Shown in pieces: positions 1-64,000 of a stretch of DNA of 64,000 bases. Both the position numbers and the translations under genes were made by a program. Under the pieces are notes generated by a model, which searched no databases, was not told the origin of the DNA, and saw only the letters and a list, made by a program, of their open reading frames with translations. The DNA is from Actinomyces faecalis (GTDB taxonomy: Bacteria; Actinomycetota; Actinomycetes; Actinomycetales; Actinomycetaceae), in NCBI RefSeq assembly GCF_013184985.2, contig NZ_CP063418.1:1116001-1180000 (forward strand). Reading direction: 5' to 3'. Position 1 is the stretch's first letter; every line of letters starts with the position of its first letter.

Positions 1-51
1 CGCCTTGATGATGCGCTGACGACGCTCCTCCGGATCAGTCCGTGCAGGCAT
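1..51 (-). CDS. TetR/AcrR-type regulator, N-terminus only (partial)
   Basis: The minus strand opens at an ATG at 51 and reads MPARTDPEERRQRIIKA up to the window edge. This is the charged N-terminal start of TetR-family DNA-binding domains, just before helix 1. Only 17 codons are visible, so the ligand and targets cannot be named. The start overlaps the decayed ABC-F fragment by 17 bases, suggesting the two genes were once a coupled pair. Such TetR regulators often control the adjacent transporter gene; that is inference here. Confidence 0.45.
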   Translation of the reverse strand, partial: MPARTDPEERRQRIIKA

Positions 52-260
52 GGTGCTGACGGGCGAACCAACGTTCATGGGTCACGGCGAGCACCATGCC
101 CTCAAAAGCCTCCAGCGTTCGTTGGAGAGCCTCAGCAGAGATGAGATCAAGGGTGTCAGTCGGTTCATCCAGTAGCAGCATCGTTGCTCCATCAAGCTCC
201 AGGAGCAGAATCTGGAACCTCGCCTGCTAGCCGGCGCCTGACGCGCGTCGTGAGGTGCGA
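35..260 (-). pseudogene. Decayed ABC-F type ATPase, C-terminal remnant
   Basis: The minus strand encodes a Walker B/D-loop stretch (LLLDEPTDTLDL) followed by the H-loop region (VLAVTHERWFAR) and a TGA at 37-35. This order and the WFAR wording are typical of the second ATPase domain of ABC-F translation/antibiotic-resistance proteins. Upstream, a matching piece (LTTRVRRRLAGEV) lies in another frame and runs into a stop, and no Walker A or signature motif is present. It is therefore a truncated, frameshifted relic. It abuts the partial TetR gene. Confidence 0.55.
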
Positions 261-279
261 TCCGTTTCAACCCTCCATG

Positions 280-304
280 CGGCTCACACTAAGAGTGTGA
301 GCCG
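280..304. repeat. Perfect 11-bp hairpin with 3-nt loop
   Basis: Bases 280-290 (CGGCTCACACT) are the exact reverse complement of 294-304, separated by AAG. It lies just outside the ABC-F relic. It could be a terminator for a vanished gene, an operator, or the end of a mobile element. No U-tract follows on either strand. Confidence 0.5.
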
Positions 305-817
305 TGTGCTGAGCGCACCTGACTCCCACGATCGGCCCGCCTGTGACAGGCTCGGGGAGGGGCGGTCGTGGTGATGCCGATCTGGGTGTGTGTCCGGTAA
401 GGGATGCGAGTATCTGCTGAAGCTGGTTGTTGTTGGTGACGGTGACCGGGAAATGAGTAAGCCTCCGAGCCGGTACAACACCGAGACCGGGAGACGTACT
501 CCCATCGATTGTGAGACCATCATGACATCCTGCGTATCACCCGACTGTGGGATACACGTGTGAACGTGTTGGCTGAGGTTGGTGTCTCATGGGGTGCGGC
601 GGGGTGTTCTGATGCGGGGTGGTGGTGCTCTCGGGTACTGCCCGGTACCAGGGGGATGCAGGGCTCTGGTGCTGGGACCGCCTCAGCGTCGCCGCAAGAT
701 TAAGACTCTGCAGTTCCTGTGCCGCGGCCTTTTTCTCTGATCAGTCGAGTGAGCCTGATCCGAGTTCATCCGCTGACTCTGGAGACGAGCGCGGCGGGTC
801 GTACCGTGTGGACACGC
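305..817. other. Gene-poor stretch with a possible transposase tail
   Basis: No intact gene is recognisable. On the plus strand around 465-545 a reading frame contains YNTETGRRTPIDCETIM before a stop. This loosely resembles the end of IS3-type transposases (a YN..R...G.RTPIDYE pattern), but the catalytic DDE part is absent. The rest shows no clear coding signal on either strand and is probably mobile-element debris between the ABC-F relic and dmsA. Confidence 0.25.
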
Positions 818-940
818 CTAGGCGGCTTCGCCACCTATCACCGTGCGTGCGAGCAGCGGTTTGAACGGTGAGACGAGCGACGTCGTCGTCGGGATGAGCA
901 GAGCGTGCTCAGCACCAACCTGAACCAGGCTACCTGTCAT
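818..940 (-). other. 40-codon ORF where dmsB would be expected
   Basis: An ATG at 940, preceded by GAGGGG on the minus strand, starts 19 bases after the dmsA stop and reads MTGSLVQVGAEHAL... to a TAG at 818. In dmsABC operons the Fe-S subunit gene dmsB starts at this position, but none of its cysteine clusters follow. The ORF may be the first few codons of a deleted dmsB fused to unrelated DNA, or chance. Confidence 0.2.
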
Positions 941-959
941 GACAAACCCCTCAGGCCTC

Positions 960-3437
960 TCAGGCCCGCGTTTTCTCAACCTGGACCAGGGCCGTATGCC
1001 CCGGGTTTCCTTTCGCCAGGGGTGAGGGATGGTACTTCATCAAGGTGTTGGCGCATCCGCCCACGTCCACCCCGTCCTTGTCAGGGGTGTACCAGGCGCC
1101 CTGGGGTAGTGAGACGACACCAGGGGCGATACGGCTGGTCACGCGTGCCTGTGTCCTGACGCGGCCGCGGTCGTTGAAGACGTCGATGGTGTCCCCGTTC
1201 TCGATCCCTCGTGCCTGGGCGTCCAGGGTGTTGATCCACAGGATCTGGGGGTGGGCCTCCTGGGTGCGGGGGAGGTTGGCGTAGGTGGAGTGCGTGCGTC
1301 CTTTAAAGTGGTGGGCGATGCACTGCAGCGGGTACGCGTCGTTGTGACGGGCCTCTAGTGCCCCTTCCCAGGTGTCGAGGTGCTCCGGGAGCGCGGTGAG
1401 CTTGTCCCCGGCCCGCTCGCCCTCGAAGACCCATGTATGGGACATCTCCTCAAGACGCTGGGAGTAGATCTCGATCTTCCCGCTCGGTGTCTTGAGGGGG
1501 TGGGCCACAGGGTCGTCCCGGAAGTCCTTCATCGCCACCGTGGTGCCCTTGGGGTTGCGCTGACGATAGACTCCCATCGCCTCCAGCTCGGACTCGCTAG
1601 GGAAGGACGTCTCCTTCTCGCGCGTCTTGGCAATGAGGTGGCTGCGCCACTCCTCCTGGGTACGTCCCTGGGTGAACTCCTCCTCGATCCCGAGACGGCG
1701 GGCGATCTCGGTGCACATCTCGTAACCGGTCTTGCTGTCATAGAGGGGCTCGATTGCCTTGCCGCCCCAGATGGACCAGCCGGTGTCCGAGCACGATCCT
1801 CCGGGGATGATGTCATTCTCCTCGAAGTTCGTGGTCGAGGGCAGGACGATGTCGCCCCACTCGCAGCTGGCGGTCCACTGGTGGTCGATGACGACGATGA
1901 ACTCGCACTTGGACTCGTCGCTGAGGACTTTCTGGGTGTAGTGGATGTCGTTGTGCTGGTTGATGAGGGTGTTCGAGGCGTTGACGACCATCAGCTTGAT
2001 CCCCACGTCCAGCTTGTCCTTGCCCCTGACGCCGTCCTTGAGCGCAGTCATCTCCTCGCCGTGGTCGATGGCATCAATCCAGTTGAAGCAGGAGATCTGG
2101 GTGGACACAGGTGGCTTCTCGCCGTCGTAGAGGGGGAAGGGGGCCACCCGGATGGAGTAGTTCCCCTCTCGCGAGCCGTTGCCGCCACCGTGGATACCGA
2201 CCTGGCCGACGACGCATGCCAGGGTCATGACAGCCCGGGAGGCATTCTCTCCGTTGGCGTGGCGCTGCAGCCCCCACCCCTGGTTGATGGCGCAGGGCTT
2301 GGTGGTGGCGATCTCGCGGGCCAGCCTGCGGATCTGGTCGGCTGGTACTCCGCAGACGTCAGCGGCCCACTGCGGGGTCTTCTCCACGCCGTCGGGGCCT
2401 TTGCCTTCGATGTAGGAGCGGTAGGAGGCGTTCTTCGGGGCGCCTGGTGGCATGTGCTCCTCGTCGAAGCCCAGGCAGTAGGTGTCCAGGAAGTCCTGGT
2501 CGTGGAGGCCCTCCTCCAGCATGACGTGGATCATCCCGGCGATGAGGGCCGCATCAGTACCCGGACGCACAGCCACCCACTCATCAGCGATATTGAGGGC
2601 AGTGTCGGTGTAGCGCGGATCGATCACGATGGTGCGGATACCGAACTGCTTGCGTACAGCCTGGGTCACGCCCAGCTCGCCGCCGCCAGACATGCGCGTC
2701 TCCAAAGGATTGTTGGCGAACATGACCTGCAGCTGGGAGTGCTGAGCGTCCTCGAAGGAGTTAGACGGAGTGAACTCTCCGTAGATATAGGGATAGGCGG
2801 CGGTGATCTGGGCTGTGGAGTAGTCACCGTACTGCCCCAGGTAACCACCGTAGGTATTGAGCAGACGGGGCCAGGTGCCGCGCTTGGTGATATTTCCTCC
2901 GGTGGACCCTGAGCCGTAGTGGTACCACAGGGCCTCGTTGCCGTAGGTCTCCTTCACCCGCGTAAGCTCGGAGGCGATCGTGTCGAAGGCCTCCTCCCAG
3001 GAGATCTCCTCCCACTGGCCCCCACCGCGCTTGCCAATGCGTCGCATGGGCTTCTTGATGCGGTCGGCGGAGTAGATGCGCTCACGCTGGTTGCGTCCGC
3101 GCACGCAGGCGCGGATGGTCAGGTCACCGAGCTGGCCGGAACCCGTGTTGTCCGGCAGGACGCGCACGACCATGCCGTCCTTGACCTGCAGGCGCAGCGG
3201 GCAGCGGGACTGGCAGTTGACCAGGCACGCGTTCTGGATGGTGGCCTCGGCCTCCTCCATGCCCTCGACCTCGGCCGCGCTGACAGGGGCGCCGGTGGTG
3301 GGTAGGCCCAGGTCCGTGGCGGCCACCAGGCCGGCCGTGCCGGCGGCGACGGAGGACCAGGTGAGGAAGGAACGCCGGGACGGCCGAGGACGGGGGAGCG
3401 TGGCAGCAGGGGCTGAGGTGCTGGCAGGTACCGTCAT
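960..3437 (-). CDS. dmsA: DMSO reductase-type molybdopterin oxidoreductase, catalytic subunit
   Basis: This 825-residue protein matches the DmsA/YnfE branch of the molybdopterin oxidoreductases, which reduce S- or N-oxides as terminal electron acceptors. The preferred start is the ATG at 3437 with GGAGG six bases upstream; an ORF extension to 3560 lacks such a site. A twin-arginine signal (RRSFLTW, residues 21-27) predicts export with cofactor bound. Cys71, Cys75, Cys79 and Cys111 form the expected [4Fe-4S] pattern (C-x3-C-x3-C-xn-C). Mo-bis-MGD domains fill the rest, ending with the dinucleotide-binding domain. The partners DmsB (Fe-S) and DmsC (membrane anchor) are missing downstream, so electron delivery is unexplained. 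Substrate is not predictable from sequence alone. Confidence 0.9.
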   Translation of the reverse strand: MTVPASTSAPAATLPRPRPSRRSFLTWSSVAAGTAGLVAATDLGLPTTGAPVSAAEVEGMEEAEATIQNACLVNCQSRCPLRLQVKDGMVVRVLPDNTGSGQLGDLTIRACVRGRNQRERIYSADRIKKPMRRIGKRGGGQWEEISWEEAFDTIASELTRVKETYGNEALWYHYGSGSTGGNITKRGTWPRLLNTYGGYLGQYGDYSTAQITAAYPYIYGEFTPSNSFEDAQHSQLQVMFANNPLETRMSGGGELGVTQAVRKQFGIRTIVIDPRYTDTALNIADEWVAVRPGTDAALIAGMIHVMLEEGLHDQDFLDTYCLGFDEEHMPPGAPKNASYRSYIEGKGPDGVEKTPQWAADVCGVPADQIRRLAREIATTKPCAINQGWGLQRHANGENASRAVMTLACVVGQVGIHGGGNGSREGNYSIRVAPFPLYDGEKPPVSTQISCFNWIDAIDHGEEMTALKDGVRGKDKLDVGIKLMVVNASNTLINQHNDIHYTQKVLSDESKCEFIVVIDHQWTASCEWGDIVLPSTTNFEENDIIPGGSCSDTGWSIWGGKAIEPLYDSKTGYEMCTEIARRLGIEEEFTQGRTQEEWRSHLIAKTREKETSFPSESELEAMGVYRQRNPKGTTVAMKDFRDDPVAHPLKTPSGKIEIYSQRLEEMSHTWVFEGERAGDKLTALPEHLDTWEGALEARHNDAYPLQCIAHHFKGRTHSTYANLPRTQEAHPQILWINTLDAQARGIENGDTIDVFNDRGRVRTQARVTSRIAPGVVSLPQGAWYTPDKDGVDVGGCANTLMKYHPSPLAKGNPGHTALVQVEKTRA

Positions 3438-3745
3438 GGTGGCCTCCGTGGTCACGGTCGGGGAGGAGTTCTCCTCGACTATAGATCTAATTGACGAATG
3501 TCGTATAGATTGGGTGGGTAATACTCGTTTCCCTCGATATGACGCGGTTGTCAGGATCACCTTTTCTGTGGAATGACCGCGGACAATCGCTAATGACGGG
3601 CTTGCGTAATGAGGGCCGGGCGCATGGCGCGGTGCCCCGGGCGGAGGCAGGCACAGGCCGTGCCAGTCCAGAGGTGCGTGGGCGAGGATGTTGGGTAGCC
3701 TGGGGCGGTAGGCGCGCCATCGGCAGCGGCACCCAGGAGGAAACC
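3438..3745. promoter_or_regulatory. Divergent intergenic region dmsA / ppgK
   Basis: The dmsA-proximal half (about 3480-3560) is clearly more AT-rich than its surroundings, as expected for the dmsA promoter. I see no convincing FNR- or ArcA-type palindrome. On the plus strand TAGCCT at 3695-3700 is a plausible -10 box for ppgK, which also has an AGGAGG ribosome site at 3735-3740. Confidence 0.4.
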
Positions 3746-4495
3746 ATGAGACAGGTCGGATGCGGGATCGACATCGGAGGCTCCGGCGTCAAGGGTGCCC
3801 TGGTGGACCTCGGAACCGGAGAGCTCATCGGTGAACGCGTGCGTATCCCGACCCCGGCGCCGGCCACGCCTGAGGCCGTCGCCGGGGTGTGTCGTGAGAT
3901 CGTCGACGCCCTGGAGCCTGAGCCGGGCACGCCTGTCGGCGTCTCCTTCCCGGCCCCGATCATCCACGGCGCGGTTCCCTTCATGGCCAACCTCGACCAG
4001 TCCTGGGTCGGGGTCAACGTCGACGTGCTCATGACCAAGACCCTCGACCACTCCTGCCACACCCTCAACGACGCCGACGCCGCGGGACTGGCTGAGGTCG
4101 CTTTCGGCGCCGCCAAGGGCGTGAGCGGCACGGTCATCGTCACCACGCTGGGGACAGGGATCGGCTCGGCCGTCGTCGTTGACGGCACCCTGGTGCCCAA
4201 CGTCGAGCTCGGGCACCTGGAGATCGACGGGCACGACGCGGAGAAGCGTGCCTCCTCAGCGCAGAAGGAGCTGCAGGACCTGTCGTGGAGGAAGTGGGCC
4301 AAGCGCCTGCAGCGCTACTACTCCCACGTGGAGATGCTCTTCTCCCCGGACCTGTTCGTCGTGGGCGGTGGCATCTCGAAGAAGCACGAGAAGTTCCTGC
4401 CGCTGCTGGACCTGCGGACCCCGATCGTGCCGGCGGCCCTGCTCAACACCGCCGGCATCGTCGGCGCCGCCTACGCCGCCTCGCGCCTGTCCTGA
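3746..4495 (+). CDS. ppgK: Polyphosphate glucokinase (ROK family)
   Basis: A 249-residue ROK-family sugar kinase that phosphorylates glucose to glucose-6-phosphate, using polyphosphate (and usually ATP) as donor; the family is characteristic of actinobacteria. The N-terminal phosphate-binding loop [10 protein letters not shown] begins at Asp9, the mid-protein [10 protein letters not shown] motif is the second nucleotide/polyP site, and ELGHLEIDG matches PpgK. The start at 3746 follows AGGAGG with five bases between. It is cytosolic, monocistronic, and ends in a strong bidirectional terminator facing the glutaredoxin gene. Confidence 0.9.
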
Positions 4496-4513
4496 GACGC
4501 ACCACGCACGGAC

Positions 4514-4553
4514 GAGGGCCGACGACGGAGCGGATCCTCGTCGTCGGCCCCTC
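4514..4553. terminator. Bidirectional terminator ppgK / glutaredoxin
   Basis: A perfect 12-bp stem (4516-4527 with 4539-4550) around an 11-base loop sits between two convergent genes, with three further partly paired bases on each side. It has no real U-tract, as is usual in GC-rich actinobacteria. Confidence 0.75.
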
Positions 4554-4565
4554 CTGCGCCGGTGC

Positions 4566-4820
4566 TCAGGCCAGGCCCAGCTCCTTGACCTTGGTGGTGA
4601 GCTCGGCCTTGCTCGGTTCCACCAGGAAGGTGCCGTCGGAGAACTGGATGACCGGGATGTGCTTCTGGCCGCTGATGTCGATCGCTGCCTGAACCGCGGA
4701 CTCGTCCCTCTCCAGGTCGTGGTAGGTGAAGGGGACCTGCAGGTCCTCCAGCACCCGCTTGGCCATACGGCAGTCGCTGCACCACTGCGCGCCGTAGAAC
4801 TCGATAGCCGACTCAGCCAT
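4566..4820 (-). CDS. Glutaredoxin-family protein (mycoredoxin/NrdH-like)
   Basis: An 84-residue single-domain thioredoxin-fold protein. The active site is Cys14-Ser-Asp-Cys17 (WCSDC), followed by the cis-proline region IPVIQF and a C-terminal helix. Actinobacterial proteins of this type reduce mixed disulfides with mycothiol or donate electrons to ribonucleotide reductase. The length, WC-x-DC site and FSDG segment favour a mycoredoxin-like role, which is inference. The ATG at 4820 is six bases after GGGAGG; the longer upstream extension has no such site. No nrdE/nrdI neighbours are present, which argues against a dedicated NrdH. Confidence 0.8.
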   Translation of the reverse strand: MAESAIEFYGAQWCSDCRMAKRVLEDLQVPFTYHDLERDESAVQAAIDISGQKHIPVIQFSDGTFLVEPSKAELTTKVKELGLA

Positions 4821-4928
4821 GGGAACCTCCCTGGTCGATGGTGTTGCCTGGTCAGGCGGGGAACGTGACAAGGCGGCGTGTTATTCCAGCGGGGCCGGGC
4901 CGCAGCGGCGACGTCGTCCCTCGAGAAG

Positions 4929-4961
4929 ACGGCCCTCGGCACACTGTGCGCCGAGGGCCGT
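4929..4961. terminator. Terminator downstream of alcohol dehydrogenase
   Basis: A perfect 12-bp stem (4929-4940 with 4950-4961) around a 9-base loop lies 24 bases past the alcohol dehydrogenase stop codon on the minus strand. It separates that gene from the glutaredoxin gene. Confidence 0.8.
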
Positions 4962-4984
4962 CGCCGTCCTACCGGGGCCCAGAG

Positions 4985-6034
4985 TCAGTCGTTGAAGGTC
5001 GCGGTGTCAATGACGTAGCGGTAGCGAACCTGGGAGGCCGTGACCTTGTCGTAGGCCTGCGTAATCTCCTCGCCGCCGATCATCTCGACCACCGGGTGGA
5101 TGCCGTGCTCAGCGCAGAAGTCCAGCATCTCCTGGGTCTCGGCGATCCCGCCGATATTGGATCCCGCAAGGATCTTGTTGCCACCAACCAGGGCCCTCAT
5201 GCTGATGCTGGCCGGCGCCTCGGGCAGGCCGACGTCCACGAAGACACCGTAGGGCTTGAGCGCCCGGATGTAGGCCGTGTAGTCCAGGTCCGAGGCGCTG
5301 ACCGTGCACAAGATGATGTCGAAGGTCGAGGCCAGCGCCTCCAGGGTGCCCTCCTCGCTGGAGGCGTGGTAGAAGGAGGCGCCCAGCCGCTGACCATCGG
5401 CCTCCTTGGAGCGTGAGTGGGAGATGACGTGTACCTCAGCGCCCATGGCCGCAGCGATCTGCACGCCCATGTGCCCCAGCCCGCCCATGCCGAGCACGGC
5501 GACCTTCTTGCCAGGACCAGCGCCCCAGCGCTTGAGCGGGGAGTAGGTCGTGATCCCGGCGCACAGCAGCGGGGCGGAGGTCTCGAAGGGGATGGAGTCG
5601 GGGATGCGGCAGGCGAAGTCCTCACGCACCGTGAATCCCTGGGCGTAGCCGCCAGTGGTGGGGTTGCCCTGGGCGTCGCGGCCGTAGGTGAAGTAGGCGT
5701 GAGGGTTGTTGCAGAACTGCTCCTCGCCTGCGCGGCAGTACTCGCACTCCTTGCAGGAGGCGAACATGCAGCCCACGCCGACCTTGTCCCCGACCTGGAA
5801 CCTGGTGACGGCGCTGCCGACCTTGGTGACCACACCCACCAGCTCGTGGCCGGGGACCAGCGGGTAGGTCGCTGGGCCCCACTCGCCGCGGGCGGTGTGG
5901 ATGTCGGAGTGGCAGATGCCGGCGTACTTGATCTCGAAGTAGATCTCGTTGTCCGCGGGCTCACGCAGCTCGATGGTGGTGCGGTGGAAGATGCTGCGCT
6001 CGTCGTCGCAGGCGTAGGCGTAGACCTGAGGCAT
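4985..6034 (-). CDS. Zinc-dependent NAD(P) alcohol dehydrogenase
   Basis: A 349-residue medium-chain dehydrogenase of the cinnamyl-alcohol/YahK type, which interconverts aldehydes and alcohols, usually with NADPH. The catalytic zinc site is Cys41 and His63-Glu64 (GHE), and the structural zinc comes from the four-cysteine cluster in FASCKECEYC plus the later Cys. The Rossmann motif GLGHMG follows about mid-protein. The start at 6034 has AAGGAG upstream. It stands alone between hairpins, so the physiological substrate cannot be inferred; aldehyde detoxification is the common role of the family. Confidence 0.88.
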   Translation of the reverse strand: MPQVYAYACDDERSIFHRTTIELREPADNEIYFEIKYAGICHSDIHTARGEWGPATYPLVPGHELVGVVTKVGSAVTRFQVGDKVGVGCMFASCKECEYCRAGEEQFCNNPHAYFTYGRDAQGNPTTGGYAQGFTVREDFACRIPDSIPFETSAPLLCAGITTYSPLKRWGAGPGKKVAVLGMGGLGHMGVQIAAAMGAEVHVISHSRSKEADGQRLGASFYHASSEEGTLEALASTFDIILCTVSASDLDYTAYIRALKPYGVFVDVGLPEAPASISMRALVGGNKILAGSNIGGIAETQEMLDFCAEHGIHPVVEMIGGEEITQAYDKVTASQVRYRYVIDTATFND

Positions 6035-6086
6035 GTGGGCTCCTTGGAAGTCAGGTACGGAGGTTGAGGAGAGCGTAGGACGCGAG

Positions 6087-6124
6087 ACGACCCGCGCGAC
6101 TACCAGGTCGTGGCTGCGGGTCGT
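6087..6124. terminator. Probable terminator between deoD and alcohol dehydrogenase
   Basis: A 9-bp outer stem (6087-6095 with 6116-6124) encloses a further short helix. It is 63 bases past the deoD stop on the minus strand and upstream of the alcohol dehydrogenase. Confidence 0.55.
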
Positions 6125-6187
6125 GAACGAGCCTGCCGGGCCTGTTCACGCCCCGCAACCACGGTGACAGGGGAACGTGACGCGTTC

Positions 6188-6904
6188 TCAGCTCAGCGCG
6201 GCGGCCAGGGCTAGCTGCAGGGAGTCCTGGAAGCGGGTCTCGCGCTCGGAGGCGTCCATGTCCGCGGAGTGGTCCAGCAGGTGGTCGGAGATCGTGAGCA
6301 CAGCCAGCGCCTGCTTGCCGAACTCGGCGGCCACGCCGTACAGGGCTGCCGCCTCCATCTCCACGCACAGCGTTCCGTAGCGGGCGAGCCTCTCTGTCTG
6401 GCCCTCGGGCGTGAAGTAGAAGTGGTCGCGGGAGACGATCGTGCCGGCGTGCAGGCGGTCGCCCAGCCCGGCCTCGACCCCGGCCTGGTAGGCGGCCATG
6501 GCCAGGCCGAGGTCGGCGACGGCGGAGAAGCTGATCCCCGGGATGCGCAGCTGGTTCATGGCGGAGTCGGTGTGGGCCCCGGTGGCGATGACGACGTCGC
6601 CGACCTTGACGTGCTCGCCGATGCCGCCGGCCGTGCCCACGCGGATGATGCGCTCGACGCCGAACTGGCTGAACAACTCGGTGGAGTAGATGGAGAAGGA
6701 GGGCTGGCCCATGCCGGACCCCATGACGCTGAGCGGCCTGCCCTGGTAGGTGCCGGTGAAGCCGAGCATGCCGCGCACGTCGTTGACCAGGCGGGGGGAC
6801 TCCAGGACCGACTCGGCGATGCGCTGGGCGCGCCTGGGGTCGCCCGGCATGAGGACGGCGGGGGCGAAGTCTCCGGGCTCAGCGTTGATGTGCGCAGTAG
6901 CCAT
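6188..6904 (-). CDS. deoD: Purine nucleoside phosphorylase, DeoD type
   Basis: A 238-residue protein close to the hexameric E. coli-type enzyme that splits purine (deoxy)ribonucleosides with phosphate into base and (deoxy)ribose-1-phosphate for salvage. Visible family motifs are HINAEPGDFA at the N-terminus, the phosphate-binding MPGDPRRAQ, RGMLGFTGTY, the nucleoside-binding VEMEAAALYG and the catalytic-loop SDHLLDHS. Length matches the family. The ATG at 6904 is preceded by AGGAG. It is divergent from the NSS transporter and monocistronic. Confidence 0.93.
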   Translation of the reverse strand: MATAHINAEPGDFAPAVLMPGDPRRAQRIAESVLESPRLVNDVRGMLGFTGTYQGRPLSVMGSGMGQPSFSIYSTELFSQFGVERIIRVGTAGGIGEHVKVGDVVIATGAHTDSAMNQLRIPGISFSAVADLGLAMAAYQAGVEAGLGDRLHAGTIVSRDHFYFTPEGQTERLARYGTLCVEMEAAALYGVAAEFGKQALAVLTISDHLLDHSADMDASERETRFQDSLQLALAAALS

Positions 6905-7259
6905 GGGATCTCCTAGCAGTGGTGCAGCGGTCAGGGACCTCGGTGGACCGGGGGAGCGGCGTCCCCAGGTCCGCGACGTCGTCAGTCTCCCACAAGGTGC
7001 GTGAGATGTGGACCTAGATCGGTCGGATCGCTCGCGGCCTCCGTCCCGGACGCCAGGCAGGGCGAGAGGTCCTCAACGTCTTGGATCGAGGGTGCGCAGA
7101 CGATCGCGGTTCCACTATGCGGGACGCTCTCTGCCCAGGAATCGGTCGGCGTTAGCGTTCCTGAGTTCCCGCCCAGGGCGGCCTTGCCGCCCGGCCTGCC
7201 TACCGTTCCCGCCGCACGGGGACGGCGCAGGATCCCCGTCTCAGGAAGGTCACCCACCT
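6905..7259. promoter_or_regulatory. Divergent region deoD / NSS transporter
   Basis: About 355 bases carry the 5' regions of both genes. GGAAGG near 7243-7248 is the likely ribosome site for the transporter. No riboswitch fold or clear operator was recognised. Confidence 0.35.
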
Positions 7260-8834
7260 ATGCCCGCTACCTCCTCTTCTCCATCGCCGGGCACCGGCGT
7301 CGAGCGTGAGCAGTGGAGCGGCCAGCTCGGCTTCCTCATGGCCGCGATCGGCTCAGCCGTGGGCCTGGGAAATATCTGGCGCTTCCCGGGCGTCGCCTAC
7401 ACCAACGGTGGCGGGGCCTTCATGGTCCCCTACATCGTCGCCCTGCTGGCAGCCGGTATCCCGATCCTCCTGCTCGACTACGCCACCGGGCACCGCTACC
7501 GTGGCTCCTCGCCCACGGCCCTGCGCCGCATCTCCACGCGCTTTGAGTGGCTGGGCTGGTTCCACGTCATGATCTGCTTCGTCATCATGACCTACTACGC
7601 GGTCATCGTGGCCTGGTCGCTGCGCTACACGCTCTTCTCCCTGACCACCGCGTGGGGGGATGACGCTGGTGGCTTCTTCTACTCCTACATCGGCCTGGGC
7701 GAGCTGTCAGCCTCCGGGAGCCCCAGCTACTCCGCCCAGCCGGTGGCCGGCGTCATCATCCCCCTGCTCATCGTGTGGGCCTTCGGCCTGTTCACCATCG
7801 CCCGGGGCGTGAGCGGGGGAGTGGAGAAAGCCAACAAGATCTTCCTGCCGCTGCTCGTAGTCATGTTCGTCATCCTGGTGGTCCGCGCCCTGCTGCTGCC
7901 CGGAGCCACCGACGGCCTCAACGAGCTGTTCACCCCCAACTGGCAGGCGCTGGGCAACCACCGGGTGTGGATGGCGGCATTCGGCCAGATCTTCTTCTCC
8001 TTGTCCGTGGGCTTTGGCATCATGCTCACCTACGCCTCCTACCTGCGTCCGCGTTCCAACCTCGTAGGCACCGGTCTTGTGGCGGCCTTTGCCAACTCCT
8101 CCTTTGAGCTGCTGGCCGGCATCGGCGTCTTCTCCACCCTGGGCTTCATGGCCCACTCGGCAGGCGTGGGGGTCCCGCAGCTTGAAGGCATCTCCGGTGT
8201 GGCCCTGTCCTTCGTCACCTTCCCGACCGTCATCTCCGAGATGCCCGGGGGCCCGCTGTTCGGGGTCCTGTTCTTCGGCTCCTTCACGATGGCGGGCCTG
8301 ACCTCCTTCATCTCGATCATCCAGCTCGTCAGTGCCGGGGCGGCTGAGAAGTTCGGCTGGTCCACCCTCAAGGCGACACTGGTGACGGGTATCACCTCGG
8401 CGGTGCTCTCCTTCGTCCTGTTCGGCACCTCCTCAGGCCTGTACGACCTCGACGTCGTCGACGCCTTCATCAACAACATCGGTGTGGTGGCCTCGGCCCT
8501 CGTGGTCTGTGTGGGACTGGGCCTGGTGCTGCGCAAGCTCAAGGTCCTCCAGCGCCACCTCAACCTCGTCTCCGAGACCCGCCTGGTGCGTGGCTGGTGG
8601 CGCCTGCTCGTGGCTGTCGTCATCCCAGTTCTGCTGGGCGTCATGTTCGTCCAGACCGTGTGGTCCTACGCCACCGAGGGCTACAGCTACTCCCGGGGCT
8701 TCGAGGCGGTCTTTGGGTGGGGCATGCTCTTCATAGTCGCCGTGGGCACCGTGGTGCTCACGGCCGCGCCCTGGCGCACCCCGGTTGACGACTTCACACC
8801 TGCCGATCTCGACGTCCTCGAGGGGGTGAAGTGA
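7260..8834 (+). CDS. Sodium-dependent amino-acid transporter (NSS), large subunit
   Basis: A 524-residue, roughly 12-helix neurotransmitter:sodium symporter. The diagnostic Na+/substrate-binding segment of helix 1 (AIGSAVGLGNIWRFP) begins about residue 30, followed by NGGGAFMVPY in helix 2. The ATG at 7260 was chosen over a longer ORF because the NSS core begins right after it and GGAAGG lies upstream. The next gene is a MetS-type small subunit separated by one base. In Corynebacterium this pair (MetPS) imports methionine and alanine, and the same role is inferred here. A 14-bp terminator ends the two-gene operon. Confidence 0.9.
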   Translation: MPATSSSPSPGTGVEREQWSGQLGFLMAAIGSAVGLGNIWRFPGVAYTNGGGAFMVPYIVALLAAGIPILLLDYATGHRYRGSSPTALRRISTRFEWLGWFHVMICFVIMTYYAVIVAWSLRYTLFSLTTAWGDDAGGFFYSYIGLGELSASGSPSYSAQPVAGVIIPLLIVWAFGLFTIARGVSGGVEKANKIFLPLLVVMFVILVVRALLLPGATDGLNELFTPNWQALGNHRVWMAAFGQIFFSLSVGFGIMLTYASYLRPRSNLVGTGLVAAFANSSFELLAGIGVFSTLGFMAHSAGVGVPQLEGISGVALSFVTFPTVISEMPGGPLFGVLFFGSFTMAGLTSFISIIQLVSAGAAEKFGWSTLKATLVTGITSAVLSFVLFGTSSGLYDLDVVDAFINNIGVVASALVVCVGLGLVLRKLKVLQRHLNLVSETRLVRGWWRLLVAVVIPVLLGVMFVQTVWSYATEGYSYSRGFEAVFGWGMLFIVAVGTVVLTAAPWRTPVDDFTPADLDVLEGVK

Positions 8835-8835
8835 C

Positions 8836-9009
8836 GTGCACGCACCTGCGATCATCCTCATGATTATCGCGATCCTGGTTCTGTGGGGCGGTCTGGCCGT
8901 CTCGGTCACCGCGCTGCTGGTCCGTGGCCGGCGCGAGGAGGACGAGGAGCGCGCCGTGGCCTTCGCGCGCGCCCACGCCCACCTGCATGAGGGCTCCTCA
9001 CAGTCCTGA
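8836..9009 (+). CDS. MetS-type small subunit of the NSS transporter
   Basis: A 57-residue protein starting with GTG at 8836, two bases after the transporter stop codon. It has a single hydrophobic helix (about residues 5-28, ending WGGLAVSVTALLV), then a charged cytoplasmic tail (RGRREEDEER). Size, topology and position are those of the MetS-like small subunits required by bacterial two-component NSS carriers. It is easily missed by gene callers. Confidence 0.8.
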   Translation: MHAPAIILMIIAILVLWGGLAVSVTALLVRGRREEDEERAVAFARAHAHLHEGSSQS

Positions 9010-9054
9010 GCCCTGAAGGGGCGGCCGGCCCTCAGACGCGCAGCCGGGCACGCT

Positions 9055-9086
9055 GGGCCCGTCACCGGTTTCCCGGTGACGGGCCC
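9055..9086. terminator. Strong terminator after the NSS operon
   Basis: A perfect 14-bp stem (9055-9068 with 9073-9086) with loop TTTC, located 45 bases after the small-subunit gene. Confidence 0.85.
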
Positions 9087-9105
9087 AGTGCGTCACAATG
9101 CAGCC

Positions 9106-9963
9106 ATGAGCGAGAAGACGCCTGAGACCACCACCGCAGCGACCGAGACCGACGGCGCCCGGCAGCTGCCCGCCCTGGTCGCCTTCGACCTGGACGACAC
9201 CCTGGCCCCCTCCAAGACCGCGATGCCTGAGCCGATGGCGGCTGCCCTGCGCACGCTGCTCGACCAGGCCCAGGTCTGCATCATCTCCGGAGGGCAGATC
9301 AGGCAGTTCCGTGACCAGGTCCTGGCGCACCTGGGAGCCTCCAGCGAGGAGCTCGCCCGGCTCCACCTCATGCCGACGTGTGGCACCCGCTACTACACCC
9401 ACGCCCCGGCGGCCACCGGCGACGCGGAGGACGACTGGACCCTCGTCTACTCCAACGACCTCAGCCCCGCCCAGATCGAGGAGGGCCTCGCGGTCGTCGA
9501 GCGGGAGGCGCGTCGCCTGGGCCTGTGGGAGGAGGAGACCTGGGGCCCGGTCCTGGAGGACCGTGGCAGCCAGATCACCTTCTCCGCCCTGGGTCAGGAG
9601 GCTCCCATTGACGCCAAGCGCGCCTGGGACCCGACGGGGGAGAAGAAGGCCGCGCTGCGCGACGCCGTCGCCCCCCTCCTGCCCGACCTGGAGGTGCGCT
9701 CAGGGGGCTCGACCAGCGTCGACATCACCCTCAAGGGCGTGGACAAGGCCTACGGCATGCGCCGCCTGACCGAGGTCACCGGGATTCCCCTGGAGGACAT
9801 GCTCTTCGTCGGGGACCGGCTCGACCCTGACGGCAACGACTACCCGGTCAAGGCCATGGGCGTGGACTGCCACGCAGTGACCGGATGGGAGGACACGGTC
9901 ACCTTCGTCACCGAGCTGGCCGAGAGGCTGGCGGCGCAGCGCGCGAGCGAGCAGGAGGCCTGA
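9106..9963 (+). CDS. HAD-IIB family phosphatase
   Basis: A 285-residue haloacid-dehalogenase hydrolase. Motif I (FDLDDTLAPSK, about residue 28) contains the nucleophilic Asp and acid/base Asp. Motif IV appears as VGDRLDPDGND near residue 235, and a type-IIB cap lies between. The family dephosphorylates sugar phosphates, and this subgroup is often annotated phosphomannomutase-like; the substrate is unknown. The start lacks a Shine-Dalgarno site and is six bases after CACAAT, suggesting a leaderless mRNA. The next gene begins seven bases after the stop. Confidence 0.8.
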   Translation: MSEKTPETTTAATETDGARQLPALVAFDLDDTLAPSKTAMPEPMAAALRTLLDQAQVCIISGGQIRQFRDQVLAHLGASSEELARLHLMPTCGTRYYTHAPAATGDAEDDWTLVYSNDLSPAQIEEGLAVVEREARRLGLWEEETWGPVLEDRGSQITFSALGQEAPIDAKRAWDPTGEKKAALRDAVAPLLPDLEVRSGGSTSVDITLKGVDKAYGMRRLTEVTGIPLEDMLFVGDRLDPDGNDYPVKAMGVDCHAVTGWEDTVTFVTELAERLAAQRASEQEA

Positions 9964-9970
9964 GACCACG

Positions 9971-11986
9971 GTGGCCGCGATGCTGCGCGACGACGTCGGG
10001 CCCGGCCCTGCGCAGCCCGCCCAGCCGTCTGGCGGTGCCGGGCAGGCGCCCGGCACGCGCACGAGGAGGGTACGCCGGGCACTGCCCCTCCCGCTGACCC
10101 GCCTCCACGCGGCCTGGAGCCGGTGGTGGTCAGCACGGAGCGTGGCCTTCCGCAAGGTCACGCGCACCCTCGTGCTGCTGGTGGTGACGGCTGCCGTCTC
10201 CCTGGCCGTCGGGCTCGTCACGGCCAGCGCCAGCTCTCCGATCGGGCCCCACACGGCGCGCTGGTCCACGACCCTGGACTCTCAGGTCACGGTGGACCTG
10301 GGCCCGCTGGGGCAGGCCTCGCTGGACTCACCGGCCGGGCTCGTCGGCGTGGAGGTCGTCCTGGGGGAGATCCCTGCCGAGAGCACGCGCGTCCAGATCG
10401 ACTCCTCGACCCTGGGACGGACCCTGTCCACGGACGCCTCCTCCTACGTCTCGCTGGTCTCGCACCCGGACCTGACCGTCAAGGCCGGCCTGCGGGCCCT
10501 GCTGGCCGACGGCGTCCGCCGGGCCGGTCTCGTGGCCTCCCTCATGCTGTGCCTGGTGGCCGTGGGACGGCTGGCGACCTCAGGGCGCCTGCGTGACTCC
10601 CTGCTGGCCACCATGCGTCACGGTATGGCGACGGGTCTGGCTGCGGTCACGGCCCTCGGCACGGTGGCCGCGCTGCTGGTGCCGGCTCTGGGCACGCACA
10701 CCTCGGTCGGCACCACCCTGTCCGTGCTGGCCGGGACACCGCTGGAGGGCGCGCGTCTGTCCGGCCGTCTGGCCGACGTCGTCCAGGCCTACGGTCCCAG
10801 GGTGCGCGAGGTCATCGACGACAACGAGGCCTTCTACGCCAAGGCCGGTGCCAATATGGCCGCTGCCTGGCAGGCCTCGCAGGAGGTTGACGGGCTCGTC
10901 GCGGTCACGGTGAGCGAGGGCCGGGCGGACGTGGAGGCCTTGCGGGCCGAGGCGGACGCCGTGGTGGCCAAGCAGCTGGCAGACCTGCCGGCGAGCGAGG
11001 GAGCCGATGCGGCGGACGGTAACGACGGCGAGCAGGACCCGGTGGCTACTTCCCAGGCTGAGGAACCGGCCTCCCAGGAGAGCCTGACCGCGGCTCCCGA
11101 GGACCAGGAGGGCGAGGGACACCAGGAGCCTGAGGGGGCGGCCACGACGGTGCCGGCGCAGGCGCCGGCGGCTACCGGCGCGCTGGCCGTGCGTGAGCGT
11201 ACGGTGACGACGGCGGTGCTGTCGACGGACCTGCACTGCAACCTCGACATGATCGCCCTGGTCGGGCAGCTCGACGGCCTTGCCGGAGCCCAGGTACACA
11301 TGGATGACGGTGACCTGACGATGACCGGCTCCAACCCCGAGCAGCTGTGCGTGGACGCGCTGACCTCCGCCGTGCCCAGGGGCACGGCACGTGTGGCCAC
11401 CATCGGCAACCACGACTCCAACGAGACCGGCGACCAACTGCGCTCCCGCGGCTGGACCGTCACCGACGGCACGGTCCAGGAGGTCGCCGGCCTGCGGTTG
11501 CTGGGCGACGTCGACGCCAACCGCACGCCCGCCGGCCGTAGCTTCCAGCGAGGCGAGGAGACCTCGGAGCAGGTCGGAGCGCGACTGGCCGAGGTCAGCT
11601 GTGAGCCGGGTGCCGATGTCGACCTGGTCCTCATCCACCAGCCCTACACCTTCTCGCCCCTGGTCTCCTCTGGCTGCGCCCCGCTGCTGGTCGCCGGGCA
11701 CTCCCACCAGGAGTACGGCATGAGCGTGTCTGAGGGGACCCGGGGGCCGGTCGCCCAGCTGCGCGCGGGAGCCGGGCTCGGGGGGACCTCGGTCGGCAGG
11801 ATCAAGAGCGACGCCTACCTGCACGTGCTCTCCTTCGACGAGGAGGGACACCTCCTGGGCTGGCGCGCGGTGACCGTCCACACCGACGCCTCGGTGACGG
11901 TGGGCGCGTGGAACGAGGTCCCGCAGACCGGCACCTCCTGGCAGGGTGCCTCCCAGGCCGCGCTGAAGGTTCTCGCCGAGGACTGA
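9971..11986 (+). CDS. Membrane metallophosphoesterase
   Basis: A 671-residue protein with about three hydrophobic segments in its first 250 residues (near 60-80, 180-200 and 220-240), an Ala/Glu/Gln-rich linker (about 335-400), and a C-terminal calcineurin-like phosphoesterase domain. The metal-binding blocks are STDLHCN (about 417), DDGD, GNHDSN (about 478), IHQP and GHSHQ (about 577). The domain probably acts outside the membrane on an unknown phosphoester. Translation starts at GTG 9971; ATG 9980 is an alternative. It lies seven bases behind the HAD phosphatase gene, so the two may be co-transcribed. Confidence 0.8.
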   Translation: MAAMLRDDVGPGPAQPAQPSGGAGQAPGTRTRRVRRALPLPLTRLHAAWSRWWSARSVAFRKVTRTLVLLVVTAAVSLAVGLVTASASSPIGPHTARWSTTLDSQVTVDLGPLGQASLDSPAGLVGVEVVLGEIPAESTRVQIDSSTLGRTLSTDASSYVSLVSHPDLTVKAGLRALLADGVRRAGLVASLMLCLVAVGRLATSGRLRDSLLATMRHGMATGLAAVTALGTVAALLVPALGTHTSVGTTLSVLAGTPLEGARLSGRLADVVQAYGPRVREVIDDNEAFYAKAGANMAAAWQASQEVDGLVAVTVSEGRADVEALRAEADAVVAKQLADLPASEGADAADGNDGEQDPVATSQAEEPASQESLTAAPEDQEGEGHQEPEGAATTVPAQAPAATGALAVRERTVTTAVLSTDLHCNLDMIALVGQLDGLAGAQVHMDDGDLTMTGSNPEQLCVDALTSAVPRGTARVATIGNHDSNETGDQLRSRGWTVTDGTVQEVAGLRLLGDVDANRTPAGRSFQRGEETSEQVGARLAEVSCEPGADVDLVLIHQPYTFSPLVSSGCAPLLVAGHSHQEYGMSVSEGTRGPVAQLRAGAGLGGTSVGRIKSDAYLHVLSFDEEGHLLGWRAVTVHTDASVTVGAWNEVPQTGTSWQGASQAALKVLAED

Positions 11987-12070
11987 GCCGGTGCTGGACC
12001 GGTCAGGCTGGTAGGGCACAATGGGGAGCGCGCCGGCCGGCGCCGCAAGCTGGAGAGCCAGGAGGAAGCG

Positions 12071-12805
12071 GTGGCTCGTATACCCACCGAGGCAGAGATC
12101 GACGCTATGAGCGAGGACGAGCTGCAGGCCTACCTCGCCTCGGCCCAGGACAGGGACGTGCAGGCGGTGGCAGCCCAAGGCGGTACGGCTGGAGCTGAGG
12201 ACGTCGCGGCGTGGCTGCGTGCCACCGGCTCCTCGCGCTCCTACGCCCTCCTGCTCATCGTGGCCGGCCTCATAGGGATCGCGGCCAGCTGGGAGCTGAT
12301 GGCCAGCGAGCTGAAGGTCCTGCGTGAGCCGCTGGCAGACCTCACCTGTGATATCAACCCCTTGGTGTCCTGCGCGGGTACCCTGGACATGTGGCAGGGC
12401 AACCTGCTGGGGGTGCCCAACTCCTTCATTGGCGCTATGGCCTTTGCGGTGCTGCTGGTCCTGGGGCTGGCGCTGGCCTCAGGTGTGCAGCTGCCGCGCT
12501 GGATGTGGTGGGGCGTGGTGGCCGGGACGGTGTGCGCCGTCGTCCTCGTGGCCTGGTTCCTGGGCGTCTCGGTCCTCACCTTTGGCAAGCTCTGCCCCTT
12601 GTGCCTGGTGATCTGGGCGGTGACGATCCTCACGGCGGCCTCGACCTGGGGCGAGGCCGCGCTTCGTGGGCACCTGGGCCTGCCCGAGCCAGCAGCGCGT
12701 CGGCTGTCACAGGCACGGTGGTGGGTGGCCGGCGCGATGTACGTCATCGTGGTGGCTGTCATCCTCATTGCCTTCTGGGACGGCTGGGCGGCGCTGCTGC
12801 GATGA
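12071..12805 (+). CDS. Vitamin K epoxide reductase (VKOR) family protein
   Basis: A 244-residue membrane protein of the bacterial VKOR family, which re-oxidises DsbA-like partners and passes electrons to quinone, replacing DsbB in actinobacteria. After a soluble N-terminus (to about residue 60) come four or five helices. The loop cysteines are Cys93 and Cys101 (CDINPLVSC) and the active-site pair is Cys175-Pro-Leu-Cys178. A GGAGG-type ribosome site precedes the GTG at 12071. No DsbA-like gene is adjacent. The gene overlaps the following DtxR-type regulator by four bases (ATGA). Confidence 0.88.
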   Translation: MARIPTEAEIDAMSEDELQAYLASAQDRDVQAVAAQGGTAGAEDVAAWLRATGSSRSYALLLIVAGLIGIAASWELMASELKVLREPLADLTCDINPLVSCAGTLDMWQGNLLGVPNSFIGAMAFAVLLVLGLALASGVQLPRWMWWGVVAGTVCAVVLVAWFLGVSVLTFGKLCPLCLVIWAVTILTAASTWGEAALRGHLGLPEPAARRLSQARWWVAGAMYVIVVAVILIAFWDGWAALLR

Positions 12806-13536
12806 GCGAGCGTCGCAAGCGGTCCGGGGCCCCCGGGCAGGGCGTGGCCGAGGAGGATTCCGCGGTCACCCAGGACTATCTCAAGGCGGTGTGGGCCGCC
12901 TGTGAGTGGGGCGGTGCGGGAGCCTCGGTGACGGGCCTCGCCCGGCGCATGGGCGTCGCCCCGTCAACGGCCTCAGAGAATGTGGCCCGGCTGGTTGAGG
13001 CAGGGCTGCTGGAGCACGAGCCCTACCGGGCCGTCACACTGACCCAGGCCGGGCGGGAGCGGGCCATGAGCATCGTGCGCCGCCACAGGCTGCTGGAGAC
13101 CTACCTGGTAGAGCGCCTGGGATTTGAGTGGGACGAGGTCCACGCAGAGGCCGAGGACCTGGAGCACGCCTGCTCCAGCCGTCTGCTCCAGGCCCTTGAC
13201 CGCGCGCTCGACCACCCGCTGCGTGACCCTCACGGTGACCCGATCCCGACCCAGGACGGTCGGCTGGTCGTCCCGGTCCTGCGGGCCGTGGAGACGGTGG
13301 CCGTGGGACGCACCGTCGTCGTCGGGCGGATCCTGGATGACACCGCGGTGCTGCGCGCCCTGTCGCGAGCCGGCATCGGCCTGGACAGCCCGGTCACCGT
13401 GGTGGCGCGGGGGAGCGTACCGTCTGGAGCAGGGCGCTCACGCCGTGCGACGACGGTACGCACAGCGCTGCCACGTCCCGGCGCCGAGGAGCACGAGGTC
13501 GTCCTGCCTCCGGGGAGCCTGTGGGTGGTGGCCTGA
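12802..13536 (+). CDS. DtxR/MntR-type metal-dependent regulator
   Basis: A 244-residue iron/manganese-dependent repressor. The N-terminal winged helix (about residues 20-80) includes SVTGLARRMGVAPSTASENVARL. The dimerisation/metal domain holds the HRLLETYLVERLGFEWDEVHAEAEDLEH block typical of MntR/IdeR relatives, and the C-terminus looks like a short FeoA/SH3-like domain. It is translationally coupled (ATGA) to the VKOR gene. Whether it senses Mn2+ or Fe2+ cannot be decided, and no adjacent metal transporter gives a hint. Confidence 0.85.
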   Translation: MSERRKRSGAPGQGVAEEDSAVTQDYLKAVWAACEWGGAGASVTGLARRMGVAPSTASENVARLVEAGLLEHEPYRAVTLTQAGRERAMSIVRRHRLLETYLVERLGFEWDEVHAEAEDLEHACSSRLLQALDRALDHPLRDPHGDPIPTQDGRLVVPVLRAVETVAVGRTVVVGRILDDTAVLRALSRAGIGLDSPVTVVARGSVPSGAGRSRRATTVRTALPRPGAEEHEVVLPPGSLWVVA

Positions 13537-13574
13537 GCCAGGAGCCTGCCCAGGCGGTTGGCTAGGCTGTGCCC

Positions 13575-14072
13575 ATGAGCGACCAGACCACGACTGCTGC
13601 CCCGAGCCCCACCGAGCCACCTGCGGAGGTCTCGGTCTTCACCCGTATCATTGAGGGGCAGATCCCTGGCCGCTTCGTGTGGGCGGACCAGGTCTGCGTC
13701 GCCTTCGCCACCATCGAGCCCCAGACGCCGGGGCACGTGCTCGTGGTCCCGCGTCAGCAGGTGGAGTCCTATATCGACGCTGACGACGCCACGATCGCCC
13801 ACCTCGCGGTGGTCGCCAGGAGGATCGCCGCCACCCAGGTCCGGGTCTTTGACGCTGTGCGTCCCGGGATCGCGGTGGTGGGGATGGACGTGCCGCACCT
13901 GCACGTCCACGTCCTGCCGCTGCACGAGGCCGCGGACATCGCTCCCTCCCGGGCGCACGAGGCAGACGGCGCGGCGCTGGACGCGGCGATGGAGGACCTG
14001 CGTGCAGGGCTGCGTGAGGACGGGTGGGCCGACTTCGTGCCTGAGCAGATGGGTTCTCCGGCACTGGCCTGA
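13575..14072 (+). CDS. HIT-family nucleotide hydrolase/transferase
   Basis: A 165-residue histidine-triad protein. The catalytic HxHxH appears as PHLHVHVLPLH (about residue 110), and the upstream GHVLVVPRQQVESY region is standard for the fold. HIT proteins hydrolyse nucleoside phosphoramidates or dinucleotide tags; the exact substrate is unknown. The ATG at 13575 is preferred over GTG at 13569 because TAGGCT ends six bases before it and no Shine-Dalgarno is present, the pattern of a leaderless transcript. Confidence 0.85.
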   Translation: MSDQTTTAAPSPTEPPAEVSVFTRIIEGQIPGRFVWADQVCVAFATIEPQTPGHVLVVPRQQVESYIDADDATIAHLAVVARRIAATQVRVFDAVRPGIAVVGMDVPHLHVHVLPLHEAADIAPSRAHEADGAALDAAMEDLRAGLREDGWADFVPEQMGSPALA

Positions 14073-14117
14073 CACTGCCACTGCGCCTCGCGCCTCTTCC
14101 GCTGCGGACCTGTCTCC

Positions 14118-14198
14118 CTTGCGGACACCTGTAGTCCGATTCCTAGGGTGTCGGCAAGTGCGACGGGTGTCCGCAAGTGCGGTGGGTGTCGGCGTGCG
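14118..14198. repeat. 19-bp tandem repeats within an inverted repeat
   Basis: Three copies of a GGGTGTCSGCAAGTGCG-type unit lie at 14146, 14165 and 14184 (the last truncated), spaced exactly 19 bases. The 12-mer CTTGCGGACACC at 14118-14129 is a perfect reverse complement of 14166-14177 and pairs with one mismatch to the first copy. It lies between the HIT gene and leuS, and is probably a terminator with alternative 3' arms. Confidence 0.55.
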
Positions 14199-14287
14199 TG
14201 GAGGAGGGCCGGACGTGACCGGGCTCGCCTGACCGAGCGACGGACAGCAGCGGGAACCCCGCACCGGGGGGCGATAGGCTGGTCCAC

Positions 14288-17263
14288 ATGACGGACAACG
14301 TGCAGGCACCTGAGAACGCGACGCCCTACCGCTACACCGCGGAGCTGGCCGACACCATCGAGTCCGCCTGGCAGGACCGCTGGGAGGAGCGCGGCACCTT
14401 CAACGCCGACAACCCCGTGGGCGCCATGGCCGGCCCGGACGCTGCCAAGGAGAAGTTCTTCCTGCTGGACATGTTCCCCTACCCCAGCGGCAAGGGCCTG
14501 CACGTAGGGCACCCGCTGGGCTACATCGCCACCGACGTCGTGGCCCGCTTTACCCGCATGACGGGCAAGAACGTCCTGTACACCATGGGCTACGACGCCT
14601 TCGGCCTGCCTGCCGAGCAGTACGCCGTCCAGACCGGCCAGCACCCGCGCGTCTCCACCGAGGCCAATATCGCCAACATGCGCCGTCAGCTGCGTCGGCT
14701 CGGCCTGTCCCACGACCCGCGCCGTTCCCTGGCCACCATCGACGTGGACTACGTGCGCTGGACCCAGTGGATCTTCCTGCAGATCTTCGGATCCTGGTTC
14801 GACCCCACCGCCCCGCGCCGCGACGGGCGAGGTCTGGGTGCCGCCCGTCCGGTGAGCGAGCTGGAGGCCAAGCTCGCCTCAGGTGAGGTCGAGGTGCCTG
14901 GAGGCCGGCGCTGGGAGGACCTCACCGCAGGGGAGAGGACCGACGTCATCGACTCCTTCCGCCTGGCCTACGTCTCCTCCGCCCCGGTCAACTGGTGCCC
15001 GGGCCTGGGCACGGTCCTGGCCAACGAGGAGGTCACCAGCGAGGGACGCTCTGAGCGCGGCAACTACCCGGTCTTCAAGCGCAACCTGCGTCAGTGGATG
15101 ATGCGCATCACCGCCTACGGTGACCGCCTGGCTGAGGACCTGGACACCGTGGACTGGCCCGAGAAGGTCAAGTCCATGCAGCGCAACTGGATCGGCCGCT
15201 CCGAGGGTGCCGACGTCACCTTCGCCGTCGAGGGGCTGGCTGCTCCTGCCGACGGCGACGCTGCCGGTTCTCAGCAGGACGGCGAGCCCGGGCTCACTGT
15301 CTACACCACCCGACCGGACACGCTCTTCGGCGCCACCTTCATGGTGGTCGCCCCTGAGCACCCGATGCTAGGCGGTCTGCTCGGTGCCAGCGAGGCGGAG
15401 GATGCTGCCGCCCTGACCGTGCCGGCTGCCTGGCCCGAGGGGACGCGCGAGGCCTGGAAGGCTGGTCACGCCAGCCCGCGTGAGGCCGTGGCTGCCTACC
15501 GTGCCTACGCCGCCTCGGCCACCGAGGCTGAGCGGACGGACGAGGGCCGTACCAAGACCGGTGTCTTTACCGGTCTGTGGGGTGTCAACCCCGTCAACGG
15601 CAAGCGTGTACCCGTCTTCGTCGCCGACTACGTGCTCATGGGCTACGGCACCGGCGCCATCATGGCGGTGCCTGCACACGACGATCGCGACCACGCCTTC
15701 GCCCACGTCTACGACCTGGACCTTGTCCAGACCATCGGGCCGGCTGACGACCCCCACGGCATCGACCTGTCCGAGGCTGCCTACACCGGTGACGGTGTGG
15801 CCGTAAACTCGGCCAACGAGGAGATCAGCCTGGACGGCAAGACCAAGGACGAGGCCAAGGCGGCCATGATCTCCTGGCTGGAGGACAAGGGCTACGGACG
15901 TGGCGCGGTGACCTACCGCCTGCGTGACTGGCTCTTCTCCCGCCAGCGCTACTGGGGCGAGCCCTTCCCGGTCGTGTGGGACGAGGAGGGACACGTCCAC
16001 GCCCTGCCCGAGTCCATGCTGCCGGTCGAGCTGCCGGAGGTGACCGACTACTCGCCGCGCTCCTACGACCCTGACGACGCCTCCTCCTCCCCGCAGCCGC
16101 CGCTGGGCAAGGCCGAGGAGTGGGTCAACGTCACCCTGGACCTGGGCGACGGCCCCAGGACCTACCGTCGTGAGACCAACACGATGCCACAGTGGGCGGG
16201 ATCGTGCTGGTACGAGCTGCGTTACATCGACCCCACCGACGACGCCCAGCTCGTGGCCCCGGCCAACGAGGAGTACTGGATGGGACCGCGGCCGGAGGCG
16301 GGCAACGTCTCTGGAGGCACGGACCTGTACGTGGGGGGCGTCGAGCACGCGGTGCTGCACCTGCTCTACTCCCGCTTCTGGCACAAGGTCCTGTTCGACC
16401 TGGGCGTGGTCAGCTCCTCCGAGCCCTACCACAAGCTGTTCAACCAGGGCTACGTCCAGGCCTACGCCTACACCGACTCCCGCGGTCAGTACGTGCCCGC
16501 CGACGAGGTCGAGGGTGACGAGACCACGGGCTTCACCTGGAAGGGCGAGCCGGTCACCCGCGAGTACGGCAAGATGGGCAAGTCCCTGAAGAACATCGTG
16601 ACCCCGGACGACATGTACGAGGCCTACGGTGCGGACACCTTCCGCGTCTACGAGATGTCCATGGGCCCGCTGGACCAGGACCGCCCCTGGGACACCCGGG
16701 CCGTAGCCGGGGCCCAGCGCTTCCTGCAGCGTCTGTGGCGCAACGTCGTCGACGAGACCACCGGTGAGACCACCGTGGTGGACGCCCCCGCTGACGAGGA
16801 CACTCGCCGGCTGGTCGCCAGGACCATCGTGGGCGTGCGTGAGGACTACGAGGGCATGCGCCTGAACACGGCCATCGCCAAGCTCATCGTCCTCAACAAC
16901 CACCTCACGGGCCTGGACGCCGTCCCGCGCGAGGCCGTCGAGGCGCTGGCCCTCATGACCGCGCCGGTCGCCCCGCACATCGCCGAGGAGATCTGGAACC
17001 GCCTGGGACACGAGGAGTCGCTGGCTCACGAGGCCTTCCCGGTGGTCGAGGACGAGTCGCTGCTGGCGGCGGAGAAGGTCACCTGCGTCGTCCAGGTCAA
17101 GGGCAAGGTCCGTGACCGGCTCGAGGTGGACCCCGGAGTCAGTGACGCCGAGCTGGAGAGGCTCGCGCTGGAGGCTCCCGGCGTCGTGCGTGCGCTGGAC
17201 GGTCGGGGCGTGCGCAAGGTGATCGTGCGCGCCCCCAAACTCGTCTCAGTCGTTCCCGAGTGA
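14288..17263 (+). CDS. leuS: Leucyl-tRNA synthetase
   Basis: A 991-residue class I aminoacyl-tRNA synthetase that charges tRNA-Leu. The HIGH signature appears as His72-Val-Gly-His75, a CP1 editing domain follows with TTRPDTLFG, and the KMSKS loop is Lys762-Met-Gly-Lys-Ser766. The C-terminal anticodon-binding and tail domains are intact, with a length normal for actinobacteria. TAGGCT sits seven bases upstream of the ATG at 14288 and no ribosome site is seen, so a leaderless mRNA is likely. Confidence 0.97.
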
Positions 17264-17276
17264 GGCTGAGGCAGCC

Positions 17277-17933
17277 GTGAGGTACCTCAGGCAGGCCCGG
17301 AGCGGCGACCTGGCCGCGCTCAACGAGATCTGCGTCCGCACGGCTGCCTACGGCAGTGACGTCACCTCCCAGATGAGCCGGCCTGAGCTGGTAGGAGCGG
17401 TCTACGCCGATCCCTACCTGCTCTGCGACCCTGCCAGCTGCTTCGTCGTCTCCGGTGCTGGGGACGACGACGGTGCTCCGGCTGGTGCCGAGGGTGAGGT
17501 AGTGCTGGGCTACGTCGTCGGTACGCTGGACACCGCCGGCTTCCGGCGCTGGTTCGCTGGCGAGTACGCTCCGGCGCGCCTGGCTGAGCTGGGCCTGGCG
17601 GAGGAGACGGCAGACCCCAGCAGCCTCACGGCCCGGGACCGGAGCTGCCTCAGGCTGCTGCGGGCACCCGCGCCTGATCCGGAGCCCTGGCTCGGGCGCT
17701 ACCCCGCCCACCTGCACATCGACCTGCTGGAGCCTGTCCGACGCCAGGGATGGGGCCGACAGCTGGTCGAGGCCTGGGTCGGCCACGCTCGCGCCAGTGG
17801 TGTGGCAGGTCTGCACCTGGACGTCGGGGCGGACAACACCGGTGCCATCGCCTTCTACGAGGCGATCGGTCTCCAGCGCATCGGACAGGACGACGACGGC
17901 GTGACCATGGCACGCTCGCTGGCTGAGGAGTAG
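17277..17933 (+). CDS. GNAT-family N-acetyltransferase
   Basis: A 218-residue acetyltransferase fold. The acetyl-CoA-binding motif is RRQGWGRQLVEAW (about residue 155), followed by GLHLDVGADNTGAIAFYEAIGL, a typical motif B. The starting GTG is 13 bases behind the leuS stop, so it is probably translated from the leuS message. The substrate is unknown. It ends before a long inverted repeat shared with the convergent HerA-like gene. Confidence 0.8.
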   Translation: MRYLRQARSGDLAALNEICVRTAAYGSDVTSQMSRPELVGAVYADPYLLCDPASCFVVSGAGDDDGAPAGAEGEVVLGYVVGTLDTAGFRRWFAGEYAPARLAELGLAEETADPSSLTARDRSCLRLLRAPAPDPEPWLGRYPAHLHIDLLEPVRRQGWGRQLVEAWVGHARASGVAGLHLDVGADNTGAIAFYEAIGLQRIGQDDDGVTMARSLAEE

Positions 17934-17983
17934 CTGTCTGGGCCTGGGCTAGGTGTCTGGGCCTGGTTCGGCTGTCCCTGAGA

Positions 17984-18058
17984 CGTCGTTTTCGCTCGTG
18001 AACAGTCGATTTCGTAGCGGCCCGCAATGAAACCGACTGTTCACGAGCGAAAACGACG
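17984..18058. repeat. Perfect 25-bp inverted repeat between convergent genes
   Basis: Bases 17984-18008 and 18034-18058 are exact reverse complements (core TCGTGAACAGTCG). Beyond one mismatch the stem continues for about six more pairs toward a short loop. It separates the plus-strand GNAT gene from the minus-strand HerA-like gene and probably ends transcription both ways. The stem is far longer than a normal terminator. Confidence 0.8.
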
Positions 18059-18142
18059 GGGTAGAGGGACGCGGTTGCGGGGCGGCGTGTAGATGCAGTG
18101 GCTGTGCTCACGGCAGCCGCTCGGGGCGCAGCATCTCTTCCC

Positions 18143-20023
18143 TCAGCGTCGGCGCAGGTTACCCAGGACCGAGCGGGTCAGCTCCCGGGTGACCTGGCGA
18201 CCGATGCTGCTCAGGGTCTTGTCGATCTCGCGCTGACGGCGCTCGGCCGCACGCTCCGCGGCCCGGCGCTCACGCTCCGCGGCCTTCTCCGCCTCCCGTT
18301 CCAGGCGCTCGGCCTCCTTGCGCCGGGCTGCCGCTGCTCGCTCGGCCTCCTTGCGGCGTGCGGCCTCGGCCTCCTCAGCCGCTCGCGCCTGCTGCGCGGC
18401 AGCGAGCCGGCGGGTCAGGGCCTCGCTGGCGGAGTCCGGGTTGACAGGCTCGGCGTAGCGGGGCAGCAGGGCGGAGTCGGCGAGCAGCTGACTGACGGTA
18501 GAGGCCTGCGCCGGGCCCATGACCGAGGCCGGGGCGTCGACGACCACGGGGGCTACCGGGGCCGGGCGGCCCTTCTCGTCGAGCACGCTGACCACGGCCT
18601 GGCCGGTGCCCAGGGTCTGGAGGACCGTGGGCAGGTCCAGCGGGGAGGTGGGGAAGGTAGCGACGACCTTCTTGAGGTTGGCGGCCTCTATCGGCGTGTG
18701 GGCGCGCACCGCGTGCTGGACGCGTGAGCCCAGCTGAGCCAGCACCTGTGCGGGCATGTCGGTAGCCGACTGGGTGATGAGGACGATCCCCACGCCCTTG
18801 GACCGGATGAGGCGCACGGTGTGGGTGACGGCCTCCAGGAAGGCGGGGGAGGCCTGGTCGAAGAGCAGGTGAGCCTCGTCAAGGAAGAAGACCAGGCGGG
18901 GACGCTCCAGGTCCCCGACCTCGGGCAGGCCCTCGAAGAGCTCACCCAGCAGCCAGATCAGGAAGGTGGAGAACAGGACTGCCTGGGACTGGACGTCCTC
19001 AAGCTCCAGGGCGCTGATGACGCCGCGCCCGTCCACGGTCGTGCGCATCAGCTCACGCACGTCCATGGCAGGCTCACCAAAGAAGCGGTCGGCGCCGTCC
19101 GCCTCCAGCGCGGTGACCTGACGCAGGATGACACCTGCGGTGGCAGAGGAGACCCCGCCGATGGTGCGCAGCGCCGCCTTGCCCTCGTCCGTGGTGGTCA
19201 GGTAGCTCACGACGTCGCGCAGGTCCCCCAGGTCCACCAGCACCAGCCCCTGCTCGTCGGCCCAGCGGAAGACCAGACGCAGGGCGGCCGTCTGGGTCTC
19301 GGACAGGTTCAGCACACGGGAGAGCATGACAGGGCCGAACTCCGTGACCGTGGTGCGGATCGGTACGCCCTGCCCCTGACCGCCGAGGCTGAAGAGCTCG
19401 ACGGGGAAGCCCCGGGGCGCCCACGGCTGGCCGGTGGCGGCCACACGGGCCGCCAGCCGGTCGGAGGTGGTGCCAGGCTCGGCCAGGCCCGTGAGGTCGC
19501 CCTTGACGTCGGAGAGGAAGACAGGGACACCAGCGGCTGACAGCCCTTCGGCCATGAGCTGGAGCGTGCGGGTCTTGCCGGTGCCGGTGGCCCCGGTGAC
19601 GAGGGCGTGACGGTTGAGCAGCCCCAGGGGGATACCTACGCGCACCCCGGGTACCGCCGCGGGCTCGGCGGGTGCAGAGGGCGTGCCGCCGTGCTCCGTC
19701 GGCGTGCTGAGGTAGGTCCCGATCGGTAGCACGGGGCCGGTGAAGGTGTAGCCGGATGCGACCTGAGCGGCGTAGGAACCGTCCTGGGGCGCGGCCTCTG
19801 GCGCCGTCGACAGCGCCGGAACGGGCGCTGCCTGAGGAGCAGCGAGCGCCGCCTCCAAGGCGGCCTGGGCGGCCGCGGCACGTGCCTGAGCAGCCTGCGC
19901 CGCTGCCTCGGCGGCCTCTGCGGCGGCCTGGGCGGCCGCGACCTTGAGACGGGCGACCTCGGAGGGATCACCAGGCTGGGCGGGGAAGGAGGCGTCAGTC
20001 ACAAGAGAATCGTACGTGCTCAC
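18143..20023 (-). CDS. HerA-like (DUF853) ATPase
   Basis: A 626-residue FtsK/HerA-superfamily ATPase. An Ala-rich N-terminal coiled coil (about residues 28-75) is followed by a Walker A in VTGATGTGKTRT (about 155) and a Walker B in FFLDEAHLLFDQ (about 385). The C-terminus is a long Arg/Glu/Ala-rich coiled coil (about 545-610). DUF853 proteins are predicted DNA- or protein-translocating ATPases without an established role. Start GTG 20023; GTG 20002 is an alternative. It is divergent from degV. Confidence 0.8.
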   Translation of the reverse strand: MSTYDSLVTDASFPAQPGDPSEVARLKVAAAQAAAEAAEAAAQAAQARAAAAQAALEAALAAPQAAPVPALSTAPEAAPQDGSYAAQVASGYTFTGPVLPIGTYLSTPTEHGGTPSAPAEPAAVPGVRVGIPLGLLNRHALVTGATGTGKTRTLQLMAEGLSAAGVPVFLSDVKGDLTGLAEPGTTSDRLAARVAATGQPWAPRGFPVELFSLGGQGQGVPIRTTVTEFGPVMLSRVLNLSETQTAALRLVFRWADEQGLVLVDLGDLRDVVSYLTTTDEGKAALRTIGGVSSATAGVILRQVTALEADGADRFFGEPAMDVRELMRTTVDGRGVISALELEDVQSQAVLFSTFLIWLLGELFEGLPEVGDLERPRLVFFLDEAHLLFDQASPAFLEAVTHTVRLIRSKGVGIVLITQSATDMPAQVLAQLGSRVQHAVRAHTPIEAANLKKVVATFPTSPLDLPTVLQTLGTGQAVVSVLDEKGRPAPVAPVVVDAPASVMGPAQASTVSQLLADSALLPRYAEPVNPDSASEALTRRLAAAQQARAAEEAEAARRKEAERAAAARRKEAERLEREAEKAAERERRAAERAAERRQREIDKTLSSIGRQVTRELTRSVLGNLRRR

Positions 20024-20058
20024 AGATCGTTACCGACGCCGGTACTACCCTGGAGAGC

Positions 20059-20895
20059 ATGAGCCTTGCCGTCGTCACCGACTCTGCGGCCTGCCTGCCG
20101 CCCGGGCTCGCGCGCCGTCACGGCATCGAGGTCGTTGCCCTGCACACCGTGCCCGGCACCAGCGGCGCACCGGCCACCACCTCTCGGCCGAGCGTGGAGG
20201 AGCTGGACCGGGCCTACCAGGACGCTCTCACACGCGCCGATGCGGTGCTTGCCCTGCACCTGACAGCGGCGTTGTCAGGCACGGTGGACAACGCGCGCGC
20301 CGCGGCCGCGCGGCTGGCACAGGACGGTGCCCAGGTCACCGTGCTGGACCTCGGGGTGAGCGCAGGAGCGCTGGGCCTGGCCGCGCTCGCGGCCAGCCAG
20401 GCCCAGGACCTGCGCCACGGTGCGGCCAGGGCACGTGAGTCCGCCTCACGCTCTCACCTGACCTTCCTCGTCGACGACCTCGCCTCACTGCGGCGTGGAG
20501 GCCGTCTCGACCGTACGACGGCGATGATGGGCGGGGCACTGGGCATCAGGCCTCTCCTGCGCGCCGACGAGCGGGGGATCAGCCTGGTCGAGGTGGTGCG
20601 TGGACGAGCCCGAGCCCGACGACGTCTGGTTGAGATCGCGGTGGAGCAGGCGGGTGGAGGTCGCACCCACGGCCCCAGGCCCCCGGCCACGCCCGTGCGT
20701 CTGGCCGTCCACTACGGGGACGACCCCGCTGACGGACGGGACCTGGAGAACGACCTCGCTGACGCGATGGCCGAGGCGGGTACGCAGGTTGAGGTGATCC
20801 TGCGCTCGCCGGCGGACGAGGCGATGAGGGTGCACCTGGGACCCGGGGCACTGGGCGTCGTCGTCGCCCCGGCCCTGGCCCAGCCACGGGGATGA
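20059..20895 (+). CDS. DegV family fatty-acid-binding protein
   Basis: A 278-residue DegV-fold protein that binds a fatty acid for the FakA/FakB-type kinase in other bacteria. The opening VTDSAACLPP is the family signature, and the second conserved block is HLTAALSGTVDNARAAA (about residue 70). The gene sits between leuS and comEA as in other actinobacteria. TACCCT seven bases before the ATG suggests leaderless initiation. The ligand is inferred from the family only. Confidence 0.85.
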   Translation: MSLAVVTDSAACLPPGLARRHGIEVVALHTVPGTSGAPATTSRPSVEELDRAYQDALTRADAVLALHLTAALSGTVDNARAAAARLAQDGAQVTVLDLGVSAGALGLAALAASQAQDLRHGAARARESASRSHLTFLVDDLASLRRGGRLDRTTAMMGGALGIRPLLRADERGISLVEVVRGRARARRRLVEIAVEQAGGGRTHGPRPPATPVRLAVHYGDDPADGRDLENDLADAMAEAGTQVEVILRSPADEAMRVHLGPGALGVVVAPALAQPRG

Positions 20896-21108
20896 GGGAC
20901 CTGTCCGGGCATCTCGTGTCCTACGGCGTGCCGGACTGCCAGGGGTCCTGGACGGCCGAGAGACCCAGACCTGCCGGGGGCGCCCGGCGCCGGGACGTCG
21001 AGGTGCTCGGGGCTGCCCGGGCTCCACAGGCAGGTCCCGTGACAGGGCCGGCAAGGCCTGTCCACAGGCACCCAGCGGCCGGGTCAGGGGGAGACCTACC
21101 GTCGCACC

Positions 21109-21945
21109 ATGAGTGGTCGACGCGCCCAAGGGCCCACACCCCGCGCCAGCCTGGAGGAGCTCGTACGCCTCGCCTGCCACACCGACCCCGCCCAGCCACC
21201 CTCGCGCCCACGACGGGCGGCGCTCGTGCCTCGAGCCGCGCTGGCTCTCGGAGTCTGTCTCATCGTGCTGGCTCTGGTCCTGGCCGCGCGCACCATGCTG
21301 ACGGCTCCTGCCAGCCGAACAGGCAGCAGCCAGGCTGAGAAAGGGCCAGGGCAGCAGATCCAGGCCTCGGTGCCGGCCTCGGCCACGGCGTCAGCTCCCG
21401 GCGGCCTCGACCTGGCGCCAGCTGATCCCGCCTCACCCGGTGCGGGCCCGAGACAGCTCGTGGTGCACGTGGCCGGCGCCGTGGCCGCGCCCGGCGTCGT
21501 GGTCCTGCAGCCGGGGGCGCGCGTAGCCGACGCGATCGACGCTGCCGGCGGGGCGACGGCGGACGCGGACACCGACCAGCTCAACCTCGCCCGGCCCCTC
21601 AGCGACGGCGAGCAGGTACGCGTGCCACGGGCGGGCGAGGACGTCTCGACCTGGGCGCAGCAGCCTGCAGGCGCCGGAGCCGGACGGGCCGGGACGACGG
21701 CGGGTGGACAGACAGGAGAGCAGCAGGCAGGCTCGCCGGACCACCAGGCTGACGGCCTCATCAACCTCAACACCGCCGAGGCCGCAGCCCTGGAGGACCT
21801 GCCCGGCATCGGACCGGCGCTGGCCGAGCGCATCGTCAGCCACCGCGAGGCCCACGGGCCCTTCACCGCCGTCGAGGACCTCCTGAACGTCCCCGGTATC
21901 GGCCGGGCCAAGCTGGAGGCACTGCGTGAGAGAGCCACCATATGA
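21109..21945 (+). CDS. comEA: ComEA-like DNA-binding competence protein
   Basis: A 278-residue membrane-anchored DNA receptor for the uptake apparatus. A single hydrophobic helix lies at about residues 45-63, an SLBB domain (VVHVAGAVAAPGVVVL) at about 120-170, and a C-terminal double helix-hairpin-helix (INLNTAEAAALEDLPGIGP ... LLNVPGIG) at about 215-275. A Gln/Gly/Ala-rich linker connects them. It is followed 13 bases later by comEC. Confidence 0.88.
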   Translation: MSGRRAQGPTPRASLEELVRLACHTDPAQPPSRPRRAALVPRAALALGVCLIVLALVLAARTMLTAPASRTGSSQAEKGPGQQIQASVPASATASAPGGLDLAPADPASPGAGPRQLVVHVAGAVAAPGVVVLQPGARVADAIDAAGGATADADTDQLNLARPLSDGEQVRVPRAGEDVSTWAQQPAGAGAGRAGTTAGGQTGEQQAGSPDHQADGLINLNTAEAAALEDLPGIGPALAERIVSHREAHGPFTAVEDLLNVPGIGRAKLEALRERATI

Positions 21946-21958
21946 GGAGGGCCTCGGC

Positions 21959-23593
21959 ATGAGCGGCGGGCGGAAGGCACCGGACCGAGGACAGGGTGGC
22001 GGCAGCCACCACGAGCCCGGCCACGGCACGGCAGTGGTCGCTCCCGAGCCCCTTGACCTGCGCCTGGTCCCGGCCACGGCAGCCGCATGGGCGACGGCGT
22101 GGTGGGCGGTGGCACAGGACAACCGCGCCGGGGCCCTCATCGCCGCGGCACTCGTGACGGGCGGGGCCGGCACCCTCTCACTGATGCGGGCGCGGCGCTA
22201 CCGACCCGCCCGGCACCGTGAGGACCCGCGGCCGGGGGCGGGGCGGGACACCGCCAGAGTGCGCGGGCCGGTGGCGGCAAGTGTGGCGCTCAGCGCCCTG
22301 GCGGCCTGCGCCGTGCTCGTGGTCAGCGCCGCTGGCCTGCACACCCGGGCAGCAGACCCCCTGACCCAGGCGGCGAAGGCCGGCAGAGAGGTCAGTATCG
22401 AGGCCGTGGTAGCGACGGCGCCGCGAGCCACGGCCTCTCAGCGCGCCACGAGCGTGCTCGTCGAGCTCACGGTCCTGAGCGTGGACGGCCGCGCCTCACG
22501 GCAACGGGCGATGGTCTTTGGTGGTGAGGGGTGGATGCACACGCACCTGGGGGAGCGGGTGCAGGTTCGTACCAGGTTGCAGGCGGCGGAGCCTGGAAGC
22601 AGGGAGACGGCCGTTATCGGGGCGCAGGCGCAGCCGCGAGTGGTGGGGCCCGCCTCAGGAGCGCTCGCGGTCGTCGGGCACCTGCGTGAGGGACTTGCTG
22701 AGGCCGCGGGACGCGAGCCTGCGCAGTACGGGCGCTGGCCACCGGGAAGCCGTGCGCTGGTGCCGGGGGTCGCGCTGGGTGACGACTCGGCGCTGCCGGG
22801 GCAGGTCCGTGAGCAGATGCGAGCGGTCTCGCTCACCCACTTAACCGCGGTATCCGGGCAGCACGTGGCGATCCTGACCGGGCTGGTACTCAGCGCACTG
22901 GGGATCCTGCCGCGCCGGTGGCGCGCCCTGACCGGTGCGGCTGCCCTGGCTGGGCTGGTCGTGCTGGTACGCCCGAGCGGCTCAGTGCTGCGAGCGGCTG
23001 CCATGGGCGGCGTCATGCTCGTTGGTGTGGCGCTGGGCAGGCGCAGCGCCACGCTGCCGGCGCTGTGCGGGGCGCTGGTGGTGCTCCTGCTGGTGGACCC
23101 GTGGCAGTCGCGTGACTACGGCTTTGCGCTCTCTGCCGCGGCGACGGGCGGCATCGTCCTGGGGGCGGCACCGGTGCAGGCGGGTCTGGGCAGGTGGGTG
23201 CCGAGGTGGCTGGCGACGGTGCTGGCCGTGCCTCTCGTGGCGCAGGCGGCGTGCGCGCCGCTGCTCGTCATGCTTCAGCCGAGTGTGGGGTTGTGGGCGG
23301 TGCCCGCCAACGTCCTGGCGGCACCGGCGGTGCCGGTGGCCACGTTGTGTGGCTTGGCGGCGGCGCTGGTGGCGCCGCTGTGGCCTGAGCTTGCGGCGGT
23401 GATCGCCTGGCCCGCCCTGGTGGGCTGTGCCTGGCTCGCGCTGGTGGCTCGCGTCTTCGCCTCGTTGCCAGGGGCGGTGGTGTCCTGGCCGGAAGGGATC
23501 TGGGGAGCCCTGGCTCTTGCGGTGACTGAGACGACGGCGGTGGTGGTTGGCTGGCGACGTGCGAGGGCTGAGCGGCGGAGGCGAGGTGGATGA
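21959..23593 (+). CDS. comEC: ComEC/Rec2-type DNA uptake channel
   Basis: A 544-residue polytopic membrane protein. The diagnostic competence-domain segment is LTHLTAVSGQHVAILTG (about residue 295), followed by some seven hydrophobic helices. GAGGAGG at 21944-21950 places the start at ATG 21959, not at the upstream GTG 21926. The protein ends after the membrane domain: the C-terminal metallo-beta-lactamase domain found in many ComEC proteins is absent. It should transport single-stranded DNA together with ComEA; whether this strain is competent is unknown. Confidence 0.87.
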   Translation: MSGGRKAPDRGQGGGSHHEPGHGTAVVAPEPLDLRLVPATAAAWATAWWAVAQDNRAGALIAAALVTGGAGTLSLMRARRYRPARHREDPRPGAGRDTARVRGPVAASVALSALAACAVLVVSAAGLHTRAADPLTQAAKAGREVSIEAVVATAPRATASQRATSVLVELTVLSVDGRASRQRAMVFGGEGWMHTHLGERVQVRTRLQAAEPGSRETAVIGAQAQPRVVGPASGALAVVGHLREGLAEAAGREPAQYGRWPPGSRALVPGVALGDDSALPGQVREQMRAVSLTHLTAVSGQHVAILTGLVLSALGILPRRWRALTGAAALAGLVVLVRPSGSVLRAAAMGGVMLVGVALGRRSATLPALCGALVVLLLVDPWQSRDYGFALSAAATGGIVLGAAPVQAGLGRWVPRWLATVLAVPLVAQAACAPLLVMLQPSVGLWAVPANVLAAPAVPVATLCGLAAALVAPLWPELAAVIAWPALVGCAWLALVARVFASLPGAVVSWPEGIWGALALAVTETTAVVVGWRRARAERRRRGG

Positions 23594-24051
23594 CGCGACG
23601 CAGGCCTGTCACGCGCGAGGACAGGCAAGGGGAGGCTCGGGGTCCTCGGTGGATGGGCTCCACTGAGGACCCCGGGCTCATGAGATGGCGGCCGTCCCGT
23701 GAGGAGCGGCTGCGCTTCCAGCTCAGCAGGAGGGCTCCTGTATCTGCCTGAGGTGGTGTGCCACGGCTGTTCACGTCCTTGACGTGTGGTGTGAGGCCCG
23801 GTGGGTGCCGGGCTGGTAGGTGACGCGGCGCCGTCGCCCGCGTCCTGCGTCCTCGCGCGGCCGGGTGAGCCGACGCGTTGGGGAGTGCGGGGAACAAGGA
23901 AGGAGTCAGGCGAGCCCGGAATCTTGTGCACAGTCTGTGTGTCGCCTCAGGCTCAGTTGACCGCCTTGCAGACGTGGCGATATCCCCAGGACCATCCCCA
24001 GGACCGCACCTGGTACGGATTCGTGTCCCAGGTCCGTGGCAGGCTTGGCCC
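23594..24051. other. Intergenic region comEC-holA with terminator
   Basis: A 16-bp stem with one G-T pair (23638-23653 with 23659-23674, loop TGGGC) follows comEC and is a clear terminator. The remaining bases show no credible gene or RNA. The sequence just before holA repeats CCCCAGGACC twice. CAGGCT at 24040-24045, six bases before the holA ATG, may be its -10 box. Confidence 0.6.
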
Positions 24052-25080
24052 ATGGCAGCTTCACGGTCCCCACGCGGGCGCAAGGCACCGGCCGGCCCGG
24101 CCTGGAACGAGGTCGGCCTGGCACCGATCATCCTCATCCGCGCCGGTGAGGAGGTCCTGGCAGACCGCGCCGTGGCCCGCGTGCTCTCCCTGGCCCGCCA
24201 GAAGGACCCGACGACGGAGGTCGTGCGCCTGGAGGCCGCCACCTACGAGTCCCACCAGCTTGACGCCCTCGTCTCCCCCTCCCTCTTTGGCGAGCCCAGG
24301 CTCGTCCACGTCCCCTCCCTGGAGCAGATGAGTGACGCCCTGCTCACCGACCTGCTCGCCTACGCCTCCCACGCCGACCCCGACGTCGTCGTCCTCCTGC
24401 GTCACAACGGTGGGCAGCGCGGCAAGAAGCTGCTGGACACCCTGGCCTCCTCGCCCTACCCGGTGGTCACCATCGAGGCCGTCAAGTCCCCCAGGGACAA
24501 GGCGGCCCTCGTGACTGCGGACGTGCGCGCGGCCGGGCGCCGTATCGAGACCGAGGCCGTGGGAGCGCTTGTCGACGCGCTGGGCAGCGACCTGCGCGAG
24601 CTGCTCTCCGCCGTCGACCAGCTCGTGGCGGACGTTGAGGGCACCATCACGGTGGAAGCCGTCAACACCTACTACGCCGGGCGCTTCGAGGCCACCGGCT
24701 TCACCGTTGCCGACGCCGCAGCCGCTGGCAACGTGGCCAAGGCCGTCACCGCTCTGCGTCACGCCATCGCCACCGGCACCGAGCCCGTCCCGCTCGTGGC
24801 GGCCCTGGCAATGAAGATCCGCCAGCTGGCGCGCGTTGCCGCCTCCGGGGGACGGCAGATGAGCCCCAGGGACCTGGGGATGGCTCCCTGGCAGGTGGAC
24901 CGCGCCCGCCGCGAGCTCGCCGGCTGGTCCGACGACGCCCTGGCCTACGCCATCCAGGCCGTGGCCCGCGCCGACGCCGAGGTCAAGGGAGCCTCACGCG
25001 ACCCGGTCCACGCCGTCGAGCGGGCCGTCCTGGCCATCTGCAACGCTCGCCGCGGACGCATCCCGCGCCCGCGCCACTAA
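24052..25080 (+). CDS. holA: DNA polymerase III delta subunit
   Basis: A 342-residue clamp-loader delta subunit, which opens the beta clamp during replication. The N-terminal AAA+-like domain (IILIRAGEEVLADRAVARVL), the SLFGEPRLVHV beta-contact region (about residue 75) and the C-terminal collar domain ending near ERAVLAICN are all present. The position after comEC is the conserved actinobacterial order. No Shine-Dalgarno is seen; a -10-like box lies six bases upstream. Confidence 0.9.
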   Translation: MAASRSPRGRKAPAGPAWNEVGLAPIILIRAGEEVLADRAVARVLSLARQKDPTTEVVRLEAATYESHQLDALVSPSLFGEPRLVHVPSLEQMSDALLTDLLAYASHADPDVVVLLRHNGGQRGKKLLDTLASSPYPVVTIEAVKSPRDKAALVTADVRAAGRRIETEAVGALVDALGSDLRELLSAVDQLVADVEGTITVEAVNTYYAGRFEATGFTVADAAAAGNVAKAVTALRHAIATGTEPVPLVAALAMKIRQLARVAASGGRQMSPRDLGMAPWQVDRARRELAGWSDDALAYAIQAVARADAEVKGASRDPVHAVERAVLAICNARRGRIPRPRH

Positions 25081-25102
25081 GAACCTGCGGTCCAGGCCGG
25101 AC

Positions 25103-25205
25103 GGGAGGGTATGAGCGTCGTGTGAGCGACGGCGTCGACGGCCAGCCTGCGCCGCCACGGCGCTTCCCGCCCGGTCATGAGGCCCAGCCGGGCCCATACC
25201 CTCCC
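25103..25205. repeat. 11-bp inverted repeat between holA and DUF1846
   Basis: GGGAGGGTATG (25103-25113) is exactly complementary to 25195-25205, with about 80 bases between that contain smaller GC-rich hairpins. It lies between convergent genes and probably contributes to bidirectional termination. Confidence 0.4.
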
Positions 25206-25213
25206 GGGCAGCC

Positions 25214-26701
25214 TCAGCGCTTGCGGTACAGGGACTTGGTCGCGAAGACCGGCTCGTTGGTCACCTGGATCCCCAGCTGGCGGAAGATGCCCTCATCCAC
25301 CGAGCCCAGGATCGTCGAGGTGTGCACGTCGCAGCCACGCAGCGAGTCCAGCTGAGCCAGGGCCCTGGCAGCGTTGTCATCCCCGTTGGCGCTCACGGCC
25401 AGGGCGATGAGCACCTCGTCAGTGTGCAGACGCGGGTTGCGTGAGCCCAGGTGCCGGGTCTTGAGCGCCTGGATAGGCGCAATCGACTCCTTGGCCAGCA
25501 GATCCACCTCCGTGTCGATCCCTGCCAGACGCTTGAGCGCGTTGAGCAGCATCGCCGAGCAGCAGCCCAGCAGCTCACTGGTCTTGCCCAGCTCGATCGT
25601 GCCGTTCGGCAGCTCAATAGCCGCAGCCGGCGCCTTGGAGGACCTGGCGAGCCTGAGCGTGGGCGGGACCACCGGCCGGTCCTCGCGGTCGATGCCGAGC
25701 TTGGACATGAGCAGAGCGATGCGCTCGGACTGGACCGGGTCGGCCATCTCCCGCTTCTCGGCCACCAGCGCCTTGTAGTAGCGACGGATGACCTCCTGCT
25801 CGGAGGCCTCACGGCAGGCCTCGTCGTCACTGATGCAGTGGCCGGCCATGTTGACGCCCATGTCCGTGGGGGACTGGTAGGGAGAGGACCCCAGGATCTC
25901 CTCGAACAGCCGGGACAGGACCGGGAAGATCTCGACGTCGCGGTTGTAATTGACCGTCTGGACCCCGTGGGCGGCCAGGTGGAAGGGATCGATCATGTTG
26001 ACGTCGTCCAGGTCCGCGGTAGCGGCCTCGTAGGCGATGTTGACCGGGTGGTCCAGCGCCAGGTTCCAGATCGGGAAGGTCTCGAACTTGGCGTAGCCCG
26101 AGGCCTGCCCGCGAGCGTGGTCGTGGTACATCTGGGACAGGCAGGTGGCCATCTTGCCTGAGCCAGGACCAGGCGCGGTGACGACGACGAGGTCGCGCTC
26201 GGTCTCGATGTACTCGTTGCGTCCGTAGCCGTGCTCGGAGACGATCCTGGCGACGTCGTTGGGGTAGCCAGGAATCGGGAAGTGGCGGTAGACCTTGATG
26301 CCCAGGCGCTCGAGCTTGCGCTTGAAGGACTTGGCCTGACGGTTGTCGTCCGTCCACTGGGTGACGACGACGCTGCCCACGTACAGCCCGTAACCGCGGA
26401 AGGCGTCGATGTGGCGCAGGACCTCCTCCTCGTACCCCGTGCCCAGGTCCGCACGGACCTTGCGGCGGGCCAGGTCCTTGGCGGAGACCGCCACGATGAT
26501 CTCGACCTCGTCCGCCAGCTCGGCGAGCATGACGATCTTGTTGTCCGGGGTGAAGCCGGGCAGGACGCGCGAGGCGTGCATGTCGTCGATGAGCTTGCCG
26601 CCGAACTCCAGGTAGAGCTTGCCGCCGAACTGTGTGCGACGCTCAGCGATGTGCTCTGACTGCATCCGCAGGTACTTCTCGCGGTCAAATCCGATTCGCA
26701 T
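25214..26701 (-). CDS. DUF1846 family protein
   Basis: A 495-residue protein matching the DUF1846/UPF0371 family along its length, including the N-terminal [15 protein letters not shown], the ATP-binding-like [19 protein letters not shown] (about residue 180) and [11 protein letters not shown]. Members have a P-loop-like kinase-type fold, but the biochemical role is not established. AGGAG lies six bases upstream of the ATG. It is divergent from a degraded YbjN-like ORF. Confidence 0.88.
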
Positions 26702-26876
26702 CGGTGTCTCCTGACGTCGGGGCTAGCGGGAGGCGGGCATCAGGCACCGGCCCGGTGGATTCTACTGCGTCACGCTCGCTCACCGCAGACCGCGCGCACT
26801 CACCACTGGCACGGATGACAAGAAGGACGCCTCCACCCCTTCATATGACACGCTCGCACCGCTCAGCCTCGACCGT

Positions 26877-27125
26877 GTGGCCAAGGTCCTGGAGGATGAC
26901 GGGCTCAAGGACGGCTATGACGACGATGCTGACCAGACGGTGGTCATGGCTGAGCACAACGTAGACCTCGAGCGTGGTGCCGCTGACGAGCAGGTCGCCT
27001 TGGCGGTGTACTGCGCCATGGCAACGGCTCTGAGGTTCTTCGAGTACCTGACCACCGAGATCTTCCCCGAGGAGTGGAAGGTCTTTGAGGCCGAGCAGGC
27101 CGAGGGCGAGGCGCTGGGCGAGTGA
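26877..27125 (+). pseudogene. YbjN-like protein, internally deleted
   Basis: The frame reads RVAKVLEDDGLKDGYDDD, like the start of YbjN/sensory-transduction-type actinobacterial proteins. It then jumps to EHNVDLERGAADEQVALAVYCAMATALRFFE, like their C-terminal half; the central beta-sheet core is missing. Conserved residues (LSLD) precede the first possible start (GTG 26877), the frame is open back to 26727 without any ATG, and no ribosome site is visible. It is probably a collapsed gene; a short functional protein is less likely. Confidence 0.4.
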
Positions 27126-27180
27126 ACCCGCGGGTGGCGCCCCTTTTCCTCAGGAGCCTCCAGGCGCAGGTGTCTGTGCC

Positions 27181-28983
27181 TCAGACTCCCTGGGTGTTGT
27201 AGGACGCAGAGATGAAGTTCATCGCCTGGAAGACCCGGTAGCAGTAGATGAAGGGGCCCACGATGATGAGCGAGCCCAGCACCCCCCACAGCCAGAAGTC
27301 GGCGGACGAGAGCATCCCAAACCGGCCGCGCCGGGCGGCCTCAGCACCGATGCGTCCGCACACGTTGTGAGACCACACGAAGTAGCCGATACCAAGCGTC
27401 AGCGGAGCGACGATGAGAGCCAGCAGCAGGTAGTGCATGGTCCTACGCCCGTCGTAGCGGGAGGCGATGGCGTTGATCGTCGAGGAGATCTCGCTCCAGC
27501 GGTACAGGCTGTACAGGCCGAGGGTGAAGAAGGACGCGACGAGGTAGCCGATCAGTGAGCGAGAGGTGGTGAAGGTGTTGGCTGCCATCGGCACGCCTGG
27601 GCCGCCGGCCTGCGTCCAAGGCCCGGCCTGGCCGGTTGGAGGGGGAGTCTGCCCGAGGGCCGGAGGTGCCGCAGCGACGAGCGCTCCGCTCGGCGCGACG
27701 GCGGCCGACGCCGCCGAGGAGGACAGCGAGGTTGAGGCCGTGGCGGGCGCACCGGTGCTGGTGAGTCCGGCAGCGTTCGAGGACAGGGGACCAGGCTGCT
27801 GCGTGGCCGGATCGGTGCTCCCGGCCGGGGAGGTCGGCAGGCTGATCTGCCCTGTGGCGACCAGCCACGAGACAAGCGCACCGACCAGCGTGAAGAACAT
27901 GAGGACCATGGAGATCTTCCCCGTCGTGTAGTACGGCCACACAAGAGACCTGAGCTGCTCGAAGGGGCTGTTGGTGTACCAGACCCCGCCAGCGCCTACA
28001 GCGGAGACGATCCAGTTCATCACGCGGAAGACGACCTGCCACATGAGCAGCGGCACCACGATGAAGGTGACTGGCAGGGCCAGTGTGCTCAGCGCCGCCT
28101 TGACGGACGTCTCCTGGGAGGGCGCCGCAACGGCCGTGGCAGCCATGTAGACCGTCACAGCGCCACCAGCGAGTGCACCGACCAGGCACACCAGGGTGAT
28201 GATCATCAGCATCATCCCGGTCACGAAGCCCCAGTAGCCGAAGTCGCTCAGCGTGGACCACAGCAGCCGCAGGTTCAGGAAGGTCATCAGCAGGGCACTC
28301 ACTCCTCCGACCAGCCCGACGGCGGCTGCGAGGGCCTGTGGCAGGTGTGACTGCGGGTCGGCAATGACGGTCTGGAGCCCGGAGCGGACCTGGTCAAGGG
28401 TGATCCTGGGCTGGAAGAAGGTGCGCAGCGCGCCGACCGCGCCCGCCACGGCGGCACCGGCTGCCGCGCTACCTCCTGCTGCGGGTGCGCTGGCGCCGGT
28501 AGAGACCGGGACGGAGGTTGTCGGAGCCGGTGGCACCGAGGCCGCGGAGGCCCCCGGATAGGTTGCGGGAGCAGGTGAGGCCTGCGGTGCTACCGGAGCC
28601 GCGGGCGCCGCCGGGACCGGCGAGGCGGGCTGGGCCGGGCCGGGCACGGCGGCGCTGGTCGCCGAGGTCAGCGGAGGCAGAGGAGCGCTGGTCTGTGCCC
28701 CGGGCGCGGCCGGGACCGTGCTCGGGGGAGGGGGAGCAGGCTGGCCGTAGGCAGGGGGTACTGACGGCTGCGTCGCCGGCGGCGCAGGTACCGGCGTCGG
28801 CCAGGCGACAGGGGTGCCTCCGGCCGCCGTGCCCGCAGCCGGCTCACTGCTGGGAGCCGACGGCGGCGGGGGAGCGACGGCTCGGACAGCGGCGTCGTAG
28901 TCGGCCTGGGTCGGCTCGCGACCAGTGACCTGGCGGAAGGCCTGGGCCCACTGCTCGGGCTGGGTGACGGGGTTGACAGACAT
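27181..28983 (-). CDS. DUF4234-containing membrane protein with proline-rich N-terminus
   Basis: A 600-residue protein. Residues about 35-180 form a Pro/Ala/Ser-rich low-complexity tail. About six hydrophobic helices follow (195-380), then a second low-complexity linker (385-470), and a C-terminal DUF4234 domain (SLIGYLVASFFTLGLYSLYRW; about 480-600) with three or four helices. The DUF has no known function. It follows rpsT on the same strand but is separated by a strong terminator, so it is likely its own unit. Confidence 0.75.
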   Translation of the reverse strand: MSVNPVTQPEQWAQAFRQVTGREPTQADYDAAVRAVAPPPPSAPSSEPAAGTAAGGTPVAWPTPVPAPPATQPSVPPAYGQPAPPPPSTVPAAPGAQTSAPLPPLTSATSAAVPGPAQPASPVPAAPAAPVAPQASPAPATYPGASAASVPPAPTTSVPVSTGASAPAAGGSAAAGAAVAGAVGALRTFFQPRITLDQVRSGLQTVIADPQSHLPQALAAAVGLVGGVSALLMTFLNLRLLWSTLSDFGYWGFVTGMMLMIITLVCLVGALAGGAVTVYMAATAVAAPSQETSVKAALSTLALPVTFIVVPLLMWQVVFRVMNWIVSAVGAGGVWYTNSPFEQLRSLVWPYYTTGKISMVLMFFTLVGALVSWLVATGQISLPTSPAGSTDPATQQPGPLSSNAAGLTSTGAPATASTSLSSSAASAAVAPSGALVAAAPPALGQTPPPTGQAGPWTQAGGPGVPMAANTFTTSRSLIGYLVASFFTLGLYSLYRWSEISSTINAIASRYDGRRTMHYLLLALIVAPLTLGIGYFVWSHNVCGRIGAEAARRGRFGMLSSADFWLWGVLGSLIIVGPFIYCYRVFQAMNFISASYNTQGV

Positions 28984-29146
28984 CAGGAGGTACCACTCAA
29001 TCGTGTTGCTGGGAGGCGGAGGACCCGGGGGCTGGGCCGGTGACAGGCGTGTGGTTGGGGCGGGGGAGGATGACAGCGGCGTCGTCGGTCGCGACCTGCT
29101 GGCTGCAGCGCCATGCTAGCCGTCGTCGTCATGAGGGGAGACAACG

Positions 29147-29181
29147 ACGAGGGCGTCTCCCACAGGGGGAGACGCCCTCGT
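29147..29181. terminator. rpsT terminator
   Basis: A perfect 15-bp stem (29147-29161 with 29167-29181) with a 5-base loop, 36 bases past the rpsT stop on the minus strand. Confidence 0.88.
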
Positions 29182-29216
29182 GACTGACTGTGGACTCAGT
29201 GAGCCGGTCAGGACCC

Positions 29217-29477
29217 TCAGATGGAGGCGACGCGCTTAGCCAGCTTGGACTTGCGGTTGGCGGCCTGGTTCTTGTGGATGATGCCCTTGCTAGCGGCCTT
29301 GTCCAGCTTGCGAGCAGCCTTCTTCAGACTCTCCTCGGCAGCAGCCTTGTCGCCGGCCTCGACGGCCTCGCGCACGCGGCGCACGTAGGTCTTGAGCTCG
29401 GACTTGACAGACTGGTTGCGCAGGCGGGCCTTCTCGTTGGTCTTGATGCGCTTGATCTGGGACTTGATGTTCGCCAC
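29217..29477 (-). CDS. rpsT: 30S ribosomal protein S20
   Basis: An 86-residue, highly basic protein beginning [20 protein letters not shown] and ending in [20 protein letters not shown], the conserved S20 pattern. It binds 16S rRNA early in 30S assembly. The start is GTG 29477; the longer upstream ORF has no S20 homology. GAAGG lies rather far upstream (11 bases). Neighbours holA (one side) and lepA (other side, now split off by the trp operon) match actinobacterial order. Confidence 0.97.
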
Positions 29478-29714
29478 TGTGAAAGTTGCCTTCTCGAAGA
29501 GTGAATGGTCAATGGCCGGAGAGAGGGTTCGCGTCAGCGGACCAAGAGGTGGTGGAAGCACCCGGCGAGTCCGCCCGCTGGACCCCGCAGTCGGCCAGGC
29601 CAGAGGTCCAAGGCGTGACTTTACCAGCAGGCCTGCTGGATTTCCTGGGCGCAGGCCGGCGCAAGGCGTGAGGTGCGTCAACCTGCCAGAGGCCTGCTCG
29701 GACAGGCTGCCTGC

Positions 29715-30314
29715 TCAGCGTCCTGTCCAGTGGGCACGCAGCGCCGCGACCACGCCGTCGAAGGTACCCCGGTCCATCGTGGCTCCCTCGCGTCTGACTG
29801 CCTCTGGGGCGACGAGGAGCAGCCGGTCCAGCCTCACCTCGCTGGGACGCCCCTGCCGGTCCCAGGCTCCTGACCCGACGTCGTGCCAGTAACGGCCCCA
29901 GCGAGCCTCCTGCTCAGCGTCGCGGTCATGGTCCTTGCTCGTCATCTGGGCGACGACGAGCCGGCCGCGCTCACGCGCCAGGACCAGGACCGGGCGGTCC
30001 TTGCCCCGGGAGGCGTCCTCCTCGTAAGGCACCCAGGTCCACACCACCTCACCGGGGTCGGCGTCTCCGTCCGGGTCAGGGGCGTAGACGAAGTCCGGCA
30101 GGCCTAGCCGGGCGGTGTCATAGGGTAGGACCGCGGCTGTGGCCGACGCGCTGGGAGGACCAGAGCGCGGCCGACCTGCTGAGCCGGTGGGGTAGACCGT
30201 GCCGTTGCGCGGTCTCCTGCGGCTGCCGCGCGGGGAGCCAGAACCCTTGTCCTCCCGCGGCTCCACCTCAGCGAGGATCCTCGTCAGGACCTCCAGGACC
30301 CGACCGAGCCTCAT
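29715..30314 (-). CDS. PemK/MazF-like protein coupled to trpA
   Basis: A 199-residue protein. Residues about 88-199 resemble the PemK/MazF fold: PGEVVWTWVPYEEDASRGKDRPVLVLAR gives the opening strand and the conserved G-x-x-RPVLVL, followed by TSKDHDRD and a C-terminal RTGTF-like helix. The first 85 residues are a basic, disordered-looking extension. MazF/PemK proteins are usually mRNA interferases with a partner antitoxin, but none is present here. The ATG overlaps the trpA stop by four bases (ATGA), so it is co-translated with trpA. Solo homologues next to rpsT are probably housekeeping; toxicity is not implied. Confidence 0.65.
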   Translation of the reverse strand: MRLGRVLEVLTRILAEVEPREDKGSGSPRGSRRRPRNGTVYPTGSAGRPRSGPPSASATAAVLPYDTARLGLPDFVYAPDPDGDADPGEVVWTWVPYEEDASRGKDRPVLVLARERGRLVVAQMTSKDHDRDAEQEARWGRYWHDVGSGAWDRQGRPSEVRLDRLLLVAPEAVRREGATMDRGTFDGVVAALRAHWTGR

Positions 30315-31159
30315 CGCGTGGCCGCCTTCATGGCGCCCACCATCTCGATCAGCTCGGCCTGCAGCGTCTCCAGCTCCGTCTCGCGCTCAGGCGAGCCTGC
30401 CGGCGCCGACAGCAGGGCGGGGGCGTGCGCCTCCACCACCGTGACCACGGCGGAGCCGGAGATCGCCCCGTCGGCCCCGGCTGCGATCGCCTCAGCGACC
30501 TGCTCTGGCGTCGAGATCCCGAAGCCCAGCATCACCGGTGCGGCGGCGTCGGCCCTCAGCCGCGCCACCGCCTCAGCCAGCCCGACCGTGGACGAGGCGG
30601 TCTCGGTGCCGGTCACCCCGGCCCGCGAGACGGCGTAGACGTAACCGCGCGAGGCGCCTGCCACGCCGGCCAGCGTGTCAGGACTGGCTGAGGGCGGGGC
30701 GATGTAGACGGCGTCGATCCCCGCGGCCTCGGCGGCCTGAGAGAACGCGTCACCCTCGCGCACCGGCACGTCGGGCAGCAGGACCGAGTCGATGCCCGCC
30801 TCGGCGCACTCACGGTAGAAGGTCTCCAGGCCGACGGCGAAGGGCACGTTGCCGTAGATGAGCATCCCGATGGGAAGGTTGGGATGACGTTGGCGCACGC
30901 TGGCCACCACCGCCAGCGCCGAGTGGAAGCCGACACCGGCCTCCAGGGCACGGATGTGGGCCCTCTGGATCGTGGGGCCGTCGGCGACCGGGTCGGAGAA
31001 GGGCACGCCCAGCTCCAGGGCGTCCGCCCCTGCCGCGATGAGTGCCTCGATCACGGCCTCGCTCAGCTCGGCGTCGGGGTCGCCCACCATGACGAAGGGG
31101 ACGAAGCCGCCCTCACCGGCGTCGGCCAGCCGCTGGAACATCTGGGGGTAGCGGGACAT
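30311..31159 (-). CDS. trpA: Tryptophan synthase alpha chain
   Basis: A 282-residue TIM-barrel enzyme that cleaves indole-3-glycerol phosphate to indole and glyceraldehyde-3-phosphate, passing indole to TrpB. The catalytic Glu is in ADALELGVPFSDP and the catalytic Asp in LLPDVPV; the phosphate site is GFGISTPEQ. The ATG at 31159 is one base after the trpC/B stop, within GAGGCCTGAGATG, where the Shine-Dalgarno overlaps the last codons of the upstream gene. Confidence 0.95.
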   Translation of the reverse strand: MSRYPQMFQRLADAGEGGFVPFVMVGDPDAELSEAVIEALIAAGADALELGVPFSDPVADGPTIQRAHIRALEAGVGFHSALAVVASVRQRHPNLPIGMLIYGNVPFAVGLETFYRECAEAGIDSVLLPDVPVREGDAFSQAAEAAGIDAVYIAPPSASPDTLAGVAGASRGYVYAVSRAGVTGTETASSTVGLAEAVARLRADAAAPVMLGFGISTPEQVAEAIAAGADGAISGSAVVTVVEAHAPALLSAPAGSPERETELETLQAELIEMVGAMKAATR

Positions 31160-31160
31160 C

Positions 31161-33506
31161 TCAGGCCTCCTCGTCGGTTGTGTCCGGCGCAGCCTCGGCC
31201 GCGCCTGGTCCGGGCTGGCCAGGGCCGGAGGCAGCGGCCTCGGTCCGGGCGAGCCCGACGTACTCGGTGCGCTTGCCCATCTCCTCCACCATGGCGGCAG
31301 CACGTGCGACGGCGCCGTCGCAGGAGAAGGAGCCACCCAGCCGCATCCGGATCTGCTCCAGGTCCTTGTCCCCGCGCCCGGACAGGCACACCAGCAGGTG
31401 CGGGGTCGGGGCGTCGGCAGGGGTCTCGCGCGCGATCTTGAGCGCCTGGGCCAGTGCGTGGGCGCTCTCCAGGGCCGGGATGATGCCCTCCCACCGTGAG
31501 AGCTGGACAAAGGCGTCCACAGCCTCGTCATCCGTGACCCCCACGTAGCGCGCGCGCCCGGAGTCGGCGAGCCAAGCGTGCTCGGGTCCCACGCCCGGGT
31601 AGTCCAGTCCGGCAGACACGGAGAAGGACTCCTCGACCTGGCCCTCGTCAGTGCGCATGAGGTAGGAGCGGGCACCGTGCAGGATCCCGACCTTGCCGGC
31701 GTTGATCGGAGCGCCGTGACGGCCAGAGCCCAGGCCCTCGCCGGCCGGCTCGACCCCGATGAGCCCCACGCCGTCGTCACCGACGAACTCGCTGAACATC
31801 CCGATCGCGTTCGAGCCCCCGCCCACGCAGGCGATGACCTCGTCAGGCAGGCGGCCGGTCATGGCCAGCACCTGCGCACGGGCCTCGCGCGAGATGACGC
31901 GGTGGTACTCGTGGACGACCGTGGGGAAGGGATGGGCCCCGGCGGCCGTGCCCAGCAGGTAGTGGGTGGTCCTGAAGGAGGCCGTCCAGTCGCGCAGCGC
32001 CTCGTTGACCGCGTCCTTGAGCGTGCCCGCCCCCGAGGCCACCGGCACCACCTGGGCTCCCATGAGCTCCATGCGCTCGACGTTGGCCGCCTGACGCACC
32101 ACGTCGGTCGCGCCCATGTAGATCGTGCACTCCAGTCCCAGCAGCGCGCACACCATCGCGGTGGCGGTGCCGTGCTGGCCCGCTCCGGTCTCGGCGATGA
32201 TGCGGCTCTTGCCCATGCGCCTGGCCAGGAGTGCCTGGCCGAGCACCTGGTTGCCCTTGTGCGCCCCGCCGTGGGTGAGGTCCTCACGCTTGAGGAAGAT
32301 CCTGGCGTTGCCCTCGCGCGGCAGGTTGCGCAGCTCGGTGACCGGGGTGGGACGGCCCAGGTAGCGGCGCATCAGCTCGTCGAGCTCGGCGTGGAAGGAC
32401 GGGTCAGTCTGGGCCTCGATAAAGGCGTCCTCTAGCTGGTCCAGGGCAGGGATCAGCAGCTCGGGCACGTACTGCCCGCCGTAGGGGCCGAAGTAGGCGG
32501 GCAGGCGCGGGTGGGTGTGACCCTCGTGCTCGCGGGCAGCAGGCTGGCTGGCCGACGACGCCGCCGCGTCAGTGGGCAGGTTTGGCTCTCCAGCCGACTG
32601 GGCGCCGGCTTGCCCGGCACCGGGCGCGACAGACCGGCCCGCCCCCGCCGGCACCGCCGTAGCCAGCACCTCGGCGACCACCGCCGGCTCGGGCGAGGAG
32701 GAGACCGAGGAGCCGATGAGCAGGGCGTCAACGAGCCCGGCCAGGCGACGGACGTCGTCGGCTGTCTCCACCCCTGACTCGCCCACCAGCACCACGCCCG
32801 CGGGGGCGAGCGGGGCCATCTCCTCGGTCCTGGCGATGTCGGTGGTCAGGGTGCGCAGGTCACGGTTGTTGATACCCACCACCGTGGCGCCCAGCTCGGC
32901 TGCCCGGTGCATCTCCTCGTGCGTGGAGACCTCGGTCAGCACGTCCATCCCCAGGTGGGCGGCCAGGGCCGCCAGCTCGCGGTAGACGTCGTCAGGCACC
33001 ACCGAGAGCATGAGCAGGATCGCGTCCGCGCCCAGGCTGCGGGCCGCGAGCACCTGGACGGGGTCGACGATGAAGTCCTTGCACAGCACCGGCACGTCGA
33101 CCACCGCGCGCACCGCAGCCAGGTCCTCGAAGGAGCCGCCGAAGTGGTCAGACTCAGTGAGCACCGAGACGGCGCAGGCCCACGGTAGGTAAGAGGAGGC
33201 CAGCGCCGCCGGGTCGTAGCCGTGGCGGATCGTCCCGCGTGAGGGTGAGGCCGACTTGCACTCCAGGACCAGGGCCGGCTGAGGGCTGGCGCCCTCGCCC
33301 GAGCGGGTGCGCAGCGCGTCGGCGAAGGAGCGCTGCGAGCGAGGCATCTCCGCGGCGCGCAGGTGGCCGAAGCGTGCACGCAGCTCAGCCAGGCGGGATC
33401 GCCTGCCGTCCACGATCGAGTCCAGCACGGTACCGGTGCGCACGAGCCGTTCGTCGACCGGCCGCAGCTCGGGACGGGGGTCGCTGCCAGTGGCAGAGGT
33501 GGTCAT
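31161..33506 (-). CDS. TrpC-TrpB fusion: indole-3-glycerol phosphate synthase / tryptophan synthase beta
   Basis: One 781-residue ORF carries two enzymes. Residues about 25-275 are IGPS (TrpC): [10 protein letters not shown] and VLCKDFIVD hold the catalytic lysines, then GINNRDL and GESGV. An Ala/Gly/Ser-rich linker (about 280-325) joins a complete TrpB (about 330-745). Its N-terminal [11 protein letters not shown], the PLP lysine Lys417 (GGAHKGN) and the phosphate loop GGGSNAIGM are intact. The fusion makes indoleglycerol phosphate and uses the indole that TrpA releases from it. No trpF is in the operon; in actinobacteria PriA normally supplies that step. The gene overlaps trpD by one base (TGATG). 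Confidence 0.93.
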
Positions 33507-34603
33507 CAGGCCTCCTGGGTGGTCTCGGCGTCGGCAGGCGCTGCGACGCCACGGGTCATGGACTCAAGGTGCTGGGCGACCTTGCCGCTGGCCAGCTGCT
33601 CCAGGGCGGCCTCGGTGCCCTCGCGCAGCGTCGCCACGCGTCCGGCCAGGTAGAGCAGGGCGCCGGCGTTGACGGCGATGGCGTCACGGTGCCCGGCCTG
33701 CCCGCCCCCGGCGAAGACCTCGCGCAGGATCGAGGCGTTGTCCGCCGGCTCGCCGCCCAGCATCTCGGACAGCTCGTGGGTACGCACGCCCAGGTCCTCC
33801 GGCGTGACCTCGAAGGACCGCACGCCCTCAGGGCTGACCTCACGCACGGTGGTGGTGCCGTGGACGGTGATCTCGTCCAGTCCCAGGCCGTTGATCACCA
33901 GGGCGTGCTCACGGCCCAGGGCGTGGAGGCAGGAGGCGATCATGTCCAGCTTGGTGACATCGGCCACGCCCATGACCTGGTAGCTCAGGTGGGCGGGGTT
34001 GATGAGAGGGCCGAGCACGTTGAAGACCGTCGGGGTCCTCAGCACCCCGCGCACCGGTGCCACGAAGCGCATGGCCGGGTGGTAGGCCTGGGCGAAGAGG
34101 AAGGTGAAGCCGTCACGCGCAAGGACCTCGGCGGCCTGCTCGGGGCTGAGGTCCAGGGGTAGGCCGAGCTCGGCGATGACGTCGGCGGCACCGGTCCTGG
34201 AGGACACGGCCCGGTTGCCGTGCTTGGCCACGGCCAGGCCCATGGAGGCGGCGACGATACCGGCGCCGGTGGAGATGTTGATGGTGCCCACGCCGTCGCC
34301 ACCGGTGCCCACGATGTCGAACAGGGGGACGTCCGTCTCGGGGAAGGGGCGGGCAGCGGCACGGAAGGCTGCGGCGGCACCGGCAACCTCCGCCGCCTCC
34401 TCGCCGCGGGCGTGCAGACCAGCAAGCAGCGCAGCGGTCTCGACCTCGGAGAAGGTGCCGGCAGACAGAGCAGTGAAGACGGCGTAGGCCTCCTCGTAGG
34501 ACAGACGGTGTCCCTGGACGACGCCGCGCAGCAGCGCGTGGGCGACCTCCGCCTCCTCAGGTTCCAGGGCGTTGTTCTCGGCGGGTGCGGGTGTGGTGGA
34601 CAT
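33506..34603 (-). CDS. trpD: Anthranilate phosphoribosyltransferase
   Basis: A 365-residue enzyme that transfers phosphoribose from PRPP to anthranilate. The PRPP-binding [14 protein letters not shown] (about residue 97) and the anthranilate/PRPP loop [12 protein letters not shown] are intact, as is the conserved [11 protein letters not shown]. The start lies 61 bases after the trpG stop, the only real gap in the operon. The stop overlaps the trpC/B start by one base. Confidence 0.95.
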
Positions 34604-34664
34604 GTGGTCTCCAGTCAGGTGCGTCAGTGGTTCAGAAATGCGGGTGCAGGGGCCGGGCCAGGTG

Positions 34665-35303
34665 CTACCGGGCCCGGCCCAGGTCGGCGGTCAGGGCCCG
34701 CAGCATGGCGGGACCTGCCGGGGTCAGGACGGACTCGGGGTGGAACTGCAGGCCGACGACGGGGCGGCTGACGTGCCGCGCAGCCATGACGACGCCGGGG
34801 CCTGCCGGGTCCGTGGGCGCCGTCGTCGCCAGGCCCACGAGCGCTGGTGGCAGCTCGCGGGTGCCCAGCGAGTGGTAGCGGGCGACGTCAAGCGGCCCGC
34901 CCTCCAGCGGGGCGAAGGTAGGGTCAGTGAGCCCGGCCTCGGTGACCTCCACCCTCACCGAGCGGCCGTGGACGGGGCCGACCCGGTCCACGTGCCCGCC
35001 GCATCCCTCGACGATCGCCTGGAAGCCCAGGCAGATGCCGACCGTCGGGACGTCGTCGACCAGAGCGGAGGTGACCAGCTCCATGAGGCAGCCGGCCTCG
35101 CGGGGGTGGCCGGGGCCCGGTGACAGGCACAGCACCGGGCGCTGGCCGGAATCAGCCTCGGCGGCGGTCGGCTCCAGGGCGGCTCGTACACGGTCGGCCG
35201 GCACGGTGTTGCGGTAGACCTCGATCTCGGCTCCGAGCGTGGCGAAGAGGTCCACGAGGTTGTAGACGAAGGAGTCGCGGTTGTCGAGCAGGACGACGCG
35301 CAT
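34665..35303 (-). CDS. trpG: Anthranilate synthase component II (glutamine amidotransferase)
   Basis: A 212-residue class I glutamine amidotransferase that delivers ammonia to TrpE. It begins with VVLLDNRDSFVYNLVDLF and has the oxyanion segment LSPGPGHP, the nucleophile Cys91 (GICLGFQAI) and the His-Glu pair in GLQFHPESVLT. It starts one base after the trpE stop (TGAGATG). Because it follows trpE, it is dedicated to tryptophan and not shared with folate synthesis. Confidence 0.95.
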   Translation of the reverse strand: MRVVLLDNRDSFVYNLVDLFATLGAEIEVYRNTVPADRVRAALEPTAAEADSGQRPVLCLSPGPGHPREAGCLMELVTSALVDDVPTVGICLGFQAIVEGCGGHVDRVGPVHGRSVRVEVTEAGLTDPTFAPLEGGPLDVARYHSLGTRELPPALVGLATTAPTDPAGPGVVMAARHVSRPVVGLQFHPESVLTPAGPAMLRALTADLGRAR

Positions 35304-35304
35304 C

Positions 35305-36990
35305 TCAGGCCTCCTGGGCGGTAGCGGTCGGGGCGACCGGGGTGGCGGGGGCAGAGGGGGCCTGGGAGTCGATGACGAGCCGGGCCCCGGAGGCTGCCGC
35401 CACCGCGTGGAGCACCGCCGAGGCCTTGTGCACGGTCTCAGCGGCCTCCTTGGCCGGCACCGAGTCCGCCACGACCCCGGCACCGGCCTGGACCAGGGCC
35501 TGGCCGTCTGCCACGAAGGCAGAGCGGATGACGATGCAGGTGTCCAGCTCGCCGTCACCACGGAAGTACCCCACCGAGCCGCCGTAGGAACCGCGACGCA
35601 CTCCCTCGGCCGTGCGGATGAGCTCAGCCGCTCGCAGCTTGGGGGCCCCGGTGAGCGTCCCCATGGTCATCGAGGCGCGGAAGGCGTCCAGGGCGTCCAG
35701 CTCCGGGTCCAGCGTGCCGGTGACCTCGGAGACCAGGTGCATAACGCGGGAGTAGCGGTCCACGCGCAGCAGGTCCACCACCCGGCGGGTCCCCGGGACG
35801 CTCACCCGGGCGACGTCGTTGCGCGCCAGGTCCACGAGCATCACGTGCTCAGCGACCTCCTTGGCGTCCGTGCGCAGCTCCAGCTCCAGGCGGGTGTCGC
35901 GCTCGTGGTCGACGCTGCCGTCGGCGGCGAGCCCGCGCGGCCGGGTGCCGGCGATGGGACGGATGGAGACCTCGCCGGTCCTGGCCGAGTGGAGCAGTGC
36001 GGACTCAGGTGAGGCCCCGAAGAGCTCAAAGCCAGGCGTCGCCAGGTAGAACATGTAGGGGCTCGGGTTGGCCTCGCGCAGCTCGTGGTAGGCGGCCAGA
36101 GCGTCCGGGCAGGGTATGGCGAAGCCGCGCGAGGGCACCACCTGGTAGACGTCGCCGGCGGCGATCGCCTCCTTCATCTGCTCGACCCCGGCGGCAAAGT
36201 CGTCGTCGGACTGGGTAGGCACGGCGTGCACTACCGGGGAGAGCGGCGCCTGGCTCCTCGTGTGCGCGGCGTCAAGAGCAGCCTCGTCGACGGCGTCGAT
36301 GGCTGACGCCAGCTCGTCCAGGCGCGTCCTGAGACCGGCTGGGTCCACGCTGGCCCCCACGAGGGTGGCCTCACGCGTGGGGTGGTCGATGACGAGGATG
36401 ATCCGGGCGTCGTAGAAGACGTAGTCGGGGCAGGTGTTGACCCCCTGGGCAACTGGTGGGAGGTCTTCGAAGGTGGCCAGGTAGTCGAAGGCGACGACGC
36501 CCGCCTCCAGCGGCAGGTGCGGGTGGTCGACCTCGGCCCTGGCCAGCACCCGCAGCGGCTCGATCGAGGAGGTGGCCTTCAGGCGCTCGCGCTCTTCGGC
36601 CTGCCTATGGGAGGTGGGGGGCGCGAAGGTGAGAGTGAGGAAGTCGGGGCGGGCGTCGTCGTCGGGGCCGAGGTGGGACCCCAGGGACTGACGCAGGCGG
36701 GCCACAGCCGCCTCGCCGTCGGCCCGGGCGGTGGGAAGGGCCTGGACGCTCACGTGCTGGCCCCGGCAGGTCAGGCGCGCGGAGGCCTCCAGGACCGCGA
36801 TGGTGGTGCGTGAGACCTTGGTGGCGATGTCGACCGACTCCAGCAGGACGGTGTCGACCGGGCGTGCTCGACCGGAGGGGTCCTGCGTGGTGGGCACCAG
36901 TCCGAGGCCTGCCAGGTGCTCCAGCAGCAGCCCTCCGTCGGCCTGGTAGCGCACGGTCCGGGTCAGGACGGTTGGTGGGGGAAGGGTCAT
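35305..36990 (-). CDS. trpE: Anthranilate synthase component I
   Basis: A 561-residue chorismate-utilising enzyme, first in the tryptophan branch. The N-terminal LLESVD (about residue 49) is the tryptophan feedback-binding element, and the catalytic domain shows RPIAGTRPRG, DLARNDVARV, MHLVSEVTG, GTLTGAPKLRA and the final SYGGSVGYF. It is the first structural gene of trpEGD(CB)A and lies behind the leader peptide/attenuator. The ATG has GAGG eight bases upstream. Confidence 0.96.
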   Translation of the reverse strand: MTLPPPTVLTRTVRYQADGGLLLEHLAGLGLVPTTQDPSGRARPVDTVLLESVDIATKVSRTTIAVLEASARLTCRGQHVSVQALPTARADGEAAVARLRQSLGSHLGPDDDARPDFLTLTFAPPTSHRQAEERERLKATSSIEPLRVLARAEVDHPHLPLEAGVVAFDYLATFEDLPPVAQGVNTCPDYVFYDARIILVIDHPTREATLVGASVDPAGLRTRLDELASAIDAVDEAALDAAHTRSQAPLSPVVHAVPTQSDDDFAAGVEQMKEAIAAGDVYQVVPSRGFAIPCPDALAAYHELREANPSPYMFYLATPGFELFGASPESALLHSARTGEVSIRPIAGTRPRGLAADGSVDHERDTRLELELRTDAKEVAEHVMLVDLARNDVARVSVPGTRRVVDLLRVDRYSRVMHLVSEVTGTLDPELDALDAFRASMTMGTLTGAPKLRAAELIRTAEGVRRGSYGGSVGYFRGDGELDTCIVIRSAFVADGQALVQAGAGVVADSVPAKEAAETVHKASAVLHAVAAASGARLVIDSQAPSAPATPVAPTATAQEA

Positions 36991-37036
36991 GAGGTTTCCT
37001 CTGCTTGTGCCACCGGGTGCGCTGCGTCAGACACGA

Positions 37037-37113
37037 AGAGCCCGCCTGGTGGCGAGCTCTGTCTGTCGTGTTCCGCGTACGCGAATGGAGTGGCTCGCCC
37101 TTAGGGGAGCCAC
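37037..37113 (-). promoter_or_regulatory. trp attenuator: alternative hairpins
   Basis: Four segments are readable on the minus strand. Segment 1 (37113-37107, overlapping the third Trp codon) pairs with segment 2 (37096-37090; GTGGCTC/GAGCCAC). Segment 2 (37099-37093, GGCGAGC) can instead pair perfectly with segment 3 (37057-37051, GCTCGCC). Segment 3 with flanks (37060-37051) pairs with segment 4 (37046-37037) in a 10-bp terminator with a 4-base loop and one G-U pair. Ribosome stalling at the Trp codons would mask segment 1 and favour 2:3, allowing read-through. The U-tract is weak. Confidence 0.85.
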
Positions 37114-37142
37114 CACCACTGGCGGTTGCGGATCACGGTCAC
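37101..37142 (-). CDS. trpL: trp leader peptide (three tandem Trp codons)
   Basis: A 14-codon ORF starting with GTG at 37142 reads MTVIRNRQWWWLP and ends with TAA. Three consecutive TGG codons are at 37118-37110. No ribosome site exists; the -10 box ends six bases before the GTG, so the transcript probably starts at or next to the start codon. Its only role would be to sense charged tRNA-Trp for the downstream attenuator. Confidence 0.88.
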   Translation of the reverse strand: MTVIRNRQWWWLP

Positions 37143-37148
37143 GGGACG

Positions 37149-37178
37149 AGGCTAGAGGGAGGGGGCGGGCTCGGACAA
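37149..37178 (-). promoter_or_regulatory. trp operon promoter
   Basis: On the minus strand TTGTCC (37178-37173) and TAGCCT (37154-37149) are separated by 18 bases, with the leader GTG six bases after the -10 box. The -10 box overlaps the stop codon of the upstream DedA-like gene. Confidence 0.65.
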
Positions 37179-37748
37179 GTCGGCGTCAGCATCGTGAGAC
37201 GCTCCGGGCGTGAGGCCGGGCGTCGAGCGTGCAGGTGCGCAGTCCCCAGGTGCGCACCGGGGCTCACAGCGGCAGGCCGGCGGCGGGGGAGCGCAGCGCC
37301 GTCGTCGTAGCGAGACGACGAGTACAGCCAGAGTGATGACGACGGCGATCGCCCACCACCCGCCTGCCTCGACCCAGGTGGCGAAGACAGCCAGGCCGAC
37401 GGTGGAGTAGATCGCTGCCCAGATCGCGCAGCCCAGGCTCACGGCCGGCAGGTACAGGCGCAGCGGCATGCGGCTCACGCCCGCCCACAGCTGGACGAAG
37501 GTCTGCACGCCCACCGTCATGAAGGACACGGGGACCGCCAGGACCCCCCACTGCTCTGCCAGGCGCTGGGCCCGGTCGTAGGCGGGAGAGTCCAGGAGCC
37601 GCGCCCAGCGGGTGCGCCCGGTGCCGGCCGCGACGGCCCGGCCGATCCAGTAGGTGCCGTTCGCGCGGCCCATGACACTGACCCACAGGAACAGGAAGGC
37701 CCAGGCCCAGGGCAGGTCGAGGACGCGGTCGATCATGGGGGCGATCAT
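37152..37748 (-). CDS. DedA-like (VTT-domain) membrane protein
   Basis: A 198-residue protein with about four hydrophobic segments and a central region (RLAEQWGVLAVPVSFMTVGVQTFVQLWAGVSRM, read as two consecutive motifs) matching the conserved core of DedA/SNARE-associated proteins. These proteins are lipid scramblases or transporters in the inner membrane. The C-terminal 50 residues are Cys/Pro/Ala-rich and probably disordered. Start ATG 37748 with AGGTG upstream; ATG 37736 is possible. The stop codon lies inside the trp promoter. Confidence 0.65.
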   Translation of the reverse strand: MIAPMIDRVLDLPWAWAFLFLWVSVMGRANGTYWIGRAVAAGTGRTRWARLLDSPAYDRAQRLAEQWGVLAVPVSFMTVGVQTFVQLWAGVSRMPLRLYLPAVSLGCAIWAAIYSTVGLAVFATWVEAGGWWAIAVVITLAVLVVSLRRRRCAPPPPACRCEPRCAPGDCAPARSTPGLTPGASHDADADLSEPAPSL

Positions 37749-37950
37749 GGCACACCTGTGAGGTGAGGCTTGCCTGGCTGGATCGCGAGTGTGCCGGGCG
37801 GGTAGGAGCCGGCGGTCAGTAACGACTCACACCCGCCGGGCGCGGCGCCGAGGCCTGCGCGTGGGAGACTTGTCCCAGAGTCCGCCACACCGACAGCACC
37901 GGTCTGCCTCCTGGTACGTCCAGGTGCTGTCCCGTCCTGGAAGAGCACAC

Positions 37951-39825
37951 GTGTCACCGATCCCCACGCCCGAGCAGATCGCGAGCATCCAGCCCGCCTC
38001 CACCCCGCCCGAGCTGCTGCGGAGCTTCTCGATCATCGCCCACATCGACCACGGCAAGTCCACCCTGGCCGACCGCATGCTGCAGGCCACCGGCGTGGTC
38101 CAGCCACGCGACATGCGCGCCCAGTACCTGGACCGCATGGACATTGAGCGCGAGCGCGGGATCACCATCAAGTCCCAGGCCGTGCGCATGCCCTGGACCG
38201 TCGAGGGACCCGAGGGGGCGCGTACCTACGCCCTCAACATGATCGACACCCCCGGTCACGTCGACTTCTCCTACGAGGTCAGCCGCTCCCTGGCCGCCTG
38301 CGAGGGGGCGGTGCTGCTGGTCGACGCCGCCCAGGGCGTCCAGGCCCAGACCCTGGCCAACCTCTACATGGCCATCGAGGGCGATCTCACCATCATCCCG
38401 GTGCTCAACAAGATCGACCTGCCGGCCGCTGAGCCTGAGCGCCACGCCGAGGAGATCGCCTCCATCATCGGCTGCGACCCGGCCGACGTCCTCAAGGTCT
38501 CGGGCAAGACTGGTGAGGGCGTGCCCGAGCTGCTCGACCAGATCGTGCACGCCGTTCCCGCGCCGGTGGGCGACCCCGACGGCGAGGCGCGTGCCATGAT
38601 CTTCGACTCCGTCTACGACACCTACCGCGGCGTGGTCACCTACGTGCGCGTGGTCGACGGCGCCCTCAGGCCTCGCGAGCGCATCGAGATGCTCTCCACC
38701 CGCGCCGACCACGACCTGCTGGAGATCGGCGTCATCAGCCCCGAGCCCGTGCCGACCAAGGGGCTGGGCGCCGGGGAGGTCGGCTACCTCATCACCGGTG
38801 TCAAGGACGTGCGCCAGTCGCGCGTGGGTGACACCGTTACCGCCGCCGCCCGCCCCGCGAGCACCCCCCTGGCTGGCTACCAGGACCCTAAGCCCATGGT
38901 CTTCTCCGGCCTGTTCCCGGTGGACGGCTCGGACTTCCCGGCCCTGCGTGACGCCTTGGACAAGCTCAGGCTCAACGACGCGGCACTGACCTACGAGCCC
39001 GAGACCTCGGTGGCCCTCGGCTTCGGCTTCCGCTGCGGCTACCTCGGCCTGCTTCACCTGGAGATCATCGCTGAGCGCCTGGAGCGTGAGTTCGGGCTCG
39101 ACATCATCTCCACCGCTCCTAGCGTGGTCTACCAGGTGACCACCGAGGACCGCGTGGTCCACACGGTGACCAACCCGAGCGAGTTCCCCGAGGGCAAGAT
39201 CCTGGACGTGCGCGAGCCGGTGGTCTCCGCCACGATCCTGACACCTAGCGAGTTCGTGGGCACCGTCATGGAGCTGTGCCAGTCCCGGCGCGGGACCATG
39301 AAGGGGATGGACTACCTGTCCGAGACCCGCGTGGAGATGCGCTACACCCTGCCGCTGGCCGAGATCGTCTTCGACTTCTTCGACGCCCTGAAGTCGCGCA
39401 CCCGCGGCTACGCCTCCCTGGACTACGAGCCCGACGGCGAGCAGAGCGCGGACCTGGTCAAGGTGGACATCCTCCTCAACGGGGACAAGGTGGACGCCTT
39501 CAGCGCGATCGTCCACAAGGACTCCGCCTACTCCTACGGCGTCATGCTTACCAAGCGCCTCAAGGAACTCATCCCCCGCCAGCAGTTCGAGGTCCCGGTC
39601 CAGGCCGCGGTGGGCTCGCGCATCATCGCCCGTGAGACCATCCGCGCCCTGCGCAAGGACATGCTGGCCAAGTGCTACGGCGGTGACATCTCCCGTAAGC
39701 GCAAGCTGCTGGAGAAGCAGAAGGAGGGCAAGAAGCGCATGAAGGCCATCGGTCGCGTGGAGGTCCCCCAGGAGGCCTTCATCGCCGCGCTGGGTGCAGA
39801 CACCCCCACCGGCAAGGACAAGTAG
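37951..39825 (+). CDS. lepA: Elongation factor 4 (LepA)
   Basis: A 624-residue translational GTPase that binds ribosomes in an EF-G-like manner and influences initiation and back-translocation. The GTPase motifs are [13 protein letters not shown] (P-loop), [12 protein letters not shown] and NKIDLP. The LepA-specific C-terminal domain ends with the conserved basic [16 protein letters not shown]. The start is GTG 37951 with GGAAGAG upstream; the longer ORF from 37789 is not conserved-looking. trmB begins five bases after the stop. Confidence 0.96.
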
Positions 39826-39829
39826 CCCC

Positions 39830-40789
39830 ATGGCGCAGGTCCACCCGCCCCGTTCCCACGCGATCCGTTCGCGGGTGCGGTCCTTCTCCCGCGCCGGAGG
39901 ACGGCTGAGCGACTCCCAGGCCCAGGCGATGGCCGAGCACGGTGCGCGCTACGTCGTGCAGGTCCCGCGTGCTGACGCCATCCGCACGGTCGCCGCGGAC
40001 TTCCGCCTCGACCCCCAGTCCGTCTTCGGCCACGTCGGGCAGCTGCGTCCGCTCGTGGTCGAGGTCGGTAGCGGAGGGGGAGAGGCCCTGCTTGCCCACG
40101 CCTCGGCCAACCCCGGTACCGACCACCTGGCGGTGGAGGTGTGGCAGACCTCGATCGCCACGATCGTGCGCGACGCGGCGAGGGCGGGCCTGGACAACGT
40201 GCGCGTGGTCCCGGCCGATGCCTCCCAGCTGCTGGCTACCGCCCTGCCGGTGGGCTGTGCCAGCGAGGTGTGGGTCTTCTTTCCCGATCCCTGGCGCAAG
40301 CCTCGTCACCGCAAGCGCCGGCTGGTGACCACCGGCTTCGCTGACTCCGTGGCTCGTGTGCTGCGCAGCGGCGGGGCGTGGAGGCTCGCCACCGACTGGG
40401 CCGACTACGCCTGGCAGATGCGCGACGTCCTGGAGGACGTCTCGGCGCTGCCCGAGGGCCTGGAGGCGGACATGACCGAGCCCTACTTCCGCTACGACGA
40501 CGCCGGACGCGAGCCGGATCTCGGGGCAGCGGGCTGGGAGGAGGGGAGCCCGGGCAACGGGCCCGACCCCGGTTCGCCCTCGGGCACGCTGGGCGGCTGG
40601 TCGCCCCGTTTCGAGGGTCGTGTCCTGACCCGCTTTGAGCGCCGCGGCCTCGAGGCCGGGCGCACGATCCGCGACCTGAGCGTGGTGCGCACCGAGACCA
40701 CCTGGAGGCCGGAGCGCAGCGAGGCGATGCTGGCAGCTCTGGAGCGCCAGGCACGCGACCGTGAGCCCAGGGCGGCGACGAGGCCATGA
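39830..40789 (+). CDS. trmB: tRNA (guanine-N7-)-methyltransferase
   Basis: A 319-residue SAM-dependent methyltransferase that modifies G46 of tRNAs. The SAM-binding VVEVGSGGGEALL (about residue 75) and the TrmB signature FFPDPWRKPRHRKRRL (about 150) are intact. A low-complexity Gly/Pro insertion lies at about 230-260. It sits between lepA and an MFS gene with a four-base ATGA overlap downstream. Confidence 0.92.
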   Translation: MAQVHPPRSHAIRSRVRSFSRAGGRLSDSQAQAMAEHGARYVVQVPRADAIRTVAADFRLDPQSVFGHVGQLRPLVVEVGSGGGEALLAHASANPGTDHLAVEVWQTSIATIVRDAARAGLDNVRVVPADASQLLATALPVGCASEVWVFFPDPWRKPRHRKRRLVTTGFADSVARVLRSGGAWRLATDWADYAWQMRDVLEDVSALPEGLEADMTEPYFRYDDAGREPDLGAAGWEEGSPGNGPDPGSPSGTLGGWSPRFEGRVLTRFERRGLEAGRTIRDLSVVRTETTWRPERSEAMLAALERQARDREPRAATRP

Positions 40790-42102
40790 CCTCCTCGCCC
40801 CAGGCCCAGCCACAGCGGTGCTGGCGCCTGCCACGCCGGGCGTGGCTCGGCGTCGTCGTCCTGGGCTTCCTGGCCCTGTGCTCCGTCCTGCGCGTACCGA
40901 TCGGTGTTGTCCCGCCGCTGCTGAGCCAGATCGGCACAGACCTGGCCATGGATGACGTGGCGCTGGGAGCACTGACCAGCGTGCCGGTCCTGTGCTTCGG
41001 GCTCATGACGCCACTGGCCTCAGGCCTTCTGCGGCGCACGGGCGCGAACACCGGTGGCCTGTGGACCCTGGGCCTGGTGGTGGCTGGTGCGCTGGTGCGC
41101 TCAGCGGGCACCACCTGGGCCGCTTTCGCCGGCACGATCGTCATCGGGGCGGGCATGACGATCGGCAACCTTGTGGCACCGATGATCATTGGCCGCGACT
41201 TCTGGCACCGCACCTCAGTCATGACAGGCATGTACTCCGCCACCTGCAACGTCATGGTCACGGCGGCCACCGCTCTGGCCGTGCCGACGGCGGTGGTGGT
41301 GGGCTGGCGTGGGGCGTCGATGGCGTGGAGCGTGGTCCCCGCCCTGGCGGCCCTGGTCCTGTGGCTGTGGGTCTTCCCGCCGGGCCTGGGGCACCCACGT
41401 GGCAGCCTGCTGACACGTTCAGGTATGGCCACCTGGGTGGCTGAGCCCAACCTGAGGGCGGCTGGAGGCAGCCATGTCGCTGTGTGGCGCCGGCCCCTGA
41501 CCTGGGTCATGGCCGTGGCCTTCGCCGCTCACACCTTCTCCTACTACGCGGTGTGCGGCTGGCTGCCCACCGCCCTGGTGGACCTGGTGGGGATGAGCCA
41601 GGCCCGTGCCGGGGCAGCGGCCTCGGTCTTCTCCCTGACCGGCATCGTGGGGCCGCTCCTGGTCCCGGTCATGTTCGAGACGCTCCGCTGGAGCGGGGCA
41701 CGTGTGATGGCGGTGCTGTCCGCGTGCTGGATCGCCCTGCCCCTGAGCCTGGTAGTGGCTCCTCAGGCTTGGCTCGTGCCCTGCGTCCTGTCTGGCATCG
41801 CCCAGGGTGCCTTCTTTGCTGCCCTGTTCACGCTGGTTATCCAGCGTTCGGCGAATGTGGATGAGAACCGGCAGACCACGGCCTTGATCCAGACGTGCGG
41901 TTACGTGGTGGCCGCGCTGGGTCCGGTGGTCATGGGCTGGTTGCGCGGGGTCAGTGGCGGCTGGCTGTGGCCCTTCATCCTGGTCAGCCTCGTGCTGGTG
42001 GTGATGACAGTGTGCGGCCAGCTGGCCGCCCGGCCCACGCGCGTCCTCTCTGGTGCCTCCTCGCCGGCCTCATCCGGTCCCACGCCGCAGGAGGAGGCAT
42101 GA
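40786..42102 (+). CDS. MFS transporter (CynX/NimT-like)
   Basis: A 438-residue, 12-helix major facilitator. The first helices contain LRVPIGVVPPLLSQIGTDL, the typical pattern of the cyanate permease (CynX/YycB/NimT) branch, which includes cyanate and nitroimidazole carriers. The substrate is unknown. The start overlaps the trmB stop (ATGA), and the stop overlaps the hemW start in the same way, so all three are co-translated. Confidence 0.82.
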   Translation: MTSSPQAQPQRCWRLPRRAWLGVVVLGFLALCSVLRVPIGVVPPLLSQIGTDLAMDDVALGALTSVPVLCFGLMTPLASGLLRRTGANTGGLWTLGLVVAGALVRSAGTTWAAFAGTIVIGAGMTIGNLVAPMIIGRDFWHRTSVMTGMYSATCNVMVTAATALAVPTAVVVGWRGASMAWSVVPALAALVLWLWVFPPGLGHPRGSLLTRSGMATWVAEPNLRAAGGSHVAVWRRPLTWVMAVAFAAHTFSYYAVCGWLPTALVDLVGMSQARAGAAASVFSLTGIVGPLLVPVMFETLRWSGARVMAVLSACWIALPLSLVVAPQAWLVPCVLSGIAQGAFFAALFTLVIQRSANVDENRQTTALIQTCGYVVAALGPVVMGWLRGVSGGWLWPFILVSLVLVVMTVCGQLAARPTRVLSGASSPASSGPTPQEEA

Positions 42103-43376
42103 GCCCCGGCCAGCCTGAGGGCGGTCCCCTTCCTGGTGGGGAGCTACCCGCACAGGCCCGGGCAGGGCGTCGCCCTGGTGGGTCGCAAGCAGAGAGCGTG
42201 CCCTTCTCGGTCTACCTCCACGTGCCCTACTGCCGGGTGCGCTGCGGCTACTGCGACTTCAACACCTACACCAACCTCGATATGGGTGGTGGCGCCTCGG
42301 CTACCGACTACGTGAGCACGCTGGCGGGCGAGCTGGGGCTAGCGGCGGCCGCGATGGACCGGGCCGGGCTGCCCCGGCGCGCGGCACAGACCGTGTTCCT
42401 GGGCGGGGGGACCCCCACGATGCTTCCGGCAGCGGACCTGGCACGAGCGCTGGACCTCGTCCGTACCACCTGGGGCCTGGCCGAGGACGCAGAGGTGACG
42501 ACCGAGGCTAACCCGGAGACCGTGGACGAGCGGTACCTGGCGACCCTCGCCCAGGCGGGCTTCACGCGGGTCTCCTTCGGCATGCAGTCCGCAGTGCCCC
42601 ATGTGCTGGCCACCCTGGACCGCACCCACACCCCTGAACGCGTCCCCCAGGTGGTGGACTGGGCCCGCCGAGCAGGGCTGAGCACCAGCCTGGACCTCAT
42701 CTACGGCACGCCCGGGGAGTCGATAGACGACTGGGCGCGCAGCCTCGAGGCCGCCGTCGAGATCGGCCCCGACCACCTCAGCGCCTACGCCCTGGTCATC
42801 GAGGAGGGCACGCGCATGTGGACCCAGGTACGGCGCGGCGAGCTGGAGATGCCGGCGGACGACGACGAGGCCACGAAGTACGAGATGGCTGACGCCGCCC
42901 TGGCCGAGGCCGGCTACCAGTGGTACGAGATCTCCAACTGGGCGCGTCCGGGCCACGAGTGCCGGCACAACGAGGCCTACTGGCGTGACTGGGACTGGTA
43001 CGGCGCCGGTCCGGGAGCGCACTCCCACCTCGGCCACGTGCGCATGTGGGACACCAAGGCTCCGGTGGCCTGGGCGGCGCAGGTGCGTTCCGGCCGGCTG
43101 CCGGTCGCGGGCCACGAGGTGGTCGACGACGGCGCCCGCGAGCTGGAGCGGGTCATGCTCGGTATCCGCCTGTGTGAGGGACTCGACCTGGCGGGGCTGG
43201 CTCGGCCTGGTGAGGAGACGACGTCGGACGGCACCCCTTGTCGGCTCGTCCCGGTGGTAGCGGCGCTGGTGGGGCAGGGGCTGCTGGAGCCTGCCGCAGC
43301 CCTGCGCGGCCGGGCGGTGCTGACCCTGCGCGGGCGCCTCATGGCGGACACCGTGACCGGACGGCTGACGGACTGA
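42099..43376 (+). CDS. hemW: Radical SAM protein HemW (coproporphyrinogen oxidase-like)
   Basis: A 425-residue radical SAM enzyme. The [4Fe-4S] motif is CRVRCGYC (C-x3-C-x2-C) in VPYCRVRCGYCDFNTYT near residue 47, and GGGTPTML and SFGMQS are standard for HemW. HemW is thought to be a heme chaperone and not the oxygen-independent coproporphyrinogen dehydrogenase HemN, since it lacks the HemN extra cysteine. GGAGG lies just upstream of the ATG at 42099. Confidence 0.92.
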   Translation: MSPGQPEGGPLPGGELPAQARAGRRPGGSQAESVPFSVYLHVPYCRVRCGYCDFNTYTNLDMGGGASATDYVSTLAGELGLAAAAMDRAGLPRRAAQTVFLGGGTPTMLPAADLARALDLVRTTWGLAEDAEVTTEANPETVDERYLATLAQAGFTRVSFGMQSAVPHVLATLDRTHTPERVPQVVDWARRAGLSTSLDLIYGTPGESIDDWARSLEAAVEIGPDHLSAYALVIEEGTRMWTQVRRGELEMPADDDEATKYEMADAALAEAGYQWYEISNWARPGHECRHNEAYWRDWDWYGAGPGAHSHLGHVRMWDTKAPVAWAAQVRSGRLPVAGHEVVDDGARELERVMLGIRLCEGLDLAGLARPGEETTSDGTPCRLVPVVAALVGQGLLEPAAALRGRAVLTLRGRLMADTVTGRLTD

Positions 43377-43529
43377 CGGGCCGGCTCGGCTACGGCGTCA
43401 CCCCGCTGGCGGGAGGGCGGCTACCGCGCCAGGCGGACGCAGCGGTGGGCGGGCTCGTCCTGTGCGAGGAGGCAAGGATCCTCCAGCCGGGGGAGCTGCG
43501 GCGTCGTCCCGTGCGGCAGGATCAGTGCC

Positions 43530-44186
43530 ATGAGTGCTCACCCTGCCTTCCAGCCCCGTCCGAGCCAGCCCTACGCGGGCGTGGACCGTCTGACTGTGGG
43601 CCAGGCCCTGACGTGGTCCTGGCGGCGCATCGCGGAGAACCCGGCTCCGTTGCTGGCGGGCTTCGCAATCTGGACGATCCTCACCGGTGGCGGGATCTCG
43701 GTGTCCTACCTGGGCTCTGGCAGCGCGGACTCGGGCGGACTCATCGCGACGATCGCGATGATCCTGTCCCCGATCCCCTTCGCGCACGTGGGACTGCTGA
43801 CGGCGGCTGGTGGTCAGGCGCGGATCCGTGACTTCTTCACCTTCCCCAACCTGTGGCCGATGGTGCTGGCCGGGATCCTGACCTCGGTCCTGCAGGCGAT
43901 CGGTTTCGTCTTCCTCATCGTCCCCGGTCTCATTCTGCTCTACCTGTGGCACTTCACCCAGCTGGTGGGGGTGGACCGTGGGCTGGAGGCAACCGATGCG
44001 ATGCGGGAGTCCTGGCGGATCCTGAGTGGCAACGCCAGCGCCCTGGTGCCCTTTGCCCTGGTCGGGGCCCTGCTCGGTGTCGCCGGGGTGGTCACGGGGC
44101 TGGGCTGGGTGCTGACGACGCCGCTGGTGTCGCTCATGTCCGCCTACGCCTACGTCACAGCCACGGGTCGGGTGGTGGCTGGCTGA
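43530..44186 (+). CDS. Multi-helix membrane protein of unknown function
   Basis: A 218-residue protein with about five or six hydrophobic helices. The repeating QALTWSWRRIAENP and RGLEATDAMRESWRIL segments, each followed by a hydrophobic run, resemble the internal-repeat architecture of DUF975/glycerophosphodiester-type membrane proteins. I do not recognise a specific function. CAGGAT seven bases before the ATG and no ribosome site suggest leaderless expression. Confidence 0.65.
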   Translation: MSAHPAFQPRPSQPYAGVDRLTVGQALTWSWRRIAENPAPLLAGFAIWTILTGGGISVSYLGSGSADSGGLIATIAMILSPIPFAHVGLLTAAGGQARIRDFFTFPNLWPMVLAGILTSVLQAIGFVFLIVPGLILLYLWHFTQLVGVDRGLEATDAMRESWRILSGNASALVPFALVGALLGVAGVVTGLGWVLTTPLVSLMSAYAYVTATGRVVAG

Positions 44187-44395
44187 CACACGTCTGGGCG
44201 GAGAGAGGCCGGCCGCTACCGAGCAGCCGGGCCGGGACAGCGCCGTCGCGGGCTTTGCGGTGGCGAGGTGTGTCCACGAGGCGGAGCGTCCCGGGATCCG
44301 GGACGGCCCTTGTCGTACAGTGGACCGGTCGTCTTCGGTGCCTGGCGCCCCGAGCCTTCGGTGCCGTGCCCTCCAATCCGACCCGAGGAGCCCTT

Positions 44396-45799
44396 GTGCA
44401 CCTGCAGTGGTGGTCCGTCCTGCCCTTCGCGGCGATGCTGGCCTGCATCGCCGTCCTGCCCCTCGTCCCGGCGACCTCCCACTGGTGGGAGAGACGCTCG
44501 AGCCAGCTGGGTATCGCACTGGTTCTGGGTATCCCGGTCGCCGTGTGGATGTGGATCGCCGGCGGTTGGGAGGTTGTCTTCGCCTCGGTGGTGGAGTACG
44601 GCCAGTTCATCGCCCTGCTGCTGGCCCTGTTCGTCGTCTCCGGCGGCATCTTCCTCAAGGGCGATATCCAGGCCACCCCGCGCAACAACACGCTCTTCCT
44701 CGCAGTGGGCGGGTCGCTGGCCAGCTTCATCGGCACCACCGGTGCGGCGATGCTCCTCATCCGTCCTTTGCTCAACACCAACTCCGAGCGGCGCTACCGG
44801 GTGCACACGGTGCTGTTCACGATCTTCATCGTGGCCAACTGCGGCGGCCTGCTCACCCCGCTGGGGGACCCGCCGCTCTTCCTGGGCTTCCTGCGTGGTG
44901 TGCCCTTCACCTGGACCTTCACCCTCGCGCGAGAGTGGGCGTTTGTCAACGCGCTGCTGCTGGCGAGCTACTACGCGCTGGACCGCTACTACTACGCTCA
45001 GGAGCCGGCCGCCGCCGTGCGTCAGGACCGTGATCAGATCGTGCCTCTGGGCCTGCGTGGGGCCAGTAACCTTGTGTGGTTCGTGGTCATCATCGCCGCC
45101 GTGGCTTTCGCCCCCTCAATCGATGCCGAGGCGATCGAGGAGGGGCACGCTGTCCTGACGGACTGGGTTCCTGTACGGGAGATCATCATGCTCGCGGCGG
45201 CCTACTGCTCCTACCGCTTTGGTGACCGTCGGGCCCGCTTCGAGGACAACCAGTTCGAGTGGGGGCCGATCGCTGAGGTAGCCACGCTTTTCATCGGTAT
45301 CTTCCTCACGATGATCCCTGCCCTGCACTACCTCGATGAGGTCGCCGGCTCGCTGCCACTGAACGAGATCACCTTCTTCATCTTTACTGGCGGGCTGTCC
45401 TCGATGCTGGACAACGCCCCCACCTACGTGACCTTCTTCGAGATGGCCGGGCAGGTCACGCCTGCCGGTGTGCCAACCGTGGCCGGGGTGGCAGAGACGT
45501 ACCTCATCCCGATCTCCCTGGGTGCCGTGCTGTGCGGGGCGATCACCTATATCGGCAACGGGCCGAACTTCATGGTCAAGTCCGTGGCCGAGAGCCGCGG
45601 GGTCGAGATGCCGAGCTTCGGTGGCTACATGGTCAGGTCCTTCACCTACCTGGTGCCGGTGCTGGCGGCGATGGTCTGCCTGTTCATCGCTGAGCCGGTG
45701 TGGGCCAAGGCTCTGGGCGGAGTGATCGTCCTCGCGCTGCTGGCCAACGACGCCCGCCTGGTGGTCCAGGCTCGCAGGCTCGCACTCCAGGACGCCTGA
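44396..45799 (+). CDS. Na+/H+ antiporter, NhaD/ArsB type
   Basis: A 467-residue ion transporter with about 11-12 helices. The hallmark TPLGDPPLFLGFLRGVPF segment (about residue 155) and GLSSMLDNAPTYVTFFE (about 330) are those of the NhaD-type sodium:proton antiporters. GAGGAG five bases before GTG 44396 fixes the start; the longer ORF lacks support. A TACAGT box upstream (44315-44320) is a likely -10. A short palindrome GTCCCGG-GAT-CCGGGAC also lies upstream (about 44287-44303). Confidence 0.88.
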   Translation: MHLQWWSVLPFAAMLACIAVLPLVPATSHWWERRSSQLGIALVLGIPVAVWMWIAGGWEVVFASVVEYGQFIALLLALFVVSGGIFLKGDIQATPRNNTLFLAVGGSLASFIGTTGAAMLLIRPLLNTNSERRYRVHTVLFTIFIVANCGGLLTPLGDPPLFLGFLRGVPFTWTFTLAREWAFVNALLLASYYALDRYYYAQEPAAAVRQDRDQIVPLGLRGASNLVWFVVIIAAVAFAPSIDAEAIEEGHAVLTDWVPVREIIMLAAAYCSYRFGDRRARFEDNQFEWGPIAEVATLFIGIFLTMIPALHYLDEVAGSLPLNEITFFIFTGGLSSMLDNAPTYVTFFEMAGQVTPAGVPTVAGVAETYLIPISLGAVLCGAITYIGNGPNFMVKSVAESRGVEMPSFGGYMVRSFTYLVPVLAAMVCLFIAEPVWAKALGGVIVLALLANDARLVVQARRLALQDA

Positions 45800-45824
45800 G
45801 CCCCGGCTCCCTCCCCGCCAGTCG

Positions 45825-45959
45825 CGGCGTGGCTTGGTGTGGTGGCGGCGTGGCTCCAGACTGTCGCGGCGTGGCTGTGTGTCGGGGGCGTGCCTGACGG
45901 CGTCGGTAGGTACGCCCCCAACAGCAGCACACGCCTCCGCTTCGGCAAGGCACGCCCCC
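45825..45959. repeat. 21-bp tandem repeats plus terminator hairpin
   Basis: CGGCGTGGCT recurs at 45825, 45846 and 45867, exactly 21 bases apart, and a fourth related unit follows at about 45887. The arm GGGGGCGTGCCT (45884-45895) pairs with 45908-45919 (one G-T) or perfectly with 45948-45959. It separates the convergent antiporter and DUF3097 genes, so bidirectional termination is likely. Confidence 0.6.
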
Positions 45960-45986
45960 AACGGGCGCGCGCTGCACGTGAACCCG

Positions 45987-47045
45987 TTACCGCGTGCCCG
46001 GAGCCGTGACGAAGTCGATGAGCTCCTCCATGCGACCCAGCAGAGCGGGCTCCAGGTCCTTGTAGCTGCGCACCGTGGCCAGGATCCGTTGCCAGCCGTG
46101 GGCGACGTCAGCCTGCGAGTCGTGAGGCCACCCCAGGGCCTCCAGCGTGCCGTGCTTGATGTCCGTCCCACGGGGGACCGTCGGCCAGGCCCGCAGCCCC
46201 ACCCGCTCAGGCTTGACCGCCTGCCACACGTCCACGTACGGGTGGCCGAGCACGAGCACGTTCTCCCCGCCCGGCATCGCGCGCACGCGCTCGGCGATGC
46301 GTGACTCCTTGGATCCGGCCACGAGGTGGTCGACCAGCACGCCGGCGCGGCGCGTGGGACCGGGGGCGAAGTCAGCCATGACCTCCTCCAGGTTGTCCAC
46401 GCCGTCGAGCATGAGGACCACGACGCCCTCGTGGCGCAGGTCGTCGCCCCAGACCTTCTCGACCAGCTCGGCGTCGTGCCTGCCCTCGACCCAGATCCGC
46501 GAGGCTCGCGCGACCTTGGCGGCCTCTCCCTCCACCGCGTAGGAGCCGGAGGCCGTCAACCTCCGGCCGTTCGCGCTGACCGGACCGGTGGGCTGGCGAC
46601 GGCGGGGCGCTGGCGGGTCGAGGACGACCGGCCGGCCCTCGATCCAGAAGCCGGCGCCGAGCGGGAAGCCGCGACGCACGCCGTGGCGGTCCTCCAGGAC
46701 GACGACGTGGCGGCCGCCGGACTTCTCCACCGCCACGACGGCGCCGACGAATCCGGTCTGGCGGTCCTCGACGACGAGCCCGGCCGAGGCCGGAACGTGC
46801 ACCGAGGCCGGACGCACCGCGTGCGGGCCGAGGCGGTGGGGGTCGGCAGCCAGGACGTCGCCGCCGTAGCGGTCCGACGCCGTCGGCCGAGCCGGTGGGG
46901 CCGCTGCCCGCCGCCGCTGCGCCTCGGCCTCGGTCAGCCGCCCGGCGGCCCGTGCCTCCTGCTGCTGGCGGGCAGCCTGCTCGCGCAGGGCGGCACGGCG
47001 TGCGGCGGTGGATCCCGGGACGGTACGGCGTGGGGGAGTGGTCAC
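45987..47045 (-). CDS. DUF3097 family protein
   Basis: A 352-residue actinobacterial DUF3097 protein. An Arg/Ala-rich N-terminal helix precedes a conserved core with SYAVEGEAAKVARASRIWVEGRHDAELVEKVWGDDL (two adjacent motifs) and VLVDHLVAGSKESRIA, reminiscent of a Toprim-like nuclease fold. The function is unknown. I prefer GTG 47045, because TACCGT lies seven bases upstream of it, over ATG 47114, which falls inside the CIRCE operator. The position next to hemW/hrcA is conserved in actinobacteria. Confidence 0.82.
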   Translation of the reverse strand: MTTPPRRTVPGSTAARRAALREQAARQQQEARAAGRLTEAEAQRRRAAAPPARPTASDRYGGDVLAADPHRLGPHAVRPASVHVPASAGLVVEDRQTGFVGAVVAVEKSGGRHVVVLEDRHGVRRGFPLGAGFWIEGRPVVLDPPAPRRRQPTGPVSANGRRLTASGSYAVEGEAAKVARASRIWVEGRHDAELVEKVWGDDLRHEGVVVLMLDGVDNLEEVMADFAPGPTRRAGVLVDHLVAGSKESRIAERVRAMPGGENVLVLGHPYVDVWQAVKPERVGLRAWPTVPRGTDIKHGTLEALGWPHDSQADVAHGWQRILATVRSYKDLEPALLGRMEELIDFVTAPGTR

Positions 47046-47103
47046 CCGGGGCACGGTAGGCCAACCTCTCGCTGGGCGAACGTCAGACCCGCCGGGCACG
47101 GCG

Positions 47104-47134
47104 TAGGATGGCACTCGCGCCTGGCGAGTGCTAA
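47104..47134 (+). promoter_or_regulatory. CIRCE operator with overlapping -10 box (hrcA promoter)
   Basis: ATGGCACTC (47108-47116), nine bases, then GAGTGCTAA (47126-47134) matches the CIRCE consensus TTAGCACTC-N9-GAGTGCTAA except at two outer bases of the left arm. A TAGGAT -10 box (47104-47109) overlaps the left arm, so HrcA binding should block RNA polymerase directly. Confidence 0.92.
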
Positions 47135-47231
47135 CCCGGCGGCGGCTGGCGAGCGGCTCGTCAGTGCGGTCGGTAGCGTGTGCGAGCGCTACCGGACGCT
47201 GCTGGGCGCTAGACGAGAAAGGAGGGGTCCC

Positions 47232-48287
47232 ATGGCCGACGACCGACGGCTCAAGGTCCTGTCCGCCATCGTCACCGACTATGTCCGCACCCGGGAGCCT
47301 GTGGGCTCGCGGGCGATCGTGGAGCGCTACCAGCTCGGGGTCTCACCGGCCACCATCCGTAACGACATGGCGGCCCTGGAGGACGAGGGCTACATCCACC
47401 AGCCCCATACCAGTGCCGGTCGCGTGCCGACTCAGAAGGGATACCGCCTCTTCGTCGACGAGGTTGCCCGCATCAAGCCCCTGTCCGCCCCCGAGCGCGC
47501 CGCGATCACCGCCCTGCTCACGGGCGAGGTGGACCTGGACCAGGTCGTGGCGCGCTCGGTGCGCGTGCTCGCCCAGCTCACCGGCCAGCTTGCCGTCGTG
47601 GAGTACCCCAGCCTGCGCCGCACGACACTGCGCCACCTGGAGCTGGTGGTCCTCGATCCCACCCGTGTGCTGCTGGTCATCATCACGGACACCGGACGCG
47701 TGGAGCAGCGCACCGTGTCCACATCGGCCACTGAGATACTGGACCCGGCTGCCGTTGAGCAGCTGCGGGTGCGGCTCAACGCCGCGCTGGCGGGGCTGCG
47801 GGCTGAGTCTGTCATCCCAGTCCTCACAGCCCTCAAGGAGCAGGCCAGTGAGGACGAGCGTGTGCTGCTCTCGGCGGTCACCGGGGCGCTTATCGAGGCG
47901 CTGCGCCCGGACGCCGAGGAGCGCCTGGTGATCGCCGGCACCGCGAATCTGGCGCGCTCCACCCCAGACTTCTCTTCCCTCGGGCCTCTCCTGGACGCCA
48001 TCGAGGAGCAAGTCGTGCTGCTGCGGCTGTTCACCGACTCCAGCAACGCCGGGCCCGCCGGCGGAGCGGAGGGCATGCGCGTGAGCATCGGAGCCGAGAA
48101 CCATGATGACGCCCTGGCAGAGGCTAGCGTCGTCACGGCCTCCTACGGTGCCGGCCCGGGCGACGCCGTCGCCCACCTGGGCGTCGTGGGCCCTACCCGC
48201 ATGGACTACCCCGCCACCATGACCACTGTGCGCGCGGTCGCTCGCTACCTCTCCCGGTTCCTGGCGGGACCGGGGCAGGCGGCCTGA
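47232..48287 (+). CDS. hrcA: Heat-inducible transcription repressor HrcA
   Basis: A 351-residue repressor that binds CIRCE elements with GroEL as corepressor-folding partner. The winged-helix N-terminus contains GVSPATIRNDMAALEDEGYI and HTSAGRVPTQKGYR. The GGAGGGG ribosome site is at 47221-47227. Its own CIRCE lies about 100 bases upstream, so it is autoregulated and controls dnaJ downstream (42-base gap). Confidence 0.95.
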   Translation: MADDRRLKVLSAIVTDYVRTREPVGSRAIVERYQLGVSPATIRNDMAALEDEGYIHQPHTSAGRVPTQKGYRLFVDEVARIKPLSAPERAAITALLTGEVDLDQVVARSVRVLAQLTGQLAVVEYPSLRRTTLRHLELVVLDPTRVLLVIITDTGRVEQRTVSTSATEILDPAAVEQLRVRLNAALAGLRAESVIPVLTALKEQASEDERVLLSAVTGALIEALRPDAEERLVIAGTANLARSTPDFSSLGPLLDAIEEQVVLLRLFTDSSNAGPAGGAEGMRVSIGAENHDDALAEASVVTASYGAGPGDAVAHLGVVGPTRMDYPATMTTVRAVARYLSRFLAGPGQAA

Positions 48288-48329
48288 GCGACCGGCGTCG
48301 GAGACAACACGTAAAGGACACGTTCTCAG

Positions 48330-49466
48330 GTGAGTGACTACTACGAGCTGCTCGGCGTGAGCCGTCAGGCCAGTGCCGAGGAGATCAAGAAGGCCTACCG
48401 CAAGAAGGCACGCCAGCTCCACCCCGACGTCGCCGGCCCCGGCCACGAGGAGGAGTTCAAGGAGGTCCAGGCCGCCTACGCCGTGCTCTCCGACGACGAG
48501 AAGCGGCAGATGTACGACGTGGGCGGCGAGGACGCGCTGCACGGGGGCGGCGGCTTCCCCTCCGGCTTCAGCGGTGACTTCTCGGACCTGGGCGGGATCT
48601 TCCAGACCTTCTTCGGTGGGGGCGGCTCGCGCGGGCCGGCCTCGCGTGCGCGCCGCGGCCAGGACGGGCTCGTGGCGGTGCAGGTGAGCCTGGCCGACGT
48701 CGCCTTCGGCGCCACCAAGACGATGCCGATCGACACCTACGTCACCTGCACCACCTGCGGCGGCAGCTGCTGCGCGCCGGGGACCGAGCCGGTCACCTGC
48801 TCCCAGTGCAACGGCCAGGGCTCGGTCCAGCGTGTCCAGCGCTCCTTCCTGGGCAACGTCATGACCTCCTCGCCCTGCCCTACCTGCCAGGGCTTCGGCA
48901 CGGTCATCGTCACGCCCTGCAAGGACTGCGACGGTGAGGGCCGTAAGCACGTGCGCACGGACATCGAGGTCAACGTCCCGGCCGGTGTGTCCTCCGGTAC
49001 CCGTATCCGCATGTCCGGGCGTGGTGAGGCGGGCGTGGCCGGAGGACCTGCGGGCGACCTCTACGTGGTGGTCGAGGAGCAGGCACACCCGACCCTGGAG
49101 CGGCAGGGCGATGACCTGCGCACCGAGCTGCGCGTGCCGATGACCGCGGCCGCGCTGGGGGCCTCCTTCCCGGTGGAGACCCTCGACGGCGAGCGCAGCG
49201 TCTCGGTGCGCCCCGGCACGCAGTCTGGTGACGATATCCGGCTGGACGGTCTGGGCGTGGGGCGGCTGCGCCGCTCCGGGCGCGGCAACCTGTACGTCAC
49301 GGTGGTGGTGGAGACCCCGACCAACCTCTCGGAGCGTCAGGAGGAGCTGCTCAGGGAGCTCGCGGCCCTGCGCGGCGAGGACGGCTTCGCCCCGGCGGAG
49401 GAGGAAGGCTTCTTCGACCGGCTCAAGGGCGGAAAGACCAAGGGCAAGAACCGCCGTAAGCGCTGA
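48330..49466 (+). CDS. dnaJ: Chaperone DnaJ (HrcA-linked paralogue)
   Basis: A 378-residue type I J-protein that stimulates DnaK ATPase. The J-domain has the HPD tripeptide (LHPDVAG, about residue 32). A Gly/Phe-rich stretch follows, then four zinc repeats CTTCGGSC, CSQCNGQG, CPTCQGFG and CKDCDGEG (about 140-210), and two substrate domains. The first zinc repeat lacks the usual last Gly, reading GGSC. The hrcA-dnaJ pair corresponds to DnaJ2 of actinobacteria. Start GTG 48330. Confidence 0.95.
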   Translation: MSDYYELLGVSRQASAEEIKKAYRKKARQLHPDVAGPGHEEEFKEVQAAYAVLSDDEKRQMYDVGGEDALHGGGGFPSGFSGDFSDLGGIFQTFFGGGGSRGPASRARRGQDGLVAVQVSLADVAFGATKTMPIDTYVTCTTCGGSCCAPGTEPVTCSQCNGQGSVQRVQRSFLGNVMTSSPCPTCQGFGTVIVTPCKDCDGEGRKHVRTDIEVNVPAGVSSGTRIRMSGRGEAGVAGGPAGDLYVVVEEQAHPTLERQGDDLRTELRVPMTAAALGASFPVETLDGERSVSVRPGTQSGDDIRLDGLGVGRLRRSGRGNLYVTVVVETPTNLSERQEELLRELAALRGEDGFAPAEEEGFFDRLKGGKTKGKNRRKR

Positions 49467-49489
49467 GCTCGCGGCCCGCCCTCGTGTGA

Positions 49490-49546
49490 TCGCGTCTGCG
49501 GGGTGGCACCGAGCATGACAAGCCCGGTGCCACCCCGCAGACGCGA
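49490..49546. terminator. 22-bp perfect inverted repeat between dnaJ and YggS-like gene
   Basis: Bases 49490-49511 are exactly complementary to 49525-49546, leaving a 13-base loop. It sits between convergent genes and should terminate both. The stem is unusually long and includes GGGGTGGCACC. Confidence 0.82.
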
Positions 49547-49583
49547 AGACGTATCGGGACGGCGCGATGTGAAGGGCGCCGGC

Positions 49584-50339
49584 TCAGGCTCCGGGCCAGT
49601 AGAGGGAGTCCGGCGTGGGACGGGCGCCGAAGATCGCGGTGCCCACGCGCACGCAGGTCGCGCCCTCGGCGACCGCCAGCTCGAAGTCGCCACTCATCCC
49701 CATGGACAGCAGCCCGTCGCCCACGGTGCCGGCCTCGCGACCCTCGTCACGCAGGTGCCGCATGAGACGGAAGCACTCGCGTACCCTCTCCTGGTCCGTG
49801 GTGTGGGCTGCCAGTGTCATGAGACCACGCACGCGCAGCGAGGAGTAGACCGGCAGCTTAGCCAGGAAGCCTGCCACGGCCTCTGGTTCCAGCCCGTACT
49901 TGGAAGCCTCCCCAGAGGAGTTGACCTGGACATAGACATCAAGGCTGCGACCGGCGGCCTGGAGCCGACGGTCGAGTGCTTCGGCGAGGTGCAGGGAGTC
50001 CAGCGCCTGGAATTCACTGGCGAAGGCGGCCACGTCCTTGGCCTTGTTGGTCTGCAGGTGGCCGATGACCGCCCAGTGGATGCCGAGGTCAGCCATCCCG
50101 GTGCTCTTGCGCTTGGCCTCCTGGACCTTGTTCTCACCCATCTCGGTGACGCCTGCGGCGAAGGCGGCGCGCAGTCGGTCCTCGGGGACCGTCTTGGTGA
50201 CAGGCAGGAGGCGGATGTCCGACGGCGCCCGGCCGGCTGCCGTGGCAGCGGCGTCGATGCGGGTGCGGACCGCGGCAAGGTTCGCAGAGATCTGGGCGAC
50301 CTCCTGCGGGTCCGGGACAACGGGGGAGTCAGTCGTCAT
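49584..50339 (-). CDS. YggS-type pyridoxal-phosphate homeostasis protein
   Basis: A 251-residue PLP-binding protein (YggS/PROSC/YlmE family) that buffers PLP and affects amino-acid balance. The PLP lysine is in LLPVTKTVP (about residue 45), followed by GENKVQEAKRK, WAVIGHLQTNKAK and the phosphate-binding LSMGMSGDFELA. ATG 50339 matches the family N-terminus. AGGAGG is only one base away, too close for normal initiation, while TACCGT lies eight bases upstream. The longer ORF to 50396 is unlikely. Confidence 0.9.
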   Translation of the reverse strand: MTTDSPVVPDPQEVAQISANLAAVRTRIDAAATAAGRAPSDIRLLPVTKTVPEDRLRAAFAAGVTEMGENKVQEAKRKSTGMADLGIHWAVIGHLQTNKAKDVAAFASEFQALDSLHLAEALDRRLQAAGRSLDVYVQVNSSGEASKYGLEPEAVAGFLAKLPVYSSLRVRGLMTLAAHTTDQERVRECFRLMRHLRDEGREAGTVGDGLLSMGMSGDFELAVAEGATCVRVGTAIFGARPTPDSLYWPGA

Positions 50340-50509
50340 GCCTCCTGACGGTACACCGGTGGTGCGGTGGGAGGGCAAGAGGATCGGCCGTGCCACCCAG
50401 CCTGGGCAAGGGCCGCGCGCTCACGCGGAGAGGAAGGCTCCCGTGGACTGTGGGCTCGGCTCTGGTCCTCCCGCGACGCCGCCCCGGCTGGTCTCATAGG
50501 CTGGCTCCC

Positions 50510-51289
50510 GTGACTGCCCCTGTCTTCATCTTCACCGACGACACTGTTGAACCAGCCGGTGCCGCCCGCACCGCCCATCCTGGCACCAGCCTGGTCCTCA
50601 CCGGTTCCGAGGCCCGCCACGCCGTCACTGTGCGCCGGATGCGGGTAGGGGAGCGGGTGGACCTGGCCGACGGCGCAGGCGTGCGCCTGGTCTGCGAGGT
50701 CACCGCCGCCGAGGGCAAGGACCACTTGGCCGTGCGGGTGCTTGAACGTATCCAGGAACCTGAGTCCTCCCACGATCTGGTGCTCGTCCAGGCCCTGGCC
50801 AAGGGCGGGCGGGACGAGCAGGCGGTGGAGACGGCCACGCAGGTGGGCGCCGACGTCGTGATTCCCTGGCAGGCCGGTCGTTCCATCGCCCAGTGGAAGG
50901 GGCCGAAGGCCGCCAAGGGGCGTGAGCGCTGGCAGGCGACGGCGACCGAGGCAGCCAAGCAGGCACGGCGTGCTCGGGTTCCGCAGGTGTCCGAGCCGAT
51001 GACGACGTCGCAGCTGGCCGCCTGGACGCGTGAGACCGTCCAGGACGGCGGCAGGGTGCTGGTGCTGCACGAGGAGGCGACGGCACCCATAGGCGCAGTG
51101 GCGTTGCCCGACAGCGGGAGCCTCGCCGTCGTCGTCGGGCCGGAAGGTGGCATCAGCGCTGAGGAGACGGCTGCGTTGGAGGCTGCTGGGGCGACGACGG
51201 TGCGTCTGGGCCCGCATGTCATGCGGACGGCCAGTGCTGGTCCGGTGGCGCTGGCTGTGCTGGCGCAGCGTGCGGGGTTGTGGGGTTAG
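50510..51289 (+). CDS. rsmE: 16S rRNA (uracil1498-N3)-methyltransferase
   Basis: A 259-residue SPOUT methyltransferase that methylates U1498 of 16S rRNA. The PUA-like N-terminus (RHAVTVRRMRVGERVDLADG) is followed by the SPOUT knot with LVQALAKGGRDEQAVETATQVG and the SAM loop VVVGPEGGISAEE ... LGPHVMRTASA. GTG 50510 lies seven bases after TAGGCT with no ribosome site, a leaderless pattern. Downstream, where other actinobacteria carry HIT/phoH/ybeY, the accessory island begins. Confidence 0.93.
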   Translation: MTAPVFIFTDDTVEPAGAARTAHPGTSLVLTGSEARHAVTVRRMRVGERVDLADGAGVRLVCEVTAAEGKDHLAVRVLERIQEPESSHDLVLVQALAKGGRDEQAVETATQVGADVVIPWQAGRSIAQWKGPKAAKGRERWQATATEAAKQARRARVPQVSEPMTTSQLAAWTRETVQDGGRVLVLHEEATAPIGAVALPDSGSLAVVVGPEGGISAEETAALEAAGATTVRLGPHVMRTASAGPVALAVLAQRAGLWG

Positions 51290-51293
51290 TACC

Positions 51294-51656
51294 GTGGCGA
51301 CAGACCCGTCATTCATGGAGTACGTGTACGAGCAGATCGCGGACGCCGGGGGAGTGTCTTACCGGCGGATGTTTGGTGAGTACTGTGTCTACCGGCAGGG
51401 CAAGGTCGTGGGTTTTGTCTGCGACGACCAGCTCTTCGTGAAGAGGACTGAGGCCGGCATGGCGTTGCTGCCTGGTTGCCCGCTCGCGCCTCCGTATAAG
51501 GGGGCGACGCTGTACCTCCTGATTGAGGATCTTGATGACCGTGAGCTGATGGCTGATCTGATCCAGGCGACGTGGCAGGAGCTGCCGGAGCGTACTCCTA
51601 GACGGAAGAAGTGTCGATCACGTCCAGAAAAGCGCGTCCGACGTGAAGACAGATGA
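51294..51656 (+). CDS. TfoX N-terminal domain protein
   Basis: A 120-residue protein that is a TfoX_N domain: MEYVYEQIADAGGVSYRRMFGEYCVY, then VKRTEAG and PPYKGATLYLLIEDLDD. It lacks the TfoX C-terminal domain. TfoX regulates competence in Gammaproteobacteria, but single-domain actinobacterial versions have no proven role. GTG 51294 is four bases behind the rsmE stop; ATG 51315 is an alternative. The last 15 codons are Arg/Lys-rich. Confidence 0.75.
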   Translation: MATDPSFMEYVYEQIADAGGVSYRRMFGEYCVYRQGKVVGFVCDDQLFVKRTEAGMALLPGCPLAPPYKGATLYLLIEDLDDRELMADLIQATWQELPERTPRRKKCRSRPEKRVRREDR

Positions 51657-51659
51657 GTG

Positions 51660-51782
51660 CCAAGGCGGTGTCGATCCTGACGGCGAGATTGAGGTCTCAT
51701 GGCCACTCAGACTGAGCGTGCCGAGCTGCACCGGGCTATCTGGCAGGTTGCCAACGTCATGCCAAAGCAGATGTTCGTCTGA
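51660..51782 (+). pseudogene. Second copy of the hsdM 5' end (truncated)
   Basis: Bases 51660-51756 repeat 56093-56189 with about eleven differences. The copy includes the ribosome-site region GAGGTCTC, the start codon (ATG 51699) and the first 20 codons (TQTERAELHRAIWQVAN). The frame then runs off homology and stops at 51782 (27 codons). It marks the left edge of the accessory island and is the remnant of an older or duplicated type I locus. Confidence 0.75.
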
Positions 51783-51847
51783 ATGCTCAAGACTTCCAGG
51801 GAGATGACCCACTTTGGGATCAGATAAACAATTGGCTGAAGCGTTGA
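51758..51847 (+). pseudogene. C-terminal tail of an unidentified protein
   Basis: Directly after the hsdM-like repeat, another frame reads HAKADVRLNAQDFQGDDPL then WDQINNWLKR and stops at 51847. The composition looks like a real protein end (DFQGDDPLWDQI) and is more AT-rich than the backbone. I do not recognise the family. It seems to be the 3' end of a gene whose body was lost when the island formed. Confidence 0.3.
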
Positions 51848-51877
51848 GCTCAACTCGACAATGATGACTGGCGTCCC

Positions 51878-51943
51878 CCAGCCCTATGGGCGATCATCGA
51901 TTGGGGCTTCTTAGCCACCTCATTGATGTGAGCGGGAAGCCCG
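51878..51943. repeat. 66-bp direct repeat, copy 1
   Basis: Matches 53542-53607 with one mismatch. On the minus strand it encodes LPAHINEVAKKPQSMIAHK, the tail of the DUF4406-like relic, here joined to the portal relic. Confidence 0.85.
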
Positions 51944-51985
51944 GCAGCTTTACCGTTGTTCAACGGTGTGATGACCAGGTAGAGG

Positions 51986-52507
51986 GGCGGTGCCAGGGTG
52001 TTCGAGGACTCCGCTGGGTGCGGCGCCGTTGGCGAAGAATGAGGCGCCGTAATCTTCGTTGGACGTGGCCATCCCGGTCGCGTTCTTTGCTATCGCAATC
52101 GGCGAGTAGCCGACTCAACCGTCGAAGCGAGGCCCAGGGATTTGCAGCACATCGGAGGGGCCAGCCTGATGTGCCGCCATTCGCTGTGAGACTCATCCGA
52201 GGTGGTGTGGTACTCGTCATACAAGCGTTCGGCATCGTCCCTGCCAACGCTCATCCTGTCCGGCATCAACGGGTACAGTCCAATGACTTCACTGAGGCCG
52301 TTGCGCAGGACTTGGAGGTAGGCGTTGCCCCACAGCAGCAGGTGCGTCAGGAGGGCCTCGCGGAACACGAAGCTGGTCATCTCTGGGGTCGGCGCATCAT
52401 GCAGCGATTGGTACAGGCCGTGGTCGGTGGCCTTAGCGGAAGGTACGGGAGCTTGCCAGCGTATGATTATCGGAGGTCCGTGTGCGGAACCAGTTGGTGA
52501 GTCTCAT
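51986..52507 (-). pseudogene. Phage portal protein (HK97-like), decayed
   Basis: Pieces of a portal protein lie in different frames. The start MRLTNWFRTRT (ATG 52507) is followed by LYQSLHDAPTPEMTSFVFRE, then LLTHLLLWGNAYLQVLRNG and IGLYPLMPDRMSV, and finally DVLQIPGPRFDG-stop-VGYSPIAIAKNATGM and FFANGAAPSGVLEHPG. Order and wording match HK97-type portals, through which phage DNA is packaged. There are at least two frame changes, an internal deletion near the N-terminus, an in-frame stop and a missing C-terminal half. Confidence 0.85.
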
Positions 52508-52692
52508 TGCTGTACCTGCCCGTGAACATGGGCGGTCGCGTACAGGAAGGAGACGAGATGACGGCAGCCAACGATGTCCCGTAGACATGCGGCGAGGGGC
52601 CTGGGCAAAGCAATGGCCTCGGGGGTGTACCGATATTTCGCGGCATTGACCTTCCCGAGGCCTATCGGCAACAACTTTACCACGATCCCACG

Positions 52693-53348
52693 GTGAGTCG
52701 TGAGACGTTGCAGGAGTGGTTCTCATCCGCCAGGATCAGCCGCTATCGGATCGAGCCGGTCGATGCGTGGTACGTGTGGAACACCCGTATCTCGAAAGCG
52801 TTCTTGGAAGACATTAGTCATGTCGAGGTACTCCTTCGAAACTTCATTGATGTGCGTCTGAGCGCTGATACTGGCATACGGTGTTGGTGGGACTCCCCGA
52901 GCTATCGGCTCGGTGGCTTCCCACGTAACGTCACCAAGGCCGAGGCGCGGCTGCGGCGTGCGGGGCTGGATGCCACCCCTGATCAGATCGTGGCGAGTCT
53001 GTCACTGGATAACTGGCGCTTCCTGCTCATCCCGCGTCTGGAAGCAACCGTGTGGAAAGCCCTCACTGACTTACGTAATGGAGGCATGCCTCACTATCCG
53101 GGCCGTAGTCGAAGTAGCTTCGAAGAAAACGTGGAGCTCATCCGCCACGTCCGCAACCGTGCCTCTCACCAAGAACCCCTCATCAGCGCGAACCCTGACC
53201 AACAGGCTCAGGTTCGCAGGCTTGCCAGCTACGTAACAGCGATCGATACTGTCGCCGCAACATCAACCCCGGCGCGGCCGACTGGATCGCTGCCCACTCG
53301 CGCGTCCTCGATGTCATCGCCCAGCGCCCCGTATCACCAGACCACTAA
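52693..53348 (+). CDS. Abi-like HEPN protein inserted in phage relics, probably frameshifted near the end
   Basis: A HEPN-type protein of the Abi-like family. AWYVWNTRISKAFLEDISHVEVLLRNFID is the conserved N-terminal block, and Arg154-x4-His159 (RNRASH, followed by QEPLI) is the HEPN ribonuclease motif. The reading frame from GTG 52693 runs to 53364 with a Ser/Pro-rich end. At about 53255 the +1 frame gives NINPGAADWIAAHSRVLDV and stops at 53348, which fits the family C-terminus, so a one-base deletion is likely. The motif residues are intact. It lies opposite in strand to, and exactly between, the terminase and portal relics. The start is uncertain; the frame is open upstream to about 52590. 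Confidence 0.65.
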
Positions 53349-53500
53349 CCCGCGTTCGTCGTAGACCAACGCCCCGGTGTCGGTGCTGCCTCCACGAATG
53401 GTGCATGGCGACGACGCCGTCGATCTTCTCCCTGGACTTTTGCTTGCTGAGCTTGATGTTCCCGGCCGGGCCGGTGTGGACGTGGGTGTGGAGTGCCCTA
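53334..53500 (-). pseudogene. Phage terminase large subunit, 3' end only
   Basis: The minus strand reads GPAGNIKLSKQKSREKIDGVVAM and, after a frame change, ALVYDERGLVVW before a TGA at 53334. This is the typical ending of phage large terminase proteins (N-I-K..K..EKIDG.VA, then VYDERGL). The ATPase and nuclease body are gone. It overlaps the tail of the Abi-like gene by about 15 bases. In phages the portal gene follows directly, as it does here apart from the Abi insertion. Confidence 0.7.
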
Positions 53501-53514
53501 GGTTTTTAGGTCCA

Positions 53515-53908
53515 GGTGACTTGAGTGTTGTCCATTGATGTCCAGCCTTATGGGCGATCATCGATTGGGGCTTCTTAGCCACCTCATTGATGTGAGCGGG
53601 AAGCCCGAGCTGGTGAGCCCACTTGATCTCGGCACGCATCCCAGCGGAGACACGGGCGGTGTAGACCTAGATTCCCTCGCACTTGGACAGCAGGATCCGG
53701 TTGAAGAACATCGTCAACTCCCGCTTATCTGGGTCGTTGTCGTCCATGAACTGCGGATAGTGAAGATGCGGAGCCAACGGAATCTGGCTCGCCGCAACAG
53801 CAAACGCGCAGAAACGACGGGCGAGCACGAGGTTGGCTTCCATATCACCCGTATAGGTGAGCAGATGTAGACCAGTGGCCGAAAGGTCTGGAGATTAGTG
53901 GTAACCAT
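53515..53908 (-). pseudogene. DUF4406/DUF7768-like phage protein, decayed
   Basis: From ATG 53908 the minus strand reads LVYICSP, then (after a one-base loss) YTGDMEANLVLARRFCAFAVA, IPLAPHLHYPQFMDDND and an internal TAG replacing Trp, followed by VYTARVSAGMRAEIKWAHQLG. These are the conserved blocks of a nucleoside-2-deoxyribosyltransferase-like DUF common in phages and conjugative elements. The frameshift and nonsense codon show that it is dead. Its tail is duplicated at 51878. Confidence 0.75.
53542..53607. repeat. 66-bp direct repeat, copy 2
   Basis: Same sequence as 51878-51943 except for one base, here in its original context within the DUF4406-like relic. The repeats bracket the portal/Abi/terminase block. 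Confidence 0.85.
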
Positions 53909-54220
53909 GACCGGTTCCTGTTCTGAGAGCCAGGTAGACAATCGCGGGCGCGGGATGCGCCAGGCTCCCACCTGTCGGGCACGGCAGGCACCGAAACCGG
54001 ACACGGCTTGAAAGGCTCTCGCCCACACGCCCCTGAGGGGCAGCGAATCCGGACGGGTCACCGGAGAATTGCTGCGGCAGCCTCGGCATCGACACGACCC
54101 GAGCCGCTGCCGTCCCGGCATGAACCCGGCTAGGTTGTGGGTAACCGTTCAACCCGTCTTGATCTCAGTCGGCAGTGGGCTGGATCTCTGGTGCGGAGTC
54201 GCCGGCTTCGGTACGTGGCG
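53909..54220. other. Non-coding stretch before the AbiF unit
   Basis: About 310 bases with no recognisable protein, tRNA or phage relic. Minus-strand frames have composition but no family resemblance that I can name. Confidence 0.3.
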
Positions 54221-54249
54221 TTGACGAGGCAGCCACGCTGGCATACCGT
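54221..54249 (+). promoter_or_regulatory. Near-consensus promoter of the AbiF unit
   Basis: TTGACG (54221-54226) and TACCGT (54244-54249) are separated by exactly 17 bases, the best sigma-70-type promoter in the window. The predicted start, about 54256-54258, is only a few bases before the structured RNA. Confidence 0.75.
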
Positions 54250-54263
54250 AAGGAGTGATAGAT

Positions 54264-54313
54264 CCCCGGTCAGGCCTCTAGTCCCGCAAGGGACAATGCA
54301 CAAATGACCGGGG
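54264..54313 (+). ncRNA. Structured RNA upstream of abiF-like gene
   Basis: An outer 9-bp stem (CCCCGGTCA, 54264-54272, with 54305-54313) encloses an internal loop and an inner 5-bp stem (54281-54285 with 54290-54294) capped by a GCAA tetraloop of the GNRA class. The unpaired arms are 54273-54280 and 54295-54304. It begins directly after a strong promoter and ends 22 bases before the Abi_2 start codon. A conserved structured RNA (the abiF RNA motif) has been described beside abiF genes; membership here is my inference. CCTTTCATTT follows the stem, so it could also act as a conditional terminator. Confidence 0.6.
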
Positions 54314-54335
54314 CCTTTCATTTCCTAGGAAGTTC

Positions 54336-55277
54336 ATGGTTAAGCGCCGGCTCAGTTATGACGAACAGGTTGAGCTGCTTCAAGAACGCGGTTTGACCGT
54401 CACTGACACCGCATCAGCAGCCGAGTTTCTCTCTCGCGTGAACTACTACCGGCTCTCGGGATACTTCCGTTACTGGCAAGTGGGCCCAGTGGCGGGCGAT
54501 AACCGCTTCCTCGACGGTTCATCCTTTGCAGTGATCCAACGTCTCTACGAAGCCGAGCAAGACCTGATTGCAGTGTGCGACGAGGTCCTCCATCCGATCG
54601 AGGTCCTCCTGAGAACCCGGTTCGCCTACCACTACGCACAGCGTGTCGGAGCGATCGGAGCGTTCGCTCGGGGTGAGGGGTTCACACAATCGCCTGATCC
54701 TCATGATGAACGTGTCGAAGAACATGCGCTGTCGAATCTGGATCGGAGCAAGGAGGCCTTCGTGTCTCACTACCGTGATGAGATCAAGACGGGCAATGCT
54801 TATAGCATCGAAGCGTACGCACGCATGCCCATCTGGGTAGCGGTGGAGGCCTTCTCGTTCGGAAACCTGTCCAGACTCATCGAGGCGTCCAGCAGGTCCG
54901 GAGTGCTGCATGACATGGCAGCATCGATGAACGTCTCTCCAACGACGCTGCCAAGCCAAGTCCGGTCATTCGTCTACCTACGCAACCGCAATGCTCACTG
55001 CGCGAAGTTGTGGAACCACGCTGTTCTCGACCGCCCAGGTATCCTTCCCAATATCGCCCGACGAGCCAAACGAGACCACCGCCAGTTCAGCGATCACTCG
55101 ATCTACAAGATCTTCGTCGCGCTTGACCAAGTCGCTACCAAGACCGGGCTTCAGAAGGATTGGCTCGCCAGCCGCGTCGAACCGATCCTCGCCACGAATG
55201 CTCTTCTCGCCGCTGGCATCGCAACACCAGCCCGCTACGGCGAAATGCCACTACAGATACTCACCGCCGACACCTAG
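54336..55277 (+). CDS. Abi_2 family (AbiD/AbiF) abortive-infection protein
   Basis: A 313-residue Abi_2 protein. The N-terminal SYDEQVELLQERGLTV and FLSRVNYYRLSGYFRYW (about residues 8-48) are the family signature, followed by LYEAEQDLIAVCDEVLHPIEVLLRT. The HEPN ribonuclease motif is Arg216-Asn-x2-Ala-His221 (RNRNAH) in VYLRNRNAHCAKLWN. These proteins stop phage growth, probably by RNA cleavage when activated. AGGAA five bases before ATG 54336 supports the start. The gene is intact, unlike the surrounding phage relics, and is preceded by its own promoter and RNA. Confidence 0.85.
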   Translation: MVKRRLSYDEQVELLQERGLTVTDTASAAEFLSRVNYYRLSGYFRYWQVGPVAGDNRFLDGSSFAVIQRLYEAEQDLIAVCDEVLHPIEVLLRTRFAYHYAQRVGAIGAFARGEGFTQSPDPHDERVEEHALSNLDRSKEAFVSHYRDEIKTGNAYSIEAYARMPIWVAVEAFSFGNLSRLIEASSRSGVLHDMAASMNVSPTTLPSQVRSFVYLRNRNAHCAKLWNHAVLDRPGILPNIARRAKRDHRQFSDHSIYKIFVALDQVATKTGLQKDWLASRVEPILATNALLAAGIATPARYGEMPLQILTADT

Positions 55278-55555
55278 CTCTACGTTGGTTTCAACGACGA
55301 TCTCGTCGTGGACGTGCATCACGATCTGGTGCCCAGCGACGTCGACAGTGTGCATGGCGTGGGTGAGCAGGTCACGCGCGACAGCCTGGTCGATGTTCTC
55401 GACGAGTTTCCCGCCGTAGGTCTCGACCTGGCCCCAGCGGCCTGTGTTCGTGCTGTCGAAGGTGATCGATGTTCCACCGAACCTGTTCCCGCCCAGGCGG
55501 GGCTTCACATACGCCAGCCGACGCCCGGAGAGCAGCTGGATGAACAGATCTCTGT
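55251..55555 (-). pseudogene. Phage-type family A DNA polymerase, fragment
   Basis: The minus strand reads LLSGRRLAYVKPRLGGNRFGG, WGQVETYGGKLVENIDQAVA and then HQIVMHVHDEIVVET, the motif C (VHDE) region of family A polymerases from phages and conjugative elements. Nothing upstream of 55555 continues it and the end (NVELGVGGEYL) is truncated. It overlaps the tail of the abiF-like gene by 27 bases on the other strand. Confidence 0.75.
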
Positions 55556-55925
55556 CTCCACGCTGAGTCGCAGTTGCCCGAGGCTGGTTGGTTGGCGGTT
55601 GGTGATAGCGCCTAGCGTCTTGGTGAGCGTGGGGTTACTGCGTCGAGCGGGTGTGCTAGTGGTTCCTGCGACGACGTCCTGCCTGAGGGCGTTGGCGGTT
55701 CCTACGAGGATGGGCTGACTCTCAGGTGGTCGTGGGCTGGTGTGGTTGATGTTGAGGCCGTGATGTGTGGGTGGGTCTGGTGATGGGACGAGTCGGGACC
55801 TCGTCAAAGCCTGGACCTACCGTACGCCGGCTGAGGCTGAGGAAGAGTCTTGGACCTGCAACCCAGACCACGAGACAACGGAAATCAAGACAAACGCCTA
55901 GAAACAAAACCCAAGGCACTTCATC
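55556..55925. other. Unassigned stretch between polymerase relic and hsdM leader
   Basis: About 370 bases without a recognisable gene. Open frames exist on both strands but have no family features. An AT-richer, A-rich segment at about 55860-55925 could hold the promoter of the restriction operon. Confidence 0.3.
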
Positions 55926-56135
55926 ATGCGTACGTTCACCCTCACCCTCAGGAACCGGCCACCCCAGACAACACCCGGAGCACTAACCAAGGTGATGGGC
56001 TCGACCGGCCCTGAGGGCGAGGATGCTTCGAAGCACCTCGCTCGGTGCGGCGCAGAGTTTGTGTCGGTAGCCGGTGAGAGACTGCGCAAGCACCAGGGTG
56101 GTGCCGATCCCGACGACGAGAATGAGGTCTCATGA
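55926..56135 (+). other. Small ORF overlapping the hsdM start
   Basis: A 69-codon frame starting ATG 55926 (MRTFTLTLRNRP...) and ending GADPDDENEVS overlaps the hsdM ATG by four bases. Its last 14 codons fall in the segment duplicated at 51660. I recognise no family. It may be a real leader gene of the operon or simply open sequence. Confidence 0.3.
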
Positions 56136-57691
56136 CCACTCAGACTGAACGTGCCGAGCTGCACCGGGCCATCTGGCAGGTTGCCAACGACTTGCGAGGC
56201 AGCGTTGATGGTTGGGACTTCAAGGCCTATGTGCTGGGCTTCCTCTTCTACCGCTTCATCTCGGAGAACCTCACGGACTACCTCAACGAAGGGGAGCGCG
56301 AGGCTGGTTATGAGGACTTTGACTACCGCTACATGTCTCGGGCTGACGCCGAGATGGCGCGTGATGGCATCATCAATGAGAAGGGCTTCTACATCGCGCC
56401 CGAGGACCTGTTTGCCAATGTGCGCGAGCGGGCGCCACACGATGAGAACCTCAATGAGACTTTGTCACGGGTGTTTAAGAACATCGAGGCTTCGGCGATC
56501 GGAACGGGGTCCGAGTCGGACCTGCGCGGCTTGTTTGATGACATCGATGTCAACTCCACCAAGCTGGGGCGAACGGTCGCGCAGCGCAACGAGAAGCTGG
56601 TGAAGATCCTCACTGCCATTGGGGACCTCAACCTCTCCTACGGGGACTCCAGCATCGACGCCTTCGGCGACGCCTACGAGTTCCTCATGACCATGTACGC
56701 CTCCTCTGCGGGAAAGTCGGGAGGAGAGTTCTTCACGCCCCAGGAGGTTAGTGAGGTCCTCGCGCGGATCACGGTCATGGGAAAGACTCGGGTGAACGGC
56801 GTGTACGACCCGTGCTGCGGCTCGGGTTCGCTGCTGCTCAAGTTTGCCAAGGTCCTGGGAAAGGAAAATGTTGAGCGGGGCTTCTTCGGTCAGGAGATCA
56901 ACCTGACCACCTACAACCTGTGCCGGATCAACATGTTCCTGCATGACGTGAACTTCTCGCACTTCTCGATCGCCAACGGCGACACGCTGACCGAGCCTGC
57001 CCACTGGGACGTTGAGCCCTTTGAGGCGATCGTCTCTAATCCGCCTTACTCCACCAAGTGGGCGGGGAAGGACGATCCGGCGCTCATCAATGATCCGCGG
57101 TTCTCGCCGGCTGGTGTGCTGGCCCCCAAGTCGAAGGCGGATCTCGCCTTCACGATGCATATGCTGTCCTGGCTCGCAGTGGATGGGACTGCAGCGATTG
57201 TTGAGTTCCCTGGAGTGCTCTACCGAGGTGGGGCCGAGGCGAAGATTCGTCAGTACCTGGTGGAGAACAACTACGTGGATGCGGTGATCCAGCTGCCGCC
57301 AGACCTGTTCTTTGGGACGACGATCGCGACCTGCGTCATCGTGCTCAAGAAGTCCAAAACGGATAACAAGGTGCTCTTTGTCGATGCCTCGAAGGAGTTC
57401 TCCCGCGAGGGCAACAAGAACCGGCTCATGCCTGCGAATCAGAAGATGATCCTGAAAACTCTTGAGACTCGGCAGGACGTTGAGCACGTGGCGACGCTCG
57501 TTGACGCGTCCCAGCTGGAGGAGAACGGCTACAACCTGTCGGTGTCCTCCTACGTCGAGGCTGAGGACACTCGCGAGGAGATCGACATCGTTGAGCTGAA
57601 CGCGGAGATCCAGCGGATCGTGGCGCGCCAGGCAGAACTGCGCGCCAGCATTGATGAGATCGTTGCGGACCTCGAAGGGGATAACGCGTGA
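56132..57691 (+). CDS. hsdM: Type I restriction-modification methyltransferase (HsdM)
   Basis: A 519-residue N6-adenine methyltransferase subunit. The N-terminal HsdM_N domain (TERAELHRAIWQVANDLRGS ...) is followed by the SAM motif Asp226-Pro-Cys-Cys-Gly-Ser-Gly-Ser and the catalytic Asn303-Pro-Pro-Tyr306. It forms M2S for methylation and R2M2S for restriction. GAGG lies five bases before ATG 56132. It overlaps hsdS by four bases (GTGA). A truncated second copy of its 5' end is at 51660. Confidence 0.96.
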   Translation: MTTQTERAELHRAIWQVANDLRGSVDGWDFKAYVLGFLFYRFISENLTDYLNEGEREAGYEDFDYRYMSRADAEMARDGIINEKGFYIAPEDLFANVRERAPHDENLNETLSRVFKNIEASAIGTGSESDLRGLFDDIDVNSTKLGRTVAQRNEKLVKILTAIGDLNLSYGDSSIDAFGDAYEFLMTMYASSAGKSGGEFFTPQEVSEVLARITVMGKTRVNGVYDPCCGSGSLLLKFAKVLGKENVERGFFGQEINLTTYNLCRINMFLHDVNFSHFSIANGDTLTEPAHWDVEPFEAIVSNPPYSTKWAGKDDPALINDPRFSPAGVLAPKSKADLAFTMHMLSWLAVDGTAAIVEFPGVLYRGGAEAKIRQYLVENNYVDAVIQLPPDLFFGTTIATCVIVLKKSKTDNKVLFVDASKEFSREGNKNRLMPANQKMILKTLETRQDVEHVATLVDASQLEENGYNLSVSSYVEAEDTREEIDIVELNAEIQRIVARQAELRASIDEIVADLEGDNA

Positions 57692-58884
57692 GCCGTATTG
57701 ACGACATGATTCGGGAGATGTGCCCCGATGGTGTGGCTTACCAGGAGCTTGGTCATGTAGCAGTTCTCCAACGCGGGACGGCTATTACCAAAAAGGATGT
57801 GGAAGAAGGGGATATCCCTGTAATTGCTGGAGGTACTAAACCTGCGTATTTTGTGGCGAATTCCAATCGATCGGGTGTGACGATCGTCGTTGCAGGATCG
57901 GGTGCGTATGCCGGGCATGTTACCTACTGGGAGACTCCGATTTTTGTTTCGGACGCTTTTTCTATTCAGTGTAACGAGGAGGTGCTGATTCCCCGCTTTT
58001 GCTATCATTTTCTTAAGTATAAGCAGGAGGCTATTCACGCGTTGAAGCGTGGGGGTGGAGTCCCTCATGTTTATGCGAAAGATGTTTCAAGAATCCTAGT
58101 TCCTGTGGTTCCTGTTGAAATTCAACAAGAAGTTGTGAGAATATTGGACCGGTTCACACAGCTGGAGGCGGAGCTGGAGGCGGAGCTGGAGGCGGAGCTG
58201 GAGGCCCGTCGGAAGCAGTATGGGCACTATCGTGATACCTTGATCTCTTTTCCTGAGGATGAAAATTTCTTCCGCACTAGAGGTGTGCGATGGTGTGAGC
58301 TCGGGGATATTGGATCTTTCTATCGAGGAAAGAGATTCACGAAGAAGGATTACGCTGCTCATGGAGTTCCATGCATCCATTACGGTGAGATTTATACTCG
58401 CTATGGAGTGTGGGCGGATCGTACAGATTCTTATCTCGATATATCCTTGGCTGATCGACTCAGATATGCGTTGCCCGGGGATGTTGTCATCGCCGATGTT
58501 GGAGAGACGGTGGAAGATGTTGGTTCTGCTGTCGCATGGACGGGGAATACTCCAGTTGCCATTCATGACCATTGCTTTGCCTACAGGAGTGAATTTGATG
58601 CGCGTTTCCTATCGTATTTGATGAGTACATCATGGTTTCGTCGACGGCGCGCGAAATACGTTGCGAGAACCAAAGTGAAGACCTTGCTTGTCGACTCGTT
58701 CTCGCGGATCAAAGTGCCGGTGATTCAGATCGAAGAGCAGCGTCGCATCGCCGATGTCCTCGACCACTTTGACGCCTTGGTGAACAACCTGTCCTCTGGC
58801 CTTCCCGCCGAGATCGCCGCTCGCCGTAAGCAGTACGAGTACTACCGTGACCGCTTGCTGACCTTCCCTGAAAAGAGGCCCTGA
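57688..58884 (+). CDS. hsdS: Type I specificity subunit (HsdS)
   Basis: A 398-residue specificity subunit with two target-recognition domains (about residues 15-155 and 195-360) and two conserved helical spacers. The central one, residues about 150-190, contains a tandem LEAE run (159-173) followed by ARRKQYGHYRD, matched at the C-terminus by ARRKQYEYYRD. Each recognition domain reads one half of a split target. The recognition domains are far more AT-rich than flanking genes, consistent with domain swapping. The GTG start overlaps hsdM. Confidence 0.94.
   Translation: MSRIDDMIREMCPDGVAYQELGHVAVLQRGTAITKKDVEEGDIPVIAGGTKPAYFVANSNRSGVTIVVAGSGAYAGHVTYWETPIFVSDAFSIQCNEEVLIPRFCYHFLKYKQEAIHALKRGGGVPHVYAKDVSRILVPVVPVEIQQEVVRILDRFTQLEAELEAELEAELEARRKQYGHYRDTLISFPEDENFFRTRGVRWCELGDIGSFYRGKRFTKKDYAAHGVPCIHYGEIYTRYGVWADRTDSYLDISLADRLRYALPGDVVIADVGETVEDVGSAVAWTGNTPVAIHDHCFAYRSEFDARFLSYLMSTSWFRRRRAKYVARTKVKTLLVDSFSRIKVPVIQIEEQRRIADVLDHFDALVNNLSSGLPAEIAARRKQYEYYRDRLLTFPEKRP
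58161..58205 (+). repeat. 12-bp tandem repeat in the hsdS spacer
   Basis: GCTGGAGGCGGA is repeated perfectly at 58161, 58173 and 58185, with a nine-base fourth unit to 58205. Each unit adds four residues (LEAE) to the helix between the two recognition domains, so copy-number change keeps the frame. Confidence 0.92.
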
Positions 58885-58886
58885 CA

Positions 58887-59840
58887 TTGTCTGGTAAGCA
58901 CATCGAGCTTTTTCATGTTGACGGTGAGTCAGGCGGCATCACATCTGCTGATGTCTCCGGATGGACTGGACGCATCCTCACCGGACCACGTGCCGACCTC
59001 AAGCGGCTTCTGAGCCGTGAAGACGCCAATACGAATGGTGTCTACCTCCTGCTCGGAGATGATCCGAGCGCGATAGAAAACACGCGCTGCTACATCGGAC
59101 GCACCGAGAACTTTGCTCACCGCTTTGTCGATCACGACCGCAAGAAGAACTGGTGGGACCGTGCGGTCCTCATCTCCTCACGTGAAGACTCCTTCAACGA
59201 GGGCCACTGGGGATACCTCGAATCCCGCCTCATTGAAATCGCTCAAGCCGCAGAACGATCCACGCTAGACGACAACAAACAGACCCCGCAGCCGCGCAAG
59301 CTTTCTGAGGCTCAGCGTTCAGACGCTGAGGTACTCCTCACCCAGGTTCGCTCTGTGATCCCAGTCCTCGGTGTCTCAGCTCTCCGTTCCCGTCGGAACA
59401 AGCCGGACATTGAACGTCCTGACACGGCTCCGGTAGAATCGCCTGTTTTCTCACTGACGTACAGCAAGAAGCACGTCGAAGCATCTGCACAGGTCATCGG
59501 TGGTGAATTCGTTATTCTCGAAGGCTCAACGGTAGTTGCCACATGGAACATCCGGGGTAACAGCGAGTCGACGCGCCGAGCATATGAGTCCTATCGAGCC
59601 CGTCACACCAAGCTCGTCGAAGATGGTTCTATCGCTGTCCGTGATGGCGTTGGGGTCCTCACGCGCGATATCCCCTTTACCTCTCCCTCGACCGCCGGTG
59701 CGATTGCCCTGGGTAGATCATGCAATGGGCGACTCGCGTGGCGCTGGGGTGACAAGACCTATGCCGACTGGGAAGAGCGTGACCTATCCATAGCATCAAC
59801 GTCACCGGATCCGGCTGCATCAGGGCAGCGGTCTGGCTGA
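58887..59840 (+). CDS. GIY-YIG nuclease-like protein in the restriction operon
   Basis: A 317-residue protein. Its GIY-YIG-like fold is seen as NGVYLLLGDD (residues about 49-58), CYIGRTENFAHRFVDHDRKK and, later, YLESRLIEIA with the catalytic-type Glu. The C-terminal part (AYESYRARHTKLVEDGSI) resembles the DUF4357 domain often fused to it. Such genes recur between hsdS and hsdR, but their role is unproven; accessory cleavage or phage sensing are guesses. Start TTG 58887, two bases after hsdS, with GAGG upstream. Confidence 0.78.
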   Translation: MSGKHIELFHVDGESGGITSADVSGWTGRILTGPRADLKRLLSREDANTNGVYLLLGDDPSAIENTRCYIGRTENFAHRFVDHDRKKNWWDRAVLISSREDSFNEGHWGYLESRLIEIAQAAERSTLDDNKQTPQPRKLSEAQRSDAEVLLTQVRSVIPVLGVSALRSRRNKPDIERPDTAPVESPVFSLTYSKKHVEASAQVIGGEFVILEGSTVVATWNIRGNSESTRRAYESYRARHTKLVEDGSIAVRDGVGVLTRDIPFTSPSTAGAIALGRSCNGRLAWRWGDKTYADWEERDLSIASTSPDPAASGQRSG

Positions 59841-59890
59841 CTCAGATACCGCCGTCGTCCCACTTACTCCTCAAACCTCAGGACCTGCAC

Positions 59891-62800
59891 ATGACCATCA
59901 GCTCTGCCCCCGCCGTCGGTATCGAGCCGATTATTCTCACCGACGAGTCGACCGTCGTCGGTAGCTACGAGGCATCCGAGAAAACGGAACGTGGCTACGA
60001 GTCAGAGGCACAGCTTGAAGCAGCCTTCATCACACAGCTGCAGGCTCAGGCCTACGAGTACGTGCGGTTCAATTCCGAGGCCGAGCTTCTCGCTAACCTC
60101 CGCACCCAGCTCGAGGCCCTCAACGAGTATCAATTCAGCGACGCCGAGTGGAAGCGCTTCCTTGCCGAGTCGATCGCCACACGCTCCGGAGGCGTCGACG
60201 AGATCGTGGAGAAGACTCGCCGTATTCAAGAGGATCATGTCCAGGTCCTCATCCGAGACAACGGTGAGTCCAAGAACATCCGCCTGATCGACAAGCAGCG
60301 CATCCATAACAACCGGCTGCAGGTCACCAACCAGTACGTTGTTGACGACGGTGCCCATTCCAACCGCTACGACGTCACCATCCTCGTCAATGGCCTACCG
60401 CTGGTTCACATCGAGCTCAAGCGCCGCGGCGTTGCCATCCGTGAGGCCTTCAACCAGATCAACCGCTATCAGCGAGACTCCTTCTGGGCCGGAGCAGGAC
60501 TGTTCGGCTACGTTCAGATCTTCATCATCTCCAACGGCACCCACACCAAGTACTACGCCAACACCACCCGCTTCGACCACATCACCGAGTCCACACGCGG
60601 TCGACGCGAGTCCAAGGCCGCCAGCTCCGACTCCTTCGAGTTCACCTCTTGGTGGACTGACTCCGACAACCAGCCCATTCCCGACCTCATCGACTTCGCA
60701 CGCACCTTCCTCGCCAAGCACACACTGCTCGCCGTCCTCACTCGCTACTGCGTCTTCACCACGCAGCACAAGCTGATGGTCATGCGCCCGTACCAGATCG
60801 CCGCCACCGAAGCGATCCTGCGCAAGATCAAGACCTCCAGCCTCAACAAGCAGGTCGGCACCATCGCTGCCGGCGGCTACATCTGGCACACCACCGGCTC
60901 CGGAAAGACCCTCACCTCCTTCAAGACCGCCAAGCTCGCCGCCGGCATGGCGGGTATCGACAAGGTCATCTTCGTCGTCGACCGCAAGGACCTCGACCAC
61001 CAGACGATCAAGGAGTACAACCGCTTCGCTGAAGGCACCGTCTCCGCTAACCAGTCCACCACCAAGCTAACTGCGCAGATCAACGACCCGACCGTCCCGA
61101 TCATCGTCACCACGATCCAGAAGCTGTCCAACTTCGTCGGCCGTCACCGTCGGCACGCCGTCTACGACGGGCACGTCGTCCTCATCTTCGACGAGTGCCA
61201 CCGCAGCCAGTTCGGTGACATGCACACGGCGATCACCAAGGCCTTCCGCAACTACCACCTCTTCGGATTCACCGGCACCCCGATCTTCGCGGCCAATGCC
61301 GGTACAGGCGGCAACGCCATGCTGCGCACCACGCCTCAGGCCTTTGGTGGCCAGCTCCACAGCTACACGATCGTCAACGCCATCGCTGACAAGAACGTCC
61401 TGCCCTTCCGCATCGACTACATCGACACCGTCCACATGCGCACTGACGTCGCCGACGCTGAGGTCAGCGCCGTCGACAGCGAACGAGCCCTTCTCGCGCC
61501 CCAACGGCTCAGCCAGATCGTTACCTACATCCGCGAACACTTCGACGCCAAGACCAAGCGATCCAGCTCCTACACACTCGGCCAGAAGCGTGTCCGCGGC
61601 TTCAATTCGCTGTTCGCCACCGCGTCGATCCCCGCGGCACGGGCCTACTACGAGGAGTTCCGTCGTCAGCAGGAAGGGCTCCCTCGTGACCGGCGGCTGA
61701 GCGTCGGCATCGTCTACTCTTACGCGGCCAACGCCGACGCACCAGGGGAGACCCTCGCAGAAGAGACAGTCGACCCGACTGCCCTGTCTACTGACGATCG
61801 GAACTTCCTCGATCGCGCGATCAAGGACTACAACCAGCAGTTCGGTACCGCCTATGACACCTCGGCCGAGGGCTTCGAGGGCTACTACGAAGACCTCTCA
61901 CGCCGCCTCACCGATCGCAGTATCGACCTCGTCATCGTGGTCAACATGTTCCTCACGGGCTTTGACTCCAAAACCCTCAACACCCTGTGGGTAGACAAGT
62001 CCCTGCGTGCCCACGGCCTCATTCAGGCCTACTCACGCACCAACCGCATCCTCAACTCCGTTAAGACCTACGGCAACATCGTCTGCTTCCGTGACCTGCA
62101 GGAAGCCACTGATGAGGCCATCGCGCTGTTCGGAAACAAGGACGCCGGCGGAATCGTCCTGCTCAAGCCCTACCAGGAGTACCTCCAGGAGTACCTGAGC
62201 AAGATCGCTGAACTACGAAGCGCCTTCGAACCAGGGCAGAGAATCGACTCCGAGTCCGCCCAGAAGGAATTCATTCAGGCTTTTGGGACGATTCTGCGGC
62301 TGCGGAACATCCTCACGAGCTTCGACGACTTCGCTGCCGACGACGTGCTGAGCGAGGCTGACTTCGCCGACTACCGCTCCGCCTACGTCGACCTCTACGA
62401 CGACCTGCGCCACCGCTCGGCATCAGAGAGGGAGGACATCAATGACGACCTCGTCTTCGAGATCGAGCTCGTCAAGCAGGTCGAGGTCGGGGTCGACTAC
62501 ATCCTCATGCTCGTCGAGCAGCACCGAGCGGACAAGGGCGACGGGGAGGACCTCGAGGTCCCAGTCGAGATTACCCGCGCTATCGCCTCCAGTCCCACCT
62601 TGCACTCCAAGCGTGACCTCATCGAGGACTTCGTCCGTTCGGTCTCAGCCAAGGGTGATGTGAGTGAGCAGTGGCGGGCGTTCATTGCTGAGCGGCGTGA
62701 GGCCGAGCTGACAAACATGATCGGCGTGGAGAACCTCCAGGAGGCGGGTACGAGGAACCTCGTCGCCGCTGCGTTGCGTGACGGCGTCGTGCCTGCTGAT

Positions 62801-62947
62801 GGCACAGCCATGAACAATGTGCTACCCCGTATGTCTCGCTTCCACCGGCCGGTGGCCGGGGAGGACTCCCGCGAGGTGAAGAAGGCCCGGGTCCTCCAGG
62901 CTCTGGCTGCCTATGTGGAGCGCTTCCAGGGCCTGGGGGAGGAGTGA
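59891..62947 (+). CDS. hsdR: Type I restriction endonuclease motor subunit (HsdR)
   Basis: A 1018-residue subunit that translocates and cleaves unmethylated DNA. The N-terminal PD-(D/E)xK nuclease has Glu175-Leu-Lys177 (HIELKRRG) after the Asp in YDVTILVNG. The SF2 helicase has Walker A TTGSGKT (Lys339), DECH at 434-437, FTGTPI, and motif VI in AYSRTNRI. The C-terminal helical domain contacts HsdM. All motifs are intact, so restriction should be active. ATG 59891 lies 50 bases after the GIY-YIG gene. Confidence 0.95.
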   Translation: MTISSAPAVGIEPIILTDESTVVGSYEASEKTERGYESEAQLEAAFITQLQAQAYEYVRFNSEAELLANLRTQLEALNEYQFSDAEWKRFLAESIATRSGGVDEIVEKTRRIQEDHVQVLIRDNGESKNIRLIDKQRIHNNRLQVTNQYVVDDGAHSNRYDVTILVNGLPLVHIELKRRGVAIREAFNQINRYQRDSFWAGAGLFGYVQIFIISNGTHTKYYANTTRFDHITESTRGRRESKAASSDSFEFTSWWTDSDNQPIPDLIDFARTFLAKHTLLAVLTRYCVFTTQHKLMVMRPYQIAATEAILRKIKTSSLNKQVGTIAAGGYIWHTTGSGKTLTSFKTAKLAAGMAGIDKVIFVVDRKDLDHQTIKEYNRFAEGTVSANQSTTKLTAQINDPTVPIIVTTIQKLSNFVGRHRRHAVYDGHVVLIFDECHRSQFGDMHTAITKAFRNYHLFGFTGTPIFAANAGTGGNAMLRTTPQAFGGQLHSYTIVNAIADKNVLPFRIDYIDTVHMRTDVADAEVSAVDSERALLAPQRLSQIVTYIREHFDAKTKRSSSYTLGQKRVRGFNSLFATASIPAARAYYEEFRRQQEGLPRDRRLSVGIVYSYAANADAPGETLAEETVDPTALSTDDRNFLDRAIKDYNQQFGTAYDTSAEGFEGYYEDLSRRLTDRSIDLVIVVNMFLTGFDSKTLNTLWVDKSLRAHGLIQAYSRTNRILNSVKTYGNIVCFRDLQEATDEAIALFGNKDAGGIVLLKPYQEYLQEYLSKIAELRSAFEPGQRIDSESAQKEFIQAFGTILRLRNILTSFDDFAADDVLSEADFADYRSAYVDLYDDLRHRSASEREDINDDLVFEIELVKQVEVGVDYILMLVEQHRADKGDGEDLEVPVEITRAIASSPTLHSKRDLIEDFVRSVSAKGDVSEQWRAFIAERREAELTNMIGVENLQEAGTRNLVAAALRDGVVPADGTAMNNVLPRMSRFHRPVAGEDSREVKKARVLQALAAYVERFQGLGEE

Positions 62948-63013
62948 GGCTGCGGTGCTGCAAGCGCCGGGTGCGAGGGGTTGTCTAGTTAGGTGTGTGG
63001 TCTCACGCTGATC

Positions 63014-63203
63014 CTAGAGCCCGAACAGGTCACGCCAGCTGAAGGTGGGGCGGTGGTAGACGGCGTTGCGCACCGCGCTTGGGGTCCTTGACGTACCCCA
63101 TGCTCTTGCGGCCGTAACCGGGGATGACAGCCTTCTTGACCGCGCGCTTAGCGTGCCCGGTGGTGCGCGCCTTGAGCGAGCGTGTCAGCGAGGGACTACG
63201 CAT
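63014..63203 (-). pseudogene. Small basic protein, frameshifted
   Basis: ATG 63203 opens MRSPSLTRSLKARTTGHAKR, then AVKKAVIPGYGRKSMGYVKDPKR. After a two-base loss the frame continues AVRNAVYHRPTFSWRDLFGL and stops at 63014. The two halves read as one coherent 60-odd-residue basic protein; I recall similar small hypothetical proteins in Firmicutes and actinobacteria but no function. The length (190 bases, not a multiple of three) shows the shift. Confidence 0.5.
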
Positions 63204-63315
63204 ACCAAGTTTTATGACCAGTCCTTTGCGCGAGGAGTACGGGTGGGAAGGGCCCTGACGAGCGACTCACCGCTTCACATCAGGCTAGTCCTCTCGCCTC
63301 AGCCGTAGCGGCACA

Positions 63316-64000
63316 ATGACAGCTGCGCATCCGCCTGCGAACATCCGGCTTCCCGAGGGGCCGCTCATGCTTCACCAGCCACTAGCTGACAAGATCTGCC
63401 CGCGCAGTCTCGATGAGGTCGTTGGCCAGGAGTACCTGCTCGACCCCGACGGGATCCTGCGCTCTGTCGTTAGGTGCCGTCTCGCGCTTCTTGGGCGACT
63501 GCCGCATGGCCCTGAGCATCACCGAGACCCTCCACGGTCTGCGCGGCGCCTCCCTGCGCGTCGACGACGTCGAGCAGTTCGCAAGGAACCAGCGCATCAG
63601 CTTCGACAAGGACGAGAGCTACCACTACGACGTCATCTCGGCCATGCACTGCTCCATGGAGGGCTCAGACGCTGACGCCGCGCTCTACGCCCAGGCCGTC
63701 ATCCAGCTGTGCCTGAGTCCCAAGTCGGACGCCGGTCGCTGGTCTTATGAAGCGGCGCGCCAGGACGCTCAGAACCACCAGCGCCAGCCTATTCCCTACA
63801 TCGTGCGTGACACCCACTACTGCGGTGCCCACACCATCGGTCACGGCGGCATGCTCGATCCCTTCGCCTACCCCTACGGGGTCGCGCCCCAGGAGTACCT
63901 GCCGGACAGCCTCGTGGGCCGTCGCTACTACCGGCCGCGCGACAATGACCATGAGCAGCGGCTTGCCCGAACCTATGAGCAGATCCGGCGTCTGCGGCGC
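63316..64000 (+). pseudogene. rarA: RarA/MgsA replication-associated ATPase, collapsed (runs off the window)
   Basis: The N-terminus PLADKICPRSLDEVVGQEYLL at ATG 63316 onward is the start of RarA/MgsA. After GILRSVV the frame is lost and the whole AAA+ core (Walker A and B) is missing. Coding resumes near 63475 in another frame with FLGDCRMALSITETL, FDKDESYHYDVISAMHCSMEG and, after a second deletion, AQAVIQLCLSPKSDA and PQEYLPDSLVGRRYYRP, the family C-terminus. With no ATPase site it cannot act as RarA. The end lies beyond 64000. Confidence 0.75.

Follow-up and report, generated by a model that had tools for sequence, protein, structure and literature searches.

A variant abiF RNA with an additional covarying helix precedes an Abi_2 HEPN gene and forms with it a probable type III-like toxin-antitoxin module

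On the forward strand of the window (the whole 64-kb stretch of DNA analysed here), the region 54221-55277 carries first a promoter, then a hairpin RNA and finally a gene. The promoter (54221-54249) is composed of the hexamers TTGACG (54221-54226) and TACCGT (54244-54249), separated by a spacer of 17 nt. It is followed by an abiF-type RNA (54257-54318), a putative ribosome binding site AGGAAG (54327-54332) and the abiF (Abi_2) gene (54336-55277), whose product of 313 aa is a predicted HEPN ribonuclease toxin with its RNRNAH motif encoded at 54981-54998. The ATG at 54336 lies 22 bases past the end of the RNA stem, where the earlier note on this DNA had placed the gene start.

The same note described the promoter as near-consensus, which is only partly borne out. 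The -10 hexamer matches at three of six positions and a strict consensus scan lists no promoter here, but 17 of 18 related loci, seven of which are near-identical copies, have a TAnnnT hexamer beginning 12-14 bases ahead of the RNA. The exception is L008, which has TAGTGC instead. Judged by the spacing from the -10 hexamer, the 5′ end of the RNA would be G54257, and its 3′ end probably lies near the first T run past the stem. This run (CCTTTCATTT) is weak, and the terminator scan lists no terminator there.

The RNA begins with an unpaired conserved leader, GATAGAT (54257-54263). An outer stem of 9 bp (54264-54313) pairs 54264-54272 with 54305-54313 and encloses a core (54274-54299) in which GC at 54274-54275 pairs with GC at 54298-54299, flanked by conserved CUCU and ACAAA as in the Rfam family RF03085. 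The apical helix (54281-54294), which is not in the Rfam model, consists of 5 bp (54281-54285 with 54290-54294) closed by a GCAA loop (54286-54289). All elements of the compact fold claimed beforehand (9-bp stem, internal loop, inner 5-bp stem, GCAA loop) are thus located in the sequence. The 62-nt RNA folds with -26.7 kcal/mol (z -3.42), a value reached by none of 200 shuffles, and a longer stretch around it gives z -3.53.

We built a covariance model, R1, from four close RNAs including that of the window, and fitted to it an alignment of 17 distinct window-type RNAs. In this alignment, which includes near copies, 97.7% of 263 cells hold standard pairs and nine of 16 pairs show two-sided changes (27 cells in total). 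None of 500 shuffles reaches any of the five measures, pairing falls to 26-50% when the partners are slid by 1-3 columns, and RNAalifold recovers both the outer and the apical helix. A previous, smaller set of 12 RNAs, including the remnant L066, agrees (97.4% paired, two-sided changes in 8/16 pairs), with one of the five measures reached by one of 500 shuffles. The outer stem is paired in 99.3% of cells and changes on both sides in four of its nine pairs; four pairs never vary. The two GC:GC core pairs are kept without two-sided change. Each of the five pairs of the apical helix (94.7% of cells paired) changes on both sides in some sequence, which argues that this helix is itself under selection to pair. 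Its loop is TTTG in L008 and GGTT in L012, so that the GNRA loop of the earlier note is present in the window but is not a fixed feature. The leader GATAGAT is found in 13 of the 17 RNAs and is partly different in L009, L081 (kin of L011) and L111. Covariation of the stem in homologous loci, on which the earlier note had staked its reading, is therefore present, and the finding survives.

The abiF RNA motif was reportedly defined in a 2017 study. At gathering level, Rfam gives no match in the whole 64-kb window, and a search of 2.1 kb at E up to 5 yields nothing beyond a microRNA match due to chance. Compared directly with RF03085 (37 positions, cut-off 37 bits), the window RNA scores 14.2 bits on 96 bases, with all 37 positions aligned, the letters GCCUCU and GC.CAAAU kept and the apical stretch taken as an insertion. 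The search with the Rfam abiF model that had been proposed thus ended below the cut-off (14.2 of 37 bits), because the model allows 7 nt in a part of the loop where the window RNA has 18. RF03085 finds no match in the genome from which the window is taken, and since it finds none in 14 control genomes either, this is no proof of absence. The five scanned relatives of 38-40% protein identity all exceed the cut-off: L016 (47.1 bits), L117 (45), L116 (40), L052 (38.4) and L114 (37.5). The model also matches L065 (51 bits) and L133, a far relative (41.3 bits), and has no match at E up to 3 in the window-type loci L109, L110 and L112. R1, made from window-type RNAs only, finds the RF03085-type RNAs of L016 (E 1.2e-6), L052 (E 1.1e-6) and L117 (E 5.8e-8). 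This, together with the full-length alignment, indicates that the two forms are homologous: they share the outer stem, the GC:GC core pair, the GCCUCU and CAAAU letters and the place before an Abi_2 gene, and differ in the 7-nt part of the loop that is 18 nt long in the window RNA. On sequence grounds, the window RNA is a variant of the abiF RNA, although by Rfam's own rule it is not a member of RF03085.

R1 still detects the RNA ahead of Abi_2 relatives whose protein identity is as low as 38%. The close relatives (n=22, window not counted) comprise 12 initial loci and 10 matches above 300 bits (L015, L078-L081, L108-L112); at protein level L078 equals L003 and L079 equals L005. An R1 hit lies upstream in 20 of the 22, and the remaining two have no upstream DNA: the contig of L006 ends at the gene (match from base 3) and that of L108, by coordinates, 5 bases past the match. 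All nine matches of 150-250 bits (L016, L052, L082, L083, L113-L117; 38-45% identity) have a hit with E <= 8.1e-6. Below 150 bits, L119 (122.9 bits) has a weak hit (E 3.8e-4) and L118 (132.9 bits) has none. Bit scores were used for grouping because identity alone would admit L032, which falls in the 38-45% range (43% over 79 residues) yet carries a class E hairpin instead (see below), and further 38-48% matches for which no locus was drawn. Excluded from the close relatives were the viral duplicates L044-L047; L065 (53% over 74 residues), which has the RNA but a gene broken into two frames; L066 (73% over 42 residues), a remnant whose RNA is degraded; L063 (50% over 42 residues), which has a class C RNA instead; and two short matches above 50% (G786, G980) with no locus drawn. 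The viral pattern scan and the protein scan gave the same four contigs. The window RNA is identical over 62 bases to those of L001 and L002. In two loci an ORF that we named by eye as a transposase gene separates the RNA from the Abi_2 gene, namely L111 and L113, the latter with a 5′-shortened Abi_2 gene.

Among 396 Actinomycetota genomes, searched with stricter filters able to lose weak matches, R1 has hits in three, always at a distance of 17 bases from the Abi_2 match that follows; one is the window, by construction, and G039 and G171 are independent. Among the 5 genomes searched from the family of G039 and the 30 from its order, G039 alone has an R1 hit. An Abi_2 match is present in 23 of the 396 genomes, and most of those without the R1 RNA carry different RNAs.

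The product of ORF 54336-55277 is assigned to Abi_2 by Pfam (PF07751; 118.2 bits against a gathering cut-off of 25.6, 6.9e-34) and to AbiD by PADLOC (1.3e-44); NCBIfam gives no family for either of the two ORFs searched. The RNRNAH motif described in the earlier note occupies residues 216-221, and R216, N217 and H221 are invariant across 38 proteins. The protein has the AbiF fold, and its R216 and H221 align to R210 and H215 of PbAbiF. VIA-align re-examined Foldseek's own 487 top chains (459 aligned), so that folds missed by Foldseek cannot appear in it. With dN/dS of 0.10-0.12 against six close copies, the abiF gene, as judged from these ratios, is under purifying selection.

A cassette of 53900-55283 (forward strand) is common to L001, L003, L004 and L005 (86-88% DNA identity), with surroundings that differ between loci, and L010 shares 54021-55278 at 83%. 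Since the phage neighbours present in L001, L003 and L004 are lacking in L005 and L010, the block seems to travel as a unit. The flanking phage genes are open in L001; in the window they are reduced to a stop-bearing fragment and a truncated polymerase piece. The description of abiF as the only intact gene among phage relics fits these flanks, but does not extend to the apparently intact type I restriction-modification operon that follows at 56132-62947, in which hsdS and hsdR flank a candidate defence gene, PDC-S14 (58887-59840). The AbiF unit and this adjoining operon likely constitute a defence island. A second ORF with a HEPN-like motif, RNRASH, precedes the unit at 52693-53364 (PADLOC PD-T4-5, 4.1e-11) and, over residues 1-193, matches two plasmid records of Cutibacterium acnes at 85-90% identity. 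Compared with the 273 codons of the annotated plasmid gene, it looks decayed and shortened at both ends.

Farther upstream of the RNA lies a second hairpin (54148-54189, forward strand), similar to the RNA that immediately precedes another Abi_2 gene, that of L058. The hairpin forms in L001-L003, L078 and L058, is weak in L010 and absent in L080; L004, L005 and L079 fall outside the search pattern. The window copy does not fold, and we therefore reject it as a second working RNA and call it decayed. Fifteen of its bases (54153-54167) are exactly complementary to 54779-54793 within the abiF reading frame. None of 300 shuffles reaches 15 (best 13), and nine related loci reach 8-11 only. L001 and L002 have an identical gene stretch, so the change lies in the upstream copy. 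A template switch, an antisense element or chance in one genome are possible origins.

A FastTree tree was built from 106 Abi_2 proteins, each given one of nine RNA labels (W, window-type; F, RF03085-type; Fh, C, D1, D2, E, G and unassigned). On it the labels need 11 changes, against a least possible 8 and a shuffled mean of 70.6; near copies raise the clustering, an effect that the shuffles leave uncorrected, and 33 of 101 inner branches are open. By label, the changes are C 2, W 1 (support 76), F 6, D1 1, D2 1 (support 32), E 1, G 2, Fh 2 and unassigned 2. RNA class thus appears largely to follow the protein tree. F, needing six changes, is scattered and does not follow one clade; W adjoins a set of F. 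The F core together with an apical helix also occurs in L022, L024, L037 and L122, suggesting that the apical helix arose more than once.

The tree holds 106 of 107 labelled loci (L108 left out), and its rows include a frameshifted L010 (two ORFs), a shortened L099 and, on a very long branch, L008. Ten labels (L028, L031, L038, L040, L049, L058, L062, L086, L102, L130) were given by eye from sequence before the tree, and the F of L113, from a 1.5-kb search, is unsure. Own copies, duplicates, fragments and loci with no usable upstream DNA carry no label (L006, L013, L014, L032, L034-L036, L039, L043-L047, L053, L063-L066, L068-L077, L101, L136).

Class C RNAs (GACCGGTTCCG ... TCCAGGGCCGGTC) precede the Abi_2 genes of L054-L057, L090, L095, L096, L099, L100, L102-L104, L123-L127, L129, L131, L132 and L134, and less exactly L106. 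Their apical helix covaries in an alignment (A7) of 18 of the 19 distinct RNAs, with two-sided changes in 4/5 pairs and 22 cells; the L058 RNA is omitted because another RNA lies between it and the gene. None of 500 shuffles equals A7 in cells, covariation score or percentage paired, 138 do so in pair number and 480 in pair types. A conserved class D1 hairpin (GGCCAGCCCCTCTGCCC..GGGCACGGGCTGG) precedes the Abi_2 genes of L084-L089, L091-L094, L097, L098, L105 and L107, and a class E hairpin (ACCCCGCACGCG..GCGAACCAGGCGGGGT) those of L018, L020, L021, L026, L038 and L128. At E up to 3, the Rfam abiF model has no match in the class C, D1 and D2 loci L055, L099, L084 and L060 (L055 and L099 being class C). 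The class-by-clade pattern suggests that many Abi_2 genes annotated without an RNA do have one. A bolder reading, which we offer as speculation and think unlikely, is that Actinomycetota Abi_2 toxins carry six or seven RNA designs (W, F, C, D1, D2, E and G), most of them passed down along with the toxin clade that they fit, as a key fits its lock. Besides its own RNA, the prophage cassette of window type would have carried an orphan D2 RNA, possibly a foreign antitoxin that shielded the prophage from other AbiF systems and is now decayed here, with its 15 bases complementary to abiF.

We conclude that the unit is very probably an AbiF-type toxin with a cis-encoded RNA antitoxin, a type III-like toxin-antitoxin module. 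Antitoxin, guide and sensor had all been considered in the earlier note; the antitoxin role is by far the likeliest because of the covariation, the synteny and the protein match to the RNA-bound AbiF dimer, which likewise uphold the claim that RNA and HEPN gene form one unit. Transcription from the single promoter would mostly yield a short RNA of ~60 nt that stops in the T-rich sequence beyond the outer stem, and would to some extent continue into the gene. Given the homology to AbiF_Cd-RCd22 and PbAbiF, the RNA should bind and block the HEPN dimer: one RNA per monomer would be held via the outer stem and the conserved CUCU/ACAAA internal loop, covering the active site. The apical helix would be an extension particular to this lineage, perhaps contacting the protein or making the RNA more stable. 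A drop in the RNA level, brought on by phage infection or by the locus being lost, would free the enzyme to cut cellular RNA, so that growth stops; we infer the release step upon infection.

The position of the RNA could also mean that it acts in cis only, binding no protein and serving the abiF mRNA as attenuator or translational leader. It does sit in the 5′ leader and ends just ahead of a T-rich stretch and the gene; in C. difficile, too, abiF expression is lowered in cis by the RNA, and AbiD1 translation is controlled by a 5′ untranslated region (PMC12373285). However, the same core binds protein in C. difficile (PMC12373285). In the window-type RNAs, the conserved letters lie mostly in the leader, core and internal loops and not in a terminator, and RNA class largely tracks the protein tree, as expected of a binding partner, which makes a purely cis-acting RNA unlikely.

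AbiF modules are the proposed source of CRISPR-Cas13, and the RNA might be a guide or sensor that sends the nuclease to targets, like a forerunner of Cas13. We found no repeats and no repeat-spacer array, as expected beside a CRISPR-Cas13 effector, in 53700-55600, the sole stretch searched for repeats, and on this ground rejected a CRISPR guide. The apical helix varies in sequence but stays paired (5/5 pairs two-sided), hence leaving no free spacer, the rest of the RNA is highly conserved and nothing supports a sensor; we regard this role as very improbable. That the hairpin and gene are dead remains of a prophage in decay is scarcely credible. The phage genes on either side are indeed broken or truncated and the second upstream hairpin has lost its fold, but the gene is full-length with dN/dS of ~0.1, the RNA is unchanged over 62 bases relative to L001 and the promoter hexamer is kept. 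A tRNA scan found none. A tandem-repeat antitoxin as in ToxIN is not seen: R1 has a single significant hit in the window (another, at E 2.8, is chance), and the RNA contains no direct repeat.

The window RNA belongs to a clade of small RNAs missed by Rfam, which have gained a covarying helix yet are clearly linked to the ordinary form. Such a clade offers a way to ask what in the RNA holds the toxin, and how the two partners of AbiF modules change together. We found no description of the apical-helix form in the literature, including the available parts of PMC12373285, PMC12737573, PMC12165695 and PMC9964418, with subscription journals mostly outside the scope. The survey of AbiF distribution in PMC12373285 names Bacillota and Pseudomonadota, and the string 'actino' occurs 0 times in the available part.

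ToxIN-type antitoxins are repeats, whereas the window RNA is single-copy. PbAbiF is a HEPN dimer solved with its ncRNA (PDB 8vz6; PMC12737573 and PMC12373285); the window protein shares its fold and catalytic R/H pair at 23% identity in the aligned region. In Clostridioides difficile, RCd22 neutralises toxicity in cis and in trans with the AbiF protein as its main partner (PMC12373285), and the phiC2 protein is 26.4% identical to the window protein over residues 2-250. RCd22 consists of two tandem abiF motifs (33 and 35 nt) and a separate terminator (PMC12373285), whereas the window RNA has one motif with an apical helix, and we found no separate terminator. Both systems nevertheless share an Abi_2 HEPN protein with the R/H catalytic pair, an abiF-motif non-coding RNA directly upstream with its own promoter, and a prophage-borne location (PMC12373285).
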